Assembly: GCF_001683795.1 (NCBI RefSeq)
Contig: NZ_LIGX01000023.1
Span: 1 to 64,000, forward strand
DNA length: 64,000 nucleotides
Reading direction: 5' to 3'
Source: Neoakkermansia glycaniphila
GTDB lineage: Bacteria > Verrucomicrobiota > Verrucomicrobiia > Verrucomicrobiales > Akkermansiaceae
The position numbers were made by a program, and so were the translations under genes. Under the pieces are notes generated by a model. That model saw nothing but the letters and a program-made list of their open reading frames with translations. It was not told the DNA's origin and made no database searches. Shown here piece by piece: positions 1 through 64,000 of this stretch. Position 1 is the stretch's first letter; each line of letters opens with the position of its first letter.

Positions 1-1
1 G

Positions 2-832
2 CCCGGAACAACCGGCCAGCCCCCCACCCTCAACCTCGCCGACCGTACACCCGACACACGGGAACAATGGGGTATGAGCATCGACCTCAACATCTGCACC
101 GGCTGCAACGCATGCCTCATCGCCTGCCGCGCGGAAAACAACATCCCCCTCGTCGGCAAGCAAGAACTCATCAAAGGCCGCGACCTCCAGTGGATCCGCA
201 TTGATCGCTACCTCCGCCACCGCCCCGGCGCCAGCTCCCCCACCCTCCAAAGCGTCCCCGTCGCCTGCCAGCAGTGCGAAGCCGCCCCCTGCGAATCCGT
301 CTGCCCTGTCAATGCCACCGTCCACACCGACGACGGACTCAACGCCATGGTCTACCCCCGCTGCTGGGGCACCCGCTACTGCTCAGCCAACTGCCCGTAC
401 AAAGCACGCAAATTCAACTTCTTCGACTACGCCAAAGCCTCCGAGGCAGACACCAAATACCAGCGCAATCCCAACGTCACCGTCCGCTCGCGCGGCGTCA
501 TGGAAAAATGCAGCTACTGTGTCCAGCGCATCGTCCAAGCCAAAGCCCGCCACCGCTCCGGCCTCATGCAGGGAACCGGCGAACGCCCCTCCACCGAACT
601 GGAACTCACCGAAGACATGCTCCGCCTCCCGCACGGAGCCGTACAAACAGCCTGCCAGCAAGCCTGCCCCCAGCAGGCCATCACCTTCGGCAACCTCCTC
701 AAACTCGCCAAACCCTCGGCCACCTACAACGCCCAATCATCCCCCCGCGCCTCACGCCTGCTGGATAACCTCGGCACCCGCCCCCGCACCGCCTACCTCT
801 CCCGGTACAGTCCGCCTCCGAATCGGGACTGA
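2..832 (+). CDS. actB: Alternative complex III iron-sulfur subunit ActB, C-terminal part (5' end outside window)
   Basis: The reading frame is open from the window edge, so the gene is truncated at its 5' end. The visible part is the iron-sulfur domain of ActB, the peripheral subunit of quinol:cytochrome c oxidoreductase (alternative complex III, ACIII). It shows four ferredoxin-type cysteine groups: CTGCNACLIAC, CQQCEAAPCESVCP, CWGTRYCSANCP and CSYC...CQQACP. These follow the WGMSIDLN junction typical of ActB, where the molybdopterin-like domain ends. ACIII takes electrons from quinol and passes them to cytochrome c. Canonically actC follows directly, but here the next gene is on the opposite strand, and actC-D, E and F lie 7-12 kb away facing this gene. 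Confidence 0.92.
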   Translation, partial: PGTTGQPPTLNLADRTPDTREQWGMSIDLNICTGCNACLIACRAENNIPLVGKQELIKGRDLQWIRIDRYLRHRPGASSPTLQSVPVACQQCEAAPCESVCPVNATVHTDDGLNAMVYPRCWGTRYCSANCPYKARKFNFFDYAKASEADTKYQRNPNVTVRSRGVMEKCSYCVQRIVQAKARHRSGLMQGTGERPSTELELTEDMLRLPHGAVQTACQQACPQQAITFGNLLKLAKPSATYNAQSSPRASRLLDNLGTRPRTAYLSRYSPPPNRD

Positions 833-866
833 CCTGCAGTCCCTGCTTCCCGGCCACAGGCCGACA

Positions 867-2468
867 TCAACTGGCAGCCTCTTCCGCAGCCAAATCCAGA
901 GCCTGCTCGTACCAGACCGACCATATCCCAGCCAAACCCAGCACGGTATGGAACAGATTCCCGTGTTCCGCCGCCCCTCCCTGCCTCCGCGTCAAATTCT
1001 CCCACAACCGGGGATTCTTCTCCCGGTACGCCGAAGAACACCAGACCAGCAACGGCACCTGCCGCTGCTCCATCATCGACAGAGGCCCTCCATGCAGAAA
1101 ACGGCCACCCTCTCCGAAAGACTCTCCATGATCGGAACAATACACCAGCACCACATTCCTCTCCCGCGAAAACTCCATCAGCGAATCCAGAAAATAATCC
1201 AGATACAGAATCGAATTATCGTAGGCATTCACCAGATCGGGCTTCTGCATACTCAAATCCCGGTCATGCTCATCGGGAAGAAAAACGGAAAACCCTTCAC
1301 GCGGATACTTATTGGAATAATGGTAATGGGAACCCTTCGTCTGCAACACGATCAGCCTGTTCCCGTCGCCCTCAGCCAACACATCCTTCACACGCGACAA
1401 AATCCCATCCGCCAGAAACGAATCCGAAAAATACCGATCCTCGCAATCTTCAGTCAAAAGCATCATCGGCGGCGTCGCCTCCCGGCGCATATTGTAAAAA
1501 AACGCCGTCTGAAAACCATGCTTGCGGAACAGCGACACAAAAGAACCCACCGTCGGCACCCTCCGATCATTCGCCGCATTGGTCATCATCCCCACCACGC
1601 TCTTCTCCGTCGAAGTATCAAACGAAAGCACATTCGGAAAAACAGCCAGCTCACCCCGCTGCCTCCTTGCCGCCAAAAGCGGGGTCGTCCTGCGCTCGTA
1701 GCCGCACACCTGCAAATGATCTGCCCGCACCGACTCCCCCACGATGAAAATCACCGTCACCGGGCCTCCCCGCTGCACAAGGGAAGACGCCCCCTCCGCC
1801 GCCTTCGGCAGCTTCTTCAATGTAGCCAGCTCCCCACCTTTGCGAATCGTCTTCTGAGCATCCAAGACGGCAATCACAAAAGAATCATACGGCGGGCAAA
1901 TATAAATATAGGCAAACTCCACCATGCAGACCCATCCAGCCAGAAAAGCCGTCTCAGCCGCCGGAATCCACCTCCATGCGATTATTCGGCATCGAACGAT
2001 CAAAAAACGGCCGAGCAGATAAATCCCGGCATTCGCCAACACGCTCCCCGCGAGCCACATCGCATTCCCGAACGTCATATACGAGCGTGCCTCCTCCCAA
2101 TCCGTCCCGAGAAAAATACCGACATAGGAAGAAGGGTCGGAAATGCCCAGACAATAATACATATACATCCGCAGCGTCTGGTACAGCATGAACGGCACCC
2201 AAAACAGCATACCCCAAAACCTTGCCCGGATGAACAAATCCAGAGCAACGGCAAAAAACAAGGTGGCCACAGCGCCATTCCAACTCCACAGCGATGCCCA
2301 ATGCGCCCCAAGCGACCGATCGACCGAGGAGAAATCATCCGCCCCGAACGAAACCGTATACGTAGCATAATACAGGACAACTGCCACCATCAACACATAC
2401 AGCCAGTATGCCCATTGCGGCAACCGTTCTCTACGCACCAGCATCTTCCACCACTTCGTCATCGGCAT
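867..2468 (-). CDS. Phosphoethanolamine transferase-like inner-membrane sulfatase-fold protein (copy 1)
   Basis: This 533-residue protein has an N-terminal membrane domain of about five hydrophobic helices (residues ~20-200) followed by an alkaline-phosphatase/sulfatase-fold catalytic domain. The metal-site signature GESVRADH is at 244-251, a candidate nucleophile Thr lies in DTSTEKS (284-290), and the metal-ligand motif DHGESFGEGG is at 446-455, with a nearby LHGG. These match the EptA/CptA phosphoethanolamine transferase group, which decorates lipid A or other envelope glycans on the periplasmic side. The acceptor cannot be told from sequence. A second paralog (13810-15687) lies on the other strand. 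The gene is convergent with actB. The start could also be the Met two codons downstream. Confidence 0.85.
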   Translation of the reverse strand: MPMTKWWKMLVRRERLPQWAYWLYVLMVAVVLYYATYTVSFGADDFSSVDRSLGAHWASLWSWNGAVATLFFAVALDLFIRARFWGMLFWVPFMLYQTLRMYMYYCLGISDPSSYVGIFLGTDWEEARSYMTFGNAMWLAGSVLANAGIYLLGRFLIVRCRIIAWRWIPAAETAFLAGWVCMVEFAYIYICPPYDSFVIAVLDAQKTIRKGGELATLKKLPKAAEGASSLVQRGGPVTVIFIVGESVRADHLQVCGYERRTTPLLAARRQRGELAVFPNVLSFDTSTEKSVVGMMTNAANDRRVPTVGSFVSLFRKHGFQTAFFYNMRREATPPMMLLTEDCEDRYFSDSFLADGILSRVKDVLAEGDGNRLIVLQTKGSHYHYSNKYPREGFSVFLPDEHDRDLSMQKPDLVNAYDNSILYLDYFLDSLMEFSRERNVVLVYCSDHGESFGEGGRFLHGGPLSMMEQRQVPLLVWCSSAYREKNPRLWENLTRRQGGAAEHGNLFHTVLGLAGIWSVWYEQALDLAAEEAAS

Positions 2469-2642
2469 CTCGCGTCCATTTCATCTCCATTCGGCCACAT
2501 ACTTTCATCTCTGTGCGGCATCAAGAGAAATCGCGAAATCATAATAACCTACCTATGCGATGTCAACGGCATATTTATAGACATCGCCCCGAACATCTCT
2601 TATTGCCACCCTCCCCACAAAACGGCATATGTCTCATCAAAC

Positions 2643-2672
2643 AAAAAAACGGATCGCATCGCGATCCGTTTT
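2643..2672 (-). terminator. Intrinsic terminator of the first PEP-CTERM gene
   Basis: A perfect 12-bp stem (AAAACGGATCGC at 2646-2657, its complement at 2661-2672) with a 3-nt loop. Read on the minus strand it is followed by seven T residues. It lies just beyond the stop codon at 2698 and so ends that transcript before the upstream region of the transferase gene. Confidence 0.9.
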
Positions 2673-2697
2673 GCAAAACACATGGAAGCCTCCGGCT

Positions 2698-3510
2698 TCA
2701 TGCAGCCCTGCGACGGCGCCATGCCATGCAGGCCAGCCCGAGCAGGCTCAACGTTGCCGTAGCAGGTTCCGGCACAGCCGCCATTTCCGCCATCAAAGAA
2801 CCGACTTCGGTTTGGGAAAGAGCCTTGTCATGAACATACAGCTGTTGCACAGCCGCCTGCAGGCGGGAATTGTCCGTACGATCTCCACCGACATTCAGCT
2901 GCGTAATGCTGGTTCCGCCGAATTTCAGCCCTGTATTGGTGAAATAGGTGCTGCTATTGCCCACATAAAGGCGTGTTCCATCGGTAGTTCCTTCATAGCG
3001 CCCTGTCACCAGAGAGAGAGACAACGATCCCGTCGCAGGCACCGTATAGCCCAATGTTGCGTAATTGGTAATCGAGCCGCTGCTGTTCGGCTGCCAAAGC
3101 ATGCAAAGGCTACCGGTACTCGTAATACCCAGTCCCCATTGTAAACCTGCTGCATTGCTGGCCGAGAAAATGGTCGAAAACCCCGTGGTGGGGCGTACCA
3201 GTTTCGACGTATCCAGCATCAGAGAAACCGACATGGCAACACGCGTATTGCCGCTGCCGTATGGCATGCTGGACAAAGCCGCGCCGGAAAAATGGGCGGC
3301 CGATGTTCCGCGTGTGCGGAGCATACCGTACCAAATCTCATTGCCCGTGCCCAATGTGCCCGTAATGGAGGATTTTTGGGTACCCACATCTGCAGACAAA
3401 CCGTCGGCAAATTGCGTATAGCCGAAAACACTCTGATCCATCAAAACCCCGGCATAAACGGATGAACCTAAAGCGACCAATGCGCATAAAATAGAAATTG
3501 TTTTCTTCAT
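2698..3510 (-). CDS. Secreted PEP-CTERM protein, copy 1 (predicted phase-variable)
   Basis: This 270-residue exported protein has a signal peptide at residues 1-20 (MKKTISILCALVALGSSVYA). Its beta-rich, Ser/Gly/Thr-rich body resembles LamG/concanavalin-like folds. The C-terminal sorting tail at 246-270 is VPEPA, a hydrophobic helix, then RRRR. PEP-CTERM tails are recognised by exosortase-type enzymes; none is visible in this window. The Met at 3510 is chosen over one ten codons upstream because it begins the signal peptide and matches the paralog at 3921-4718. The promoter region is a 161-bp segment bounded by inverted repeats. In the present orientation no -35 element sits in front of the -10, so I predict the gene is silent as sequenced. 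Ligand and function are unknown. Confidence 0.9.
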   Translation of the reverse strand: MKKTISILCALVALGSSVYAGVLMDQSVFGYTQFADGLSADVGTQKSSITGTLGTGNEIWYGMLRTRGTSAAHFSGAALSSMPYGSGNTRVAMSVSLMLDTSKLVRPTTGFSTIFSASNAAGLQWGLGITSTGSLCMLWQPNSSGSITNYATLGYTVPATGSLSLSLVTGRYEGTTDGTRLYVGNSSTYFTNTGLKFGGTSITQLNVGGDRTDNSRLQAAVQQLYVHDKALSQTEVGSLMAEMAAVPEPATATLSLLGLACMAWRRRRAA

Positions 3511-3544
3511 ATCAATTAGAGAGAAAGTTGAATTGGACACGTGT

Positions 3545-3550
3545 ACCCTA
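3545..3550 (-). promoter_or_regulatory. Fixed -10 element (TAGGGT) of PEP-CTERM gene 1, lacking a -35 in this orientation
   Basis: TAGGGT on the minus strand directly abuts the proximal inverted repeat. It is the positional equivalent of TAGATT at the paralog (4758-4763). The hexamer 17 bp upstream is AGCAAT, one match to TTGACA. Inverting the adjacent segment would place the TTGACA of 3719-3724 at exactly 17 bp. The predicted 5' leader is about 28 nt. Confidence 0.6.
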
Positions 3551-3741
3551 GCGGATAATGAATCCTTATTGCTTGATCGTTGAATATATTTGGCGTAACA
3601 ATATGGATGTTTGATGATTGCTTTTTCCCATGAAAAACATCATTCCGGCGCTTGGAGCAAATAGTGTATCGTATTATTCTCTAAAACGTTCTTTTATCTG
3701 TTGTTTGAGCATTTCATGTTGACATCGGATTCATTATCCGC
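3551..3741. repeat. Inverted-repeat-bounded segment (putative invertible promoter, OFF orientation)
   Basis: A perfect 15-bp inverted repeat, GCGGATAATGAATCC at 3551-3565 and GGATTCATTATCCGC at 3727-3741, bounds 161 bp. TTGACA lies at 3719-3724 just inside the distal arm and points away from the gene on the plus strand, with CCAACA (no -10) 17 bp beyond. Each arm carries a GGAT-N5-ATCC dyad. There is no target-site duplication (outside bases are ccta and ccaa) and no internal similarity to the second copy, which argues against a MITE. The parallel copy at 4764-4960 supports a promoter-inversion reading. Confidence 0.75.
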
Positions 3742-3865
3742 CCAACATAAACCATCATCTTCTTCCTTTCATACTCAATCATTTCATTTCGAATCTCCAA
3801 AATAACAAAAATGAAATGCAAGAAAAATCAACGGAGCCAATTCGGCCCAACATCCCGGCAGGCAA

Positions 3866-3894
3866 CAGGGCGAACCGTCAAACGGTTCGCCCTG
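3866..3894. other. Strong hairpin downstream of PEP-CTERM gene 2
   Basis: A perfect 13-bp stem (CAGGGCGAACCGT, loop CAA, then its complement) about 27 bp past the stop of the second PEP-CTERM gene. It lacks a T-tract on either side, so it may be a weak or factor-aided terminator or an mRNA 3'-end stabiliser. The rest of the 3742-3920 gap shows nothing I recognise. Confidence 0.6.
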
Positions 3895-3920
3895 CGGCAC
3901 AAAACACTGTGGCAGCACCC

Positions 3921-4718
3921 TCAAGCCGCACGGCGACGGCGCAAGGCCATACAGGCAAGCCCAAGCAAACTCAATGTCGCTGTTGCCGGTTCCGGCACAA
4001 GCTCCATTTCCGCCATCAACGCGCCGATTTCCGCCTTGGAAAGAGACGTATTGTGTACATAAAGCTGCTGAACAGCCAAAGCCAAAGTATTGTTACCGGC
4101 ATTGTTCGCCCCGATACTCAGCGAATTGGCGCTCGTATTGGATTTCAGGCCGCCGGCATCAAAGAACACATCCGTTCCCCCGATATAAATACGGGCGCCT
4201 TCCGTGCCATCGGCCACACCATTGATGCGTCCCGTCACCATGGAAAGCATCAGCGAACCATTCGTCGGAAGCGTATAATCAATATCCGACCCCCAGGCAT
4301 TGCCACCCCACATCCAGCACAGCTTGCCGGATGACCGCACGCCAAGCCCCCATTGCGTCGCACCGCCCGTCGAAAAAATCGTTGCAATGCTGCCCGACGC
4401 AGTCGGCAACACCATCTTGGAGGTATCGACCATCATGGTTACCGTCATCATCATGCGGTTTCCGGTCGCATGGTTCTGGGTCATCGTCAATCCGGAAAAC
4501 ACAGCCCCGCCGGCACCATAAGTGCGAAGCATCTCGTACCACACCAGATTACCCGCACCCTTCGAACCTGTCACCTGTTCCTTGCTTGAACCGACATCGG
4601 CCTGCAAGGCATCCGAGAATTTCGTATAGCCGAACAGGCTTTGATCCATCACCGTCCCTGCCGAAACAGAAGTCGTGATGCCGGCCAAAGCACATAAAAT
4701 GGAGATAGTTTTTTTCAT
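3921..4718 (-). CDS. Secreted PEP-CTERM protein, copy 2 (predicted phase-variable)
   Basis: This 265-residue paralog of the gene at 2698-3510 has a near-identical signal peptide (MKKTISILCALAG..., residues 1-20) and a similar body containing LFGYTKFSDALQADVG and QQLYVHNTSLSKAEIGALMAEM. Its C-terminal PEP-CTERM tail at 241-265 is VPEPATATLSLLGLACMALR followed by RRR. The tandem arrangement suggests duplication together with its control region. In the present orientation it has a full promoter, TTGACA - 17 bp - TAGATT, whose spacer is the inverted repeat, so I predict it is expressed as sequenced. It is probably a surface or matrix protein. The ligand is unknown. Confidence 0.9.
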   Translation of the reverse strand: MKKTISILCALAGITTSVSAGTVMDQSLFGYTKFSDALQADVGSSKEQVTGSKGAGNLVWYEMLRTYGAGGAVFSGLTMTQNHATGNRMMMTVTMMVDTSKMVLPTASGSIATIFSTGGATQWGLGVRSSGKLCWMWGGNAWGSDIDYTLPTNGSLMLSMVTGRINGVADGTEGARIYIGGTDVFFDAGGLKSNTSANSLSIGANNAGNNTLALAVQQLYVHNTSLSKAEIGALMAEMELVPEPATATLSLLGLACMALRRRRAA

Positions 4719-4757
4719 ATGAAGTAAGAATGATAAGTAAAATTGTTCTTGAAATCT

Positions 4758-4786
4758 AATCTAGCGGATTTGGAATCCTGTGTCAA
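4758..4786 (-). promoter_or_regulatory. Promoter of PEP-CTERM gene 2 (TTGACA-17-TAGATT) built across a recombination-like repeat
   Basis: On the minus strand the -35 TTGACA (4786-4781) and the -10 TAGATT (4763-4758) are separated by exactly 17 bp. Sixteen of those bases are the proximal inverted repeat AGGATTCCAAATCCGC. The -35 is inside the repeat-bounded segment and the -10 is outside it, so inversion would detach them. After inversion the hexamer at -35 would be AGAACA. Confidence 0.75.
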
Positions 4787-4960
4787 CAGAAAAACACACG
4801 AAAGTTTCAATCAGTAAACGATTTAACAATGTATCCTGATACAAGAATCGCATTTTCCGGGAATAATATTCTATCGAATCCATCCCATCAAATGCGTTGA
4901 CTCTTTATTATTTAACATAAATAGAAAACTCATGTCAAGAACATAGGATTCCAAATCCGC
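4764..4960. repeat. Inverted-repeat-bounded segment (putative invertible promoter, ON orientation)
   Basis: A perfect 16-bp inverted repeat, GCGGATTTGGAATCCT at 4764-4779 and AGGATTCCAAATCCGC at 4945-4960, bounds 165 bp of AT-rich DNA. The arm has the form CTAGCGGAT-NNN-GAATCCT seen at 3548-3566, but the central triplet is TTG here and AAT there. Each locus's two arms match each other perfectly. The remainder of the gap to 5032 is AT-rich with no gene. Confidence 0.75.
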
Positions 4961-5032
4961 AAGATCTGAAAATCACCATATAAAACTGAAAGCAAACAAA
5001 TAAACACACTAACAACAAAATACTTATTTGGC

Positions 5033-5066
5033 AAAAAAACACGCGCCGGAACATGCCGGCGCGTGT
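5033..5066 (-). terminator. Intrinsic terminator of the GH36-like gene
   Basis: An 11-bp GC-rich stem (ACACGCGCCGG / CCGGCGCGTGT) with a 6-nt loop. On the minus strand it is followed by a run of seven T residues, about 25 bp past the stop codon at 5092. Confidence 0.9.
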
Positions 5067-5091
5067 GGCAAATCAAATCGTATAACCTTTA

Positions 5092-7155
5092 TTATTCCGG
5101 GGTCGCTTCAAGTACGACCACCTCGTAGGGTTGCAGCGTCAGGCTCACGGGTTTGCCCGCTTCGATCCTGTCCACCGGAAGCTTGTCGCCCTTCGGGGAA
5201 GACAGCTTGTAGCGCAAGGGAGCGCCGACAGGCAGTTCGAAGACAGAGGCGGCTTCGAAACTCCACGTCTGAGGCACGGAAGACGGATTGCGCAGCGTCA
5301 GAATCCCCTTTTCGGGAGACCATGCGGCCCAGCCGTACACATCGAGCTTCGCCGGATCTCCTCCGACCCAATGGGTATCGACCAGGGTTCCTTCATTATT
5401 CCGCGCCCACTTGGCAGCCGCGGCCAGCGTATCCCATTCCGGCTGGGTCAGCAGCGACGGAGTAATGTACATCTCCTGCATCTGCGTGCCGGAACCGAAG
5501 CCCGACCAGATTTCATTCGTCAGGTCGTTGCCTTCCACCTTCTGGAGATTGCGGGCGCGCTTCGTATAGATCACGCCGTGCGTCATCAGCGAGTTGATCG
5601 GGAACAAGGGAGAAACAGCTACGTTATTCGCATAAATCTGCCCATCGCGGAACGTCATCCACTGGTTGCGGTCGCTGCCTTCGCCAATGAACTCGTGGTC
5701 CCAGCCGCCGCGCCAGATGGAATCGGCAATACCGAACCAGAAGGGCGAAGCCCAGGTACCCGTCGTCAGATTCACATACAAATCGGGTCGTTCCTTGCGA
5801 AGACCGTCGATCAGATTGATAATCGCCTCGAAATCGCTGGCAAACTTGCTGCCCGGAATCAGACGCTCCACGCCGGAAGTGCCGTCGAGCTTGAAATGGT
5901 TGATACCGTTTTCACGGATCATGTGCAGGCACATATCGCGGAAATGGTCATAATACTTCGGCCCGGCAAGAGCAAAGCCGCTCTCGTTCGTCTCGAACTT
6001 GCCGTTGGCGGCAGCCAAACGGTTTTCCTTCGGTTTGCCGTAGCCGCCCCACGGGGAGAACCATACGCCCGGAGCCGCACCGTACGATTCGGCGAGCTTG
6101 CGAATATCGCGGAATTCGTTCGGCAGCCCCTTATGGAACTTCCAGAGAGTCTGCGTATCGTCCCATCCGTCGTCGAACAGGAAGGAATCCAGCACCACGC
6201 CGCGCTTGCGCACCAGCTCCTCGCCGAACGTCTGCACCACGTTCATCGCCGCCTTCTCATCGTAGGGATCGAAATAGCCGATATCGTACCAGCTGTTGTA
6301 ATTCAGGAAAGCGCCATACGGCCTCGCACGCTCTTCATTGAGATAGGCGAGCTGGAACGTGCGGCGAAGCTGGGAAGGATTCGACACGCCGAGCACGGAA
6401 GAAACCGTCGTTGCGGCACGGTTGGGAAGATCCGTCTTGTGCTTGATCTTCGCCGTCACCCGGCCCTTGTCCGCCTCATTCACGGAAAGAGGATGTTCCA
6501 CCCCGGCAAACAGGCGGCGACCTGCGGCCACTACGGGAGCTCCCTTCACGGAACCGACCACCTCCGCTTCGGGAGCGGCGAAATCAAGCACCGTAATCTC
6601 GCGGGCAGGCAGGGAACCCTGCTCGGGCAGAATCGTCAGCCCAATACGCACATAAGGATGGCCTTCGCGCACTTCGGCCCACCACGTCAGTTGCAGGCCG
6701 CTATCCGTCTTCGCGAAAGGAAGAGTCAGGCGGGAGCCGTTCGCACGTTCCACCAGGCGGCGCGCCTTCGGATCGCCGGGAATATCCGTCTTCGTCAGCT
6801 TCCCTGCCGCCAGATCGGAAGCACGCAACACATGAGTCGATTCCTTGACGACCTCCTTGCTCAGGAACTCGTCCGGCTCGGAATCGGCAATCACAAGAGA
6901 AAAGAAATCGGGGCCGAGGTCGTATGTACGTCCGTTCAGCTTATCCGTGAAAATCATATTGGCCAGCTTGCGGCCTGCGGTCTGCACGCGCAGTTCCACG
7001 AGATCGTTGGCCAGCACGCCATCGGCCTGCTGGCTGGACACATTCGCGCCAGAAGCAGGAGCATTGGCTGCGTCAGGAGTGGAAGCGGCACAAAGCACGC
7101 CCGTACCCATCATGCCGAGAGACAACAATCCGGTCAGAATCTTTGATGAAGTCAT
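5092..7155 (-). CDS. Secreted clan GH-D (GH36-like) alpha-galactosidase-type glycoside hydrolase
   Basis: This 687-residue protein has a signal peptide (about residues 1-23). An N-terminal beta-sandwich precedes a TIM-barrel containing FDDGWDD (327-333), GVWFSPWGG (363-371), HFKLDGTSG (420-428, candidate nucleophile Asp424) and GSDRNQWMTFRD (493-504, candidate acid/base Asp). A C-terminal beta domain follows. The layout matches GH36/GH27 alpha-galactosidases and alpha-N-acetylgalactosaminidases, which remove terminal sugars from glycans. Some relatives carry misleading 'enterotoxin' labels in databases. With the fucosidase at 51.7 kb it fits a mucin- or host-glycan-degrading lifestyle. The exact sugar specificity cannot be read from the sequence. 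Confidence 0.82.
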   Translation of the reverse strand: MTSSKILTGLLSLGMMGTGVLCAASTPDAANAPASGANVSSQQADGVLANDLVELRVQTAGRKLANMIFTDKLNGRTYDLGPDFFSLVIADSEPDEFLSKEVVKESTHVLRASDLAAGKLTKTDIPGDPKARRLVERANGSRLTLPFAKTDSGLQLTWWAEVREGHPYVRIGLTILPEQGSLPAREITVLDFAAPEAEVVGSVKGAPVVAAGRRLFAGVEHPLSVNEADKGRVTAKIKHKTDLPNRAATTVSSVLGVSNPSQLRRTFQLAYLNEERARPYGAFLNYNSWYDIGYFDPYDEKAAMNVVQTFGEELVRKRGVVLDSFLFDDGWDDTQTLWKFHKGLPNEFRDIRKLAESYGAAPGVWFSPWGGYGKPKENRLAAANGKFETNESGFALAGPKYYDHFRDMCLHMIRENGINHFKLDGTSGVERLIPGSKFASDFEAIINLIDGLRKERPDLYVNLTTGTWASPFWFGIADSIWRGGWDHEFIGEGSDRNQWMTFRDGQIYANNVAVSPLFPINSLMTHGVIYTKRARNLQKVEGNDLTNEIWSGFGSGTQMQEMYITPSLLTQPEWDTLAAAAKWARNNEGTLVDTHWVGGDPAKLDVYGWAAWSPEKGILTLRNPSSVPQTWSFEAASVFELPVGAPLRYKLSSPKGDKLPVDRIEAGKPVSLTLQPYEVVVLEATPE

Positions 7156-7177
7156 GTGTCTATCATACCATCAAATC

Positions 7178-7369
7178 ATGGAGAAACGCAAGCCCCGGAC
7201 GAGGCATGCACCACTCTCCTTCTCTCGCGAAAACACTCCCGAACAAGCCGCATTGAAGCGCTTCCGGCCTCCCGCCCCTCAACCCGGATACCAGTATGAC
7301 GAAAAAAGAGAACACGTGCTCCCGGAAGAAAACTTCCGAATCCCGCCACCGCCGGCAGCCGACTTCTGA
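7178..7369 (+). CDS. Small basic, proline-rich hypothetical protein (63 aa)
   Basis: This short reading frame lies in the 325-bp gap between the divergent GH36-like gene and the YcxB-like gene. It encodes MEKRKPRTRHAPLSF..., with Arg/Lys at the start and a Pro-rich end (RIPPPPAADF). There is no signal peptide or membrane segment. Codon choice (GAA, AAC, TTC, ATC, CCG) resembles the real genes around it, which is the main reason to list it. I see no strong Shine-Dalgarno sequence. It could be spurious. The rest of the gap (7370-7481) holds no clear element. Confidence 0.4.
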   Translation: MEKRKPRTRHAPLSFSRENTPEQAALKRFRPPAPQPGYQYDEKREHVLPEENFRIPPPPAADF

Positions 7370-7481
7370 AAACGGTTCATGAAAAGGACTTGCCAAAAGT
7401 CCTGCTGAACGTGTACACTGCGGCAAGCGGCACACAGTCCGCACATCCTTCACCGCATCCCACCATCATCCTCTTCACACC

Positions 7482-8000
7482 ATGGCCGAATACATCGAAA
7501 TCATCAAAGGCGCCCCCAGCGACGACATGATGAAAAAAATCCTCACCCAGTGGTACGGCGTCTCCAAACCCAAATGGAAACCCTGGCTCGACGCCATCGT
7601 CCTCATCTTCTTCACGGCGGCATCCATCCTCCTCATGTACACCGGGCAAACCACCTACGCGTGGATCGCCATCGCGGGCTTCGTCATGAGCTGCATCGCC
7701 CTCTTCGGCTACATCCCCTACCTCGTCAACATGGCGCTGAAAGTCAGCAAACTCTCTCCGTCCTACAACAAACGGAAAACGTACCGCTTCTACCCGGACA
7801 AATTCCAGTTCGGCTACGAAGGCAGCGAAATAGTCGAAGGCCCGTTGAACGCCTTCACCTCCGTCCATCTCACACCGGATGCCCTGCTCTTCCTCGGAGG
7901 CAAACGCCTCGCCCTGTGGGTCGTCAAAAGCGACCTCACTCCCGAAGAACTGGCCACCCTCCTCGCCTACCTCGAAAACAACGGCGTCCCTGTCAAATAA
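7482..8000 (+). CDS. Two-helix membrane protein, YcxB-like
   Basis: This 172-residue protein has a short cytoplasmic N-terminus, two adjacent transmembrane helices (about 38-57 and 61-84) and a C-terminal soluble domain containing YRFYPDKFQFGYEGSE, LTPDALLFLGGKRLALWVVKSDL and an ending helix. Two helices plus a small beta-rich domain resemble the YcxB-like group, whose function is unknown. It stands alone between minus-strand genes. The function is not assignable. Confidence 0.7.
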   Translation: MAEYIEIIKGAPSDDMMKKILTQWYGVSKPKWKPWLDAIVLIFFTAASILLMYTGQTTYAWIAIAGFVMSCIALFGYIPYLVNMALKVSKLSPSYNKRKTYRFYPDKFQFGYEGSEIVEGPLNAFTSVHLTPDALLFLGGKRLALWVVKSDLTPEELATLLAYLENNGVPVK

Positions 8001-8027
8001 ACGCCGCCCGCATCACGTACCGACACC

Positions 8028-9695
8028 TCACAGCTTCGGTTTCGGGGCAAACTCCGCCTTGAGATACCGGATAATCGCTTCGGCATCCTCATCCTTCGTC
8101 ACGCCCGGCGGCAGCATCAGGGAATCCCACTCGCGGCCCTTCACCTTGATCTTCCCTTCGAGACCGTTGCGGATAACATCGCGCAACCGGGCATCGTCCT
8201 CCACCAGCCACTCCGAACCCTCCAGCGGAGGATAATTCACCGCATCGCCCGCACCGTTCCGTCCGTGGCACACGGCGCATTTGGAAAGATACAGCCTCTT
8301 CCCCTTCGCCAGCAAAACCTGTTGCGAAGCCGCTGCATCCTCCGCACCGCCAGCCGCCCCTTCGAGCGACGACAGAAAATCCACCAGCGCCACCGCCGCC
8401 GGAGAAGGAACGAGCTCCCTCCCCGCAGACACACGCACAGGCAACGCCTCCGGTGACCTGCCCTTCACGGAACAATCCCTCTCTTCAAACAAACCGGGCA
8501 TCGCCGGACAGGCCGAACGCACCTTTCCCCACAAACGATCGCCCGGATTATAAAGATGCAGATACAACCACTCGCGGGGAGAAGCCACCATCCTCTCCTC
8601 CACGGACACCTTGCCCTGCACGCGCCCCATCAAACCGTCCAGCGACGGCCCCAGCCCCGTCACGGAAGACACCGGGCCGCAAGCATGGCACAGCAGGCAA
8701 CCTCTGCCCGCCAACACCCGCGCACCGTCGCTCTTCCATGCCGCAGCATCCTGCATCGGAACAATAAACACAAAACACGCTCCCGCAACCGCCGCGGCAA
8801 GACCGGCACAGCCCACTCCCATCCGCCACGAACAATCGCACGCAGCCTTCTTCGAACCGCCCGCTGCACCATGCCGCCGCCTCAACCTGCACAACGCCCA
8901 CACCGAGGCCACAACAAACAGCAGGCAAGCTCCGCCCAGCGGATACCCCCAACCATACACCGCCGGAAGCCCGAACAGCAAACCGGAGGCCACGCTCCAC
9001 ACCGCCGCCGACCAGCAGCGCACCCACACCCCCCGGCTACCCGCAAACCTGAACACCCAGCACAGCCCGGCAGCCATCAGCACGGCCCATCCGCACCAGC
9101 CCGGCACCCAACCCCACGGATCCAGCCATGACCCCGCCAGAACGCCACAACCCAAGGCAAACAGCCCGGCTTCCGCCGCCTGCGCCCACCGGGCCACCCC
9201 GGCACGCCGCACCATCCCCACGACACAACAACTCCCGGCCATCAACAGCAAAAAACAGGGTACCAGCCACGGTGCGGCTGGCATCCACCAAAAACCGCTC
9301 CCCACGCCTCCCCACACAGAACAGGCCGCCACGGCCACCAGCACATTCCAGCCGTCGCGCAGCAGGCGCACCAGCCGCAAAACCGACTTGCACTCCGGGG
9401 GAATCGCCTGCACGAAAGCGGCAAACAGCCCCATCCAAACCCATCCTGCCAAAAACAGGGATTGGAACACATACGGCACCTCCGGCGGCACAAGCACACC
9501 CGGCAGCCACCGGGCCGCGCACACCGGCATACATGAAGCCAGCCCTGCCAAAGCAGCCAGGCACAGCCACCGCAACGACCACCGCAGCCATGCCAACGCC
9601 TCGGCGGACAACACGGGCGACGGAAGCGGACGCGGCACCGGAACGCCGGGGCGCGACACATCGTCCGACAAAGGCAGCACGGACGGAGACTTCAT
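8028..9695 (-). CDS. Membrane-anchored di-heme cytochrome c of the alternative complex III operon
   Basis: This 555-residue protein has a large N-terminal part of about seven to eight hydrophobic helices (residues ~35-310) followed by two c-type heme domains: CLLCH at 333-337 and CAVCH at 473-477. The first domain, with NPGDRLWG...PAMPGLF, looks like the FixO/CcoO cytochrome of cbb3 oxidases. The second is a standard cytochrome c domain ending near the C-terminus. The start at 9695 is chosen because its ATG overlaps the actF stop (ATGA), indicating translational coupling. It probably carries electrons from ACIII to a terminal oxidase. The pairing of a polytopic domain with two heme domains is unusual. 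Confidence 0.8.
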   Translation of the reverse strand: MKSPSVLPLSDDVSRPGVPVPRPLPSPVLSAEALAWLRWSLRWLCLAALAGLASCMPVCAARWLPGVLVPPEVPYVFQSLFLAGWVWMGLFAAFVQAIPPECKSVLRLVRLLRDGWNVLVAVAACSVWGGVGSGFWWMPAAPWLVPCFLLLMAGSCCVVGMVRRAGVARWAQAAEAGLFALGCGVLAGSWLDPWGWVPGWCGWAVLMAAGLCWVFRFAGSRGVWVRCWSAAVWSVASGLLFGLPAVYGWGYPLGGACLLFVVASVWALCRLRRRHGAAGGSKKAACDCSWRMGVGCAGLAAAVAGACFVFIVPMQDAAAWKSDGARVLAGRGCLLCHACGPVSSVTGLGPSLDGLMGRVQGKVSVEERMVASPREWLYLHLYNPGDRLWGKVRSACPAMPGLFEERDCSVKGRSPEALPVRVSAGRELVPSPAAVALVDFLSSLEGAAGGAEDAAASQQVLLAKGKRLYLSKCAVCHGRNGAGDAVNYPPLEGSEWLVEDDARLRDVIRNGLEGKIKVKGREWDSLMLPPGVTKDEDAEAIIRYLKAEFAPKPKL

Positions 9696-10870
9696 TCCTC
9701 CGCCTCCCTTCCGGAACCGAACGCCCTGAAAACCAGCCAGCCCATCCCGGCCACCACGGCCAGGCACCCGGCATACACCCACACGAAAGCAGCATCGGGA
9801 ACATCCCACACGATACCCGGAGCCACATACCAGAACCCCTCCGCCGCACTCGCCGCCAAGGCCAGCACCGCCACCACCCGCAGCGCACCCCGCCGCCTGC
9901 GGCAGGCAGGCACGAAAGCCATCGCCAGCACGCACAACACCCAAACGCCGAACATCGCCGGAAGCCAGCCCTCCCACATCCCCGCCGAACGCACGCGGTA
10001 AAACTCCCACTCATGCGGCAAATTGCCGTATTGAATCAACATGAACTGGGAATAGGAAAAATACACCTTAAAAGCCAAAGCCGCCAGCAGCAGCAAACCC
10101 ATCTTCCTCACCACACTCTTCGTCCAAGAACCGGCACCGGCCAGCACTGCCGAAGCAACAGCCGCCGTCGCACCGAACGCCAGAAAACAGAAAGGCAGCA
10201 TCGACGAAACCCAGGCCGACCGCACCATCCACCAATCCACCCCCGCCACGGCAACTGCCGCCACCAGCAGCGGCAGGCACACCGCCGCCACAAGACGCTC
10301 ATGCCGAACCCGCCCCCTCCGGCGGAACATCCCCATCAGCAAAAACATCACCGCAAACAAACCGAAAACCGCACAAGACCTTCCCTTGAAAAACGGCTCC
10401 GCCAGCCACCAACCGCGCACATCGTTCCCGCCCCAATCCACCGCCTGCCCTGCCGCCGCAGCGCGCGCCGCCTCCATCGCCCATGGGTACAGCACCGGAA
10501 GCATCACCTGCAAAACAAGCAACACCAACAGCCAGCCCCACACCGAAGCCCGGCACAGGCCACACCACACACCGCGCACATCATCGCTCCAGCCGGCACC
10601 CGTCACCCGCAACACCATCCACCAAAACAACGCACCCAACCCCAGCGCCGCCGCCAACACCCCGGAACAAAACACCCCGGTCGCCAAAGCAGCCTTCCAC
10701 CGGAACATCGGCACCCCGAAAAACGAACCCTCATCCGATGGCCACGCCTCATACACCCGGTGCAACATCACCCCCGCCACCATCAGCACACCCAGGCACA
10801 GCAGCAGCACCCCCCGCCGCGAAAAAGCGAAAGAACCGCCAGATACACCGCTGGACACACCGTCACCCAT
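9692..10870 (-). CDS. actF: Alternative complex III integral membrane subunit ActF
   Basis: This 392-residue, about ten-helix membrane protein contains the ActF-type segment YFSYSQFMLIQYGNLPHEWEFY in its second half, followed by further helices. ActF is a membrane subunit of the quinol:cytochrome c oxidoreductase related to ActC. Its start overlaps the actE stop by 8 nt, and its stop overlaps the following cytochrome start by 4 nt, so the four genes form one translationally coupled operon. The many Trp, Cys and Ala residues fit a multi-helix membrane protein. Confidence 0.85.
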   Translation of the reverse strand: MGDGVSSGVSGGSFAFSRRGVLLLCLGVLMVAGVMLHRVYEAWPSDEGSFFGVPMFRWKAALATGVFCSGVLAAALGLGALFWWMVLRVTGAGWSDDVRGVWCGLCRASVWGWLLVLLVLQVMLPVLYPWAMEAARAAAAGQAVDWGGNDVRGWWLAEPFFKGRSCAVFGLFAVMFLLMGMFRRRGRVRHERLVAAVCLPLLVAAVAVAGVDWWMVRSAWVSSMLPFCFLAFGATAAVASAVLAGAGSWTKSVVRKMGLLLLAALAFKVYFSYSQFMLIQYGNLPHEWEFYRVRSAGMWEGWLPAMFGVWVLCVLAMAFVPACRRRRGALRVVAVLALAASAAEGFWYVAPGIVWDVPDAAFVWVYAGCLAVVAGMGWLVFRAFGSGREAEE

Positions 10871-11447
10871 TATTCTCCAAATTGAGCGGTGAAAGCGTAC
10901 GCAAATGGAACACCCACAAAGCCGCCGCCCAAAGCTCCTCCACCGTCAGCTTATCGCCATACGCAGGCATATTCCCCTGCCCGTCCGCAATACTCTTATA
11001 AAACCGCCCGAGCGAAAACGTCGCATACTTCTCGTTCTGAAACGCCGCCACTGCAGGCATCCCCTCAGCCGCAGCGGACTTCCCGTCCCCCGCACCCCGC
11101 ACCCCGTGGCACGAAACGCAATGATTGGCATACACCCTCGCACCGAGCCCCTGCATCCTGATCACCTCCTTCGCGGAACTCCACTTTACCGGCAGCTCCG
11201 CACCGCCATCCGAAGAATTTCCGGACATCTCGTACGAACCGTCCTGCCTCCGGAACCCGTCCGCATGGGCAGTCGTACTCTGCGGAGCCGTCTTGGAAGG
11301 CACTTCCCAATCTCTGGATTCCTGCACCTGCACCATATCGCGCACCAGCCGCCCGTCATTCCGGTCGGCCCGCTCCAAATAATTCCATCCCGCCACCGCC
11401 GCGACAAAAGCGGCTATCAGGCAAACAATCAAACCGACACGCTGCAT
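10863..11447 (-). CDS. actE: Alternative complex III mono-heme cytochrome c subunit ActE
   Basis: This 194-residue protein has an N-terminal membrane anchor or uncleaved signal (residues ~4-20), a polar linker of about 80 residues and a cytochrome c domain with CVSCH at 110-114. A Met in GQGNMPAYGD near 160 is the likely sixth heme ligand. It follows the actC-D fusion after 34 bp. ActE transfers electrons inside ACIII toward the soluble or membrane cytochrome acceptor. The linker is longer than needed for a simple anchor. Confidence 0.88.
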   Translation of the reverse strand: MQRVGLIVCLIAAFVAAVAGWNYLERADRNDGRLVRDMVQVQESRDWEVPSKTAPQSTTAHADGFRRQDGSYEMSGNSSDGGAELPVKWSSAKEVIRMQGLGARVYANHCVSCHGVRGAGDGKSAAAEGMPAVAAFQNEKYATFSLGRFYKSIADGQGNMPAYGDKLTVEELWAAALWVFHLRTLSPLNLENNG

Positions 11448-11481
11448 CCCGTCATATCCTTTCCATCATTGAATCATCAAA

Positions 11482-13041
11482 CTACTCATCGAAATCGGGA
11501 TGATACCACCGTGGCAACCCCGAACAAGCAAAAAAACCGGCAACCGCCCACAACCCGGCACCCAGCAAACCGCCCACAAACACCGCCGGCACAAAATCCA
11601 CCCAGCGCTCCCATCCCGGCGCACGCCCCTGCACCACCGCCGAAGTCGCACAATCCTGCGTCAGCCAAACCCACACCAGCACCACCGCCATCCCGAACAC
11701 GGCGCCAGCCGCGGGAATCCATGCCCTCCACGCCCGGCGGCGCACCGCTGGCGAACCGTCCCCATGCAAACCGAACTCCGGAGGCATCCGCCTGCCCAGC
11801 AAGGCATACAGGCAAACAAACAGCCCTACGCTCCCTGCCAGCATCCACCAGTCCGTCGGACTCGGCACATACCCGCCCTCCTGCCCGGGCAAAAACGATA
11901 CCAGCGAACTCCCCACCACAATCACCACACGCTCCAGCCACATCCCGAACAACACCGACACGGAAACCGCCGCCACCACTGCCGGATTCGACCTCCACCG
12001 CTTCACCCAATACAACTGCGGCACAAGCACATTCCCCGCCAGCATCGCCCAGAACCACCAGGCATACTCACCGCACACCCTCTGCACCATCACCTCGGCC
12101 ACCGTACCGCCCTCCAGCAACGCCATTCCGGCTTCCACCGCATAGAACACCGCCATCATCCACGAGAAACCCAACACGAACCGGCTCATCACCTGCTGCA
12201 CGGAAGCAGCGCGCAGCCGCACTCCCCGGTCGAACAACGCCACGAGCTGCACCATCGCCATCCCGCTCAGAATCGCTCCCGCCACAAACATCGGGGGGAA
12301 CATCGTCTCATGCCAACCGGGCTTCACCGTCGTCGCAAAATCGCAACTCACCACCGAATGAACCGTCACCACCAGCGGAGCCAGCACGCAGGCCATCGCC
12401 ACATTCGCCCGGCGAAACACCGCCCACTGCCGACCTGTCCCGCGCCAGCCGCAGGCCAGCGCACCATAAAACCTCTTCAGCCACCACGAAGCGCATCGAT
12501 CGCGCATCAACGCCAAATCGGGAATCATCCCGATCCACCAATACAACAGCGAAAGGCAGAAATACGTCCCCACCGCCAGCACATCCCACACCAAAGCCGA
12601 ACCGATATCCGGAAACACCCCGCTCGCATCGGGAAACGGAGAAACCATCCACACCACCCAGATACGCCCCACATGCACCAGCGGAAAAATCCCCGCGCAC
12701 ACCACAGCGCAAATCGTCATCAACTCCGCCGCCCGTGCAATCGGCGTACGCCACCCCTGATGAGTCAACAGCAGCACCGAAGAAATCAAAGTCCCCGCAT
12801 GGCCGATCCCGATCCAGAACACGAAATTCACAATATCCCACCCCCAGGGCACATCGTTATTCACCCCCAGCAGCCCCACACCCTCCGAAGCCAGCCTCCA
12901 TGCACTCCAGCCCAGCCCGTACAAAGCCAGCCCCGCACACAACGCCACGCCCAGCCACCAGAGCAGCCCCTTGCGGGCCTCAACGGCTCGCACCGACTCC
13001 TCCGGCAAACAACTCAACTGCACTGCATCACGACTCGACAT
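11482..13041 (-). CDS. actC: Alternative complex III ActC (NrfD-like) fused to a shortened ActD
   Basis: This protein of about 519 residues begins with an NrfD/PsrC-type membrane domain of about ten helices that binds quinol. Markers are GWDIVNFVFWIGIGHAGTLIS and the HSVVS and WHETMFPP segments, typical of ActC. After about residue 400 an Arg-rich linker leads to two more helices and the ending FVPAVFVGGLLGAGLWAVAG...SGLPRWYHPDF, which is the form of the C-terminal half of ActD (DUF3341). No separate actD is present, so this appears to be a fusion that lost the soluble start of ActD. The Met at 13041 is preferred to others further upstream because a GGGG run lies about 9 nt before it. Confidence 0.82.
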   Translation of the reverse strand: MSSRDAVQLSCLPEESVRAVEARKGLLWWLGVALCAGLALYGLGWSAWRLASEGVGLLGVNNDVPWGWDIVNFVFWIGIGHAGTLISSVLLLTHQGWRTPIARAAELMTICAVVCAGIFPLVHVGRIWVVWMVSPFPDASGVFPDIGSALVWDVLAVGTYFCLSLLYWWIGMIPDLALMRDRCASWWLKRFYGALACGWRGTGRQWAVFRRANVAMACVLAPLVVTVHSVVSCDFATTVKPGWHETMFPPMFVAGAILSGMAMVQLVALFDRGVRLRAASVQQVMSRFVLGFSWMMAVFYAVEAGMALLEGGTVAEVMVQRVCGEYAWWFWAMLAGNVLVPQLYWVKRWRSNPAVVAAVSVSVLFGMWLERVVIVVGSSLVSFLPGQEGGYVPSPTDWWMLAGSVGLFVCLYALLGRRMPPEFGLHGDGSPAVRRRAWRAWIPAAGAVFGMAVVLVWVWLTQDCATSAVVQGRAPGWERWVDFVPAVFVGGLLGAGLWAVAGFFACSGLPRWYHPDFDE

Positions 13042-13235
13042 GGCACCCATGCCCCACACCGGACGGACACCAGAAACACCGCCACGGTAAGGACGCAAAA
13101 CCCTACCACACACCACCAGACGACACAAGCTCAAACCCCGCCACCCCGGAGGCAACTCGAATTTGCCATTCCCCCGGCTGCATGAAATGTTTCGTCATTG
13201 CATTATGCCCCCCACTATGAGATCATTGCCGGGCA

Positions 13236-13727
13236 ATGAACACATCGCTCAATCCAGACATCGTCCGGCTCACCCAGGAACTTTGCAACGCCCTTGCCCA
13301 AGACCAGAAAGTGATCTCCGCCAAAGCCCGCATCGGCCTTTTCTTCCAAAATGCCGAAGCCACCAAACTCTTCCAGGAAGTCAACTCCTACGGCGAAGAA
13401 CTCCGCAACAAACACCTCGCCGGCATGCCGCCGACCGAAGAGGAAATCTCCAAATTCGACAAACTGCGCGAAGCGGTCGTCTCCAACGAACTTGCCCGCG
13501 GTTTCCTCGAATCCCGCCAGCAGATCGATGAAATCCTCGGCACCATCAGCCAGTTCATCGGCATGTCCATCGACCTCGGCCGCGCTCCCTCCCTCGAAGA
13601 AGTGGAAGAAGCACGCAAACAATCCATGAGCTCCTCCTGCTCCTGCGGCGGCGATTGCGGCTGCGACGGAGAATGCGGCGACGACTGCGACTGCAAGGAT
13701 GGCGGCGACTGCAAGTGCAGCCACTGA
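13236..13727 (+). CDS. YlbF/YmcA-family (Com_YlbF) protein with cysteine-rich C-terminal tail
   Basis: This 163-residue protein has an alpha-helical YlbF/YmcA-type domain at residues 1-130, including QDQKVISAKARIGLFFQNAEA and FLESRQQIDEILGTISQFIGM. A tail at about 133-163 contains ten Cys among Gly and Asp (SCSCGGDCGCDGECGDDCDC...CKCSH). In Bacillus, YlbF and YmcA form an RNA-processing complex with YaaT that carries iron-sulfur clusters. A metal-binding tail here would fit that theme but is not proof of it. The tail resembles a metallothionein and could bind Zn, Cu or an Fe-S cluster. A terminator follows at 13747. Confidence 0.75.
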   Translation: MNTSLNPDIVRLTQELCNALAQDQKVISAKARIGLFFQNAEATKLFQEVNSYGEELRNKHLAGMPPTEEEISKFDKLREAVVSNELARGFLESRQQIDEILGTISQFIGMSIDLGRAPSLEEVEEARKQSMSSSCSCGGDCGCDGECGDDCDCKDGGDCKCSH

Positions 13728-13746
13728 TCCAGCTTACACTTCCCGG

Positions 13747-13781
13747 CCGGCGGACTCTCTCGTGAGATTCCGCCGGTTTTT
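13747..13781 (+). terminator. Intrinsic terminator after the YlbF-family gene
   Basis: Stem CCGGCGGA (13747-13754) and TCCGCCGG (13769-13776) with extra inner pairing CTCTC/GAGA, then five T residues. It lies 20 bp past the stop codon and separates this gene from the transferase that starts at 13810. Confidence 0.85.
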
Positions 13782-13809
13782 CCGACTGCCAGGCACACTC
13801 CCGACCCCC

Positions 13810-15687
13810 ATGTTTTCCCTGCACAGCATCAAGCGGCACCTCTTCAGCGCACGCTGCCCACTGATCCTGCTTCTCATCTTTGCCGCCATCAGCATCGCCT
13901 TCGGCGCCAAACACCTCTTCACACCCTTCGATGCCATCCACATCTCGGCCTATGCCTTCATGGCCCTGCTGGCAGGCGCATGGTTCACCCTGAAAACTCT
14001 CCGCAAAGACACCTCCTTTCTCTCCTCCCGAAGCATCCTGATACTCCTCGGCCTCAGCTTCGTCCTCAATATCGTATACAACCTCTACCTGTGGACGGAC
14101 CCGTGGAAACTCCCTCTCATCCTCGCCACCACCCTCGGCATGCTCGCCGCCACATGGGCGCTCATGCGCTCATGGGCACTCATCGTATGGGCACCCTTCT
14201 TCCTGCTCGAATTAATGCAGACCTGCATGTACATCCAGTACGGCACCACCATCAACTCCCTCGTCGTCGCAGCCACGCTCGAAGCCTCGCCTGAAGAAAT
14301 ATCCGCCTACAGCGGCTGGGGCAACATCCTCAGCTTCACCGGGCTCCTCATCGTCACCGCCGCCGTCTGCTACGGCCTCCACCGCTGCATGCGCACCTTC
14401 CCGAAAATGCAGCTTCTCCGCACCGGACTGGCCTCCCTCGGCATCATGGCCCTCTGGGGCCTCTCCATCCCCATGGAGCGGCAAAGCCAGGACTACTACT
14501 GGCCCGGCAGTGAATTCTACAACCTTGCCAACGCCTATATCGAAGCAGTCGAAACCAACGAAGACACCATCAACCAAGTAAAAAGCCTTCCCGACCCCAC
14601 CGAACAACCATCTCGGTGCGACACCATCCTCCCGAACCAGGGCATCATCCTCGTCGTCCACATCGGCGAAAGTGTCCGTGCCGACAGGCTCTCCCTCAAC
14701 GGATACCACAGAATCACAACCCCCTATCTGAACACAGCTCCGGGCCTCATCAACTTCCCCCGCACCATCTCCGTCGCGCCGGACACCTGCCAGGCCCAAA
14801 TCAGCATCCTCACCAACGGCCGCCGGGGCCTGCGCGACACCGATCCATGCATGCAGCCCACCACCGGCTCCATCCTCAACATCATCGCCAAACACAACTT
14901 CGACATCTACTCCTTCTTCGGCAACAAAGTCGCCCAGAAACTCAAATACGACCGCGTCGTCCGGCTCCTCACCCAGGTCTCGAAACAAAGCTACAACTCC
15001 CCCGCCTATCCCATGAGCGGCCTGCCGGACATCAAACGGACCATCGATGAAAACGGCAGCAACAACCTCGTCCTCTTCATCAACAACGAAGGCACGCACA
15101 CACCCTTCTGCTACTTCGACGAACAGCACGCCCCCTTCCAACCGGCCTTCACCAGCTTCGAAAACCCCGAGGCCAATGCCGAAGGCATCAACAACGCCTA
15201 CGACAACACCGTCTATTACCTCGACGACTACATCCGCCAAATCGTCGGCTACATGGGCAACCGACCCTTCGTCTACCTCTACATCAGCGACCACGGCGAA
15301 TTCCTCGGGCATGACGGCATCTGGGGCCGCGGCGGCCTCGGCAACTCCACCCTGCGCTACCACGACACCACCGGGTGCATCGTCCCCTTCTTCCTCATCA
15401 CCTCCCCCTCCTTCGAAAAACTTCATCCCCACTACGCCAAGGCACTGGACGGACTGCGCAGCAACACCGAAAAAACAATCGGGCAGGAACACATCTTCCA
15501 CACCCTCCTCGGCCTCTTCGGCATCGCTACGCCGTACTACGACCCCACACTCGACCTCACCCGGCCCAATGCATCTCCCTACACCGGAGACATGCCGGAA
15601 TGCCTCAAAAAACAACAGAATACAGCTTCAACCGAACCGAAAGAACGGCAACAAGCAGCCATCGGCACACCGAAGCCTCACGCCTGA
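13810..15687 (+). CDS. Phosphoethanolamine transferase-like inner-membrane sulfatase-fold protein (copy 2)
   Basis: This 625-residue protein has five predicted helices in the first ~200 residues and a C-terminal sulfatase-fold domain. GESVRADR is at 286-293, a candidate nucleophile Thr lies in APDTCQAQIS near 325, and DHGEFLGHDG begins at 494. NGYHRITTPYL matches the EptA-type 'NGYeR.TtP' segment. The architecture is that of lipid A or glycan phosphoethanolamine transferases. It is a diverged paralog of the gene at 867-2468, in opposite orientation. The two bracket the minus-strand ACIII genes. The Met at 13810 starts the first membrane helix; starts further upstream would run through the terminator. 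Confidence 0.85.
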   Translation: MFSLHSIKRHLFSARCPLILLLIFAAISIAFGAKHLFTPFDAIHISAYAFMALLAGAWFTLKTLRKDTSFLSSRSILILLGLSFVLNIVYNLYLWTDPWKLPLILATTLGMLAATWALMRSWALIVWAPFFLLELMQTCMYIQYGTTINSLVVAATLEASPEEISAYSGWGNILSFTGLLIVTAAVCYGLHRCMRTFPKMQLLRTGLASLGIMALWGLSIPMERQSQDYYWPGSEFYNLANAYIEAVETNEDTINQVKSLPDPTEQPSRCDTILPNQGIILVVHIGESVRADRLSLNGYHRITTPYLNTAPGLINFPRTISVAPDTCQAQISILTNGRRGLRDTDPCMQPTTGSILNIIAKHNFDIYSFFGNKVAQKLKYDRVVRLLTQVSKQSYNSPAYPMSGLPDIKRTIDENGSNNLVLFINNEGTHTPFCYFDEQHAPFQPAFTSFENPEANAEGINNAYDNTVYYLDDYIRQIVGYMGNRPFVYLYISDHGEFLGHDGIWGRGGLGNSTLRYHDTTGCIVPFFLITSPSFEKLHPHYAKALDGLRSNTEKTIGQEHIFHTLLGLFGIATPYYDPTLDLTRPNASPYTGDMPECLKKQQNTASTEPKERQQAAIGTPKPHA

Positions 15688-15696
15688 ACCGGAAAC

Positions 15697-16212
15697 CTAT
15701 CCCCGTTCCGACAGGAAATAAAGTCCCGTATACACACGGGGATCAACCATTGCCCCGGCCTGCATCCGCGCTTCCAGCCATGCGTCCACACCGTCGAGCG
15801 GCACCTCATGCACCGTAATACGCTCGTTCTCCACCCCGCCGCCTGCCGACACCTTCCGCAAGCCTTGAGCAAGAAAGAAATCCACCGTCTCGGAAGTCAT
15901 ACCCGGCGAAGAAGGCCCCGTAAACAGAAACCTCATCTCCTCCGCCTCATACCCGGCCTCTTCCAGCAATTCACGGCGAGCCGAATCCGCCGCCGCCTCG
16001 CCAACCTCCACATCACCTTTCAAACCTGCGGGAAAACAAATGCAGGAACACCCCACCGGAGGGCGAAACTCCTCCACCAGCACCACACGCCCATCCTCCG
16101 TCGCAGCAAACATCATCACCGCGCCCGTACCGCGAGTCCTCTCCGCATACTCCCAACCCTGCGCCGTACGCACCAACTTCAAAAAACGGCCTTCGCCCAA
16201 CACACGATCCAT
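15697..16212 (-). CDS. NUDIX hydrolase (ADP-ribose pyrophosphatase-like)
   Basis: This 171-residue protein has a complete Nudix box at 66-88 (G...GE..ADSARRELLEEAGY), the Mg-binding helix that cleaves nucleoside diphosphates linked to another moiety. The preceding VVLVEEFRPPVG strand and the later GPSSPGMTSETVDFFLA segment match the ADP-ribose/ADP-sugar pyrophosphatase branch. The start at 16212 fits family length; a Met 31 codons upstream would add an unlikely, AT-rich leader. It is convergent with the transferase gene, with only 9 bp between stops. Confidence 0.85.
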   Translation of the reverse strand: MDRVLGEGRFLKLVRTAQGWEYAERTRGTGAVMMFAATEDGRVVLVEEFRPPVGCSCICFPAGLKGDVEVGEAAADSARRELLEEAGYEAEEMRFLFTGPSSPGMTSETVDFFLAQGLRKVSAGGGVENERITVHEVPLDGVDAWLEARMQAGAMVDPRVYTGLYFLSERG

Positions 16213-16334
16213 AAGAACAAAATATGACAGTAACTTGTTTTCCTTCCAACCCTCGCAAGTTTTGGCATACTGCACAACGGAAGGCATCGACAATATTGTT
16301 GACAACTTATCACAAACAATCCAGCATAAAAAAC

Positions 16335-16718
16335 GTGAACGCTAAAAAACAAACGATTTTCCCCGGCAGTAAATTCAGGAAAATACTCTTTGCGCTCTGC
16401 CTCATCTTATCGTTCGACATCCTGATCAGCGGGCGTTCTGCTGGTATAGGCCTGCACACTTATACCCACGCAACCTACTACCTCTATGCGCTATTCGCCA
16501 TCCCAGCCTTTTTGTGCGGAGCTCACCGGATCATCTCACGTCGTGCCCAAATCGCAATCATGGCAGCCATGTTCATCACCAGCCATCTCTTATGTTCGCT
16601 CGAGGAAACCACACTATCCGACCAGCCCACCCTCACGCAACCGACACCTCGTCTCTTTGCCCCGTCCTGCTGGATTGCCCTCAACCCCACCAGCGGCCTT
16701 TTGGAAGCAGGCGATTGA
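16335..16718 (+). CDS. Small hypothetical membrane protein (127 aa, GTG start)
   Basis: Using a GTG start, the 127-residue product has a basic start (VNAKKQTIFPGSKFRK) and three hydrophobic helices (about 19-35, 50-66 and 77-92), then a Pro/Thr-rich C-terminus. An in-frame ATG at 16224 would give a longer form but leaves only 11 bp to the divergent NUDIX start. TTGACA at 16299 may belong to its promoter, but the -10 is poor. Codon use is less biased than in the neighbours. I do not recognise a family. Confidence 0.5.
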   Translation: MNAKKQTIFPGSKFRKILFALCLILSFDILISGRSAGIGLHTYTHATYYLYALFAIPAFLCGAHRIISRRAQIAIMAAMFITSHLLCSLEETTLSDQPTLTQPTPRLFAPSCWIALNPTSGLLEAGD

Positions 16719-16723
16719 TCATG

Positions 16724-16759
16724 AAAAAAGGGTAGCCAACCAAAGTCGGCTACCCCTTT
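16724..16759. terminator. Bidirectional terminator between the small membrane protein gene and ilvE
   Basis: AAAAAGGGTAGCC pairs with GGCTACCCCTTT (one bulged base) around an 11-nt loop. A-rich and T-rich flanks allow function in both directions, for the convergent genes ending at 16718 and 16779. Confidence 0.8.
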
Positions 16760-16778
16760 GAAACAAAAATCTGCTTTT

Positions 16779-17645
16779 TTAGCACACCGTACCGGTCGCA
16801 CGCACCATATTCTGGTAATGGGCCAGAATCTTGGTCGTAATCGGGCCGGCCATACCGTCGCTGATCGAATGGCCGTCCAGAGACGACACCGGAATCACCT
16901 CGGCAGCCGTACCGGTCAGAAAACACTCGTCGGCGCAAATCACATCGTAGCGGTTGATCGTACGCTCATCCACCGGAATCTCCAGCTCAATGCAGATATC
17001 GATCACCGCCTGCCGGGTAATACCGTCAAGCGCACCGTCCGTCACGGGCGGAGTCGTCACCACGCCGTCGCGCACGATGAAAATATTGTCGCCCGTACAT
17101 TCGGCCACATTACCCTGCTCATTCAGCATCAGGGCTTCGCCTGCGCCGCGTTGCACGGCCTCCTGCTTCGCCATGATATTGTTCAGGTAATTCAGGGACT
17201 TCACCTGCGGGCAAAGAGCTGCAGGAGCATTGCGGCGCACGGAACTCGTAATCAGCGTCAGCCCCTTCTCGTACATCTCGGCGGGATACAATGTGATTTC
17301 AGACACAATCGCAAACACGCAGGCACGCGGGCAGCTAGCCGGATTCAGCCCCAGATTGCCCTCGCCGCGAGTCACCACAAGGCGGATATAACCGTCCTTC
17401 AGACCGCTGGCGTTCACGGTATCGCAGCAGGCGGCGGCCAGCTCATCCATCGTAAAAGGAATCGTCAGGAAAATATAGCGCGCGGAATTGTAAAAACGAA
17501 CCAAATGATCCTCCAGACGGAAAATCTTGCCATCGTAAAAACGGATGCCTTCGAAACAACCGTCACCATAGAGAACACCGTGATCGAACACGGACACTTT
17601 CGCGTCCTCGCGATCCACCAACTTTCCGTCGAACCAGATCTTCAT
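16779..17645 (-). CDS. ilvE: Branched-chain amino acid aminotransferase
   Basis: This 288-residue class IV aminotransferase has VFDHGVLYGDGCFEGIRFYDG near the start, the PLP-binding Lys149 in CPQVKSLNYLNN, and ECTGDNIF plus DGITR segments typical of IlvE. It interconverts Leu, Ile and Val with their keto acids using glutamate/2-oxoglutarate. Length and motifs are complete. D-alanine aminotransferase-like members of the same fold are possible, but the KSLNYLNN motif favours IlvE. ilvA, acting earlier in isoleucine synthesis, lies at 47.9 kb. Confidence 0.9.
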   Translation of the reverse strand: MKIWFDGKLVDREDAKVSVFDHGVLYGDGCFEGIRFYDGKIFRLEDHLVRFYNSARYIFLTIPFTMDELAAACCDTVNASGLKDGYIRLVVTRGEGNLGLNPASCPRACVFAIVSEITLYPAEMYEKGLTLITSSVRRNAPAALCPQVKSLNYLNNIMAKQEAVQRGAGEALMLNEQGNVAECTGDNIFIVRDGVVTTPPVTDGALDGITRQAVIDICIELEIPVDERTINRYDVICADECFLTGTAAEVIPVSSLDGHSISDGMAGPITTKILAHYQNMVRATGTVC

Positions 17646-17758
17646 GTCTTAAAAATAAAATATTGAGCGCGGTGAACATACACCTTCCATCAACCGAATG
17701 AAAGGAGAAAATGAGACAGCCCCTCAGGAAACCTCTCACCCGGCGCCGCCTCGCACCG

Positions 17759-18349
17759 TCACTTCCCCGGAACCCGCAGAGCAGCCAGCAGAAACGCAGC
17801 ATCCGAACTGCCGTTCGCACTCGCAAGGCGCACCACCCTCCACTGCGGCAGAGGCAGCGATTCCAGAAACTCCTCCACCGCCTCGCACTCCTCGCGCCCT
17901 CCCTCATGGCCGGGATAACACATCACCGTCAGCACACCGCCGGGCAGCAGCAACTCCGAAGCAGCCTGCACGGCAGGAACCGTCTCCTCCTTCACCGTCT
18001 TCACCGCATGATCGCTTCCGGGCAAATAACCCAGATTGAACATCACCGCCTTCACACCATCCGGCACCGCCTCGCGCATGCGGGAATGGCTGCATTCATG
18101 CAGCGACACCCTCTCCCCGCAACCCTCCCGCATCAGCCGGCGGCGAGTCTCCTCCAGCGCGGCGGCCTGCACATCGAACGCATGCACATGCCCCGAAGGC
18201 CCTACCAGCCGGGCGAGAAACAGCGTATCGTACCCGTTCCCCGCCGTCGCATCCACTGCGGAATCACCCGGCACCAGCACACGCTCCACCCAATCGTGGG
18301 CGCAGGCAAGAGGCCGCATCAAACCATGCACACCATCCGCCATTGCCAT
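17759..18349 (-). CDS. Class I SAM-dependent methyltransferase, YtqB/rRNA-methylase-like
   Basis: This 196-residue protein has a SAM-binding motif I, DSAVDATAGNGYDTLFLA, early on, then HVHAFDVQAAALEETRRRL, a catalytic-type motif VMFNLGYLPGSDH and LTVMCYPGHEGG. These match the YtqB family, for which a tRNA-modifying role has been described in Bacillus. The chosen ATG overlaps the stop of the upstream LolA-like gene (TGATG), indicating coupling; a second Met lies two codons later. The nucleic-acid target cannot be read from sequence. Confidence 0.8.
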   Translation of the reverse strand: MAMADGVHGLMRPLACAHDWVERVLVPGDSAVDATAGNGYDTLFLARLVGPSGHVHAFDVQAAALEETRRRLMREGCGERVSLHECSHSRMREAVPDGVKAVMFNLGYLPGSDHAVKTVKEETVPAVQAASELLLPGGVLTVMCYPGHEGGREECEAVEEFLESLPLPQWRVVRLASANGSSDAAFLLAALRVPGK

Positions 18350-19071
18350 CACTTCTTGCCGGGAAGATCGTCCATCTCGATATAATCGAGGGCAACCGTC
18401 CGGGATGAATCCTTCGGATCGCGCACCTCCAGCTTCATCTGCTTGAAAAACCACGAACCGTCCTTCAGCTTCTGCACCGAAGTAATCGAAATCCTCTTCT
18501 TCAACTCCCCGTCGGCTCCGTAACCGTCGATCTGCCACGTCGTCCCGTTCTCCTTATCGATCCACACGCGCACCCAGGCAAACTGCCCCGACTTCGTCGG
18601 ATTCTGAATACGCACCACCCAGCAATCGCGCCCCTTGATCCGGGCATCCTCTCCGGCATCCTCCAGCACCCCGCCCTTCCAGTACAGGAAACGCAGAGAC
18701 ATATCCTCGTAACACACATCCGTACCCGCCAGCGGAGTTGCGTACTTCGCCACTGGAAGCACCGTCGCCTTGCCATCCTTCACCTCCATGATATCCACCC
18801 CCTTCGCCTTGATATGCAAATCGAAACGATTCCATACATCATTCAGCTTATACTGGAACGCAATCACGCCGTTGCGCACGCTCATCCCGAACGGAATCTT
18901 CGTACGCCCCTTCCGGATCTGCCCCTGCACATCCTTCTCCCCCTGGCTCACCGACATATCGCGCATCGCCTTCAGCAACTCGTCCGCGCTCGGCTCCGCC
19001 TGCAACGCGCCCAGCGACAGGCCAATACATGCCGCCCCTAAAATCTTCTTGAAGAAACTCTTCATGCCCAC
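18349..19071 (-). CDS. Outer-membrane lipoprotein-sorting-type (LolA-like) exported protein
   Basis: This 240-residue protein has a signal peptide (residues ~1-25, cleaved near LQA|EPS) and a body rich in beta strands: DIMEVKDGKATVLPV, RIKGRDCWVVRIQNP, WIDKENGTTWQIDGYGADGELKKR and a final DYIEMDDLPGKK. This is the pattern of the LolA-like outer-membrane lipoprotein-sorting family common in Verrucomicrobia and Planctomycetes. These are presumed periplasmic lipid or lipoprotein carriers. It is translationally coupled to the methyltransferase downstream. The specific cargo is unknown. Confidence 0.78.
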   Translation of the reverse strand: MGMKSFFKKILGAACIGLSLGALQAEPSADELLKAMRDMSVSQGEKDVQGQIRKGRTKIPFGMSVRNGVIAFQYKLNDVWNRFDLHIKAKGVDIMEVKDGKATVLPVAKYATPLAGTDVCYEDMSLRFLYWKGGVLEDAGEDARIKGRDCWVVRIQNPTKSGQFAWVRVWIDKENGTTWQIDGYGADGELKKRISITSVQKLKDGSWFFKQMKLEVRDPKDSSRTVALDYIEMDDLPGKK

Positions 19072-19221
19072 ACCCTACCACAGCGCATTCCGCAATGCAA
19101 AAACAGATTCCCCGCTGCCGCAAAAACCTCACCTTCCCCGTTCGGCACAAGGAAGCGAAGCCTCCATCCATGCCTGAAATTCCACTTTACAACAAAAACG
19201 CACGGGCGCATACTCCCTTCC

Positions 19222-20217
19222 ATGTTCCACCTTCCGATCCGTCCACGCCGCAACCGCAAAAGCGAAGGCATCCGAGGCCTCATCCGCGAAACATCCCTCA
19301 GCGCAGCAAACCTCATCTACCCCATGTTCGTCCAGGAAGGCACGGAAAACACACCCATCTCCAGCCTCCCCGGCTGCACCCGATGGAGCGTCGCAGGACT
19401 CGTCGAAGAATGCCGGCGGCTCATCGACCTCGGCATCACCACCGTCGACCTCTTCGCCGTCGTCCCCGACGACAAAAAAACACCCACGGCCGACGAAGCA
19501 TGGAACCCGGACGGCATCATCCCCCAGGCCATCAACGCCCTCAAAAACGCCCTGCCCGACATCACCATCATGACCGACGTCGCGCTCGACCCCTTCAACT
19601 CCGACGGCCACGACGGCATCGTCGAATTCCGGCCGGATGGCACCTACGAAATCCTCAACGACGAAACCATCGAAATCCTCTGCCGGCAGGCCCTCTGCCA
19701 TGCCGATGCCGGGGCGGACATCATCTCCCCCAGCGACATGATGGACGGCCGCGTCGCCGCCATCCGCGCCACCCTCGACAGCGAAGCCCTCGACAACGTC
19801 TCCATCCTCGCCTACACCGCCAAATACGCCAGCGCCCTTTACGGACCCTTCCGGGGAGCCCTCGAAAGCTCGCCCAAAACCGGAGACAAAAAAACATACC
19901 AGATGGACCCCGCCAACATCCGCGAAGCCCTTCGTGAAGCCGACCTCGACATCAACGAAGGCGCGGACATGCTCATGGTCAAACCCGCCACCCTCTACCT
20001 CGACGTCATCGCCGCCATGCGTGCCCACTGCAGCCTCCCCATCGCCGCCTACCACGTCAGCGGGGAATACCTCATGCTCAAATCCGCAGCCGCCTCCGGC
20101 TGGATCGACGAACGCAGCGCCACCCTCGAAACCCTCCTCTCCATCCGCCGCGCCGGAGCGGACATGATCCTCACCTACGCCGCGCCCCAGGCGGCCCAAT
20201 GGCTCCGGGAACAATAA
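19222..20217 (+). CDS. hemB: Delta-aminolevulinic acid dehydratase (porphobilinogen synthase)
   Basis: This 331-residue enzyme condenses two 5-aminolevulinate molecules to porphobilinogen in heme synthesis. The two Schiff-base/catalytic lysines are visible: Lys201 in AYTAKYASALYGPF and Lys254 in MLMVKPATLYLD. The metal region reads DVALDPFNSDGHDG, with Asp instead of the Zn-ligand cysteines, so it belongs to the Mg-dependent type. Heme supply fits the several c-type cytochromes encoded nearby. Length and motifs are complete. Confidence 0.95.
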   Translation: MFHLPIRPRRNRKSEGIRGLIRETSLSAANLIYPMFVQEGTENTPISSLPGCTRWSVAGLVEECRRLIDLGITTVDLFAVVPDDKKTPTADEAWNPDGIIPQAINALKNALPDITIMTDVALDPFNSDGHDGIVEFRPDGTYEILNDETIEILCRQALCHADAGADIISPSDMMDGRVAAIRATLDSEALDNVSILAYTAKYASALYGPFRGALESSPKTGDKKTYQMDPANIREALREADLDINEGADMLMVKPATLYLDVIAAMRAHCSLPIAAYHVSGEYLMLKSAAASGWIDERSATLETLLSIRRAGADMILTYAAPQAAQWLREQ

Positions 20218-20232
20218 CGGAACTCCCGCCGC

Positions 20233-21144
20233 ATGAACCCCTCCGCCATACGAACGGGCGCCCTCGTCATCGCCTTCGTCATCGGGGGGCTATTCCCCTC
20301 CCTGAGCAGCCTCGACTACCTGCTCCAGTGGAACATCATCCTCATGCTCGGCATCACCTTCCTCGGACTCCAACTACCCAAACTCAAACCCAACCGACTC
20401 CACCTCCTGCTCATAGCCGCCAACATCCTTCTGGGCGTTGCCGCATGGGGCATCCTGAAACTATTCGGAGAACCCGTCTGGGCGGAAGCCGCCTTCTTCT
20501 GCGGCATCGCACCCATGGCCGCCTCGGCACCCGTCATCGTCAAACTCATGAAGGGCAACGTCGAATTCTGCGTCACCGCCCTCGTCCTCAGCCAGCTTGC
20601 CATCACCGCAGCACTCCCCCTCCTCATGCCACTCGTCATCGGCAACGTACACGAAGGCTTCTTCTTCGACATCGCCGGGCGCGTCACCTCACTCCTCATC
20701 CTCCCGGCCCTTGCCGCGCTTGCCATCCGGCGCCTCTACCCCGCCAGCCGCCAGTGGTCGAACCGCCTCGCGGACGTCTCCTTCGCCCTCTGGATATTCT
20801 CCCTCATCCTCATCGCCGCACGGGCCGTCTCCACCATCAGCGCCATCCACATCCCGTGGCAGGCCATGGCTCCTGTCGCCACCATCTCCTTCATCGTCTG
20901 CGCGGCGGGCTTCCTACTCGGCTACCGCATCGGCTACCCGCACTACAAACGCGAATGCTCCCAGGCCCTCGGACAGAAAAATACCATCATCACCATCTAC
21001 CTCGCCATGACCTATGCGGACAACACCCTCGTCTTCCTCGGCCCCGTCTTCTACGTCATCTACCACAACCTCTTCAACGCACTGCAAATGCACCTCTACT
21101 ACCGGAGTACCACCTTGTCACAGCCAGACACCCGGCCACACTGA
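20233..21144 (+). CDS. Bile acid:sodium symporter (BASS/SBF) family transporter
   Basis: This 303-residue membrane protein has about nine to ten hydrophobic helices. Features of the sodium-coupled SBF fold are GITFLGLQLPKL after helix 2, the GIAPMAASAPVIVKLMKGN crossover segment and a second half-repeat (GQKNTIITIYLAMTYADNTLVFLGP). The family moves bile acids, keto acids or other organic anions with sodium; the substrate is unknown. It follows hemB after 15 bp, so the two are probably co-transcribed. It is convergent with the TetR-type gene. Confidence 0.8.
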   Translation: MNPSAIRTGALVIAFVIGGLFPSLSSLDYLLQWNIILMLGITFLGLQLPKLKPNRLHLLLIAANILLGVAAWGILKLFGEPVWAEAAFFCGIAPMAASAPVIVKLMKGNVEFCVTALVLSQLAITAALPLLMPLVIGNVHEGFFFDIAGRVTSLLILPALAALAIRRLYPASRQWSNRLADVSFALWIFSLILIAARAVSTISAIHIPWQAMAPVATISFIVCAAGFLLGYRIGYPHYKRECSQALGQKNTIITIYLAMTYADNTLVFLGPVFYVIYHNLFNALQMHLYYRSTTLSQPDTRPH

Positions 21145-21154
21145 CGGCAACCTG

Positions 21155-21799
21155 TCACACCCTGTCGTAAGACCGCATCAGCAGCACGGCATCCTCGGCC
21201 AGCCGTTGCAGAGCAGCCACCTTATTGCTCACCGCAGGCAGCGACCACAGATTCGTCTCATTGTGCGCCACGATATTGAAATACATCCCGCGCAGCATCG
21301 TCAGGCACCACAGCCAATCGCCATCCGCCATCCCCGGGAAAAACGCCCGCATTGCCTCATGCCACTCGCGGATCGCATACGAAAAATGGGACTCGTACAC
21401 ATCCCGCGTCAACTCCGGACTCTCATACCCCATCTTATTCAGAAAACAAAGCACCTGCCCGCCTGACACCACGGAATCATCCCTCCACCCCGTCAACGGA
21501 GCAGCCATCCACGAAAACACGATCTTCCCGGCCTCGCCCGACGCCTTCGCCTCAGCCAAAGCCTCCAGGCAAACCTCATTATACTGCTCCGACACGAACG
21601 CCAGCGTATCGCGGTACAAATCCGACTTATGCCCGAAATGGTACCGGATCAGCCCGATCGAAGCATCCGCCGCCGTCGCGATATCCCGAATCGTCGCTCC
21701 CTCGTAACCCCGCCGCGTAAAATCCTCCACAGCCGCCCGCATAATCGCCCCCTTCGACACCTCGGACTTTGAAACCTTCCTCTCCTGCGGCCTGCTCAT
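21155..21799 (-). CDS. TetR/AcrR-family transcriptional regulator
   Basis: This 214-residue protein has an N-terminal TetR helix-turn-helix: SKGAIMRAAVEDFTRRGYEG, then ATIRDIATAADASIGLIRYHFGHKSDLY. The C-terminal part is a helical ligand-binding domain. The start at 21799 is chosen because an ATG further upstream adds a Cys/Arg-rich stretch not seen in the family. It is convergent with the transporter and divergent from the small secreted protein. The targets are unknown. Confidence 0.9.
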   Translation of the reverse strand: MSRPQERKVSKSEVSKGAIMRAAVEDFTRRGYEGATIRDIATAADASIGLIRYHFGHKSDLYRDTLAFVSEQYNEVCLEALAEAKASGEAGKIVFSWMAAPLTGWRDDSVVSGGQVLCFLNKMGYESPELTRDVYESHFSYAIREWHEAMRAFFPGMADGDWLWCLTMLRGMYFNIVAHNETNLWSLPAVSNKVAALQRLAEDAVLLMRSYDRV

Positions 21800-21925
21800 A
21801 CCCCACTTTATACGGAGAAGCCCGCAGCGTGTCAAGACACAAAGGCACCCCCCAACCCGCCTCCCCACCATGCCGGCAAAAAATAATTGAACGCCCGACC
21901 GTCAAACACCGTCTACTCCTCCGGC

Positions 21926-22276
21926 ATGAAAACCTCAACAAAACACACCCTTGCCCTGCTCGCCTGCCTCATCTCCGCCGATCTTGCGGTCGGCGCGGTT
22001 CCTCCTGCCCGCATCGGCGGCACCACAGACCGCACAGGAGGCATATCCGGCATCGGAAGCAAACCCGCAACCTCCGCCCCGGCAGCCCCATCTGCAACCA
22101 CGCAGCGCACCATCCACCGCGACCCGTCCGGACAACCCGTCGGCACATCCGTCCATCGCAACGGACGTACCGAATACACCCGCCCCGACGGCCGCCCGGC
22201 AGGCGCAGTACGGGACGGCTCCGGCGCATCCCGCCCCGTACCGGGCACCACCCCACCGCCACTGCGAGGCAAATAA
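21926..22276 (+). CDS. Small exported Pro/Gly/Arg-rich hypothetical protein
   Basis: This 116-residue protein has a signal peptide (MKTSTKHTLALLACLISADLAVG-A), followed by a low-complexity, disordered region: GGTTDRTGGISGIG, a SAPAAPSATT stretch and DPSGQPVGTSVHRNGRTEYTRPDGRPAG. The repeated 'PDG/DPSG-x-P-x-G' units look like short YD-type turns. No family is recognised. The start at 21926 is set by the signal peptide. It precedes metG by 108 bp. Confidence 0.65.
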   Translation: MKTSTKHTLALLACLISADLAVGAVPPARIGGTTDRTGGISGIGSKPATSAPAAPSATTQRTIHRDPSGQPVGTSVHRNGRTEYTRPDGRPAGAVRDGSGASRPVPGTTPPPLRGK

Positions 22277-22384
22277 CGAAAGCTACCGCACCTCCCTGCT
22301 CCGCGCCTCCCCATACGCAAACAGGCGCAGCGGTCTGAATTTGCCATTGCACAGCATCCGCGGTTGCAGTACAATCGTGCCGAC

Positions 22385-23977
22385 ATGTACTACATCACAA
22401 CAGCGATCGATTACACGAACGGAAAACCCCACATCGGGCACGCCTACGAAAAAGTCCTCGCGGACGTCCTCGCACGCTGGCACCGCATGATGGGCGAAGA
22501 AGTCTACTTCCTCACCGGCGTGGATCAGCATGGGCAGAAAGTCCAGAAATCCGCTGAAAAAGAAGGCATCGAACCTCAGGAGTACACCGACAACGTCACC
22601 CGCAAATTCCTCGCCCTCTGGGAACGGCTCAACATCTCCTACGACGGATGGGCCTCCACCACCGACCCGCGCCACAAAACCTGCGTCCAGAAAATCCTCA
22701 TCGACCTGCACGACAAAGGCCTCCTCTACAAAAAATCATACAAAGGCATCTACTCCGTCCGTCAGGAACAATTCCTCACCGACAAAGAACGAGGAGAAGA
22801 CGGCCAGTTCGGCCCGGAATGGGGCGAAGTCATCGAAATCGAAGAAGAAAACTGGTACTTCAAACTCACCGAACAGGCCCAGTGGCTCAAAAACTTCATC
22901 ACCTCCAGCGACACCTTCGTCCAGCCAGCCGACAAAAAAGTGCAGCTGCTCAACGCCGTCGACCAGGCCTTTGAATGGGACCTCTGCATCTCGCGCCCGA
23001 AAAACCGCCTCTCATGGGGCATCGAACTGCCCTTCGACCCGGAATTCGTGACCTACGTCTGGTTCGACGCCCTCATCAACTACATCTCCTTCGCCGGCTA
23101 CCTCGCCGAAGAAGGCAGCGGCCTCCCGAACTTCGCCAAACTCTGGCCCGCAGGCTGCGAAATCATCGGCAAAGACATCCTCGTCCCTGCCCACGGCATC
23201 TACTGGCCCGCCATGCTCCATGCCATCGGCTTCCCGGACGAAGCCATGCCCTCCCTCCTCGTCCACGGCTGGTGGAACATCAACAACGAAAAAATGTCCA
23301 AATCCATCGGCAACGTCGTCGACCCCAACGACCTCGTCAACGCCTTCGGCGCGGAAGCCGTCCGCTACTACCTCGTACGCGACATCACCACAGGCAAAGA
23401 CGCCAACTTCGACGCCGACCGCCTCAAAATGATCTACAACACCGAACTGGCCAACGACCTCGGCAACCTCTGCAACCGCTCGCTCAACATGTGCCTGCGC
23501 TACTGTGAAGGCACCCTCCCCGCAGCTGCCGGAGACGACGAAGCATCCGCCGCCCTGCGCGAATCGCTCGCTGCCGCCGAACGTAAATTCATCGACCTGA
23601 TGAACGGCAACGACGTCTCCGAAGCCCTCGCCGCCCTCAATGCCCATGTCGGAGCCTGCAACGGCTACATCGAACAAAAACAGCCATGGGCACTCGCCAA
23701 GGACCCGGAAAAATCGGAAGAACTGGCCCGCGTCCTCCGCCACCTGCTCGAAAGCTGCGCCCACATCGGCTACCTCCTCGCCTGCGTCCTCCCGGATGCC
23801 AGCGCCCGCATCCTCGACCAGCTTCAGGCCACCGAACTCTTCGCAGCCCTCACACCGGCCACCCTGCAATGGGACATCCTGCCCGCAGGCCACACCATAC
23901 AGGCGCCCAGCCCCATCTTCCCCCGCATCCTTTCGGAAGAAGAAAAGGCCAAACTGGCAGCCAAAGCCAAAAAATAA
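22385..23977 (+). CDS. metG: Methionyl-tRNA synthetase
   Basis: This 530-residue class I synthetase attaches methionine to tRNA-Met. HIGH is at 16-19 and KMSKS at 303-307. After TGVDQHGQKVQKSAEKEG it lacks the four-Cys zinc knuckle, so it is the short, knuckle-less form. A C-terminal anticodon-binding helical domain is present, but there is no Trbp111-like dimerisation tail. The Met at 22385 is chosen because MYYITTAIDYTNGKPHIGH is the usual start. A terminator follows at 24007. Confidence 0.95.
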   Translation: MYYITTAIDYTNGKPHIGHAYEKVLADVLARWHRMMGEEVYFLTGVDQHGQKVQKSAEKEGIEPQEYTDNVTRKFLALWERLNISYDGWASTTDPRHKTCVQKILIDLHDKGLLYKKSYKGIYSVRQEQFLTDKERGEDGQFGPEWGEVIEIEEENWYFKLTEQAQWLKNFITSSDTFVQPADKKVQLLNAVDQAFEWDLCISRPKNRLSWGIELPFDPEFVTYVWFDALINYISFAGYLAEEGSGLPNFAKLWPAGCEIIGKDILVPAHGIYWPAMLHAIGFPDEAMPSLLVHGWWNINNEKMSKSIGNVVDPNDLVNAFGAEAVRYYLVRDITTGKDANFDADRLKMIYNTELANDLGNLCNRSLNMCLRYCEGTLPAAAGDDEASAALRESLAAAERKFIDLMNGNDVSEALAALNAHVGACNGYIEQKQPWALAKDPEKSEELARVLRHLLESCAHIGYLLACVLPDASARILDQLQATELFAALTPATLQWDILPAGHTIQAPSPIFPRILSEEEKAKLAAKAKK

Positions 23978-24006
23978 AACGGGCAACCGCCTGCAAACCT
24001 CCATCG

Positions 24007-24038
24007 AAAAACCGGGAAGCCCTCTTCCCGGTTTTTTT
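24007..24038. terminator. Intrinsic terminator shared by metG and the convergent gene
   Basis: Stem ACCGGGAAG / CTTCCCGGT with loop CCCT, seven T residues after it and four A residues before it, so it can work in both directions. The T-tract overlaps the stop codon of the minus-strand gene ending at 24037. Confidence 0.9.
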
Positions 24039-25128
24039 ATCGCCATGTATCCAAGGCCAATTCAGCCTCCAGCACGGGAAACATGGCGGCATAATCTTGC
24101 ACCGCCCGTAGAACATCCATACGGAGCAACAATGTATCGCGCTCCGCAAGAAGCGCACTCATCCTGTCCTTCTTCATCGCATCCGAATCCTTGATTGTCG
24201 CCAGAAACTCCAAATGCCGCTGCAACTCACCTTCCACCGCCGCCATCGACTCGCGTGTACGCCGGGCCTGAGCCAAAAGAATCCGGCGTTGATTCTCCAT
24301 CATCTTATGCTCTACCCCGCCATCATCTTTCCTGATCACGGCGGATTGCAGCCTGTGTTCCCCTCTTTTCACCAAAGCATCCGCCCGTTTCACATAAGCG
24401 GCCAATGAACCGTGCCACATGGGAGACGATGGTTCAAGACGGGCAACAACCTTCATCGCGGCTTCCAGAGATGAAATACGCCGCTCCACATGTACGCCCC
24501 TATTCTTTGCAGCAGCGATCTCCTGTTCATACCATGCCAACGCAAAGGACTCTCTATACTTGCTGCCATTCGAAGAAGCCGCGTACGCCTCCTTCAAGCG
24601 TTCGCAGACCGATAGCCATTCCCGGCACAACGCCAATTCTTCATATAAAGCCGACAGCCGAACGCAGCATGACAAAATCGGTCTTCCCAAAGCGATCTCC
24701 TGCATCATCGAACTTACCCGCTCAATAGCCTCACTGTCGGGTCGGTCCAGATTGACCATACTCCAATAATATCGCTCCCATCCCAACAGAACATTCGATA
24801 CCGGAGAAACCCGGCACCGAGGATCGCCATTCTCGACGGCAGCAGCTTGCCATGCCAGAAGAGCTCCGGGGAAAAGCTCAACTTCTTCGGCATCTACAAT
24901 CTTCCGGACTTGTTGCCATGCCTTTCGCAAAACAGGTGCATCTTCCGCCATGCGAGACGCATCATGCAATAATACAGCCAATTCCGGGATATTCTCATAG
25001 ATGTCATCCATTTCATCTTCCATCTGCTCGGACGATAATGTTTGTGGCACTGCCGCCATTGCTCCGGGTTCGGCTGCAGCCACACATAGAAACATGAGCA
25101 GCCCCGACACAACGCATCTACACTTCAT
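24037..25128 (-). CDS. Exported alpha-helical protein of unknown function
   Basis: This 363-residue protein has a signal peptide (about 1-25, ending GAMAA-VPQ). The rest is almost wholly alpha-helical with heptad-like stretches: EDEMDDIYENIPELAVLLHD, a middle region with several Cys, and C-terminal coiled-coil-like segments rich in Glu, Arg and Leu (RRILLAQARRTRESMAAVEGE...MKKDRMSALLAERDTLLLRM). It resembles secreted TPR-like or coiled-coil proteins, but I cannot assign a family. It is flanked by terminators on both sides, so it is probably a single-gene transcript. Confidence 0.7.
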   Translation of the reverse strand: MKCRCVVSGLLMFLCVAAAEPGAMAAVPQTLSSEQMEDEMDDIYENIPELAVLLHDASRMAEDAPVLRKAWQQVRKIVDAEEVELFPGALLAWQAAAVENGDPRCRVSPVSNVLLGWERYYWSMVNLDRPDSEAIERVSSMMQEIALGRPILSCCVRLSALYEELALCREWLSVCERLKEAYAASSNGSKYRESFALAWYEQEIAAAKNRGVHVERRISSLEAAMKVVARLEPSSPMWHGSLAAYVKRADALVKRGEHRLQSAVIRKDDGGVEHKMMENQRRILLAQARRTRESMAAVEGELQRHLEFLATIKDSDAMKKDRMSALLAERDTLLLRMDVLRAVQDYAAMFPVLEAELALDTWR

Positions 25129-25173
25129 GCCGAATATTCTCTCATCGATTGTTCCTTACCGCAAGAAGGAAAC

Positions 25174-25204
25174 AAAAAAGGACAGCCTCGCGACTGCCCT
25201 TTTA
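25174..25204 (-). terminator. Intrinsic terminator of the RG/RD-rich protein gene
   Basis: AAAAAAGGACAG pairs with CTGCCCTTTT around the loop CCTCGCGA (one mismatch). A T-run follows on the minus strand. It lies about 22 bp past the stop codon at 25226. Confidence 0.75.
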
Positions 25205-25225
25205 AGAAAAAACAATAGCTATCGA

Positions 25226-26950
25226 TCAGCCCTTGGACTCCTCATCACTGGAAGAAACTTCCACTTCTGCGGGCTCCACAGGCTGTTCTGCCGGAACTTC
25301 CGCCTCCTGAGCAACAGGAGCAGGTTCGTCTTCAGCTTCGAGCTCAGACACCTCGACCGCCTGCTCATCGGCAGCGGCTTCAGCCTGCACGGGAGCTTCC
25401 TCCTCAGCAGCCTGTTCGGCCTTCGGTTCGGCAGCCTTTGCTTCCTTGGACTGAGCGGACGTCTTTCTGGAACCCTGCTTTTTCTTCCTGGAAGAAGCGG
25501 GCTTCTCCTTCTGCTGCTGATCCCTGGCAGCATCATTCTTCGGATTCCAGACCGTATTGTCGTTCATCACCAGAATAAAACCCTGCTCCATCAGCCAAAT
25601 CATATCCGCAACAAAGGGATCATGAGCGGCGGCAGCCTGTTCCTTGGCCTCCGCATCGGCATCTTCACCCGGCACGGCGACGCCTGACAGGGATGCAAGA
25701 AGCTTGTCAACCGTCTGTCCGGAATTTTCCTTCACCCAGCTGGCAATAGCCATCATGCGATCGGCCAGCACGGTACCTTCCGGAATGCACTTGGGGCGGC
25801 TCGGCCCGGTGTAATGGCCGCCGCTCCACTTGTAAATGGGCATATGATGGCGAGCCATGCCGTGGCAGAGATTCGGAATCAGCATCTGCGGGAATTTGCG
25901 CGTCTTATCCGACAGAATCGCCAGATGCGCACCCAGTCCCGGAGCCAGCAGGCGGCGGGGAGTCGCACCGTTTACAAACACCTTATCCACCACTTCATAC
26001 ACTTCGTCGAAATGGAAGTCGCAGAAATCCTTTTCTACGGCCTTTTCGTCCGCAAGCACCGTCTCCGCCGCACCTTCGCGCTTCGGCTTCCAAACGGTCT
26101 TCTTCGTCGCCTGTTCCAGCCAGGCCGCCACCACTTCGTCACCTTTCTCAATCACGATGCGGCTGCGGTACTTCTCGAACGGCATATTGGAAAACTTGCT
26201 GCGGTGCAAAGCCATTACGGCAGATTGGTAGCCATGCCAGTTCACAGGGCCGATCAACTGGCCGGAAAAACCGCACTTGGCAATCGCCGAAAACACGCCC
26301 TTCGGAGCTTCCACCGTCTCATCCACGGCTTCATACAACTCGTCGAACCATGGAGACTGCCACAAATAGGCCACGCTCTCCTCTTTTTCGATCCAGCAGG
26401 CGCCGTCGCCCTTCTTGGAATGAATGAGTTCCGGGCCGCCTTCCTGCTTCATGAACACGAGGTCGAACCTCTCCTTGGCACCCATCACCACCTTGGCCAT
26501 CTCCAGCAGGGAAACGGCACGCTTCTGCTTGTGAACCTCGCTGGAAAACACTGTCAGAACACTATCCACCGGACGCAGTTCGACACGCAAACCGGCAGTC
26601 GGTTCCGGGAGTTCGCGCACAGGGCGCATCTCGCGCGGTCCACGGTCGCCTTGCCTGCGGCCTTCGCGATTATCCCTGCCCTCACGGCGTTCCCGGTAAT
26701 CCCGCTGGTCGCGGCCACGGTTATCACGGTTGAAGGGGCGGCGTTCAGAACGACGTTCTCCACCATCGGCGGATTCGCGGGAAAAACGGCGTTCACGAGC
26801 CGCCGGGCGGGCAGGCATTTCGCGTGCAGGGAAAGTTGCACCGGACGCGCCGCCGCGAGCCCATGCCGGACCGAATTGAAAATCGGTCAAAGCGGAGAGA
26901 TCAAGCGGCACGTTGTTGCCACTCTTTTGAGAATGGTCCTCTTTGGTCAT
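25226..26950 (-). CDS. Large protein with RG/RD-rich N-terminus and acidic C-terminal tail, function unknown
   Basis: This 574-residue protein has three parts. Residues ~40-115 are a disordered Arg/Asp/Gly-rich segment (RDNRGRDQRDYRERREGRDN...). Residues ~120-480 form a folded domain with many aromatic and conserved-looking stretches (VYEVVDKVFVNGATPRRLLA, CHGMARHHMPIYKWSGG). Residues ~490-574 begin basic (SSRKKKQGSRKTS) and become a long Glu/Ala/Pro tail ending SSSDEESKG. Such charge-patterned tails are common in RNA-binding or condensate-forming proteins, which is an inference only. I do not recognise the central domain. It is monocistronic with its own terminator. Confidence 0.7.
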   Translation of the reverse strand: MTKEDHSQKSGNNVPLDLSALTDFQFGPAWARGGASGATFPAREMPARPAARERRFSRESADGGERRSERRPFNRDNRGRDQRDYRERREGRDNREGRRQGDRGPREMRPVRELPEPTAGLRVELRPVDSVLTVFSSEVHKQKRAVSLLEMAKVVMGAKERFDLVFMKQEGGPELIHSKKGDGACWIEKEESVAYLWQSPWFDELYEAVDETVEAPKGVFSAIAKCGFSGQLIGPVNWHGYQSAVMALHRSKFSNMPFEKYRSRIVIEKGDEVVAAWLEQATKKTVWKPKREGAAETVLADEKAVEKDFCDFHFDEVYEVVDKVFVNGATPRRLLAPGLGAHLAILSDKTRKFPQMLIPNLCHGMARHHMPIYKWSGGHYTGPSRPKCIPEGTVLADRMMAIASWVKENSGQTVDKLLASLSGVAVPGEDADAEAKEQAAAAHDPFVADMIWLMEQGFILVMNDNTVWNPKNDAARDQQQKEKPASSRKKKQGSRKTSAQSKEAKAAEPKAEQAAEEEAPVQAEAAADEQAVEVSELEAEDEPAPVAQEAEVPAEQPVEPAEVEVSSSDEESKG

Positions 26951-27044
26951 AGATGTACTGGAGTAATTAAACGATAAACAAGAGATTTTGCAATACTTTT
27001 ACACCGTTACAGACGCTTTTTCATTGAAAATTTGACATTTTCTA

Positions 27045-28427
27045 TCAGAAACACCGCCTTTCAGCCCGCCAATCCTGCAGCTGCCGGGGAAACAGGCACT
27101 CCTCGCACAACGACGGCTGGCAAAAATCCTCTTCGATCTGCAACAGGGCCTGATGCTGATAGGCACGCTTCACCAGAACCTCCCCGCCGGAGCGCGATCC
27201 GAACAGACGATCCGACATCCGCACCACACGAGCACTGGGCGAGCCGCCCGGAAGGCGCAAATATATTTCCCATGCGACCGGATCCTCGTCATAGGCCAGC
27301 ACATGGTTCACCAGAAAATCCCGCACGCGATCCTTCCCGACCAGCACAAGCCTGTTCTTCAAGACAGGGGACGGCAGACTCACGCGATAACTCCAGTACG
27401 GATGGGTCAACCCGTTCAGATAGGTTTCCAGCCGCCGCGTCTCCCGGGCACGCAGCAACGAAGAAAACTCCTTCCACCCGGCTACCGTCAGGCACAGCGC
27501 GGCCAGCCTCCTGTGCGGATGGTTGGCGGGTCTTATTCCGGCGTACGACCACGGCAGCCGCCGCTCTTCCGACAGCTCGAATTCATCGCGCCGCTCCCAC
27601 CACGATTGCCAGATGCGGCCATGGTAGGCGCGAGTCTCCTCATCGCAGCGATCGGGCAGCACGGGTACAAGAAAACCCGCCGTCCCAAACAACACCGCTT
27701 CCTCCTGCCCATGCAACGACGCCAGAGGCGCACGCCCGGCCAGCAACGACATGGCTTCGCGGTTCACCCGGTAGCCCAGCGTCTCCGCCCATGCTTCATA
27801 CCATGCCTGATGATCGCCGCACAATTCCGCCTTCCTGCGAAAGCGCCTGCGCTTGGCCTGCATGCGGAAGGCTGCCGCCGCCTGCAGCAGGGAAACGACA
27901 TCCGCATCGGACATCTCCGCCAGAGGCAGGCGGCACAAATCCGCACGCGCGGAAGGCAAAGGAAGCCTCACCCCCGTGGCGGCATGCCATGCCTCGGCAG
28001 GCACCACCACCAGAGGAACTTCCTCATGGCGACTATTGCGCGTAAACCAAACGCGACCCGGACGAGCAAACGCCACATGCAGCATCACGCCGTCGAACCG
28101 CCCGTTCACTCCATGCCCGTGGCGCTCCCAATCCTCCGGCTGCCTGTCCAGCTCCACATCACCCTGCAGGCGGCGACCGTCCACTTCCATCGTCGCATTC
28201 AGAAAATCCGGTCCCGCGCCGCGATTCCAGACGCCGAAATCCAGCATGCGCACCCTGCGCCCATCCTGCATCGTCCATTCCCGCCCCAAAAGACCTGCCT
28301 GCCAGCATGCCTGCAGAACGGCCTCTCCGGGCAACTCGCCGGGTAAAGGTTCAGACACACCTTCGCCGAGAACGGACTCCCTCAGACAAGCATAGCTTTC
28401 CGCCAGTTCTATCGGAGTCTCCTTCAT
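27045..28427 (-). CDS. DUF2851 family protein
   Basis: This protein of about 460 residues has the features of DUF2851: an early MLDFGVWNRGAGPDFLNATMEVDGRRLQGDVELDRQPEDWERHGH segment (a beta-rich, nuclease-like core with conserved Asp/Glu/His), LHVAFA, a central Arg/Lys-rich helix (RMQAKRRRFRRKAE) and the ending RAYQHQALLQIEEDFC...LCEECLFPRQL. The function of the family is unknown. The Met at 28427 is used as start; one seven codons upstream is possible. It lies 30 bp downstream of the STAS gene on the same strand. Confidence 0.75.
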   Translation of the reverse strand: MKETPIELAESYACLRESVLGEGVSEPLPGELPGEAVLQACWQAGLLGREWTMQDGRRVRMLDFGVWNRGAGPDFLNATMEVDGRRLQGDVELDRQPEDWERHGHGVNGRFDGVMLHVAFARPGRVWFTRNSRHEEVPLVVVPAEAWHAATGVRLPLPSARADLCRLPLAEMSDADVVSLLQAAAAFRMQAKRRRFRRKAELCGDHQAWYEAWAETLGYRVNREAMSLLAGRAPLASLHGQEEAVLFGTAGFLVPVLPDRCDEETRAYHGRIWQSWWERRDEFELSEERRLPWSYAGIRPANHPHRRLAALCLTVAGWKEFSSLLRARETRRLETYLNGLTHPYWSYRVSLPSPVLKNRLVLVGKDRVRDFLVNHVLAYDEDPVAWEIYLRLPGGSPSARVVRMSDRLFGSRSGGEVLVKRAYQHQALLQIEEDFCQPSLCEECLFPRQLQDWRAERRCF

Positions 28428-28457
28428 GGCAACCGGCGGAAAAGGCACAGCCTCTTG

Positions 28458-28979
28458 TCAGCTCTTGCGCTTGATCTCCTCTTCGAGGCTCTCGCGCACA
28501 TATTTGAACTGCTCCGCATTCTCCGGGCTGATATCGCTCAGAGTATTATGAGCATCCAGCACATGCTTCGTACGATCCAGATCGGGCATATCCATCGGAA
28601 TATCCGAACTGTGCAGCTCGGCCCGCAGCTCATCCAGATGGCCGCGCCACGGAGCGGTAGGAGGATCGATCTCCATCAGGGCATCAAGCCCCAGACTTTC
28701 CAGCGCCGCTCGGGAACGCTCGCTCGGCGTCGCCACTTGAAGCGACCCGCCCAGCGGCATCAAACGGCGGGCAATGCCGGCCATCGTCCCCATGAAAGTC
28801 GAATCCACTCCGGCGCAAATCTCCAGATCCACCACCACGCACCTCCCTCCATCGTCGACATACTGATCGGCAATGGATTTCAGAATAGAACTATTGACGA
28901 AACTGCCCCTGTTGGCGCAGCGCACCCACAGAAACCGGTCAAACACATGGTATGTAATGGAGGAATCGGTATTCACCAT
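28458..28979 (-). CDS. STAS-domain protein (anti-sigma-factor-antagonist-like)
   Basis: This 173-residue protein has an N-terminal STAS-like domain: FDRFLWVRCANRGSFVNSSILKSIADQY, then RCVVVDLEICAGVDSTFMGTMAGIARRLMPLGGSLQVATPSERSRAALESLGL. The strand-DxxxCxxVDSTFMG motif holds the Ser/Thr normally phosphorylated in SpoIIAA-type antagonists. A C-terminal extension of about 60 residues is charged and helical. Such proteins regulate partner-switching kinases and sigma factors; no partner kinase is seen nearby. The start is set at the Met beginning the conserved domain. Confidence 0.75.
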   Translation of the reverse strand: MVNTDSSITYHVFDRFLWVRCANRGSFVNSSILKSIADQYVDDGGRCVVVDLEICAGVDSTFMGTMAGIARRLMPLGGSLQVATPSERSRAALESLGLDALMEIDPPTAPWRGHLDELRAELHSSDIPMDMPDLDRTKHVLDAHNTLSDISPENAEQFKYVRESLEEEIKRKS

Positions 28980-29082
28980 TGGAAAATCGGCTTGGAAACT
29001 CAAGGATAGCATGGCGTGAAGCTACACGTCAAGCGCATTCCTCGTCCGAAGAATGGAAAACGGCAAACGCGTGGCAAACACA

Positions 29083-30303
29083 TCAGGAAAAATCGGGCGT
29101 CACGCCGCCGATCCTCTTCATACCGGCTGTAACATCCTTTTGCAGCTTATCCCAGGTACGGCCATCCAGCAGATACTCGTACGCCTTTTCTTCCCCTTCG
29201 CCATCCTGAATCGCCTTGACGAACTTCTTGATACGCGCGGCATCGCCCTTTCCGTCCACATGGGCAAAATAATACAGCAGCATCGGGGAAAACCCGTAAT
29301 ACAGCTGCTTTACATTATCGTCGGGATGCATGAACGACTCCTGATAGGCCTTCTTCATGAAGGTTTCCAAAGGCCCCACCTTGGGAGTTTTCCCCAAAAA
29401 CCGCCCCTTGGCCGGCCCCGGCCGCTTCGGCAGCTCAATACAACGCTCAAGCAGAGCGCTCTTATTCGAGGCGAAACCGAATGTCCCGTTGAATGAAGGA
29501 GAACTGCTGATGGAAACATACTCCGCCAGCCCCTCGACAAACCAGCCCGGATACTGGTAGCTGCCGATCGACATCTGGTGGGTAATTTCATGAATCAGCG
29601 TACCGTAATCCCTCTTCCCCGCCACCACGTAATTGGCCCCCTTCTTCACGAGAGCGAGGCTATCGAACGGCACGAGAATCCTGCCCATCGCCCCATGCGG
29701 GCCGCCACCCTGAAACACCCCGGCAGAAGGAGGAGGCCCGCCCGCCTCAATATACTGCTCCTTCGTCTCGTACAGATAGGCATCGTACTTCTTCTGCCCC
29801 TCGCCGTGGTAGCGGCAGGGATTGTTGAACGGAATATCCTGATTGGCGGAATACGTTCCCTCGAACAAACGGCCGACCGACCGAATCACGTCCACCGACA
29901 GCTTCGCATTGCTGTGAAACCGGAAATGTGCGGTCTCATACACATACTCCCCATCTTCTTCCGACACCAGCTTGGGGGGAGTCCTCTCATCAGGTGTCGA
30001 CGAACTGGGCCATTTGGCGGAGAAATTGCTCTTCACATCCAGCGTCGCACCTCGCCTCTGGTTCTCCGCACTCACCTTGGAGGCAGCCTGCACGTAAGCC
30101 AAATCCTCGGGACTCAGCTTATCCATACCGAACGTCACGATCTTGCCTCCTTTCAGCTTCAGCGTCACCTGATTGCCGGAAGTACTCACGTACTCGGCCT
30201 GAATCTTGGCGCCGTTCGCGCCCGTCCACTCGCGCATATCGGCGAGCGCGGACGACGAAATACTCAAAAGCAGAAACAACCGGAAAAACCTTTTATACAT
30301 CAT
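29083..30303 (-). CDS. Exported SHD1-domain protein with a HEITH metallopeptidase-like domain
   Basis: This 406-residue exported protein has a signal peptide (about 1-21). Residues ~22-75 are an SHD1 (Sla1 homology 1) domain: MREWTGANGAKIQAEYVSTSGNQVTLKLKGGKIVTFGMDKLSPEDLAYV, a module frequent in secreted verrucomicrobial and planctomycete proteins. The C-terminal domain carries TLIHEITHQM, then GWFVEGLAEY, the gluzincin layout HExxH...E, so a zinc peptidase is likely. Substrate unknown. Alone on its strand, downstream of the divergent saccharopine-dehydrogenase-like gene. The Met one codon later is an equally good start. Confidence 0.78.
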   Translation of the reverse strand: MMYKRFFRLFLLLSISSSALADMREWTGANGAKIQAEYVSTSGNQVTLKLKGGKIVTFGMDKLSPEDLAYVQAASKVSAENQRRGATLDVKSNFSAKWPSSSTPDERTPPKLVSEEDGEYVYETAHFRFHSNAKLSVDVIRSVGRLFEGTYSANQDIPFNNPCRYHGEGQKKYDAYLYETKEQYIEAGGPPPSAGVFQGGGPHGAMGRILVPFDSLALVKKGANYVVAGKRDYGTLIHEITHQMSIGSYQYPGWFVEGLAEYVSISSSPSFNGTFGFASNKSALLERCIELPKRPGPAKGRFLGKTPKVGPLETFMKKAYQESFMHPDDNVKQLYYGFSPMLLYYFAHVDGKGDAARIKKFVKAIQDGEGEEKAYEYLLDGRTWDKLQKDVTAGMKRIGGVTPDFS

Positions 30304-30507
30304 GGGAGCAGGATATTGAAATTGAATGGGGAGTCGGACACGGAGAAAAACCCTTCACGAACGGAATCGGAAGAGATGCACGCATCGTACCGTATGAATA
30401 TGGCACAAACAGCCCATCCATGGCAAGCCTGTTTTACGTGCATGTGTCAAAAGCGTCGCACATTTATGATTGACCTGCATGACCCTTTCGGGCATTCTTC
30501 TCGCGGT

Positions 30508-31731
30508 ATGAACACAGTCCTGATAATCGGAGCCGGAGGCGTTGGTCATGTCGTTGCGCACAAGTGCGCCCAGATGAACGCTGCCTACGATGAAATCCAT
30601 CTCGCATCCCGCACCAAAAGCAAGTGCGACGCCATTGCCGCAGACGTCAAGGCACGAACGGGACGTACCATCACCACGCACGCCATCGATGCGGACGACG
30701 TAGCCGCCACCACGGCGCTCCTCAAGGAAATCAAGCCGCAGCTCGTCATCAACGTCGCCCTCCCGTACCAGGATCTCCACCTCATGGATGCCTGCCTCAA
30801 TGCAGGAATCGACTACCTCGACACAGCCAACTACGAACCCCTCGACGTCGCCAAATTCGAATACTCGTGGCAATGGGAATATCAGGACCGCTTCCGCAAT
30901 GCCGGACTCATGGCCCTGCTCGGCAGCGGATTCGACCCCGGCGTCACCAACGTCTTCACCGCATGGGCTCTCAAACACCACTTCGACGAAATCCATACGC
31001 TCGACATCATCGACGTCAACGGAGGCAACCACGGACAGGCATTCGCCACCAACTTCAACCCGGAAATCAACATCCGCGAAGTCACGGCTGAATGCCGCCA
31101 TTGGGAAAACGGAGACTTCCGCACCACCGACCCCATGAGCATGCACCGCCCCTTCACCTGCCCGGAAGAAGTCGGCACCTACGAAATCTACCGCATGTAC
31201 CATGAGGAACTGGAAAGCCTCGTCAAACACATCCCGACCATCAAACGTGCGCAATTCTGGATGTCCTTCTCCCCGAACTACATCAACCATCTTCAGGTAC
31301 TGCAGAACGTCGGAATGACGCGCATTGATCCCGTCCAGTACAACGGCGTCGAAATCGTACCGCTCCAATTCCTCAAAGCCGTCCTTCCCAACCCCGGCGA
31401 TCTCGGCAAAACCACACAGGGGCGCACCTGCATCGGCAACGTCATCACCGGCATCAAGGATGGGCAATACAAAGCCATCTACATCTACAACATCTGCGAC
31501 CACGAGGCATGCTTCGCCGAAGTCGGCTCACAGGCCATCTCCTACACCACCGGAGTACCCGCCGCCATTGGTGGCAGCCTCATGCTCCGGAAAGTATGGG
31601 ATCAGGATGGAGTCGTCAACATGGAACAGAACGACCCCGACCCCTTCATGGAAGAACTCAACAAATGGGGCCTTCCCTGGCAGTGCATCGAACTGACTCG
31701 CGAACAGGCAGAAATGCTTGCCGTCCAATAA
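30508..31731 (+). CDS. Saccharopine dehydrogenase-like / carboxynorspermidine synthase family protein
   Basis: This 407-residue NAD(P)-dependent enzyme has a Rossmann dinucleotide-binding start (TVLIIGAGGVGHVVAHKCAQM, GxGxxG), then LASRTKSKCDAIAAD. LINVALPYQDLHLMDACLNAGIDYLDTANYEP and GFDPGVTNVFTAWALKHHFDEI are typical of the carboxynorspermidine synthase/saccharopine dehydrogenase family, which joins or splits an amine and a keto acid. Polyamine synthesis through carboxynorspermidine is the most likely role, but the lysine-pathway enzyme is the main alternative. The ATG at 30508 begins the Rossmann strand. A terminator follows. Confidence 0.85.
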   Translation: MNTVLIIGAGGVGHVVAHKCAQMNAAYDEIHLASRTKSKCDAIAADVKARTGRTITTHAIDADDVAATTALLKEIKPQLVINVALPYQDLHLMDACLNAGIDYLDTANYEPLDVAKFEYSWQWEYQDRFRNAGLMALLGSGFDPGVTNVFTAWALKHHFDEIHTLDIIDVNGGNHGQAFATNFNPEINIREVTAECRHWENGDFRTTDPMSMHRPFTCPEEVGTYEIYRMYHEELESLVKHIPTIKRAQFWMSFSPNYINHLQVLQNVGMTRIDPVQYNGVEIVPLQFLKAVLPNPGDLGKTTQGRTCIGNVITGIKDGQYKAIYIYNICDHEACFAEVGSQAISYTTGVPAAIGGSLMLRKVWDQDGVVNMEQNDPDPFMEELNKWGLPWQCIELTREQAEMLAVQ

Positions 31732-31755
31732 AGGCCGGACACCTTCATACTCAGG

Positions 31756-31789
31756 AACCCCGCTTCGCCGCCGAAGCGGGGTTCTTTTC
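31756..31789 (+). terminator. Intrinsic terminator after the saccharopine-dehydrogenase-like gene
   Basis: A perfect 12-bp stem (AACCCCGCTTCG / CGAAGCGGGGTT) with loop CCGC, followed by TCTTTTCTT. It lies 25 bp past the stop codon. Confidence 0.92.
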
Positions 31790-31920
31790 TTGAACATGAA
31801 AATCGCAAAAACACACACAATTCTGCAACCCGATTCAAAAAACGGGGTTATCATACACGGAGAAGCAAGTGCACTGCCAATCCAAACTTCAAACAAACAA
31901 AATCAAAAACTTATAAAAAT

Positions 31921-32196
31921 ATGATCAAGTACATCGTCATGGCGGCATTCGCCTTCACCTCTCCCATCATGGCTCAGGAAGCTGCAGACACCAAACCTGC
32001 CTGCGACCAGACAACCTGCGACAAACCGGACTGCGAAAAGAAAGACGGCAACAAGCAGAAGAAGCGTGACGGCAAACGCCACGGTAAAGGCAAAAGGGGC
32101 CAGGGTCAAAAGCAGGGCCAAGGCCAGAGTCAGGGACAAGGACAAAACGGCGGTCAACAGGGCACCTGCACCAAGGATGCTCCTGCCGAAGCCTGA
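31921..32196 (+). CDS. Small exported Cys-containing, Gln/Gly/Lys-rich repeat protein
   Basis: This 91-residue protein has a signal peptide (MIKYIVMAAFAFTSPIMA-QEA). A short segment with regularly spaced cysteines (ACDQTTCDKPDCEKK) leads into a basic stretch (KRDGKRHGKGKRG), GQ repeats (GQGQKQGQGQSQGQGQ) and a final Cys. After cleavage it would be strongly basic, disordered and able to bind metal or anionic polymers. It has its own terminator at 32218. No family recognised; the periplasm or outside is the likely location. Confidence 0.7.
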   Translation: MIKYIVMAAFAFTSPIMAQEAADTKPACDQTTCDKPDCEKKDGNKQKKRDGKRHGKGKRGQGQKQGQGQSQGQGQNGGQQGTCTKDAPAEA

Positions 32197-32217
32197 CCTC
32201 TCCTGACATCCAGTCTC

Positions 32218-32251
32218 AAAACGCAGAAGCTTCCGGGCTTCTGCGTTTTTT
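32218..32251 (+). terminator. Intrinsic terminator after the small repeat protein gene
   Basis: AAAACGCAGAAGC pairs with GCTTCTGCGTTTT around a short loop and is followed by T residues, 22 bp past the stop codon. Confidence 0.9.
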
Positions 32252-32268
32252 CATCATCGCTGGCCGGA

Positions 32269-32808
32269 CTACTCGCAAAGCGACGCTTCCGAAAAATGGA
32301 AAGCACGCGCCACGATCGCCGAAGGGAAGGCATGGATCGTATCATTGTACACACAGACGGCCACATTGTAGGAATGGTGAAGCCGGGCCAGCTGGTGGCG
32401 CGATACCCCATACTCTCGCTTCAACCTCGGCAGGTGTTCACCGACCTTCCATTCGGGATGTTGCTCGCATACGGCAAACAGATTCTCCATCACCACGCTC
32501 AATTCCTTCTCCTGCCGCACGAAATTCTCCATCTCGCGGGAATTATCCATCAGAGGAGTCTGTTGCAACAAAGCCATGCAGGAATCATTGACCGACATCA
32601 CCTTCGACATTTCCTGCCCCACCAGAGGAAAATCGGCAACCGCATTACCCAGCAACTCGATCAACATATCGTGCCGATGCTTCACCTCCCTCTCGATTTG
32701 CATCCAGAAACGCACCGCATTCTCACGCAACTGCAGCATACGCTGGTATGCCGAAACAAGCCACCCCAGCACGCACAACAACAAGCCGCCAGCAATCAAA
32801 TAGTTCAT
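32269..32808 (-). CDS. LemA family protein
   Basis: This 179-residue protein has one N-terminal transmembrane helix (residues ~3-20), then a helical domain. It shows LemA features: RFWMQIEREVKHRHDMLIELLGNAV early, and near the C-terminus HHSYNVAVCVYNDTIHAFPSAIVARAFHF (the YN...YN...FPs..A motif). LemA proteins are widespread membrane-anchored helical bundles without a firmly established role. It is shorter at the C-terminus than some members. No partner gene is adjacent. Confidence 0.82.
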   Translation of the reverse strand: MNYLIAGGLLLCVLGWLVSAYQRMLQLRENAVRFWMQIEREVKHRHDMLIELLGNAVADFPLVGQEMSKVMSVNDSCMALLQQTPLMDNSREMENFVRQEKELSVVMENLFAVCEQHPEWKVGEHLPRLKREYGVSRHQLARLHHSYNVAVCVYNDTIHAFPSAIVARAFHFSEASLCE

Positions 32809-32865
32809 TCCATCCCTTTTATACCAGAAAATACTGCACTGTCGAGGAGTTAAAACTAACAGGCA

Positions 32866-33771
32866 TCATCCTCTCGGGTGAAATCTGCGGTGCAACTCGA
32901 TCAGGCGCTTCTGCTCCACATGCGTATAAACCTGCGTCGTCGCCAGATCCGCATGCCCCAGCAATTCCTGAATCACGCGCAGATCGGCACCGTTCTCCAG
33001 AAGATGCGTAGCAAACGAATGCCGCATAATGTGGGGGAACACATGCTCCGCAATACCTGCCTGTTCCGCTCGCTCCTTCAGAATTTGGCGAATCCTCTCG
33101 CGCGTCAAACGGCCGCCCCTACGATTCAAAAACACATACGGAGACCTCCTGTCTCCCAACAGCATACCGCGGGCTTTCCGGCGGTAAACAGACAGACACT
33201 CCATCGCCGAACTTCCCAAAGGCACGAAACGCGTCTTGCCACCCTTCCCCGTCACGCGAATAAACTTCTCCTGCTCGTCGACCTGCTCATTCCTGAGATT
33301 CGTCAGCTCGCTCACACGCAGCCCGCTGCCATACAGCACCTCAAGAATGGCACGATCCCTCGCGCCGAAAGGCTCTTCATCCAAAGGAACGGATTCCAAC
33401 AGACGCGCCACAAGCCCTTCCGGCAACGTCTCCGGAATCGTCCTGCCCATCCTCACATTATCCAGAAACATCGCCGGATCCTTCCCGATCAACTGCCGGG
33501 AAAACAGAAACCGGAAAAAAATCCTCACATGCACACTGGCCACACGTAAAGACGATGGAGCCAACCTCTGCCCCATCTCGCCTAAAAAGGCAGACAGATC
33601 TCCCTCTTCCACAGCAGGAATGGCAACTCCGCGCTCCTCCAGAAAACGAAGCAGATGCTCAAGGCTCTGCCTCACGGAAAGCTGGTAGTTGACACTCAGG
33701 CCGCGTTCCGCCGCCAGATACAGGACGAACTGCTCTACGAGCGATTGCTGCGCATCAGCCTCCATGGCCAC
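32866..33771 (-). CDS. xerD: Tyrosine recombinase, XerC/XerD type
   Basis: This 301-residue site-specific recombinase has an N-terminal SAM-like core-binding domain (to ~residue 105) and a C-terminal catalytic domain. Counting from the Met two codons downstream (33765), the full catalytic set is visible: Arg150 (GSGLRVSEL), Lys174 region (GKGGKTRF), His245 and Arg248 (HIMRHSFATHLL), His271 (LLGHADL) and the nucleophile Tyr280 (TTQVYTHV). Xer proteins resolve chromosome dimers at dif and are often recruited by other elements. It is the only recombinase in the window, so it is a candidate to act in trans on the promoter repeats at 3.6 and 4.8 kb. A dedicated recombinase elsewhere is just as possible. 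Confidence 0.92.
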   Translation of the reverse strand: MAMEADAQQSLVEQFVLYLAAERGLSVNYQLSVRQSLEHLLRFLEERGVAIPAVEEGDLSAFLGEMGQRLAPSSLRVASVHVRIFFRFLFSRQLIGKDPAMFLDNVRMGRTIPETLPEGLVARLLESVPLDEEPFGARDRAILEVLYGSGLRVSELTNLRNEQVDEQEKFIRVTGKGGKTRFVPLGSSAMECLSVYRRKARGMLLGDRRSPYVFLNRRGGRLTRERIRQILKERAEQAGIAEHVFPHIMRHSFATHLLENGADLRVIQELLGHADLATTQVYTHVEQKRLIELHRRFHPRG

Positions 33772-33789
33772 GGAACACGGGAAACACCC

Positions 33790-34533
33790 TTAATCCTTCT
33801 TTGCGCCGGAGGAATTCGCCGCATCGGGCAACGGAGGAGGCGTACCGACATCCGGGGTAACCAGAGGATTCGATTTGGCGGCAGGCTGCAGAAGCGTGGA
33901 ACCGCCCTGCACACTCTTGCCGGAAAGATCGCTCACCTTGCTGCTCTTGGGCTGCAAAGTCTGCTGCGTCGAAGCAGGAGCGCCGGGAAGCCTTGTTTCC
34001 AAGGGCTTGTTGGCCGCCGGCACAAAATTGACATCCCCCGTCGAACCATCCAACAGATTCGCCGTCGTAAAATCGCCGCCGATGGCAGGCAGATTTCCCA
34101 CAAACGTACTGTCATCGAACAGGCTCGGCTGGCCGTCCGGCCCGATCATCGGCACCAGCGCCTTGGGATTAACCAAATCGCTCCCGTTAATGAACCCGAC
34201 CTTGCCGTCGGGCAGTTCGACTCTCACAAAACTGCCGTCATTGGCCAGCACCTTCACCTTCTCCGCCTTCTCCATAAAACCGGCCGCAGACGGATAAAGC
34301 TCGGGATTCTTCTCGAACATGGTCACCATGCCCTTCGCCACGGATACCTCCGAACCTACCTCGAACGATCCCTGGGAGGCACGATCCCGTGCTTCGCGCT
34401 TGTGGTGGGCCATGCCTACCGGATCCAGAGGGGAATCCGGACGATTGTATACAGGCTCATAGGGATTGTTCTGGAACCATGAACATGACGCCAGGCAAAG
34501 CACTGGCAGCATAAACAGAATCTCACGCTTCAT
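33790..34533 (-). CDS. Putative lipoprotein, SH3-like, unknown function
   Basis: This 247-residue protein starts MKREILFMLPVLCLASCSWF, a lipoprotein signal with lipobox LASC (Cys at 17). The middle has a bacterial SH3-like stretch: GSFEVGSEVSVAKGMVTMF...KVKVLANDGSFVRVELPDGKVGFINGSDLV. The C-terminal third is Pro/Ser/Ala-rich and disordered. This suggests an envelope-attached protein that binds wall or protein partners. The start at 34533 is chosen from the lipoprotein signal rather than an upstream ATG. Confidence 0.75.
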   Translation of the reverse strand: MKREILFMLPVLCLASCSWFQNNPYEPVYNRPDSPLDPVGMAHHKREARDRASQGSFEVGSEVSVAKGMVTMFEKNPELYPSAAGFMEKAEKVKVLANDGSFVRVELPDGKVGFINGSDLVNPKALVPMIGPDGQPSLFDDSTFVGNLPAIGGDFTTANLLDGSTGDVNFVPAANKPLETRLPGAPASTQQTLQPKSSKVSDLSGKSVQGGSTLLQPAAKSNPLVTPDVGTPPPLPDAANSSGAKKD

Positions 34534-34589
34534 ACAACACACACATAACACAAACCACACATTCCGAAAAGCAGAATATGCGCCCGCTG

Positions 34590-34952
34590 TCAGGAATTCA
34601 TCAAATATTGACGATTGACAAAGAAAACAGCCCCCATGATGCACAAAAAGGCCCACAGGTAATCCCACCGCCACTGCTCACCGAGATACAGCAGGGCGAA
34701 AGGAACAAACACCGAAAGCGTAATCACTTCCTGAATAATCTTCAGCTGCGCGACGGAAAGGCCGGATTCCGCTCCGATGCGATTGGCGGGAATCATGAAG
34801 CAATACTCGAAAAACGCCACTCCCCAGCTCAGAAGAATAATCCAGAACAGGGGCTTCGCATCTCCGGAACCCTTCTTCAAATGGCCGTACCACGCAAACG
34901 TCATGAACATATTGCTCATAACCAGCAGACCGATCGTCAGCAACACCTTCAT
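34590..34952 (-). CDS. DUF486 family small membrane protein
   Basis: This 120-residue, four-helix membrane protein has the DUF486 pattern: MFMTFAWYGHLK after helix 1, LLSWGVAFFEYCFMIPANRIG, AQLKIIQEVITLSVFVPFA and a last helix ending NRQYL. It is related to the small drug/metabolite transporter superfamily, but its substrate is unknown. It lies between the lipoprotein gene and meaB on the same strand. Confidence 0.85.
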   Translation of the reverse strand: MKVLLTIGLLVMSNMFMTFAWYGHLKKGSGDAKPLFWIILLSWGVAFFEYCFMIPANRIGAESGLSVAQLKIIQEVITLSVFVPFALLYLGEQWRWDYLWAFLCIMGAVFFVNRQYLMNS

Positions 34953-34990
34953 GGCGAATCACAGCAAAAAAAACACGAATACCGCGGATT

Positions 34991-36004
34991 TCATTCACCC
35001 TTCACCGGATAAGTGAAATGGGAAAGCAGCTGGTGCGCGGCCGACACGGGATCAAGCTTGCCGCAAGCGACCTTGTTCTCCAAATCCGGCAAATGGCTGG
35101 CTACATCGGGATGCTGCGCAAAGGCATGCAGCAACGCCTCGTGTACGAGAGCCTGCACCCAGTCGAGCGACTGGCGGCGGCGGCGTTCGTACCACTGGCC
35201 GTTCTTCTGCTGCTTCGTTCGGAAATCCATCAGCATGTGTTCGATCGCATCAAGGCCCCGCCCTTCCAGCGAAGAGCATGTCAGCACCTCGGGAGTCCAA
35301 CCCGGCGTGGGCGACTGCAAATAATGCAGCACCATCTTGAGCTCCTGCTGGTGGGCAAGGGCTCGCTGGTGGTTGTCGCCGTCGTCCTTCGTCACGATCA
35401 ACAGATCGGCCAGCTCCATAATGCCGCGCTTGATCCCCTGCAAATCGTCCCCTGCCCCCGTAATCAGAAGCAGGAAGAAAATATCCACCATCGAACGCAC
35501 CGTCGTCTCGGACTGCCCGACGCCTACGGTCTCCACCAGAATCACATCGTACCCGGCCGCCTCGCAGGCGATCATCGTCTCGCGGGACTTGCGGGCCACG
35601 CCGCCGAGAGTTCCGGCGGAAGGCGAAGGGCGAATAAACGCATTCTCATGGCCGGAAAGCACCTCCATGCGGGTCTTGTCGCCCATTACGGATCCCTTCG
35701 ACAACGAAGAAGAAGGATCGATCGCCAGCACGGCCACCTTGAGCCCCCGTTCGCAAAGATAACAACCGAATGCCTCGATAAACGTCGACTTCCCGGCTCC
35801 CGGCACACCGGTAATCCCAATGCGAATCGCCTTGCCCGAATGCGGAAGCAGACGCGAGATCAACTCGCGCGCAGGCTCCTGATCGCGCTTGGCATTGCTC
35901 TCAATCAGCGTAATGGCACGGCCGAGCATGGCCGGATTGCCATCCAGCACCCCGCGCGACAAGGCCTCGGGATCGAAACGCGACTTGGAACCGGGCAAAC
36001 TCAT
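34991..36004 (-). CDS. meaB: Methylmalonyl-CoA mutase-associated GTPase MeaB
   Basis: This 337-residue G3E-type GTPase has Walker A GVPGAGKST at 66-74, then VAVLAIDPSSSLSKGSVMGDKTRM, VILVETVGVGQSE (switch/Walker B region) and LLIVTKDDGDN for guanine binding. MeaB protects and loads the B12-dependent methylmalonyl-CoA mutase, pointing to a propionate/succinate route as in gut Verrucomicrobia. The mutase itself is not in the window. It starts 11 bp downstream of the outer-membrane efflux gene and could be read through from the RND operon. Confidence 0.92.
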   Translation of the reverse strand: MSLPGSKSRFDPEALSRGVLDGNPAMLGRAITLIESNAKRDQEPARELISRLLPHSGKAIRIGITGVPGAGKSTFIEAFGCYLCERGLKVAVLAIDPSSSLSKGSVMGDKTRMEVLSGHENAFIRPSPSAGTLGGVARKSRETMIACEAAGYDVILVETVGVGQSETTVRSMVDIFFLLLITGAGDDLQGIKRGIMELADLLIVTKDDGDNHQRALAHQQELKMVLHYLQSPTPGWTPEVLTCSSLEGRGLDAIEHMLMDFRTKQQKNGQWYERRRRQSLDWVQALVHEALLHAFAQHPDVASHLPDLENKVACGKLDPVSAAHQLLSHFTYPVKGE

Positions 36005-36015
36005 GGCTACGATAC

Positions 36016-37485
36016 TCAGTCTTGGGAATTCTTATTGGAAGCTCCGGAAAGCATCTCGCGGTTATCCTGCTGCCAGCCGCCGCCGAGCGCCGTGTACAGC
36101 GTCGGAAGGGTCGAAGCATACTGGTAGCGGTACTGGCTCAGCGCCGTCAGCGCGGGGAACAGATTCTGCTGCGCCGTCAGCACCTCATAATAGCTCGAAA
36201 GACCGTTCGTATAGCGGTCCATGGACGATTCCACCGCCGTGCGGTAGGCAGCTACGGCCTTCTCCTGCTCGACGATAATTTCGTTCAGCTTGGCACGCTG
36301 GATCAGCGTCGTAGATACATCGGCCAAAGCCGAAAGCACGGACTGCTCGTACGCATTCTTGGCCGCAAGGAAATTATTGCGGGCAACCAGCTCATTCGCA
36401 CGCAACGTACCTGCCTGGAACAGCGGTCCGGACAAATCCGCGCCCACGCCCCATGCAGACTTGTGCTTCGTCGCACGAGCCAGATCGGACGACACGAGGC
36501 CGCCTCCGCCCGTCAAAGAAATGGAAGGAAAATAATTGGTAATTGCCACGCCGATCTCGGCATTCGCCGAACGCAGCTCGAACTCCTTCTGACGCACATC
36601 GGGACGATTGGCCAGAATCTGGGCAGGAAGCCCGGCAGGCACGCGAGCCGCACCGGCCACGGATTGCAGAGAACCGCTACGCCGGATCGAACCCGGGGTG
36701 CGGCCGGCCAAAACGCTCAGCGTATTCTCCAGCGCGGCAATCTCGGCTTCCAACGCAGGCACCTGCGCCTTGCTGGCTGCCAGAGCCGCCTCGGCGGACG
36801 CCACCTGGAGCTTATCGCCGATACCGCCGTCAAGCTGAGCCTGGAAAAGATTCAAGGACTTCGTGTAAGAAGTCACAGCCTCACGCGTGATTTCCAGCTC
36901 CTGATCCAATTGCAGCAACTGGAGATAACCGTCCGCCACCTGCCGCAGCAGGGAAAGCATCAGGGCGCGCTGGCCTTCCTCGGAAGCGAGGTACTGGGCC
37001 ACGGCGGACTCCGTCGCACGGCGGGTCTTGCCCCACAAATCGATTTCCCAGGAAACGGCGCCCTTCATCATGCCCGGAGCCGTCGTCACACCATTCATCT
37101 GGGTCATGTTGCCCATGGCGTAGTTCGAACCCTTGGACACGCCGCCGCCGTAGGAAACCCACGGGAACAGCGGAGCGCGCGCGATCGTCACATACTGGCG
37201 AGCGCTATCCACATTCGCCATCATGGACTTCAAATCGCGGTTATTGGCATACGTATCGCGCAGCAAGCTCTGCAGCTCATTGTTGCGCAGAACCTTCCAC
37301 CAGGGAAGATCGGCCACGGACTCGGAAGACGAATTGCCGCCCCGGAATTCGGCGGGAACGGCCATATCGTTCTTCTTGTAATCGGGACCGAACTTGCAGG
37401 AAGACAGAGCCAGTGCAGCGATTGCCAACGCTGCACTTCTCCACACAAGGCTGCCGTGAGATTTCATATATTGGGTTTTATTCAT
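36016..37485 (-). CDS. Outer-membrane efflux lipoprotein (NodT/OprM type, TolC superfamily)
   Basis: This 489-residue protein has a lipoprotein signal with lipobox LSSC and the start SCKFGPDYKKNDMAVPAEF, typical of OprM/NodT factors. Two repeated helical halves follow (LRDTYANNRDLKSMMANVDSAR and LPAQILANRPDVRQKEFELRSANAEIGVAITNYFPSISL). It forms the outer-membrane duct of a tripartite pump with the RND transporter and adaptor encoded just upstream. A Met six codons downstream is an alternative start. Confidence 0.92.
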   Translation of the reverse strand: MNKTQYMKSHGSLVWRSAALAIAALALSSCKFGPDYKKNDMAVPAEFRGGNSSSESVADLPWWKVLRNNELQSLLRDTYANNRDLKSMMANVDSARQYVTIARAPLFPWVSYGGGVSKGSNYAMGNMTQMNGVTTAPGMMKGAVSWEIDLWGKTRRATESAVAQYLASEEGQRALMLSLLRQVADGYLQLLQLDQELEITREAVTSYTKSLNLFQAQLDGGIGDKLQVASAEAALAASKAQVPALEAEIAALENTLSVLAGRTPGSIRRSGSLQSVAGAARVPAGLPAQILANRPDVRQKEFELRSANAEIGVAITNYFPSISLTGGGGLVSSDLARATKHKSAWGVGADLSGPLFQAGTLRANELVARNNFLAAKNAYEQSVLSALADVSTTLIQRAKLNEIIVEQEKAVAAYRTAVESSMDRYTNGLSSYYEVLTAQQNLFPALTALSQYRYQYASTLPTLYTALGGGWQQDNREMLSGASNKNSQD

Positions 37486-37523
37486 AAATGTCGATCATTT
37501 GTCTGGATGAACAGGACACCTCC

Positions 37524-37559
37524 TGCCCGCCCGGACTATCATCTACCGTCAGGCGGGCA
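37524..37559. other. Hairpin between pump and outer-membrane factor genes
   Basis: TGCCCGCC (37524-37531) and GGCGGGCA (37552-37559) form an 8-bp GC stem in the 120-bp gap between the RND pump and the outer-membrane factor. There is no T-tract on the minus strand after it, so it may reduce downstream expression or stabilise the mRNA rather than terminate. Confidence 0.5.
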
Positions 37560-37605
37560 ATCAATGTCCCTATTCTTATCAATCCATGGTTGAGAGGAAA
37601 AGATG

Positions 37606-40600
37606 TTATTTTTCTGCATTGCCCGGTTCGGCGGGAACCGCTTCACTTGCCGGAGGTTCGGGAAGGCCAGCGTCTTCCGCAGCCAGCACCTTGTAGGCAT
37701 ATTCTTCATCGGGGTCGGGGCCCACGTGGTGCTTCTTGATCTTCACGCGGAACAGCCTCACGACAAAGACAAAGCTGCAGGGAATCAGGAAACAGCCGAC
37801 AATCGTCGAGAACAGCATGCCGACAACCACCACGATACCGATGGCGAAACGGGCCGATGCGCCCGGCCCCGTCGCCAGCACCAGCGGCAAACAACCGAGA
37901 ATGAAGGCGAAGGACGTCATCAGAATCGGGCGCAAGCGCAGCTTGGCCGCGGAAAGCGTCGCTTCGAACAGAGGCTTGCCTCGCTCCATTTCCAGCACGG
38001 CGAACTCGACAATCAGAATCGCGTTCTTCGCCGCAAGTCCGATCAGCATCACCAGACCGATCTGGGCATACAGATTCAGTTCCACATGTGCAGCAGCCAA
38101 GCCGACAAACGCACCCAGCACCGCGATCGGCACCGTAAGGAACACGCTCAGCGGCAAGGCCCATTTTTCATACAGGGCAGCCAGAATCAGGAAGGCAAAC
38201 AGGCCGGACATGGCAAAGATAGCACCGAGGCCAAGCCCCTTCTGCGCCTTTTCTTCCTGATAGCTCATCTGGCTGTATTCATAGCCCATATCGGGCGACA
38301 TTGTCTCGGCAAACACCCTTTCCAGCTCCTTCATCGTCTCTGACGATGAGAAACCGGACTTCACCTCGATATTGAGCTGCGCCGCATTGTACAGATTTTG
38401 ATGCATCACGAACTCGGCATCGAAAATATCTTCAACCCGCACCAAGGCAGACAGAGGGAAGTTCTCTCCCTTCGCATTGCGAACGTAGAAATTCTTCAGC
38501 ATATCCACATTGGTACGGTTTTCACCGGCGCCCTGAATATACACCTGCCACTGTTGACCGTACAACGTCACATAATTGATGAAAAGCGAACCGTAGTAGG
38601 CCTGCAAAAGCTTGTAGGCATCCTCCAGCTTCACCCCTTGGGCAAAACACTTCTTCTCATCCAGCACGAACCGCTTCTGCGGCACGGCATTCATCATCTG
38701 AAGAGGGCTATTCACATTAGCCACGGCGGGAAGCTTTTGAACCTCGGCGACAAACTTGTTCAGTTGCTGGCTCAAATAAGGCACACCGCGCCCTTCTCTG
38801 TCTTCCAGAATGAAGGTAATGCCACTGGATGTACCCACCCCGTCAATCGCAGGCGGAGTTGACACGAACACAATGGCATCGATCCCCCGTTTGGAATTAT
38901 TCAATTGCTTCTCGAAAAGCTCTTTCAGCGCGACCGCACCCTGATCCCGATTGGGACGTTCATCCCAGTCCTTCAATGTCACAAAGAAGAAACCGCTGTT
39001 CGATGTCTGGATATTCGCCATCACGTTGATCCCGATCACCGAACATACAGCCTTCACATTTTCGTTGCTTTGGACAATCTTTTCGACCTCTTTCACCTGT
39101 TCCAGCGTACGCTGCATGGAAGCGGACGAAGGCAGCGTCATGCCGATCATCAAAAAGCCCTTATCTTCCGTCGGCAGGAAACCGCCGGGCACCTGCTTGG
39201 CCACAGGAATGATCAGAAGCGAGATCAAGGCCAGAAGCGGAATACTGATCAGCAGCTTACGTGACAGGAAACCGCACGTACGGGCATAACCGTGCGCCGT
39301 CGCATCATACCCCTTGTTGAACCAGCGATAGAACTTGCGGAGCGGCGAATGGCCTTCCAGCGATTTCGGGCGAAGCAGAATCGCACTCAAGGCAGGCGAT
39401 AGTGTCAAGGCATTGAATGCCGAAATCAGCATCGAAATGGCGATCGTCACCGCGAACTGCTGGAACAGAGTCCCCGTAATACCCGGCAACAAAAGAGATG
39501 GCAGGAACACGGCAGCCAGCACGAGCGCAATAGCCACCACGGGACCGGACACTTCCTTCATGGCGGCAAACGAAGCCTGGCGCGGCGTCATGCCGCGCTC
39601 CATATGGGATTCTACGGCTTCCACCACCACGATGGCATCGTCCACCACAAGGCCGATCGCCAGCACCATACCCATCAAACACACCGTATTCAGCGTGAAT
39701 CCGAGCATCGGGAAGAAACAGAACGTCGTCACGATGGACACCGGCACGGCAATCGCCGGAATCAGCGTCGCGCGCCAGCCCTGCAGGAAAACAAACACCA
39801 CGATCACCACCAACACAAGAGCTTCGATCAGCGTCTTCTGAATTTCTTCGATCGAGGAACGAACCGAAAGGGTCGTATCAAGAGCCACAAGACCTTGCAA
39901 ACCGGGAGGGAAACTCTTCTCATACTTCGCCAGACAATCCTTTACCGCGTCCACCGTCTCAATAGCGTTGGAACCGGGAGCCTGATACACGGCAATCACA
40001 CCGGCTGGCTCGGCATTATAACGTCCCATCAAGGCGTACGTCTGTGCGCCGAGTTCTATCTTGGCGATATCCTTCAGGTAAACGAACTTCGTTCCGTCCG
40101 CCTTGATAATGATATTCTCGAACTCCGTCTCCGTCTTCAGGCGCCCTTTCGTACGCACCGTATAGGTAAATTCCTGCCCTGCAGGAGCCGGTTCAGAGCC
40201 GATCTGACCACCGGGATTCACCGTATTCTGCGTACGGATGGCATTCTGCACGTCGGAAACCGAAATTCCTCGTTGCGCCATCGTCACCGTATCCAGCCAG
40301 ATACGCATCGCGTAACGTCCGGCGCCGAACACCTGCACGTCGCCCACACCGGGTACGCGCTTCACCGGATCCACCAGCGACACATACGCATAATTCGCCA
40401 GATACACTGCATCGAACGTATTGTCGGGAGACGTCAGCGAATACAGCAGCAAAGGCACCCCGGTGGACTTCTTGATCGTAATGCCCATCTGAGCCACTTC
40501 CGTGGGCAGCTGCGTCGTCGCCTGCGCATAGCGCATGTACGTCTGCACCTGATCCATGTCCGGATTCGTGCCCGTCTCGAACACCACGTTCATGGAGCAT

Positions 40601-40860
40601 GTACCGTTACTTGAGTTCACGGACGTCATGTAATCCATGCCCGTCAGACCGGAAAGCTGGGACTCAATCGGCGTTGCCACCGAGTCGGCCACCGTCTGGG
40701 CATCGGCGCCGGGATAGGTCGCCGACAGAGTAATCGTGGGAGGCGCAATATCCGGATACTCGGAAATCGGCAACCGGAGCAACGAAATCACGCCCAGCAG
40801 AGATGTAACGATCGCGATCACCATCGCGATAAGCGGATGCTTGATGAAATAGGAAGACAT
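37606..40860 (-). CDS. RND multidrug efflux permease (HAE1/AcrB type)
   Basis: This protein of 1084 residues is of full AcrB length. It starts with SSYFIKHPLIAMVIAIVTSLLG (first helix), has the large periplasmic loops (PTITLSATYPGADAQTV, GTNPDMDQVQ) and the central GMVLAIGLVVDDAIVVVEAVESH motif carrying the proton-relay acids. A second half repeat has MLIGLAAKNAILIVEF. It exports drugs, bile salts or similar compounds by proton antiport. The start at 40860 is chosen over one ten codons upstream. It lies between the adaptor and outer-membrane factor genes on the same strand. Confidence 0.95.
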   Translation of the reverse strand: MSSYFIKHPLIAMVIAIVTSLLGVISLLRLPISEYPDIAPPTITLSATYPGADAQTVADSVATPIESQLSGLTGMDYMTSVNSSNGTCSMNVVFETGTNPDMDQVQTYMRYAQATTQLPTEVAQMGITIKKSTGVPLLLYSLTSPDNTFDAVYLANYAYVSLVDPVKRVPGVGDVQVFGAGRYAMRIWLDTVTMAQRGISVSDVQNAIRTQNTVNPGGQIGSEPAPAGQEFTYTVRTKGRLKTETEFENIIIKADGTKFVYLKDIAKIELGAQTYALMGRYNAEPAGVIAVYQAPGSNAIETVDAVKDCLAKYEKSFPPGLQGLVALDTTLSVRSSIEEIQKTLIEALVLVVIVVFVFLQGWRATLIPAIAVPVSIVTTFCFFPMLGFTLNTVCLMGMVLAIGLVVDDAIVVVEAVESHMERGMTPRQASFAAMKEVSGPVVAIALVLAAVFLPSLLLPGITGTLFQQFAVTIAISMLISAFNALTLSPALSAILLRPKSLEGHSPLRKFYRWFNKGYDATAHGYARTCGFLSRKLLISIPLLALISLLIIPVAKQVPGGFLPTEDKGFLMIGMTLPSSASMQRTLEQVKEVEKIVQSNENVKAVCSVIGINVMANIQTSNSGFFFVTLKDWDERPNRDQGAVALKELFEKQLNNSKRGIDAIVFVSTPPAIDGVGTSSGITFILEDREGRGVPYLSQQLNKFVAEVQKLPAVANVNSPLQMMNAVPQKRFVLDEKKCFAQGVKLEDAYKLLQAYYGSLFINYVTLYGQQWQVYIQGAGENRTNVDMLKNFYVRNAKGENFPLSALVRVEDIFDAEFVMHQNLYNAAQLNIEVKSGFSSSETMKELERVFAETMSPDMGYEYSQMSYQEEKAQKGLGLGAIFAMSGLFAFLILAALYEKWALPLSVFLTVPIAVLGAFVGLAAAHVELNLYAQIGLVMLIGLAAKNAILIVEFAVLEMERGKPLFEATLSAAKLRLRPILMTSFAFILGCLPLVLATGPGASARFAIGIVVVVGMLFSTIVGCFLIPCSFVFVVRLFRVKIKKHHVGPDPDEEYAYKVLAAEDAGLPEPPASEAVPAEPGNAEK

Positions 40861-40924
40861 AAGAAAACAAGTTAAACATGCGGACGACAAACCGGAAGGT
40901 CGCCCTCAGTCGATTGATGGCAGC

Positions 40925-42301
40925 TTATTTGGAAGGAGCTGATTTCTCACCGGCAGCCGGAGCATGCATCGCAGCATCCTTGGCGGCTCCGTCGGCCGTT
41001 TCCGACACCTTCGAACTCTTCGACTCGATCGTCGGCTGAGGTGGTGAATACACGAACGGTTCAGGCCGGACGGGCTTATGCATTCCGGCAGCCTGCATGG
41101 CCGCCGTCGATCCCTGCACGACAACCTGAGTACCGGCGGGAAGCATCTTGTCCGGAGGCAGAAGGAGCGTAATCACCTGCATCGGCTGCACGCGTTCCTT
41201 GCCGTTTTCTTCCTTCACTTTCACATCCGTCACGGGACCAAGTTTGACCGGAACCATCGAAGGTACGTTATCCTTCCCGAGTACGATCACGAAATTGGCG
41301 CTTTGCACGCTCACAATGGCGCGCTCAGGCACAAGGGCTGCATTTTCGATCGTCTCCGTCACGGCACGTACGCGCACGGACATGCCGGGACGCAGTACGA
41401 AATCGGGATTCGGCACCTGGCCGACCACGCTGATCTGCCCCGTGCCCATATCGACTGCGCGGTCGAGAGCCACCACATGTCCATCCTCTCCGTACGTCCT
41501 GCCGTCGGGAAGAATCAGCTGGAATTTGGGAATCAGATCCAGATTGCGCTCACCCTTCTTGAACTTGCCCAGCGTCTCAAGCACCGTCTTGTCACTCACG
41601 GCGAAATCGACACGGATCGGATTGATCGACGACACCGTCACCAAAGGATTTTGATTGGCAGGAGACAGCAAATCCCCCACGGAAGGAGCCGCCACACCGG
41701 CAATCCCGGAAATCGGAGCCTTGATCGTCGCATACTCGAGATTGATGCGGGCGGTTTCGATCTGGGCTTCTGCCATCTGGATCTGGGCTTCGGCCTGCAA
41801 TACCTGCGCTTCGCTCTCCTTCAACGCCTGCTGGGCGTCCGTCAAATTCTTCTCGGACACGGAACCGCTCGCAACCAGCTTGGCGTAACGTTCCACATCC
41901 TGCTTGTTCTTGCCTTGGGCGGCCAGAGCCTGCGCTTTGGCGGCCTTGGCCTGAGCCAGCGTTGCCTTGGCTTGATCGAGAGTCGCCTGGAAAAGAGACT
42001 TGTCGATCTCGAACAAAGGCGCACCCTTCTCCACGAGGGAACCGTCCTTATAGCTCTTCTCCACCAGCACCCCCGTCACCTGCGGCTTCACGGCGGCATC
42101 TTCCACACCACGGAGATACCCGTACCATTCCTCGGACACATTGACGTTCTCGTGAATGATCGGAGTTACCTGCACCGGGGCGGCCGGCATCTCGCCGTGC
42201 TGCTTGGCGGAAGCCTGATCCTTGCAGGAAGACAGCAGAGAACCGGAAACGGCAACCGTCATACCGAGGGCAATAAGGGAAAATAAGCGATGAGTCGTCA
42301 T
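40925..42301 (-). CDS. RND efflux periplasmic adaptor (AcrA/MexA type)
   Basis: This 458-residue adaptor has a lipoprotein-like signal (SGSLLSSC), a biotinyl-lipoyl-type domain (GVEDAAVKPQVTGVLVEKSYKDGSLVEKGAPLFEID), a long alpha-hairpin rich in Ala, Gln and Lys (LDQAKATLAQAKAAKAQALA...) and beta-barrel domains. Its C-terminal extension is Pro/Ala/Ser-rich. First gene of the three-gene RND operon; the 300-bp AT-rich region before it should hold the promoter. No local regulator gene is adjacent. Confidence 0.93.
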   Translation of the reverse strand: MTTHRLFSLIALGMTVAVSGSLLSSCKDQASAKQHGEMPAAPVQVTPIIHENVNVSEEWYGYLRGVEDAAVKPQVTGVLVEKSYKDGSLVEKGAPLFEIDKSLFQATLDQAKATLAQAKAAKAQALAAQGKNKQDVERYAKLVASGSVSEKNLTDAQQALKESEAQVLQAEAQIQMAEAQIETARINLEYATIKAPISGIAGVAAPSVGDLLSPANQNPLVTVSSINPIRVDFAVSDKTVLETLGKFKKGERNLDLIPKFQLILPDGRTYGEDGHVVALDRAVDMGTGQISVVGQVPNPDFVLRPGMSVRVRAVTETIENAALVPERAIVSVQSANFVIVLGKDNVPSMVPVKLGPVTDVKVKEENGKERVQPMQVITLLLPPDKMLPAGTQVVVQGSTAAMQAAGMHKPVRPEPFVYSPPQPTIESKSSKVSETADGAAKDAAMHAPAAGEKSAPSK

Positions 42302-42602
42302 AATGGGAAAATGAAATCAGGAACTTCTCGCACGGTTGAACAACAATACGGGAAGGCGCGTTATTTTCACCTTTTCACGAAAACAGGTCAAGCCCTAATT
42401 CCACGTCAGCACGTCATGCAACATGCAATAAATTACTTGATAACAAACTTAAAATAAATCGATAAAAATAGTTAAAAAATGATAAAAATTAAATAGATAA
42501 ACAGTCAAAACAACGATAACCAATCATCTTCACCACAGCTCCGGCACACATTACACCAAAAAACAATACTTGCGGCAAAAATACCGGGAAGGAGCCTCAC
42601 CT
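42302..42602. other. AT-rich intergenic region upstream of the RND operon
   Basis: A 301-bp gap between the adaptor start and the stop of the next minus-strand gene. The stretch 42420-42530 is very AT-rich with repeated GATAAAAAT-like words, and 42401-42425 has spaced ACGTCA copies and CATGCAACATGCA. It probably contains the efflux promoter and operator sites. I see no gene and no clear -35/-10 pair. Confidence 0.45.
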
Positions 42603-43199
42603 TCAACGGCCGGACACAACAGGCAGCATCTCCGTTCCCTCCGAATCGGGAATCACATCCGGAGCAGGCACGCTGTCCGACGGAATGGAACCGCCCGCTC
42701 CGCCCTCCGTCTCGGACTGCCAGGCGGGCACATCCGTACGCACGGCAGGCGTCACAGCCTCCGGCGTAGAAATCGGAGCAGCTTCTGCACCGGGATCGCC
42801 CTCCGTTGCAGCCCCGGACGCGGCGGGAGCCTTCGGTTCCTCGATCTTCGGTTCGGAAAGCGGCCGGTAGGCATACACATAATCGCCTACCATCACCGTA
42901 CCGCTCCTGATATCGGCCGGAATACGCAATGGATCCAGCCTCTCCTCGGACACCACCAAATTGCCTGCACGCACCTTGAACCCTTCCGGCGCATGCGAAA
43001 TCAGCGTCGTTCCCGGATCCGGCATGGGAGAAATCACACGAATCAGGGCAAAATGCTTATCCGGGTACACCATATCGACCGTACCCACATACATGGGAGG
43101 AGGCGGAACATCCTTCGTCCGCATCGAAGCCGAAGGAGTCCCCACCTGCGAACAGGAAGCGGCCATTCCGGCACACACGAGAAGGCAGCATTTCTTCAC
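42603..43199 (-). CDS. Putative lipoprotein, Pro/Glu-rich, unknown function (GTG start)
   Basis: This protein of about 198 residues, from a GTG, starts VKKCCLLVCAGMAASC, a lipoprotein signal with lipobox MAASC. The folded part (VGTVDMVYPDKHFALIRV...FKVRAGNLVVSEERLDPLRIPADIRSGTVMVGDYVYAYRPL) is beta-rich with a gene-order-independent barrel look. The C-terminal half is disordered and acidic (EPKIEEPKAPAASGAATEGD...). An ATG 12 codons upstream would spoil the signal peptide. Function unknown. Confidence 0.68.
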   Translation of the reverse strand: MKKCCLLVCAGMAASCSQVGTPSASMRTKDVPPPPMYVGTVDMVYPDKHFALIRVISPMPDPGTTLISHAPEGFKVRAGNLVVSEERLDPLRIPADIRSGTVMVGDYVYAYRPLSEPKIEEPKAPAASGAATEGDPGAEAAPISTPEAVTPAVRTDVPAWQSETEGGAGGSIPSDSVPAPDVIPDSEGTEMLPVVSGR

Positions 43200-43302
43200 A
43201 TGCCAGTTATACCAAAACCTCCCCCGGATTGTCAACGGAAGGCTGCGTTAACCGGAAAACGCCGCATGGCAACAAAAAAAACGGGGGCAGTCAATTTCCT
43301 GG

Positions 43303-43331
43303 TTGACAGCAACAGGAAAATCATGCAATAT
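43303..43331 (+). promoter_or_regulatory. Likely promoter of tRNA-Ser
   Basis: TTGACA at 43303-43308 and CAATAT at 43326-43331 with a 17-bp spacer, about 20 bp before the tRNA. A 7-bp inverted repeat (TTTCCTG at 43295, CAGGAAA at 43313) flanks the -35 and could be an operator, or chance. Confidence 0.55.
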
Positions 43332-43350
43332 ACGCCCGCACGCACCCCAC

Positions 43351-43443
43351 GGAGTGGTGGCTGAGCGGCTGAAAGCACTCCTTTGCTAAAGGAACGTACG
43401 GCTTTAAACTGTACCGAGGGTTCGAATCCCTCCCACTCCGCCA
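43351..43443 (+). tRNA. tRNA-Ser (anticodon GCU)
   Basis: A 90-nt tRNA body plus an encoded CCA. The acceptor stem GGAGTGG pairs with CCACTCC, and the anticodon loop TTGCTAA gives GCU, reading AGC/AGU. A long class II variable arm (GTAC...GTAC) and T-loop GGTTCGAATCCC are present. It reads AGY serine codons. A terminator lies 20 bp downstream, after which the minus-strand cassette begins, so the tRNA may mark an island boundary. Confidence 0.97.
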
Positions 43444-43462
43444 CCTTTTATATGCACTGATT

Positions 43463-43489
43463 GCACCGTTTGCCAAACGGTGCTTTTTT
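43463..43489 (+). terminator. Intrinsic terminator after tRNA-Ser
   Basis: A perfect 9-bp stem GCACCGTTT / AAACGGTGC with loop GCC and six T residues. Confidence 0.92.
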
Positions 43490-43626
43490 GTATCCGGCAA
43501 TACAACAATGTGCCGACCGATGCCTCCGAACGGATCATCATGCGATACAGATTCCTCCCGGCAAAGAACGCCCGGCGCAGACGGGCACTTTCAACAGCTG
43601 GCAGCCAGACGGCCTCTGCCAATGCC

Positions 43627-44508
43627 TCAAAGGGTTGCAAGTTTATCGACCATGGAGTACTTCGCCGGAAAATCGCATGATCCGGACATCCAGCGGTAAA
43701 TGGTGATACGCGTCACACCGAAATGCGCGGCCAGTTTTTCGACGGCATCCACCTTCTTCATGCCGGTCTCGACATGCTCCAGCAACCGTCTCCGGATGAT
43801 CTCCTGCGGATCGAGCACCTTGCCGCGGTACCCGAGCAGGCGCTTGATCAGAGGCGCCGCCCGTTCCGCCGGGGTGACATTCCAATCACCTCCGATCCTG
43901 TTGATGAGAACGGCCAGACGGGCCGGATTAAGCTCACAGCCTACGAACCTCTTGCGGTTCCTGTGGGCATGGTACCCGACCAGGCCACGCCCCATCACAA
44001 AATCACCGATGCACTCGAAAGACTCGTTCTCGCATATCCATGCAATGATTTCCTCTTCATCCATGTAATCGAGCTTCGGTTGCTTCGCTCTATTGCTCCC
44101 TCGGATGATGTAGCAGATATTCTCCTTTTTGTAATAATACGTCGAATTGTAGCAGGTCACATACTTATACAGCTTCCTCATCTCCGTAATGAAATCGGCC
44201 AGATATTCCTTGCCGATTTCGATATAGGCCGTTTGCGGAGCGATCTCCGCGAGAAGTTCGAATACCTTCTTGTAGAATGCGCGGAAATCGTCGAGATAAT
44301 CGTTTCTTCCGGCTTTTGTGATGAAACTGTTCGCATTCCGCAAATTCCACGGAGGATCGACGAAGACGAGGTCTGCCTCCTTCATCCATTCGGGAAGGCC
44401 GTCGAAAATATTGTTCACCGCCAGCAGATTGCCGTTCTGCTCCCACACTTCCCCATCCTTGATCGGGTACTTGTCGATGGAACCGTCGTATTTCCACTTC
44501 TCATTCAT
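43627..44508 (-). CDS. DNA adenine-type methyltransferase with C-terminal helix-turn-helix
   Basis: This 293-residue protein has the catalytic motif IV first, VFVDPPWNLRN (DPPW at 51-54). A later SAM-binding-type motif DFVMGRGLVGYHAHRNRKRFVGCELNPARLAVL follows from 169, the order of beta-class N6-adenine (or N4-cytosine) methyltransferases. The C-terminus has a helix-turn-helix (VEKLAAHFGVTRITIYRWMSG). Such enzymes are common in phages and mobile islands. The start overlaps the IbrB-like stop by 8 nt, so it is the last gene of a coupled four-gene operon. No restriction enzyme is adjacent. The target sequence is unknown. Confidence 0.8.
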   Translation of the reverse strand: MNEKWKYDGSIDKYPIKDGEVWEQNGNLLAVNNIFDGLPEWMKEADLVFVDPPWNLRNANSFITKAGRNDYLDDFRAFYKKVFELLAEIAPQTAYIEIGKEYLADFITEMRKLYKYVTCYNSTYYYKKENICYIIRGSNRAKQPKLDYMDEEEIIAWICENESFECIGDFVMGRGLVGYHAHRNRKRFVGCELNPARLAVLINRIGGDWNVTPAERAAPLIKRLLGYRGKVLDPQEIIRRRLLEHVETGMKKVDAVEKLAAHFGVTRITIYRWMSGSCDFPAKYSMVDKLATL

Positions 44509-45016
44509 GATCGTCCTGCTCTATAGTCCAACTTGCCGAATACTCCACATATTTGAACAGGTCGAGAATGCCCGTCATCTGCTTGTAACGCATTACGGTA
44601 TCGATATCCAATCCGAGGGAATGCGCGATTTCGAGATCCGTTTGCCCCTGCTCCAGCAATGCTCTCACCACATCGGCATCCTTATCCACGGCATGCACGC
44701 CGCGTGCCTTGTTGAACTGGATGGTGGCCGCCATGCGCCGGGCGAGATCGTGCTGCAGGACGACGACGGGCACCTGCCGGATATCCAGCCAGTTCGGCTG
44801 GCAAATGGTAAAACGGTGGAATCCGTCGATAATGATATACTTTTCGTCCTCTTCGCTCCAACTGACGACAATTGGGAAACAGAACCCGTTATCGATGATG
44901 GATTGCTTCAAAAGCTCCATCTTGTCGCGGGGAACGCTGTTCGGGTTGTAGTTGTTCGCCTGAATCATATCGCGATCGACAAGGATCGTATTCAGGCAGG
45001 GAATGGCGATATTCAT
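44501..45016 (-). CDS. ParB/sulfiredoxin-fold protein, IbrB-like
   Basis: This 171-residue protein has a ParB-type nuclease/NTPase fold: NNYNPNSVPRDKMELLKQSIIDNGFCFPIVVSW, then YIIIDGFHRF (DGFHR at 64-68, the nucleotide-binding G-x-H-R signature) and a C-terminal helix-turn-helix-like region (DLEIAHSLGLDIDTVMRYKQM). It overlaps the PAPS-reductase-family gene by 4 nt. A short ParB-like gene coupled to a PP-loop gene is the arrangement of E. coli IbrB-IbrA, described as activators of prophage-borne eib genes. The biochemical role of the pair is not settled. Confidence 0.8.
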   Translation of the reverse strand: MNIAIPCLNTILVDRDMIQANNYNPNSVPRDKMELLKQSIIDNGFCFPIVVSWSEEDEKYIIIDGFHRFTICQPNWLDIRQVPVVVLQHDLARRMAATIQFNKARGVHAVDKDADVVRALLEQGQTDLEIAHSLGLDIDTVMRYKQMTGILDLFKYVEYSASWTIEQDDHE

Positions 45017-46131
45017 AAGATTTCCTTCCAGTGGTTCAGGCGTGCGGTCTTGGGGTCTTCCGTATTCTTCACGGGAAGATTGTTTTCATAGTCGTTCAGC
45101 ACGAGCTGGCGGCACTGCTGCCGGGCGACGTATTCATTGTCCAGATGCTTGGAAAACCGCCTTTTGAAAATCGCCTTTCGTTCCGGCGCCGGATAGGTTG
45201 CCAGCAGAAAATCGCGGTAGGCCCGCCATGTGGAAAAATTCTTCGGGAGAGTCTGGCACCGAAACATCTTCCGGTCTGTTGCCGTCTCCTGCGCGAAGGA
45301 AATTCCCTTCGTCCGTTTCAAAAGGCGTTCGTAGGTCTTGAACTCGAAACTTGGCAAATCCTGCACCGCCTTAAAACTCTTCTCATGCAGCAGGGACGAA
45401 ACCCGCATTCCATGGGGAGACATGCCTTTCAGAAAACAGAAATCATAATAGCGGTGGTAGCGAAGCTCCTGCTCCCCGATATATTTCCAGACATCGCTGA
45501 ACGCCCAATCGTACAGCGGATAAAAAACGTAATTGCCGCGCTTCTTGTCTGTGGACCACATGACATCCTTATAACCGGGAAACCTCACCATCGTCCGGTA
45601 CCGGTCCAGACTCTCATCGGCGCGGAGACCGACGAGAAAAGCCGTATTCTCGAAACCGAGCTCGAAATTCGACAACACATCATAGAACCCGAATCCCTTG
45701 TTCTTGTCGATAATCGTGGTATCGTGCGTCCATGTGCGGGTCAGCACGTTTTTCGAACTGCGCTTGTGCATCCAGTTCGGTCGCTGCTGCGGATCCCAGC
45801 AATGAAACTGCCCATGCCTCAAATCCACGGCATTCGTCAGATTGAACTCGATCTGCAGCCAGTACCGCACGGCATGCTCCGGCGCAAGATTCATCAGATA
45901 CTCGACCTGCTCGACGGTAGAAGTATAGACGACTTCCTCATCAAGGTAGAACAGGCCGACTTTCCTGCTGCGCCGTTTTGCCTCTTCCAGAGCGAGATGG
46001 CAAAGAACGGTCGAATCCTTCCCTCCGGAAATGCTGACGACGATATTTTCGAACTCGTCGAAAATGTATTCGATGCGCCGTATAGCCGCATCAAGCACAT
46101 TAGTGTTCAGATGGTATTTTTTCGAGGACAT
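45013..46131 (-). CDS. PAPS-reductase/PP-loop superfamily protein, IbrA-like
   Basis: This 372-residue protein has the PP-loop SGGKDST at 35-41, which binds the AMP part of a nucleotide as in phosphoadenosine phosphosulfate reductases and DndC. FYLDEEVVYTSTVEQVEYLM, QFHCWDPQQRPNWMHKRSSKN and FLVGLRADESLDRY resemble IbrA and phage PAPS-reductase-like proteins. True sulfate-assimilation partners are absent, so a role in nucleic-acid or small-molecule modification is more likely. It overlaps the IbrB-like gene by 4 nt and the upstream gene by 32 nt. The start is supported by the family-typical KKYHLNTNVLDAAIRRIEYI. Confidence 0.8.
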   Translation of the reverse strand: MSSKKYHLNTNVLDAAIRRIEYIFDEFENIVVSISGGKDSTVLCHLALEEAKRRSRKVGLFYLDEEVVYTSTVEQVEYLMNLAPEHAVRYWLQIEFNLTNAVDLRHGQFHCWDPQQRPNWMHKRSSKNVLTRTWTHDTTIIDKNKGFGFYDVLSNFELGFENTAFLVGLRADESLDRYRTMVRFPGYKDVMWSTDKKRGNYVFYPLYDWAFSDVWKYIGEQELRYHRYYDFCFLKGMSPHGMRVSSLLHEKSFKAVQDLPSFEFKTYERLLKRTKGISFAQETATDRKMFRCQTLPKNFSTWRAYRDFLLATYPAPERKAIFKRRFSKHLDNEYVARQQCRQLVLNDYENNLPVKNTEDPKTARLNHWKEIL

Positions 46132-46843
46132 GCTTCAACTCCTGAATATAGGATGCTATTTCCCCCATGTAGTAGGCATCGACTCCCGTCTGCGTGACGG
46201 TAACTCGCATGGAGGGCTTGATGATCCGCTTCGAATCGAACTTCCCGTCCGCATGCCGGGCTGCCAGAGCTTCGCAGAACTTCAGCAGGCGGCGGGGAAC
46301 AACGTTCGTATCCTTCTTCACTCCGGCAATAATCCGCTCCTTCTCGGCGGCGTACTGGTCCAATTCTTCGTCTGTCAATTCGACAGGGACCTCCTCGACA
46401 CTGACGGAAACATCGCGCATGGCGATCTCGATGCCGGAAAACGACACTTCATCATACGGCTCTCTCAGATAGGGATTGTTCTGCATCATATCCCACAGAA
46501 TCATAAAATCCTCCCTGCTCTTCCGGATCGGAAGCCGTTCGAAAATGAGCCGGTGCCCGGCCTGCTGCATGTATTTGCGGATGCAGTTGTAATGCAGATC
46601 ATAACGGTTCACAGTCCTCATGGCATTATTCCAAACGAGAAGAGAGGTCGGCCCGATGCTTTGCAGCCACGAATAATAATACCTGTATTCGATGGACTGT
46701 GCGTAGGTAATTCTTTCAACGGGCACAGCGGTATCGATCACGATATCATCCCCGACGACGAACACACGCTCGACGCCGAACGAAGCGATACTTTGCGATA
46801 TTTCATGGCTGGCATCACAGGTTCCGAGATAGATCTTCTTCAT
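46100..46843 (-). CDS. Unknown protein, first gene of the IbrA/IbrB cassette
   Basis: This 247-residue protein is not one I recognise. Residues 1-60 (KKIYLGTCDASHEISQSIASFGVERVFVVGDDIVIDTAVP) look like a Rossmann-type strand-helix start. An aromatic-rich region follows (SIEYRYYYSWLQSIGPTSLLVWNNAMRTVNRYDLHYNCIRKYM). The C-terminal half is acidic and helical, ending PSMRVTVTQTGVDAYYMGEIASYIQELK. Its stop lies 32 nt inside the next gene, so the two are tightly coupled. The likely role is with the PP-loop and ParB proteins. No signal peptide. Confidence 0.7.
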   Translation of the reverse strand: MKKIYLGTCDASHEISQSIASFGVERVFVVGDDIVIDTAVPVERITYAQSIEYRYYYSWLQSIGPTSLLVWNNAMRTVNRYDLHYNCIRKYMQQAGHRLIFERLPIRKSREDFMILWDMMQNNPYLREPYDEVSFSGIEIAMRDVSVSVEEVPVELTDEELDQYAAEKERIIAGVKKDTNVVPRRLLKFCEALAARHADGKFDSKRIIKPSMRVTVTQTGVDAYYMGEIASYIQELKHVLEKIPSEH

Positions 46844-47311
46844 CGTCGTTCTATGGCAATTTCCCGTCTGGCTACAGCCCTGCCAACATCCCGTTTTCCT
46901 TCATGAACGCGGAAACGGTCAGGGCTTACAGATACTCGATTTTACATCCGAATTTTCATTCGGAGCAGAAAATCTATCATATTTTCATAAATTGTCTATC
47001 CGTTTTTTCATCTTCTGATAAACGAAATGCCAGATGATTGCATTGATTCCAATGATATTCCGCTATGATCCGGATATTTCAAAAAGGACTCATCATATCT
47101 CTTCCCGTATAGAAATCAGCAAGGTGCGAGGAATCGAATGCTCCAAAAACCTCCACAGCAAACAGCCTGCAATCGTATGACACAGTCAAGCTACGCAGAC
47201 AGGGGCAATCCCAAAAAACGGATGCCATGACCGATGAAATTCGGCACGCAACCGAACAAAATCTTTCGGCAGGCCAAACAAAAAAATTTACCCCTGGCTA
47301 CCGCAGAAGAT
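46844..47311. other. AT-rich intergenic region bounding the cassette
   Basis: A 468-bp gap with no convincing gene. It is AT-rich at 46920-47100 and contains a 6-bp hairpin (TCCGAA...TTCGGA at 46947-46964) within the likely promoter region of the cassette. I looked for a copy of the tRNA-Ser 3' end that would mark an att site and saw none beyond a weak partial match near 47125. Confidence 0.5.
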
Positions 47312-47860
47312 TCACTGCCCCAGCACCTCCAGCAGCCGGGTCACGGGGAGGCCGATCACATTGTCCACATCGCCTTCCACGCTGGCGACAATCAACTCGC
47401 TGTGTTCCTGCATCGCATAGGCGCCCGCCTTGTCGAGCACATGCACGGTAGACAGGTAGCGATCGATATCCGCATCGGACATCTCCAGAAAAGTCACATA
47501 ACTCTTCTCGGCGAAATCCCGGCGTTCCCCTCCGGGCATACACACGGCAACCGCCGTACAGACGCAATGCGTGCGTCCCGAAAGCGTGCGCAGCATGCGG
47601 CGGGCATCATCCATATCCTCCGGCTTGCACAAAGGCATACCGTCGATGAACACCAGCGTATCCGCTCCGATGACGACATGATCCGGATACTCGGCAGCCA
47701 CCGCTTCCGCCTTGGCGGAGGCATTCAGCGCACACAGGGCTTCCGGCGCCATCGAAGCATCGCACACCTCGTCCGTCGGCCGGACAACGACTTCGAACGC
47801 AACTCCTTCCCGCATCAAGAGATCGCGGCGGCGGGGAGACTGGGAGGCGAGTATCAGCAT
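47312..47860 (-). CDS. maf: Maf-family nucleoside triphosphate pyrophosphatase
   Basis: This 182-residue protein has the Maf start LILASQSPRRRDLLMREGVAFEV, VIGADTLVFIDGMPLCKPEDMDDARRML and KAGAYAMQEHSELIVASVEGDVDNVIGLPV, all standard Maf blocks. It hydrolyses non-canonical nucleotides such as dTTP/UTP analogues and is linked to septum formation in Bacillus. Its start overlaps the ilvA stop by 7 nt, so the two are coupled. Confidence 0.93.
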   Translation of the reverse strand: MLILASQSPRRRDLLMREGVAFEVVVRPTDEVCDASMAPEALCALNASAKAEAVAAEYPDHVVIGADTLVFIDGMPLCKPEDMDDARRMLRTLSGRTHCVCTAVAVCMPGGERRDFAEKSYVTFLEMSDADIDRYLSTVHVLDKAGAYAMQEHSELIVASVEGDVDNVIGLPVTRLLEVLGQ

Positions 47861-49410
47861 GACGACGGCGACATGGTATCCAGAATACGCTTGCGCGCCG
47901 CCGGAGATACTTCGTGAATGCCCTGAATAACCGTTCCCGCCAGCTTATCGGCCCGGGCACGGCAGATATCGCGGTCTTCCCGGCTTTCAAACTCCATCCC
48001 CATCAACGCGCGGCCGACCCGCTCGCCCGAATAGACATAATTGAAGTAGCACAAGGACGCCAAATCGCCAATGGCCGCCATGAAATCAAGGAACGCCCCG
48101 GGGCGCTCGGAAAACTCGATCTGCACGAACACGGGATGGCTCAACCGCTCCGCATCGTAATGAATCATGCGGAACCGCACATCTTCATCATTGCTCACAT
48201 CTTCAGCCTTCAACCCCTTCTCGGCCAGCCGCTGTTCGATAATCTCGAAATCGGATTGCGTACCGGCCACGCCGAACACGGGATATTGAATCTCTCCTGC
48301 CACACGGCCATACTGCACATCCACAATCGTAGCGCCTTCCGGCACACTGCGGAGGTATTTGAGAATTTGGCCGCGCTTCGTTTCCATCGGAATGCGCAGA
48401 TAGCGCGTCTCGCAGCCGTCGATACCGGCCATGCGGGCCACAAGCCCCATCTGGGAAAAATCCATATTCGCGCCGGAGATAATCACGAGGCATTTCTCCT
48501 TCTCGCCGATCTCCCCATGCTGCCACTGCTGCATGAAAGCTGCCAGCCCCATCGCACCGGAGGCTTCCGGAACGACGCGCGAAGAATCCCACATGGCACG
48601 CATCGCATGGCACACTTCATCGTTCGTCACCGTCACGAACTCGTCGATCAACTCGCGGCACAGCGGGAAGGTATTCTCCCCGGCTGTGCGGACAGCCGTA
48701 CCGTCGCAAAACACATCCACGTACTCAAGACTTGTCCGCTCACCCTTTTCGATGGCCAGCTTCATCGAAGCCTGGTCCACGCCTTCCACGCCGATAACCT
48801 TCGCCTGCGGCCAGAACTTCTTGATCCAGCAGGCCGTCGCCGCAGCCATGCCGCCGCCGCCGATCTGCACATACACGCGGTCGAAGGGGCCTTCACCGCT
48901 CATCACCACCTCGTCGGCCAGAGTTCCCTGCCCGCCCATCGTCACGAGATCGTCGTAGGGATGCACGAACGTCAAATGATTCTGCCGCGCATAGGCATGC
49001 GCCGCCGCCGAAGCGGCATCGTACGAATCGCCGTGCAGAACGATCTCCACATGATCCCCTCCATGGCGGCGCACTTCGCGCTGCTTCACCTCGGGTGTCG
49101 AAAGCGGCATGAAAATACGCGCCTTGCAATTCAAATGCCGTGCCGCCAGAGCCACGCCCTGCGCATGATTGCCCGCCGATGCGGCCACCACGCCGCCGGC
49201 CCGCTGTTCGGGCGTCAGCGCAGCCATGCAATTGTAAGCGCCTCTCCACTTGTAGGCCTTGATCGGCCCCAAATCCTCGCGCTTGGCGTACACGGCGGCG
49301 GGAATATCCCGCAGATTCAGTTTCTGCAACGGAGTCGGTTTCCCGACTTCGTACACGCGCTGCCGTGCCAATAGAATTTCCTGAAAGAGTTTTTCACTGA
49401 GGACGCTCAT
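47854..49410 (-). CDS. ilvA: Threonine ammonia-lyase (threonine deaminase), biosynthetic
   Basis: This 518-residue PLP enzyme converts threonine to 2-oxobutanoate, the first step to isoleucine. Lys54 in IKAYKWRGAYN is the PLP lysine; GGGGMAAATACWI-type glycine loop and ASAGNHAQG are present. The C-terminal third carries two ACT-like regulatory domains (VFGVAGTQSDFEIIEQRL and PVFVQIEFSERPGAFLDFM), the feedback-regulated long form. Coupled to maf. ilvE at 16.8 kb acts later in the same pathway. Confidence 0.93.
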   Translation of the reverse strand: MSVLSEKLFQEILLARQRVYEVGKPTPLQKLNLRDIPAAVYAKREDLGPIKAYKWRGAYNCMAALTPEQRAGGVVAASAGNHAQGVALAARHLNCKARIFMPLSTPEVKQREVRRHGGDHVEIVLHGDSYDAASAAAHAYARQNHLTFVHPYDDLVTMGGQGTLADEVVMSGEGPFDRVYVQIGGGGMAAATACWIKKFWPQAKVIGVEGVDQASMKLAIEKGERTSLEYVDVFCDGTAVRTAGENTFPLCRELIDEFVTVTNDEVCHAMRAMWDSSRVVPEASGAMGLAAFMQQWQHGEIGEKEKCLVIISGANMDFSQMGLVARMAGIDGCETRYLRIPMETKRGQILKYLRSVPEGATIVDVQYGRVAGEIQYPVFGVAGTQSDFEIIEQRLAEKGLKAEDVSNDEDVRFRMIHYDAERLSHPVFVQIEFSERPGAFLDFMAAIGDLASLCYFNYVYSGERVGRALMGMEFESREDRDICRARADKLAGTVIQGIHEVSPAARKRILDTMSPSSC

Positions 49411-49432
49411 AAGCTTGCAGGGCTGCTATACA

Positions 49433-50380
49433 CTATTTTCCCAGCAATGTCCAGCACGTCATCTCCGAAAAATGCAGCATCCGGCGCTCCACCTCCTGCC
49501 GGGTCAAGGCAAACAGGGCATCGGGGCCGAATGATTCGCACACGGCGGCAGCCACGACCGAGGCATACGCAATGCCGCGCTTCAGCTCCTCCCAGTCCGG
49601 ATCTCCTCCGGCCAGCGATTGCGCCAGATACCCGCCCAAAGCCCCCATGAACGTATCGCCTGCCCCCGTCGGATCGACCGGGCGTTTAAGCGGCCACGCC
49701 GGGCAGCGGAACAGCTTCTCCTCACCCGCCGCCGTCCGGTGCATCAGCGTCGCCCCGTAGGCTCCGTGCTTCACCACCACATAGCGCGTGCCATGGTCCA
49801 GCAGACACTCGGCAGCCACCAGCGGCTCGCTCGTACCGGCAAACAGGCGGGCTTCGCCATCATTCATCAGCACGAGATCGGACAAGGCGATCACCTTCTC
49901 CACATCTGCACGATCCGAAGTAATCCACGAAGCCATGTAATCCGACATCACGAACGCCCGGTTCTCGCATTGCCCGATCAAATCAAGCTGGTGCGCGGGC
50001 GTCACATTCGTCGCGATAATCACCTTGTGGCGGCGCAGCCTCTCCGGCAGCTCCAGCTTCCAATCCGCCAGCACCCCGAACTTCGTCGAAAGCGTCGTCC
50101 GGTTATTCATATCGGCCTCGTACTCGGCCTCCCAGGCGAACGTCTCGCCGGGCAGCCGCACCGTCGCCTCCAGATTGATGCCGCGCTCCCGCAAAGCCTC
50201 CTCGTAACGGGCGGGAAAATCATCCCCGACAAGACTCACCATATCCACATGGGTACAGAACAGCCTTGCACCGAGAGCGGCATACGGAGCCGAGCCTCCG
50301 AGCTTCCCCCCGGCCTTGCCGAGAGGAGTCGTCAGAGTATCGAGACCCGTCACACCATGAACGAGAACGGATGCAGACAC
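49433..50380 (-). CDS. PfkB-family carbohydrate kinase (GTG start)
   Basis: This 315-residue ribokinase-fold enzyme starts VSASVLVHGVTGLDTL and has GKAGGKLGGSAPYAALGARL (sugar-binding Gly-Gly region) and DPTGAGDTFMGALGGYLA, the PfkB signature with the catalytic Asp of GAGD. It phosphorylates a sugar or nucleoside not identifiable from sequence. The GTG at 50380 is preferred because upstream ATGs lie inside the preceding gene. It lies 28 bp downstream of the alcohol dehydrogenase stop on the same strand. Confidence 0.85.
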   Translation of the reverse strand: MSASVLVHGVTGLDTLTTPLGKAGGKLGGSAPYAALGARLFCTHVDMVSLVGDDFPARYEEALRERGINLEATVRLPGETFAWEAEYEADMNNRTTLSTKFGVLADWKLELPERLRRHKVIIATNVTPAHQLDLIGQCENRAFVMSDYMASWITSDRADVEKVIALSDLVLMNDGEARLFAGTSEPLVAAECLLDHGTRYVVVKHGAYGATLMHRTAAGEEKLFRCPAWPLKRPVDPTGAGDTFMGALGGYLAQSLAGGDPDWEELKRGIAYASVVAAAVCESFGPDALFALTRQEVERRMLHFSEMTCWTLLGK

Positions 50381-50408
50381 AGCCGGGCAAACGTGCAGGT
50401 GAACGGAA

Positions 50409-51575
50409 TCAATAATAGGACTTCCGCAGAATCTCGATGCAGGCATCCTCATCGAGCGTCGCACGATCGAACCCGAACAGGCCGCCCATCGTATGCCGGG
50501 CATTGCGGGCGTACTTCGCCAGATCGGCGGCATCCACACCGTAATCGGAAAGCTTCAGATCCGCCACATGGCAAGCCTCACGCAGCTTGCGAAGCCCCGT
50601 CAGGAAACCTTCGATGCTGCCTTCCTCGCCGAACAGGCGGGCCATATCCGCATAGCGTTCCGGGCAGGACGGCGCATAGGCGGCATGGTATGCCTCGCAC
50701 AGCATGATCAGCCCCGCACCGTGCGGCATCTCGGGATGGTAGGCGCTCAAGGCGTGCTCCAAAGAATGCTCGGACGTACAGCAGGAACCCGTCTCCACGA
50801 TGCCGGACAGCGTATTGGCGAAAGCCACCGCACTGCGGGCTTCCACATTGCTGCCGTCGTTCACGGCGACCGGAAGCCACTTCGCAATCAACTCGATCGA
50901 CTTCAGAGCGAACAGATCGCTCATCGGCGTCGCGCAATTCGCCACATACCCCTCCATCGCATGGAACAAAGCATCGAAACCCTGATAGGCCGTCAAATGC
51001 GGAGGAACCGTCAGCATCAGCTCGGGATCGACGATCGACATCTTCGGGAACGTCTGATCGCAGCCGAACCCGATCTTCTCATTCGTATCGGACTTCGTAA
51101 TCACCGTCCACGGATCCGCTTCCGTACCCGTACCGGCCGTCGTCGTAATACACACGATCGGAGCCACCGGATGGGGAATCGGCAGCCCCTTGCCGGAACC
51201 GCCGCTCACATAATCCCAGTAATGGCCGGGATTATTCAACATCACGGCAATACTCTTGGCGGAATCCATGCTGCTGCCGCCGCCGAGGCCGATCACGAAA
51301 TCGCAACCGCTCTCCCGCGCCATTTCGGCAGCTTCCATCACATGCTCCACGATAGGATTGGGCTGCACCTTATCGAACACCACGCTCTCTACCCCGCGGG
51401 TGCGAAGCAGCTGCTGCACGCGGTCGAGATAACCGTGGCGCTTCACCGAAGAACCGCCCGTCACAATCAGGGCCTTGGAGCCGGGAAGCTTCACATTCTG
51501 ATTGCCCAGCACATTCAGGGAACCGGGGCCGAAATGCAGCCCTGCCGGCATAAAAAACGAGAATTGGGATAACAT
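50409..51575 (-). CDS. Iron-containing alcohol dehydrogenase
   Basis: This 388-residue group III dehydrogenase has the NAD(P)-binding GLGGGSSMDSAKSIAV and TTAGTGTEADPWTVI. The metal-binding segments are DALFHAMEGYVA and TSEHSLEHALSAYHPEMPHG, with Asp/His ligands. It is related to butanol dehydrogenases and lactaldehyde reductase (FucO). Its position divergent from a secreted alpha-fucosidase makes lactaldehyde reduction after fucose breakdown an attractive but unproven role. Confidence 0.88.
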   Translation of the reverse strand: MLSQFSFFMPAGLHFGPGSLNVLGNQNVKLPGSKALIVTGGSSVKRHGYLDRVQQLLRTRGVESVVFDKVQPNPIVEHVMEAAEMARESGCDFVIGLGGGSSMDSAKSIAVMLNNPGHYWDYVSGGSGKGLPIPHPVAPIVCITTTAGTGTEADPWTVITKSDTNEKIGFGCDQTFPKMSIVDPELMLTVPPHLTAYQGFDALFHAMEGYVANCATPMSDLFALKSIELIAKWLPVAVNDGSNVEARSAVAFANTLSGIVETGSCCTSEHSLEHALSAYHPEMPHGAGLIMLCEAYHAAYAPSCPERYADMARLFGEEGSIEGFLTGLRKLREACHVADLKLSDYGVDAADLAKYARNARHTMGGLFGFDRATLDEDACIEILRKSYY

Positions 51576-51722
51576 ACAGGCTCATTGTAACATTCATCGG
51601 GAAAAAGTCAATATCCCAACATGGCAGAACGCGGACAAAGAAACCCGGCCACTGCCAGCAGAAACTCGCGATTGACTTCCCACCCTGAAAATCATATCCT
51701 CTCTCCAATCATCATTCGTTCC

Positions 51723-53195
51723 ATGAACTTCACCCGCATCCTTCAAACCATCTGCCTCGGCAGCATCGTCTGCGCCCAGGCTCCGGCTCTGCCCCTCCCC
51801 GCCAGCGACAACCATGCCGCCGTCAACGAAACGCAGGAACAACGCGACGCCCGCATGCAATGGTGGCGCGACGCCAAATTCGGCATGTTCGTCCACTACG
51901 GCCTATACTCCGGCCTCGCCGGAGTCTGGAAAGGCAAACAGGGCGGCTCCGAATGGATCCAGAAAAACGTCGAAGTGGACACCGACGAATATGCCGCCGA
52001 AGCCCTCCCCCTCTTCCAGCCGAAACCCGGATTCGCCGATGAATGGGCCCAGCTGGCCAAAGACGCAGGCTGCCAATATACCGTCATGACCACCAAGCAC
52101 CACGACGGCTTCGCCCTCTTCGACACCGCCACGACGGACTACGACGCCAAAGACAAAAAAGGCCGCGACCTCGTCCGCGAATATGTGGATGCCATCCGCA
52201 AGCAGGGACTCAAAGTCGGCTTCTACCACTCCGTCATCGACTGGCACCAACAGGACTACGACAACACCATCTGCCCCGACCTCTGCTACCCGAAAAACCA
52301 GATCGCCCTCCTCAAAAACAAAGGCATCCCCCGCAACCACACAGCCTATCAGAAATACCTGCACACACAGGTCCGCGAACTCTTGAGCAACTACGGCCCC
52401 ATCGACATTATCTGGTGGGACTACTCACAGGGCGATGCCGAAGGAGAAAAAGGATGGAAAGCCCCATCCCTCATCGAAATGTGCCGCAAACTCCACCCCG
52501 GCATCATCATGAACAACCGCCTCTACTCATACTCGGGCCTCGACAAAACGAAAGCCCTCGGAGGACTCGACGTCCGCTGCGGCGACTTCATGACCCCCGA
52601 ACAGCACATCCCAGCGGAAGGCTACCCCGGCACGGATTGGGAAGCCTGCATGACCGTCAGTGACAAATGGGGCTACAACCGATTCGACACCAACGTCAAA
52701 TCAACCGAAACCATCATCCGCAAACTCGTAGAATGCACCGCCAAAGGCGGCAACCTCCTCATCAACGTCAACCCCATGGCGGACGGCACCATCCCCCCCA
52801 AAGTAGCCGCCGCCCTGCGTGGAGTCGGCCCCTGGCTCAAAACCAACGGTGAAGCCATCTACGCCGCCAAACCCGTCCAGGGACTCACCCTCCCCGAAGG
52901 ATGTTATGCCACCACCTCCCCGGACGGCATCTACATCTTCCTCCCGCCGCTTGACATCGCAAAAAAACAGGCCGCCATGCTCAACGGAAAATACTGGCTT
53001 GTCCTCGACTCCCGGCAACTCGGCGCAGCCAATGCCGACCTCCTCGGCATGCCCGGCATCAAGCCCGGCATCGGAGCCGTCAACGAACACATCCCGGCAA
53101 CAGGAGACGTCGCCCACAGCACCATCATCACCGTCCCTCTCGAAGCATGGGACAAACTCACCGTCCCCGTCGTCAAACTGACCAGCGAAATCTGA
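51723..53195 (+). CDS. Secreted alpha-L-fucosidase (GH29)
   Basis: This 490-residue protein has a signal peptide (about 1-24). The GH29 barrel shows WWRDAKFGMFVHYGLYS, KHHDGFALFD (125-134), GFYHSVIDW and the nucleophile Asp233 in IDIIWWDYSQ. It ends in a C-terminal beta-sandwich. It hydrolyses terminal alpha-L-fucose from glycans such as mucin O-glycans. The Met at 51723 is chosen from the signal peptide. It shares a 147-bp divergent promoter region with the alcohol dehydrogenase. Confidence 0.93.
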   Translation: MNFTRILQTICLGSIVCAQAPALPLPASDNHAAVNETQEQRDARMQWWRDAKFGMFVHYGLYSGLAGVWKGKQGGSEWIQKNVEVDTDEYAAEALPLFQPKPGFADEWAQLAKDAGCQYTVMTTKHHDGFALFDTATTDYDAKDKKGRDLVREYVDAIRKQGLKVGFYHSVIDWHQQDYDNTICPDLCYPKNQIALLKNKGIPRNHTAYQKYLHTQVRELLSNYGPIDIIWWDYSQGDAEGEKGWKAPSLIEMCRKLHPGIIMNNRLYSYSGLDKTKALGGLDVRCGDFMTPEQHIPAEGYPGTDWEACMTVSDKWGYNRFDTNVKSTETIIRKLVECTAKGGNLLINVNPMADGTIPPKVAAALRGVGPWLKTNGEAIYAAKPVQGLTLPEGCYATTSPDGIYIFLPPLDIAKKQAAMLNGKYWLVLDSRQLGAANADLLGMPGIKPGIGAVNEHIPATGDVAHSTIITVPLEAWDKLTVPVVKLTSEI

Positions 53196-53266
53196 CACCG
53201 CCCGCAGCAACACGCCGAGCGGCAGCCTCGGACACCATGCCGCCGCCATCAACATCCGCAAGCAAC

Positions 53267-54028
53267 ATGACACCGCTTAAAGACATCGTCAACCTGCTCG
53301 ACACCACGCTCGACATCGGCCGCATCCCCGATGCGCCACAGGCCATGAACGGCCTGCAAATCGAAAACGACGGCACAGTCACCAAAATCGCCACCGCCGT
53401 GGACGGCTCGCAAAGCACCATCGAAGCCGCCATCTCCATGGGTGCCGACCTCCTCATCCTCCATCACGGCATCTACTGGCCCGGCCTCCAGCCCATCACC
53501 GGATGGTGGAAGAAAAAAATCCAAACCGCCCTCGACAATAACCTTGCCATCTACTCCGCCCACCTCCCGCTCGACATGCACCCCGAACTGGGCAACAACG
53601 CATGCATCGCGCACGCACTCGGGCTGGAAAACACGCAACCGGAAGTCACGTACAACGGCATCAAAATAGGCATCCGCGGCACATACCCCGGCACGCTCGG
53701 CGAACTCCGAACCCGGTACGAAGAAATCCTCGGCAGCCCCGTCACCGGAATCATCTCCGACGACCTCACCTCACCCGCCGGAGAAATCGCCGTCTGCTCG
53801 GGAGGCGCAGCCGGAGAAATCTACGCCCTGCACAAACTCGGCATCCGCACCTACCTCACCGGAGAAACCGTCCACTGGGCCATCACCACGGCGGAAGACA
53901 TGGGCATCAACCTCCTCTTCGGCGGACACTACGCCACCGAAACCTTCGGCGTACAAGCCCTCGGCGCCCTGCTGGAACGCACCTTCGGCCTGCCCTGCAC
54001 CTTCATCGACAATCCCACCGGCGCATGA
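53267..54028 (+). CDS. Nif3-like dinuclear metal centre protein
   Basis: This 253-residue protein has the Nif3/DUF34 features: MNGLQIENDGTVTKIATAVDGSQSTIEAA, ADLLILHHGIYWPG with paired His ligands, a middle VYSAHLPLDMHPELGNNACIAHALG-type Asp/His segment, and LTGETVHWA...LLFGGHYATETFGVQALG near the C-terminus. The family forms a hexameric ring with two metals and may act as a GTP cyclohydrolase-like hydrolase. Its stop overlaps the rluD start (ATGA). Confidence 0.9.
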   Translation: MTPLKDIVNLLDTTLDIGRIPDAPQAMNGLQIENDGTVTKIATAVDGSQSTIEAAISMGADLLILHHGIYWPGLQPITGWWKKKIQTALDNNLAIYSAHLPLDMHPELGNNACIAHALGLENTQPEVTYNGIKIGIRGTYPGTLGELRTRYEEILGSPVTGIISDDLTSPAGEIAVCSGGAAGEIYALHKLGIRTYLTGETVHWAITTAEDMGINLLFGGHYATETFGVQALGALLERTFGLPCTFIDNPTGA

Positions 54029-54939
54029 CCCTCACCACAGACGACGCAGACGGCACCCAGCGGCTCGACCAATACCTCGCCCGGCAACTCCCGGAACTCT
54101 CCCGCTCCCGCATCCAGGCCCTCGTCAAAGCGGGAGACATCACCATCAACGGCAAACCGGCCAAAGCCAAAACCCCCGTCAACCGGGGCGACGCCATCGA
54201 AATCAACATCCCCGAACCGGAACCCGCCGAAGCACAGCCGCAGAACATCCCGCTGGAAATCCTCTACGAAGACAAAGACATCATCGTCATCAACAAAGAA
54301 AGCGGCCTCGTCGTCCACCCTGCCGCCGGCAACCCGGACGGCACCCTCGTCAACGCCGTCCTCTATCACTGCGGAGACCTCTCCGGCATCGGTGGCGTAG
54401 GCCGCCCCGGCATCGTCCACCGGCTGGACAAAGACACATCCGGCTGCATCGTCATCGCCAAAAACGACCAGGCCCACCTCTCGCTGACCACCCAGTTCGC
54501 CGAGCGCAGCACGGAAAAAATTTACCTCGCCGTCGTCCAGGGATCGCCGAAACAGGATGAAGGCACCGTCTTCACCAACATCGGCCGCCACCCCGTCAAC
54601 CGGCTCAAAATGGCCGTCGTCAACCCCGGATCCGGCAAAAGCGCCATCACCGACTGGAAAGTCCTGCAACGCGACCCCTCCACCGACTCTTCCCTCGTCA
54701 TGTGCACCCTGCACACCGGCCGCACACACCAGATCCGCGTCCACATGCTCCACCTCGGCCACCCTCTCATCGGCGACCCCATCTACGCCAAACCCGCCCG
54801 GCAGAAAGCTCAAACCGGGAGGCTCATGCTCCACGCATGGAAACTGGCCTTCGACCACCCCGCTACGGGCGAACGCATCTCCCTGCAGGCCCCCGTACCG
54901 CCGGAATACACCCCCTGGCTCGACCACTTCAACCCTTGA
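54025..54939 (+). CDS. rluD: Ribosomal large subunit pseudouridine synthase, RluD type
   Basis: This 304-residue enzyme has an N-terminal S4 RNA-binding domain (residues ~10-65, RLDQYLARQLPELSRSRIQALVKAGDI) and a catalytic domain with the active Asp135 in VHRLDKDTSG and HTGRTHQIRVHM. It converts specific uridines of 23S rRNA helix 69 to pseudouridine, if truly RluD. Start by ATGA overlap with the Nif3-like gene; the HAD gene follows after 6 bp, giving a four-gene coupled run from the fucosidase side. Confidence 0.92.
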   Translation: MTLTTDDADGTQRLDQYLARQLPELSRSRIQALVKAGDITINGKPAKAKTPVNRGDAIEINIPEPEPAEAQPQNIPLEILYEDKDIIVINKESGLVVHPAAGNPDGTLVNAVLYHCGDLSGIGGVGRPGIVHRLDKDTSGCIVIAKNDQAHLSLTTQFAERSTEKIYLAVVQGSPKQDEGTVFTNIGRHPVNRLKMAVVNPGSGKSAITDWKVLQRDPSTDSSLVMCTLHTGRTHQIRVHMLHLGHPLIGDPIYAKPARQKAQTGRLMLHAWKLAFDHPATGERISLQAPVPPEYTPWLDHFNP

Positions 54940-54945
54940 CCACGC

Positions 54946-55668
54946 ATGCTCGCCCTCTTCGACATGGACGGCACCCTCTTCCCCGGAGACTCCCAGCTCC
55001 GCTTCGCCGGGCGCATCCTCTCCCGCCACCCGTGGAGACGGCTCTACCTCCTCCTCCTGCTCCCCTGCGCCCTGTTGGCCGCCCTGCGCATCATCCGCAC
55101 CGAGCGCATGAAACGCATCTTCCTCAGCTACCTCTACCGCATGCCCCTCGGCCAGGTCGAACGGGAAGCGCAAGCCTTCGCCGAAGAAAACATCCGCCCC
55201 ATCCTCTACCCCGGCGTCCTCCAACGCCTGCGCGACCATCAGGCCGCCGGAGACCACTGCATTCTCGTCTCAGCCTCCCCCTCCTTCTACACCGAACCCA
55301 TCGGCCGCATGCTCGGCTTCGACGACATCATCGCCACCCCCATCGTCATGCAACTCGCCATGCCGCTCGTTCCGGCCATCGAACCGCCCGGCAACAATAA
55401 AGGGGGCACCAAGCTCATCCGCCTGAGAAAAAAAGGCATCATTCCGCCTGATGGCAAAACTCCCGACAGCATCTGCTACACAGACAGCCGCGCCGACCTC
55501 CCCATGCTCTCCGTCTGCGAACAGGGCGTCCTTGTCAATCCTTCCGCACAACTTGCCAATCAGGCACCTGAGCATCATTGGCAAATTATCCGCCAGCCTC
55601 TCCCGTGGCACGGCAAGCGTGCTTTTCTCGCCTTCATCCTGAAAAACATCATCGGCTTCCGGGCCTGA
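54946..55668 (+). CDS. HAD-superfamily phosphatase, subfamily IB (PSPase-like)
   Basis: This 240-residue protein has motif I FDMDGTLFPGDS (nucleophile Asp6, Asp8), a helical cap containing a hydrophobic Leu-rich segment (LYLLLLLPCALLAAL) that might touch the membrane, motif II LVSASPSF and motif IV CYTDSRADLPML. This is the HAD-IB group of phosphoserine phosphatase-like enzymes. The substrate is unknown; the hydrophobic cap resembles those acting on lipid or CoA-linked phosphates. Confidence 0.85.
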   Translation: MLALFDMDGTLFPGDSQLRFAGRILSRHPWRRLYLLLLLPCALLAALRIIRTERMKRIFLSYLYRMPLGQVEREAQAFAEENIRPILYPGVLQRLRDHQAAGDHCILVSASPSFYTEPIGRMLGFDDIIATPIVMQLAMPLVPAIEPPGNNKGGTKLIRLRKKGIIPPDGKTPDSICYTDSRADLPMLSVCEQGVLVNPSAQLANQAPEHHWQIIRQPLPWHGKRAFLAFILKNIIGFRA

Positions 55669-55700
55669 CGAAAACCGCCCGAACATACATCCTTTCCTCT

Positions 55701-55717
55701 TATCTATCAGATAGATA
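55701..55717. repeat. Perfect palindrome upstream of the outer-membrane protein gene
   Basis: TATCTATC-A-GATAGATA, 8-bp arms with a 1-bp centre, about 170 bp before the porin-like gene. It could be an operator or a weak hairpin at the end of the HAD gene. The rest of the 215-bp AT-rich gap probably holds the strong promoter of the next gene, with TTGGCA-like words near 55786, but no clear -10. Confidence 0.5.
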
Positions 55718-55883
55718 GGTAAAAAATGATAAAATATGACAAAAAACTCACTTTTATTCACTTTTCTTAAGGATTGGGCTTTACTTTGGCAAAAATATTT
55801 GGCAATTTAAATGCGAGGGAGGAACAAGTAATCACCTCAGTGACTATGAGAAACCTCCAAAACAACCCACAACATTAACCACC

Positions 55884-56783
55884 ATGCAAAAGAAAACCAT
55901 TATCTCGGCAGCACTCGCAGTCGCATCTCTCGCAGGCATCGCCCTCGCAGGATCCGGCAAAACAGTGGTAGTCCCCAATCCGACTCAACCCGTCGCACAG
56001 CCGAAGGTTGAAAGCCGTTTCAGCGGAACAGTTCAGGCAGGCTACAAATCGAACTACGATTGCCGCGGCATCGTGGCTTCGCACAGCCTGGTTGAAGGTG
56101 ACAGCGTAATCCCGGTCGCACTCGACATGAGCTACAGCATCGCAGAAAAGGAAGCCCTCCTCTTCGGCATCAGCTATGACGTACTCACCTCCGGTCACCA
56201 CCTGTACGGCATGGACGGAGCCTCGTTCCACAACGAAGCCGACATCTATGCCGCTTATCAGCAGAAGGACATGGGCCTCAAGAACCTCACGGCTACCGTC
56301 GGATGGAACTTGAACTACGGCGGCCTTCTCGGCAACTATGCCAAGTACGGCAAGGACAAGGCGCACTCCGTCACTCAGGAATTCTTCTTGAACCTGAATT
56401 ACGACATCGGCGACCACTTCTTCGCCGGCGTCACCACGAGCTACGGCTTCCAGGGCGTCACCGGCTGGTGGTTCCAGCCCTATGTCGGTCACAAGGCAAC
56501 CCTCTGCGAACGCACTGACATCGTCACCACGCTCGGCATGTCCGCCACGGCCAGCTACTTCAACTCCGAAAACTGGCTCGGCAACGCCAACGGCTCCCAG
56601 GCATTCTTCGTGAAGGCCGAACTTCCGACCAAACTCACGGAAAACCTCAGCGTCGTACCGTTCGTCAGCCTCAACTGGCTCGGCAATGGCTCCCTCAAGG
56701 CCAACAAGGGCGTTGAAGACGGCTACAAGCCCTACAAGAACTTTGGGGTCGTCGCAGGCGCCAACATCGTTTACAACTTCTAA
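55884..56783 (+). CDS. Outer-membrane beta-barrel (porin-like) protein
   Basis: This 299-residue protein has a signal peptide (MQKKTIISAALAVASLAGIALA) and a body of alternating amphipathic strands (SGTVQAGYKSNYDCRG, ALDMSYSIAEKEALLFGISYDV, LTATVGWNLNYGG). It ends NFGVVAGANIVYNF with the C-terminal Phe typical of barrel proteins. Codons shift to AAG and GGC-type choices unlike its neighbours, which suggests high expression. A strong terminator follows. Confidence 0.85.
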   Translation: MQKKTIISAALAVASLAGIALAGSGKTVVVPNPTQPVAQPKVESRFSGTVQAGYKSNYDCRGIVASHSLVEGDSVIPVALDMSYSIAEKEALLFGISYDVLTSGHHLYGMDGASFHNEADIYAAYQQKDMGLKNLTATVGWNLNYGGLLGNYAKYGKDKAHSVTQEFFLNLNYDIGDHFFAGVTTSYGFQGVTGWWFQPYVGHKATLCERTDIVTTLGMSATASYFNSENWLGNANGSQAFFVKAELPTKLTENLSVVPFVSLNWLGNGSLKANKGVEDGYKPYKNFGVVAGANIVYNF

Positions 56784-56806
56784 TTGAAGTTCTAGACATT
56801 GACTTT

Positions 56807-56838
56807 CCGGGGTACACGAAAGTGTACCCCGCTTTTTT
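56807..56838. terminator. Strong intrinsic terminator after the porin-like gene
   Basis: A perfect 9-bp stem GGGGTACAC / GTGTACCCC capped by a GAAA tetraloop, then GCTTTTTT. It is 24 bp past the stop codon, and the next gene on the minus strand is convergent. Confidence 0.92.
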
Positions 56839-56923
56839 ATGTTCGCTCGAATGCAACACGCAACCTCACAATCCTCCCAAAACGGGCATGCCCCCACCTT
56901 CCGCCAAACGGAACAGGCAACAA

Positions 56924-58747
56924 TCAATTGAACAGCTTCGGATAGGAACGCCGAGCCAACGCTTCCGAAAGAGCGCGCACCGTCATGCTATCATGAGCCT
57001 GCAGGGCCTGCCGCGCCACATCCTTGCATTCCCAGTAATGCAAATGCCGGATCGCATACCGGATAATCGGCACCATATGCACACCGACGGACACCTCTCG
57101 GGCTCCGAGCCCGATCAGCAGCGGCAGCATCGTAATATCGCCGGCCATCTCGCCGCAGATCGACGTCGGCACGCCGTGGCGCTCCCCGGCGGAAATCGTC
57201 ATATCGATCAACCGGATCACTCCGGGATGCGTCGGGCGGAACATGCGGGCCACACGCGCATTCACCCGGTCCACGGCAATCGTATACTGGGTCAAATCAT
57301 TCGTACCGATAGAAAAGAAATCGACCTGCTCGGCCAGCACATCGGCGATCATCGCCGCACTAGGCACCTCGATCATCACCCCTACCCGGATATCGTCCCC
57401 GTACGGAACACCCTCGTCGCGCAGCTCCTTCTTGCACTCCTCGAAAAGCTCGCGCACCCGGATCACCTCCGTCACGCCGGAAATCATCGGAAACATGATC
57501 CCGCAACTGCCTGCAGCCGAAGCACGAAGAATCGCGCGAAGCTGCTCCTTGAAAATGGCCGGGCGGCTCAGCGACACGCGAATGCCGCGCCAGCCCAGGA
57601 ACGGATTGCTCTCCGGCTCGTCGAGCATCTCGAACGGAAGCTTGTCGCCGCCTGCATCCAGCGTACGGAACACAACCTCATGCGGCGCACAGCCCTTGAT
57701 CAAATTCGTATAATGCCGGGTCTGCGCCTCCTCGTCCGGCAGCTTCTTCTCGCCCAGCAGGAAAAACTCCGTACGGTACAACCCCACGCCTTCCGCACCC
57801 GACGCCTTGATATTCTCGCACTCGTGCGCGAACTCCACATTGGCTGCAAGGCGGATATGGCGGCCGTCCTTCGTCTCCGTCGGCAGATCGCGCATGGCCT
57901 CCAACGTCTTGTATGCCTTCTCCTTCTCGATCTGAAGGCGGCTGTATTCATGCTTCGTCTCCTCCGTCGGATTCAGAATCAGCCTGCCCCGATAACCGTC
58001 GAGAATGGCCTCCTGCCGCTCCGTCGTATCCAGCACCAGCCGGGAAATGCCAACGATCGCAGGCAAACCGAGCGAACGCGCCAGAATGGCCGTATGGGAC
58101 ACATCGGAACCCGTCTCCGTCGCAAAACCGAGAATACGCTCGCGATCCATGGCTGCCGTATCGGAAGGAGTCAAATCGTAGGCGATCAGAATATGCGTCG
58201 CTCCGTCCTCATCATCCTCTTCCTCGGCTTCACCCGATCCGGCATGCTGAGGCAACGGCTGCTGCAAAACGCCTGTCTTCAAATTCTCCAGCACGCGCAC
58301 CATCACATCCTCCATATCCGACGTACGCGAACGGAGATACGGATCGTCAACGCGCCTCAAACTCTCCAGGAAATTCTGGACGACGGCATAAAAAACGGAC
58401 TCGATATTCTGAAGGCGCTTTTCCAGCTCCATCCGGACATTCTTCAACAAAGCCTTATCCGCGAGAAACAGAATATGGGCATCGAAAATTGCCGCTTCCT
58501 TCTCCCCCGATGCAGTCGCCACACGAACCTTCAGCGATTCGAGCTGCTCCTCCGTCAACCGCAAGGCCTTCTCGAAACGCTCCCACTCTGCCTCCACCTC
58601 GGAAGGGTGAATCGCATAATGCTCGGGCGCCATCACGCCGCGTGCCTGAATATGCAAATGCCCCACGGCAATCCCGGGAGAAACGGGAATACCTTCAAGC
58701 CTCTGCTCGGCCAGCAACTTGGTCGATTGAATCATGGAACTCGTCAA
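56924..58747 (-). CDS. ptsI: Phosphoenolpyruvate-protein phosphotransferase (Enzyme I)
   Basis: This 607-residue enzyme has the phospho-acceptor His218 in TGSDVSHTAILARSLG, an N-terminal HPr-binding helical domain and a PEP-binding barrel (GLYRTEFFLLGE, GIMFPMISG, DFFSIGTNDLTQY). An acidic insert (GEAEEEDDEDG, ~171-181) is unusual. It takes phosphate from PEP and gives it to HPr, encoded 35 bp upstream. No sugar-specific EII gene is in the window, so the module may serve regulation rather than transport. Confidence 0.95.
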   Translation of the reverse strand: MTSSMIQSTKLLAEQRLEGIPVSPGIAVGHLHIQARGVMAPEHYAIHPSEVEAEWERFEKALRLTEEQLESLKVRVATASGEKEAAIFDAHILFLADKALLKNVRMELEKRLQNIESVFYAVVQNFLESLRRVDDPYLRSRTSDMEDVMVRVLENLKTGVLQQPLPQHAGSGEAEEEDDEDGATHILIAYDLTPSDTAAMDRERILGFATETGSDVSHTAILARSLGLPAIVGISRLVLDTTERQEAILDGYRGRLILNPTEETKHEYSRLQIEKEKAYKTLEAMRDLPTETKDGRHIRLAANVEFAHECENIKASGAEGVGLYRTEFFLLGEKKLPDEEAQTRHYTNLIKGCAPHEVVFRTLDAGGDKLPFEMLDEPESNPFLGWRGIRVSLSRPAIFKEQLRAILRASAAGSCGIMFPMISGVTEVIRVRELFEECKKELRDEGVPYGDDIRVGVMIEVPSAAMIADVLAEQVDFFSIGTNDLTQYTIAVDRVNARVARMFRPTHPGVIRLIDMTISAGERHGVPTSICGEMAGDITMLPLLIGLGAREVSVGVHMVPIIRYAIRHLHYWECKDVARQALQAHDSMTVRALSEALARRSYPKLFN

Positions 58748-58782
58748 CGGTCCGGCGCTTCGGCATGCCGGAAAGCCGCCCG

Positions 58783-59049
58783 TTAATCTTCTTCGAACTT
58801 GCGGTCGATCAGGTCTCCGAGAACCTCCATCGCCTTCTCTTCGTCAGCACCCGTAATCGTGATCGTAATCTTCGACCCATGACCTACGGCCAACATCATC
58901 AGCCCCATAATACTTTTACCATCGACAGCTTCTTCATCCTTCTCCACTGTAATATCGGAGTCGAATTTACTGGCGGCACGCACAAATTGCGCGGCTGGGC
59001 GCGCGTGAATGCCGAGCTTGTTCAGAATGGTAAATTCTTTGGTGATCAT
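58783..59049 (-). CDS. ptsH: HPr phosphocarrier protein
   Basis: This 88-residue HPr has the EI-phosphorylated His15 in GIHARPAAQF and the regulatory Ser46 in DGKSIMGLM, the target of HPr kinase. Presence of Ser46 fits the adjacent hprK. Length is complete. Confidence 0.95.
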   Translation of the reverse strand: MITKEFTILNKLGIHARPAAQFVRAASKFDSDITVEKDEEAVDGKSIMGLMMLAVGHGSKITITITGADEEKAMEVLGDLIDRKFEED

Positions 59050-59123
59050 GCGATTGGTACGTTATGATACTGGGGTTGCAAAGCCATGATACACGAATAT
59101 CAGAACTTTATCCAGCACTTTTT

Positions 59124-60092
59124 TCACTCGGTGTCATTCTTGCCCCCTGCGGAGAACTTGCGCATCAGCTGCCTGTTGAACTCTCCGGCCATATCATAAC
59201 CGACATCCTTCAGATACTGGTCGAGAGCCGCCACTTCGACGAGGCGGGACGTATCGCGCCCCGGCGCCACAGGCAATTCCACATGCAGCACAGGCACGCC
59301 GAGAATCGTATAACTCCCGCGCTCCAACCCGAGACGATCCAGATCGGAACCGTCCCCCGACTTGAGAGACACGATCAGATCAAGCCGCTTCTCCTGCCGC
59401 AAAGCCTTCATGCCGAAAAGATTCGTCACATTGACAATCCCCAGGCCGCGCACCTCCATATAACCGCGGCTCAACTCGGGGGCAGAACCGATCAACTCCC
59501 CGCCCACATTGCGGAGAATCACCACATCGTCCGCCACCAACGAACCTCCGCGCTCAATCAGCCCGAGCGCCGTCTCGCTCTTGCCCACGCCACTCTTCCC
59601 CATAATCATCAGGCCGATACCCCTGATATCGAGCATACAGCCGTGCAGCATCGTACTCTCGGCAAACTCCGTCTCCAGAATAATCGTCGCCGCATTCACG
59701 AAACGCATCGTCACCAGATCCGTCTTGAACACGCAAATGGCGCATTCGTCCGCCAGCTCGAGAATCTCGGGCGGAGCATCCTCCCCGCGCGCAAAAATGA
59801 TGCACGGCACCCCGCCCTTGTACATACGCTGCACGCGCGAACGACGGAGCCCCTCGGGCAGCTTGCGAAGATAGGCCACCTCCGCCGCACCGAACACCTG
59901 AATCCGCTTATGGGCGAAATAGGCGTAGAACCCGGCGATCGCCAAACCGGGCCGATTGATTGCCGGCTCGTAAATCAACCTCGACAGACCCTTCGGGCTA
60001 TTGATCAGCGCCAGGCGAAGCACATGCATGTACTTCTCGTAAAAATGCTTCACCGAAACGGATTCGACAACCTTGACGGGACCTTCTTTCAT
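59124..60092 (-). CDS. hprK: HPr kinase/phosphorylase
   Basis: This 322-residue enzyme has a P-loop GKSGVGKSE (165-173), the signature EVRGLGIVNV and a preceding N-terminal domain. It phosphorylates Ser46 of HPr and removes that phosphate. The Met at 60092 is preferred over one 29 codons upstream, which would overlap the uppP end. It sits between uppP and ptsH on the same strand, giving a uppP-hprK-ptsH-ptsI order. Confidence 0.95.
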   Translation of the reverse strand: MKEGPVKVVESVSVKHFYEKYMHVLRLALINSPKGLSRLIYEPAINRPGLAIAGFYAYFAHKRIQVFGAAEVAYLRKLPEGLRRSRVQRMYKGGVPCIIFARGEDAPPEILELADECAICVFKTDLVTMRFVNAATIILETEFAESTMLHGCMLDIRGIGLMIMGKSGVGKSETALGLIERGGSLVADDVVILRNVGGELIGSAPELSRGYMEVRGLGIVNVTNLFGMKALRQEKRLDLIVSLKSGDGSDLDRLGLERGSYTILGVPVLHVELPVAPGRDTSRLVEVAALDQYLKDVGYDMAGEFNRQLMRKFSAGGKNDTE

Positions 60093-60120
60093 GGCAGTGG
60101 GAAATACGGATTCAACGCCC

Positions 60121-61104
60121 TCAGGGAGCGACGGGCGCAGGCGACGGAACCATCGCCGGCACGGGAGCAGGCACGGCATTGACCGTCAACGGAGATGCGG
60201 GAGCCTGCGGAGCAACCGGAGCCGCCTTCCCTGCAGGAACTTTGCCCGGAGTCTTATCTCCGGCATCATGGGACTGCCCCATCCCCGTAAAAACCAGAGC
60301 CGCCAGCACACACCCGGCAGCAATCCGGTACCAGCCGAAAATGGACAAACTGTGCTTCTGCAAATAGCCGACCATCCACTTCACCGCAATCATAGCGGAC
60401 ACAAACGCCATGAGAGACCCCATCGCCAGCGGCCACAGACCGAACGTCTCCACCATCAGCGCACCGTGCTTCATGGCATCATAAGCCGTCGCAGCACCGA
60501 GTGTCACCAGCCCCAGCAGAAAACTGAACTCCACGGCAGCCGCCACGCTCAACCCTGCCACCATGCCGCCGAGCATCGTCATCAGGCTTCGGCTCGTACC
60601 CGGCCACATCGCAATGCACTGCATGAAACCGACCAACAAAGCCTGACCGTAAGACATCTCGTCGAGCCCCTTCCCGGCATTGCCCTGCCCCGTACTATTA
60701 CGCCACCGTACATACAGCAAAATTACAAGACCGCCGACCACCCACGCCCAGACGACGGGCCACACGCCGAACAAATACTCCTTAATCTCATCGTCGAACG
60801 CCAGCCCGATCCCCACCGCCGGCACAAACGCCAGCAGCAAATTGCAGCCCAGCCGCAACCCGGCGGGATTCTTCCCGGCAAACCCTTCCAGCATCCCCTT
60901 CACACGGCCGAAATACAGCAAAAGCACCGCCAGAATCGCCCCCCCCTGAATACAAACGGAAAACGCATCCAAGGCAGCCTTGTTCGCCGGATTGTCCAGC
61001 CCCAGCAGATACTCCGTGACGATCAAATGCCCCGTCGAACTCACCGGAAGATACTCCGTCAAACCTTCGACAATACCGAGAATAATGGAATCAATCACAG
61101 TCAT
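60121..61104 (-). CDS. uppP: Undecaprenyl-diphosphatase UppP (BacA) with Pro/Ala-rich tail
   Basis: This 327-residue membrane enzyme recycles the wall-lipid carrier. It has the motifs GIVEGLTEYLPVSSTGHLIV (Glu and Ser catalytic) and PGTSRSLMTMLGGM (second conserved block), with about eight helices to ~residue 270. The last ~55 residues (GKVPAGKAAPVAPQAPASPL... ending PSPAPVAP) are a disordered Pro/Ala extension that common UppP proteins lack. First gene of the hprK-ptsH-ptsI run. Confidence 0.93.
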   Translation of the reverse strand: MTVIDSIILGIVEGLTEYLPVSSTGHLIVTEYLLGLDNPANKAALDAFSVCIQGGAILAVLLLYFGRVKGMLEGFAGKNPAGLRLGCNLLLAFVPAVGIGLAFDDEIKEYLFGVWPVVWAWVVGGLVILLYVRWRNSTGQGNAGKGLDEMSYGQALLVGFMQCIAMWPGTSRSLMTMLGGMVAGLSVAAAVEFSFLLGLVTLGAATAYDAMKHGALMVETFGLWPLAMGSLMAFVSAMIAVKWMVGYLQKHSLSIFGWYRIAAGCVLAALVFTGMGQSHDAGDKTPGKVPAGKAAPVAPQAPASPLTVNAVPAPVPAMVPSPAPVAP

Positions 61105-61259
61105 ACCGACATTATAGGTAAGTCAAAAAGGAACGACGGTCAACCCAAAACGAAAAAAAACGCTACTGTATGTGCAAAGTATTCACAAAAAGATTGAAGA
61201 CGGCGGCGAAAAACGGTAAAGTTGCTCATGAACCATGGGATTCACCCATTCAGTTGACC

Positions 61260-61982
61260 ATGCAAATATCTGAATCCAAAAAGAAACAGGGTTTCACTCT
61301 CATCGAGCTGCTCGTCGTCATCGCCATCATGGCCATCATGCTGACCCTCATCGCCACGGTACTGCGCAATGCGGGCTCCAGCAGAGGTCTCGCAGGCGGC
61401 ATCGAACAACTCGACACCATGGTTCGGGAAGCCCGCATGGCTGCCACTGGCAACAACACCTACTCCCGCCTCGTCATCGTCTCCGACCAGGGCGACACGG
61501 GGTCGGACTCCAAGCACCTTCGCTACATGACCGTCATGATCCTCGACGACTCCGAAAACAAGGACGTCTATGAAGGTCAGGGAACCGACTCCGGCAACTG
61601 GGTCGCCACCAGCCGCGGCACCTTCCTGCCGAAAGGCATCTACTTCAGCCCGAAATACAGCACGCTCCTTGACAAGGAAACGGCAGAATCCTCCGGCGGA
61701 GGCGAATCCATCTCCTCCCGCTCCGGCAACTTCCGCATCACAGGTGCAGCCAACAAAAAAGGCTATTACATCGAATTCGACCCGCAGGGCCGCATGACCT
61801 TCCCGGGCCAGCCGACCCGCCTCGTCCTCGTCAACGGCGAACGCTCCAAATCCATGGGAGCCGATGAAGGCGTCGTCGCCAAACCGATGGCCAACGGCCG
61901 CCCCGTCCAGTCCGGAGGCGTCGTCGTCTGGCCGCACGGCACCACCAGCCGCCTGAAAACGCTGGATCAGACTGCACCGTAA
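61260..61982 (+). CDS. Type II-secretion-type pseudopilin (GspG/H-like)
   Basis: This 240-residue protein has a prepilin leader and N-methylation site KKQG-FTLIELLVVIAIMAIM, cut between Gly and Phe. A long helix and a beta-rich pilin body without obvious Ca-binding loop follow. The Met at 61260 gives a short leader; a longer upstream Met is possible. It is followed at 36 bp by a second and at 24 bp by a third pseudopilin. The family of Verru_Chthon-type cassettes is one possibility I cannot verify. Confidence 0.8.
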   Translation: MQISESKKKQGFTLIELLVVIAIMAIMLTLIATVLRNAGSSRGLAGGIEQLDTMVREARMAATGNNTYSRLVIVSDQGDTGSDSKHLRYMTVMILDDSENKDVYEGQGTDSGNWVATSRGTFLPKGIYFSPKYSTLLDKETAESSGGGESISSRSGNFRITGAANKKGYYIEFDPQGRMTFPGQPTRLVLVNGERSKSMGADEGVVAKPMANGRPVQSGGVVVWPHGTTSRLKTLDQTAP

Positions 61983-62018
61983 TCCTCCCCAACCTCTTCC
62001 ATTCCTCCTTCCACAACC

Positions 62019-62795
62019 ATGAAAGCGCGCACCTTCCTCAAAAACCGCAAGGGTTTCACCCTGATGGAGACAGTCATCGCCATCGGCATCATCGGCGTCC
62101 TTCTTGTCGTCTTCGTCTCCCTCTTCGTTCCAGCCAAGCGCATCGTCCGCACCGCCCTTGCCCAGCAATCGCGGGAACGCATCATCAACACCCTCAAAAC
62201 GGAAATGGACATCGTCCGAAGCCATGAACAGGCTCCCTCCGATGCCAAACAATCCAGCGAAGGCAAATACACGAGCGCCTTCGACAAAGCCTTCTACTGG
62301 ATACGCAAAACCAAATCCCCCTCCACCGCCATCGCCATCTTCTCCTACCGGGGAGACCTCAGCCAGCCCCGCCGCAACGACGGCTCGCTCCGCCCCGTCA
62401 CCGGACAGAAAGACATCCCCGGACAGAACTCCATGCTGGTAAACACCGCCTGCCTGATGGACGACACCGAGCGCATCAGCGACATGAAATATGCCGTCGG
62501 CCCAGTCTTCCTCGTCAAACTCACCCAGCTCATCCGTTCCGGCAACGGCACTTACGAAACCGCCAAATCTCCGGGCTCGCTGGGCAACCCGAACACGAAA
62601 GGCCAGGGCATCCAGACTCCCGACCGCTACGTGTACGACACCACCAACCCGAAGGAAACCCCGTGGGGCGGCAGCATCATGTGCCGCGCCGAATTCTACC
62701 TGCTCACCCCGCCCGATCCCAACCGCGTCAAAAACAAAACATGGGAAGACATGGGCAAACCCTTCATCGAAACCAACCTCCCCTTCCGCCGCTAA
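62019..62795 (+). CDS. Pseudopilin, second of the cluster
   Basis: This 258-residue protein has the leader MKARTFLKNRKG and the cleavage/N-methylation site G-FTLMETVIAIGIIGVLLVVFV, followed by a helix and a polar, Pro/Lys-rich body (GDLSQPRRNDGSLRPVTGQKD). Its Met in FTLMET and Glu at position 5 of the mature form fit the usual Glu5. It is a minor-pilin-like member of the three-gene operon. Confidence 0.82.
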   Translation: MKARTFLKNRKGFTLMETVIAIGIIGVLLVVFVSLFVPAKRIVRTALAQQSRERIINTLKTEMDIVRSHEQAPSDAKQSSEGKYTSAFDKAFYWIRKTKSPSTAIAIFSYRGDLSQPRRNDGSLRPVTGQKDIPGQNSMLVNTACLMDDTERISDMKYAVGPVFLVKLTQLIRSGNGTYETAKSPGSLGNPNTKGQGIQTPDRYVYDTTNPKETPWGGSIMCRAEFYLLTPPDPNRVKNKTWEDMGKPFIETNLPFRR

Positions 62796-62819
62796 ACCTT
62801 TCTCCGAGCAACAGCCACC

Positions 62820-63803
62820 ATGAAAACCTCCGCATACAAAAAGGCGTCCGGCTTCACCCTCATCGAACTGATGGTCGCCATGGCGATCACCACCATCCTC
62901 GTCGTCATCATCGTCACGCTCACGACGCGCGGCATCGAAATCTGGAAAAACATCACGCAGGAAATCTCCACCAGCTCCAAAGCCCAGATCGCCCTGCAAA
63001 CCATGTGCGACGACCTGCAATGCCTGCAAATACGCAGGGGCAACGACTACGAATGGTTCTACGCCGCCAACGATGAAAAAGTACTCGGCACGGATGGCGG
63101 CCCGCAGGGGCTTCGCATCACCAACTCCGCCCAGCTCATCTTCTTCACCTCCTCCATCGACCGCAACAAAGCCGTCGAAAGCGAACAGAAAAACACCAAG
63201 GCCGACCTGTACAAGGCACAAGGAGACATCAATGCCGTCGGCTACAGACTCATGTACCGCGACCAGATCCTGAACATCGACGGAAATGCAGGCAAAGGCT
63301 TCGCCACCTACTCTCTCTACCGCCAAATCGTCTCCCCCAAGCAAACCTACCAGAACCTGCTGGCCCAGACCGACCTCAAACGCGCCTACAACCGCTACGA
63401 AGAAAACGATAAAAAACACTTCCTCGTCGAAAACATCATCGAAATGACCCTCGTCCTCGAAGTGGAATACACCACCGTCAATGGAACGGGCAGCAAAAAA
63501 CAGCTCCGAAGGGAAATCAAAAGCATCCCCATCATCTCCACCTCCAGCGGAGGTGAAGCCTACAAAAGCGTAGAAGTCTTCGGCGATCGGCTCGCCGTCT
63601 CGAAAACGGGAGGCAAAGCCGACTCCGACATGGAACAGGGCCGCATCCTCGCCGCATCTATCACCATGACCGTCGTCTCCGATGAAGGCATGAACATCGT
63701 CCAGAACGCCCGCAAGAACGGCCGCACGCCCAATCAGGCGGACTTCTTCCGGAAATACACCAACAGCTACAGCCAGTCCGTCATGCTGCCCACGCCCCAA
63801 TAA
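62820..63803 (+). CDS. Pseudopilin, third of the cluster
   Basis: This 327-residue protein has the leader MKTSAYKKASG and site G-FTLIELMVAMAITTILVVIIV, typical of GspJ/minor pilins, and a long globular body with Tyr- and Lys-rich segments (NNRYEENDKKHFLVENIIEMTLV-like). It is longer than usual pseudopilins (about 200). Together with the two preceding genes it suggests an assembled surface fibre or secretion pseudopilus; the ATPase and secretin are not in the window. Confidence 0.82.
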   Translation: MKTSAYKKASGFTLIELMVAMAITTILVVIIVTLTTRGIEIWKNITQEISTSSKAQIALQTMCDDLQCLQIRRGNDYEWFYAANDEKVLGTDGGPQGLRITNSAQLIFFTSSIDRNKAVESEQKNTKADLYKAQGDINAVGYRLMYRDQILNIDGNAGKGFATYSLYRQIVSPKQTYQNLLAQTDLKRAYNRYEENDKKHFLVENIIEMTLVLEVEYTTVNGTGSKKQLRREIKSIPIISTSSGGEAYKSVEVFGDRLAVSKTGGKADSDMEQGRILAASITMTVVSDEGMNIVQNARKNGRTPNQADFFRKYTNSYSQSVMLPTPQ

Positions 63804-63833
63804 TGCATCTACCGCCTGCACAGGAAGGATAGT

Positions 63834-64000
63834 ATGTCAAACGATTGGAACACCGCCGCATGGATGGGCCCCCTGCCCACCCTCACCCTCTGGAAAGACC
63901 CTGTCGCCCGCACGGGTTGGGAATGCATGGCCGCCGATGAACTCATGCTCGGCCTCCCCGGCTCCTGGATGCGCATCTACCGATGGGGGCGGCCTACCGT
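63834..64000 (+). CDS. Lipoate-protein ligase-like protein, N-terminal fragment
   Basis: The gene runs off the window. A Shine-Dalgarno AGGAAGGA lies 4 nt before the ATG. The first 55 residues (GWECMAADELMLGLPGSWMRIYRWGRPTV) match the start of the biotin/lipoate ligase fold, in which NMAxDE...LRxYRWxxPTVS is usual. A true ligase A or an LplA-like domain protein cannot be separated with only the first 55 residues. Confidence 0.55.
   Translation, partial: MSNDWNTAAWMGPLPTLTLWKDPVARTGWECMAADELMLGLPGSWMRIYRWGRPT

Follow-up and report, generated by a model that had tools for sequence, protein, structure and literature searches.

Predicted split promoters with an invertible -35 element ahead of PEP-CTERM genes in Neoakkermansia glycaniphila and its relatives

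Based on the geometry of inverted repeats and promoter-like hexamers in a 64,000-nucleotide stretch of the Neoakkermansia glycaniphila genome (the whole of which we refer to as the window), we propose that two neighbouring PEP-CTERM genes are each likely to be switched by a split promoter, whose -35 element and fixed -10 element would be joined or parted by a tyrosine recombinase, and we put the probability of this reading at roughly 80%. In the proposed mechanism, each segment bounded by inverted repeats would carry a -35 element just inside one arm, with a -10-like hexamer fixed outside the gene-side arm (Table 1). The segment would be flipped by a site-specific tyrosine recombinase with a predicted site of action in the arms. 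Crossover would probably take place at the N5 of GGATN5ATCC, five nucleotides that are predicted to lie midway in the 17-nt promoter spacer. Inversion would move the -35 only, and expression would be expected to follow orientation. As one stretch of DNA would serve both for recombination and as the promoter spacer, RNA polymerase and the recombinase would be expected to exclude each other at this common site. The sequence-only reading of the region had already suggested that the -35 is swapped in this way, and the suggestion is supported by a -35 in one arm at a fixed distance, by a gene-side -10 in either orientation and by the occurrence of both orientations. At the level of sequence, the geometry is seen at both window loci, in 28 segments of the window genome and genus-wide, and orthologous segments are found in both orientations among sister species. 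A broader view, according to which it would be standard across the genus for the site of a dedicated tyrosine invertase to double as the spacer (17 nt) in a sigma-70 promoter, with a mobile -35, a -10 belonging to each gene, and competition between polymerase and invertase that would make the ON state self-protecting, is one that we advance tentatively and give somewhat less than an even chance.

Table 1. Genes, predicted invertible segments, promoter halves and candidate recombinase (window coordinates unless a contig is given)
Feature	Position	Strand	Remark
Gene 1, LamG-like PEP-CTERM protein	2698..3510	-	270 aa from ATG at 3510; PF13385 and PF07589 over cut-off
Gene 2, LamG-like PEP-CTERM protein	3921..4718	-	265 aa, paralogous to gene 1; PEP-CTERM signal over Pfam cut-off
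Segment 1, predicted invertible	3551..3741		read as OFF for gene 1
Segment 1, gene-side arm	3551..3565		core GGATN5ATCC
Segment 1, far arm	3727..3741
Segment 1, putative -35 TTGACA	3719..3724	+	at far arm, directed away from gene 1
Fixed -10-like TAGGGT	3545..3550	-	outside segment 1 gene-side arm; weak, 3/6 to TATAAT, fits TAnnnT
Segment 2, predicted invertible	4764..4960		read as ON for gene 2
Segment 2, gene-side arm	4764..4779		together with 4780, the 17-nt promoter spacer
Segment 2, far arm	4945..4960
Segment 2, putative -35 TTGACA	4781..4786	-	at gene-side arm
Fixed putative -10 TAGATT	4758..4763	-	outside segment 2 gene-side arm
Perfect inverted repeat, hairpin-like	3866..3894	-	arms of 13 nt; behind gene 2 and before segment 1
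Intrinsic-terminator-like hairpin	5039..5066	-	behind upstream gene (5092-7155), ahead of segment 2
Candidate recombinase	G000:C32:38262-39254		open 337-aa frame; window genome (G000)

Genes 1 and 2 lie in tandem on the minus strand, and an inverted repeat precedes the start of each. The repeats are exact, as had been noted from the letters alone, with arms of 15 nt separated by 161 nt at gene 1 and arms of 16 nt separated by 165 nt at gene 2, and the description of the segment 2 arm as a 17-bp spacer between a minus-strand TTGACA and TAGATT also holds. Apart from these two segments, the window contains no perfect 15-mers in inverted order 70-320 nt apart, and there were none in 40 first-order Markov versions of it. 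The sequence TTGACANNGGATNNNNNATCC has two exact occurrences in the window; when up to two mismatches were allowed, at least two matches were also obtained in 6 of 100 shuffles. Between positions 3400 and 5100, TTGACA-17-TAGATT was the top-scoring (10/12) of four promoter-like matches, a total that is at the level of shuffled sequence (mean 3.2). The core GGATN5ATCC is present in all four arms, and at both loci TTGACA stands exactly 2 nt from it, at the far arm of segment 1 and at the gene-side arm of segment 2; the loci are thus arranged oppositely, a point absent from the earlier reading. Flipping segment 1 in silico brought TTGACA-17-TAGGGT ahead of gene 1, and flipping segment 2 stripped gene 2 of its promoter, leaving a weak 8/12 match, part of which falls in the arm; within 150 nt ahead of the two genes, neither orientation yielded a better promoter. 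The promoter predicted for gene 1 in the ON state would have a weak -10, and this counts against the reading.

The search of the window genome was run with the core pattern alone and also with TTGACA plus core, and the stretches around the matches were then scanned for inverted repeats, which gave 28 distinct segments. This number is a lower bound, as the segment finder drops two pairs present in an earlier repeat listing (L065 6764-6928 and L078 3013-3177); the counts also exclude four segments in L069/L070, because contigs C1 and C18 mirror each other at two stretches. In 27 of the 28 segments the better arm matched TTGACA at five or six of six positions, 2-3 nt inside the core (exactly 2 nt in 23), and in the remaining one the -35 reached only 4/6; a match of at least 5/6 in the other arm was seen in none (0/28). 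As a check on bias, we considered the 18 segments that came from the core pattern without TTGACA being demanded, and here the -35 was present in exactly one arm in 17, in neither arm in one and in both arms in none. The -10 was assessed at the 20 loci where a home-made codon model called gene starts within 350 nt on one side only. At these loci a TAnnnT lying 1-3 nt beyond the arm was found on the gene side in 16/20 and on the far side in 2/20 (Fisher p 1.7e-5). Ten of the 20 loci are in the ON arrangement and ten in the OFF arrangement, and by hand count the gene-side TAnnnT is present in 8/10 of each; being equally frequent in the two, the -10 therefore appears to stay with the gene.

Segment finders use exact seeds, which force identity of the N5 centre between arms, and pairing was therefore retested separately, starting from exact TTGACR-core sites and seeking a partner 60-340 nt inwards via the half-sites only, with any N5 accepted. 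In the window genome all 16 exact sites had one partner each, with equal N5 in 16/16. Among relatives a partner was obtained for 71 of 79 exact sites, N5 being equal in 71/71, and two of the eight partnerless sites lie near contig ends. While equal within pairs, N5 varies from locus to locus. In the overlap of tyrosine-recombinase sites, the centre is likewise identical within a pair and different between pairs. With its paired overlap and inverted half-sites, GGAT-N5-ATCC has the features expected of a tyrosine-recombinase inversion site.

It is also this core that the sites have in common, and the consensus CTAGCGGAT-NNN-GAATCCT, with which a search of related genomes had been suggested, proved too narrow; the layout itself does recur across the genus in the form TTGACR-NN-GGATN5ATCC. 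Without mismatch, this pattern was present in 30 of 76 genus genomes, at 7 to 41 copies in 14 of them and at one or two copies in 16, and the reversed pattern, used as a control, gave 0 matches in all 76. Within the order, TTGACRNNGGATNNNNNATCCGCTA with no more than one mismatch was found in 20/45 genus genomes vs. 2/243 others, each of the latter with one site. A one-genome-per-species collection, which may omit the window's own genome, contained eight stretches with the complete ON pattern, seven from Akkermansia/Akkermansiaceae and one from a Chloroflexi bin. Relatives show a less regular -10, with a gene-side TAnnnT in 9/26 ortholog representatives vs. 2/26 at the far arm, counted with one row per ortholog group and gene starts within 200 nt only. 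Most of the relatives' segments were picked by TTGACR, and the presence of a -35 in them is no test; a near -35 on both arms was seen in 3/71, and one core-bearing repeat of A. muciniphila MucT (2486469-2486648) is without a -35.

Orthologous segments could be compared in 15 groups in which both flanks and the segment were alignable, a non-random sample of loci picked by shared cores. By hand count, the segment is inverted against its flanks in six of the 15, and the compared genomes agree in the other nine. Inverted examples are the pair G001/G012, with 96% identity over 142 nt, and the pair G004 (A. muciniphila MucT)/G005, with 83% over 220 nt. A flank match of locus L228 to L266/L267 came without a segment match and was left uncounted, and the pair L266/L267 itself was counted. 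A protein-level scan of contigs with gene 2, which gave 72 pattern stretches and from which records of the window genome may be omitted, returned no relative.

Invertons of Akkermansia with the motif CGGATT..AATCCG are already on record as 'inverton group 138' (Jiang et al. 2019, as cited in PMC13343947 and PMC11892184), and the portions of the two citing reports used here describe them as flipping in mice and in culture, with PEP-CTERM genes enriched among regulatable neighbours. The arms of segment 2 read CGGATT...AATCC, and those of segment 1 read CGGATA...AATCC, one base off the published motif. The published invertons are like the segments described here in repeat core, in their place ahead of surface genes and in their PEP-CTERM neighbours; they are described as promoters or as having a promoter motif inside, and the same portions of these reports make no mention of a -35 that moves alone or of a repeat that equals the spacer (PMC13343947, PMC11892184). 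According to the part of PMC11892184 concerned, the promoter motif inside Akkermansia segments missed the upstream-enrichment cut-off, which could be explained if the segment held half a promoter only.

One published locus that can be set beside this scheme is cps1 of A. muciniphila MucT, an inverton that flips and tracks the capsule, as reported in the section drawn on from PMC13343947; cps1 flipping was shown there by PCR digest and qPCR, and flipping in MucT is also documented from reads (PMC13343947, PMC11892184). Genome G004, listed under the same genus as the window genome, is that of MucT, as its wza lies exactly at the coordinates given in Table 1 of PMC13343947. In the deposited genome the TTGACA of the cps1 segment is found at the far arm, 2 nt inward, an orientation that would be OFF under the split-promoter model. 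The gene-side hexamer TAATTA is poor, agreeing with TATAAT at 2/6 positions and not fitting TAnnnT, and in the flipped segment other promoter-like matches score equal or higher, one of them 10/12. Between the segment and wza there are 425 nt, and the other flank of the segment has the start of an ftsK-like gene. In our interpretation, cps1 supports the predicted placement of the -35, not that of the -10. A time-dependent MucT inverton has also been published at 2092093-2092283 (PMC11892184, in the part used here); in the stretch taken at these coordinates, the only repeat that we found lies about 2 kb off (2094062-2094245, with TTGACG), and we claim no identity between the two. Two proteins tested beside the latter repeat are not autotransporters by Pfam.

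For the enzyme, tyrosine recombinases were clustered from five genomes (the window genome, G001, G003, G004 and G009, with G003 contributing only some of its weaker matches). At 40% identity, three clusters had a member in all five, two of them Xer-like and the third an 11-member family whose proteins measure 337-382 aa. Lowering the threshold to 30% brought out another non-Xer cluster with members in all five, integrases of 377-441 aa, and this counts against singling out the 337-382 aa family. An orthologue of the 337-382 aa family at 90-100% identity was present in 12 of 14 site-rich genomes and in 0 of 62 others, and the best-scoring match to that orthologue in any other genome was 46% identical, as is the window genome's nearest copy of this candidate lineage. 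Such co-occurrence at 90% identity may reflect ancestry, following one clade, and we regard physical linkage as the stronger argument for the recombinase. Among the 16 site-poor genomes that have the site, a family member lies within the site locus of about 3 kb in 12 (one locus each). In the window genome, a second family member, at G000:C30, stands directly after a segment with a different core (GTATTACAAATAC) and the same TTGACA spacing. The C30 protein matches PF00589, both the C30 and the C32 proteins match phage integrase families, and the closest solved structures to the C32 protein are XerA and Int, as weak matches. In MucT its orthologue lies at 2006220-2007302. By co-occurrence and adjacency, the 337-382 aa lineage is the best candidate for the invertase, and the enzyme that acts on the window segments would be expected to come from this lineage, of which the C32 protein (Table 1) is a member. 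The Xer recombinases were also considered: among the matches listed, Xer-like PF00589 matches (E 1e-38 or better) occurred in 76/76 genomes, site-poor ones included, a ubiquity that misfits the distribution of the sites and makes Xer a less likely invertase. The window genome has two Xer-like recombinases, one of them in the window at 32869-33771, and a further Xer-like group (G001, G003 and G046) was not found in it.

These observations have to be weighed against other ways of reading the repeats. An ordinary invertible promoter, in which the whole promoter lies inside the segment and turns as a unit, the TTGACA at the arm being incidental, is in our judgement unlikely. The accounts used here of ipuS in E. 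coli (PMC6083910) and of Bacteroides fragilis (PMC4747536) describe a layout of this kind, and it would also suit the cps1 segment, with its poor pairing of TTGACA and TAATTA and the other promoter-like matches that it holds once flipped. However, a TTGACA that lies 2-3 nt from the core points outwards, so that a -10 at 16-18 nt must be outside the segment, and it is at this outside place that TAnnnT was so much more frequent on the gene side than on the far side; moreover, the sequence ahead of the window genes offers nothing better in either orientation.

It is highly improbable, in our view, that the arm-side TTGACA serves as an accessory binding element for the recombinase, lending polarity to the site, and not as a -35. 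Its tie to the core at a fixed 2-3 nt, in 27/28 loci and on one arm only, would agree with such a role, but the hexamer is the sigma-70 -35 consensus and stands 16-18 nt from a mostly gene-side TAnnnT, whatever the orientation. Because TTGACA also keeps its 2-3 nt beside different cores (GTATTACAAATAC at G000:C30 and GCATTATGAATG in L205), an accessory binding element is less expected. Very unlikely, too, is the view that the repeats are static, being fossils or hairpin structures with no present inversion in this strain: the divergence of the nearest copy of the candidate recombinase speaks for it, but the partners' N5 agree at every exact site of the window genome despite varying between loci, ON and OFF loci are equally numerous, the recombinase frame is open, and relatives carry inverted orthologues. 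We retain the split promoter as the preferred reading.

In the promoters formed at the junctions of insertion-sequence circles of the IS3/IS911 type, the -35 and -10 elements lie on separate ends and make up a promoter once joined at about 17 bp; such junctions are made by transposase on excised circles and are not a reversible chromosomal switch, unlike what is predicted for the Akkermansia segments. Promoter inversion at fimS and hyxS of E. coli, with FimB/FimE-type tyrosine recombinases, is of the same type as that at ipuS. What the ipuS element shares with the prediction for the window loci is inversion by a tyrosine recombinase, with short inverted repeats as the sites and a surface gene downstream, but the part of the report concerned places the start that was mapped, together with both predicted hexamers (-35 and -10), inside the element (PMC6083910), whereas at the window loci the two halves lie on opposite sides of the predicted crossover. 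The invertible promoters of Bacteroides fragilis control surface products, as is predicted here, and a single invertase serves both nearby and remote invertons; their -7 promoter element, as given in the passages used, lies within the invertible fragment, unlike the proposed split in Akkermansia (PMC4747536). At aadE* of Mycoplasma bovirhinis, inversion between repeats alters both the spacer separating -35 from -10 and, in the -35 itself, two bases, but in the account drawn on here the repeats are 155 bp long, a promoter exists in both forms, the effect on expression is small and no dedicated switch is involved (PMC8614714).

A complete promoter inside the segment, as in the ipuS type, is not what the sequence holds, the -10-like hexamer being outside at both window loci and in 16/20 genome-wide. 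The segments are predicted to work as invertible promoters, yet without the whole promoter between the repeats that defines the classical type. The sequence-only reading had not recognised the design from described systems, and to the extent that we found no description of a split promoter this stands, although invertons with the motif and the link to PEP-CTERM genes were already published (PMC11892184, PMC13343947, in the portions used). In the literature searched, the scope of which ended short of Jiang et al. 2019 and of supplements, no description of a promoter spacer as inversion site was found. What appears to be new is the split, in which the recombination site would be the promoter spacer and the -35 alone would move; an earlier statement of it in Jiang et al. 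2019 is possible. If the reading is true, it would give a base-pair account of switching for dozens of surface proteins in a mucus-dwelling genus, and the ON or OFF state could be read from a genome, a read set or a metagenome by which arm holds the -35. The 17-nt stretch common to polymerase and recombinase would, furthermore, predict a feedback of transcription on switching.

Genes 1 and 2 look to be independently transcribed, as the terminator-like hairpin ahead of segment 2 and the perfect repeat behind gene 2 separate the units; the latter repeat was absent from the list given by the terminator scan. Finally, of the proteins encoded beside segments in the window genome, a part was tested, 22 in number, and 14 of these gave a PEP-CTERM match at E <=0.01 (the window's two and 12 of the 20 others), several of them below the Pfam cut-off. 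Two of the 22 contain autotransporter-like PMP repeats.

In nine of the site-poor genomes, which carry one or two exact sites (TTGACR-NN-GGATN5ATCC), the single predicted invertible segment adjoins a recombinase gene (loci L101, L102, L104, L105, L112, L113, L114, L117 and L118). At all nine, TTGACR lies on the recombinase side of the segment and a -10-like hexamer, e.g. TATGCT or TATACT, is located outside the other arm. Judged from sequence, the arrangement looks as if it were OFF for the opposite gene.

Two further segments lie near genes of the 337-382 aa recombinase family and have differing cores (Table). Despite the changed core, TTGACA is still found 2-3 nt from it in one arm of both, and because this spacing is kept, the split -35 design may not be tied to the site sequence. 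In A. muciniphila MucT, a repeat with the usual core lacks a -35 in both arms.

The exact pattern search of 76 genomes of the genus returned 41 sites in the site-rich genome G045; among the matches listed, the core GGATTCAAAATCC was common to nearly all, and several were close to contig ends. Since the overlaps are identical at many loci, these could recombine with one another. Outside both arms of locus L107 in G045, TA is followed by a -10-like stretch.

Within the genome of the window (G000), contigs C1 and C18 carry the same segments as mirrored copies with unchanged arrangement (L051/L070, L052/L069), which is probably draft-assembly redundancy; the listed contamination of this assembly is 5.13%.

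Table. Coordinates of segments, repeat and other window genes
Feature	Location	Strand	Remark
Segment, core GTATTACAAATAC	L124 (G000:C30), 2467-2674 in locus		near recombinase gene
Segment, core GCATTATGAATG	L205 (G001), 576-751		near recombinase gene
MucT repeat	L217, 6471-6648 (G004, about 2486470-2486647)		
Xer-like tyrosine recombinase	window 32869-33771	-	PF00589
Sulfatase-fold protein	window 867-2468	-	PF00884

Regarding the other window genes, Xer-like matches were present in 76/76 genomes of the genus (PF00589 search), and the sulfatase-fold protein resembles phosphoethanolamine transferases, but scores under the NCBIfam cut-offs.
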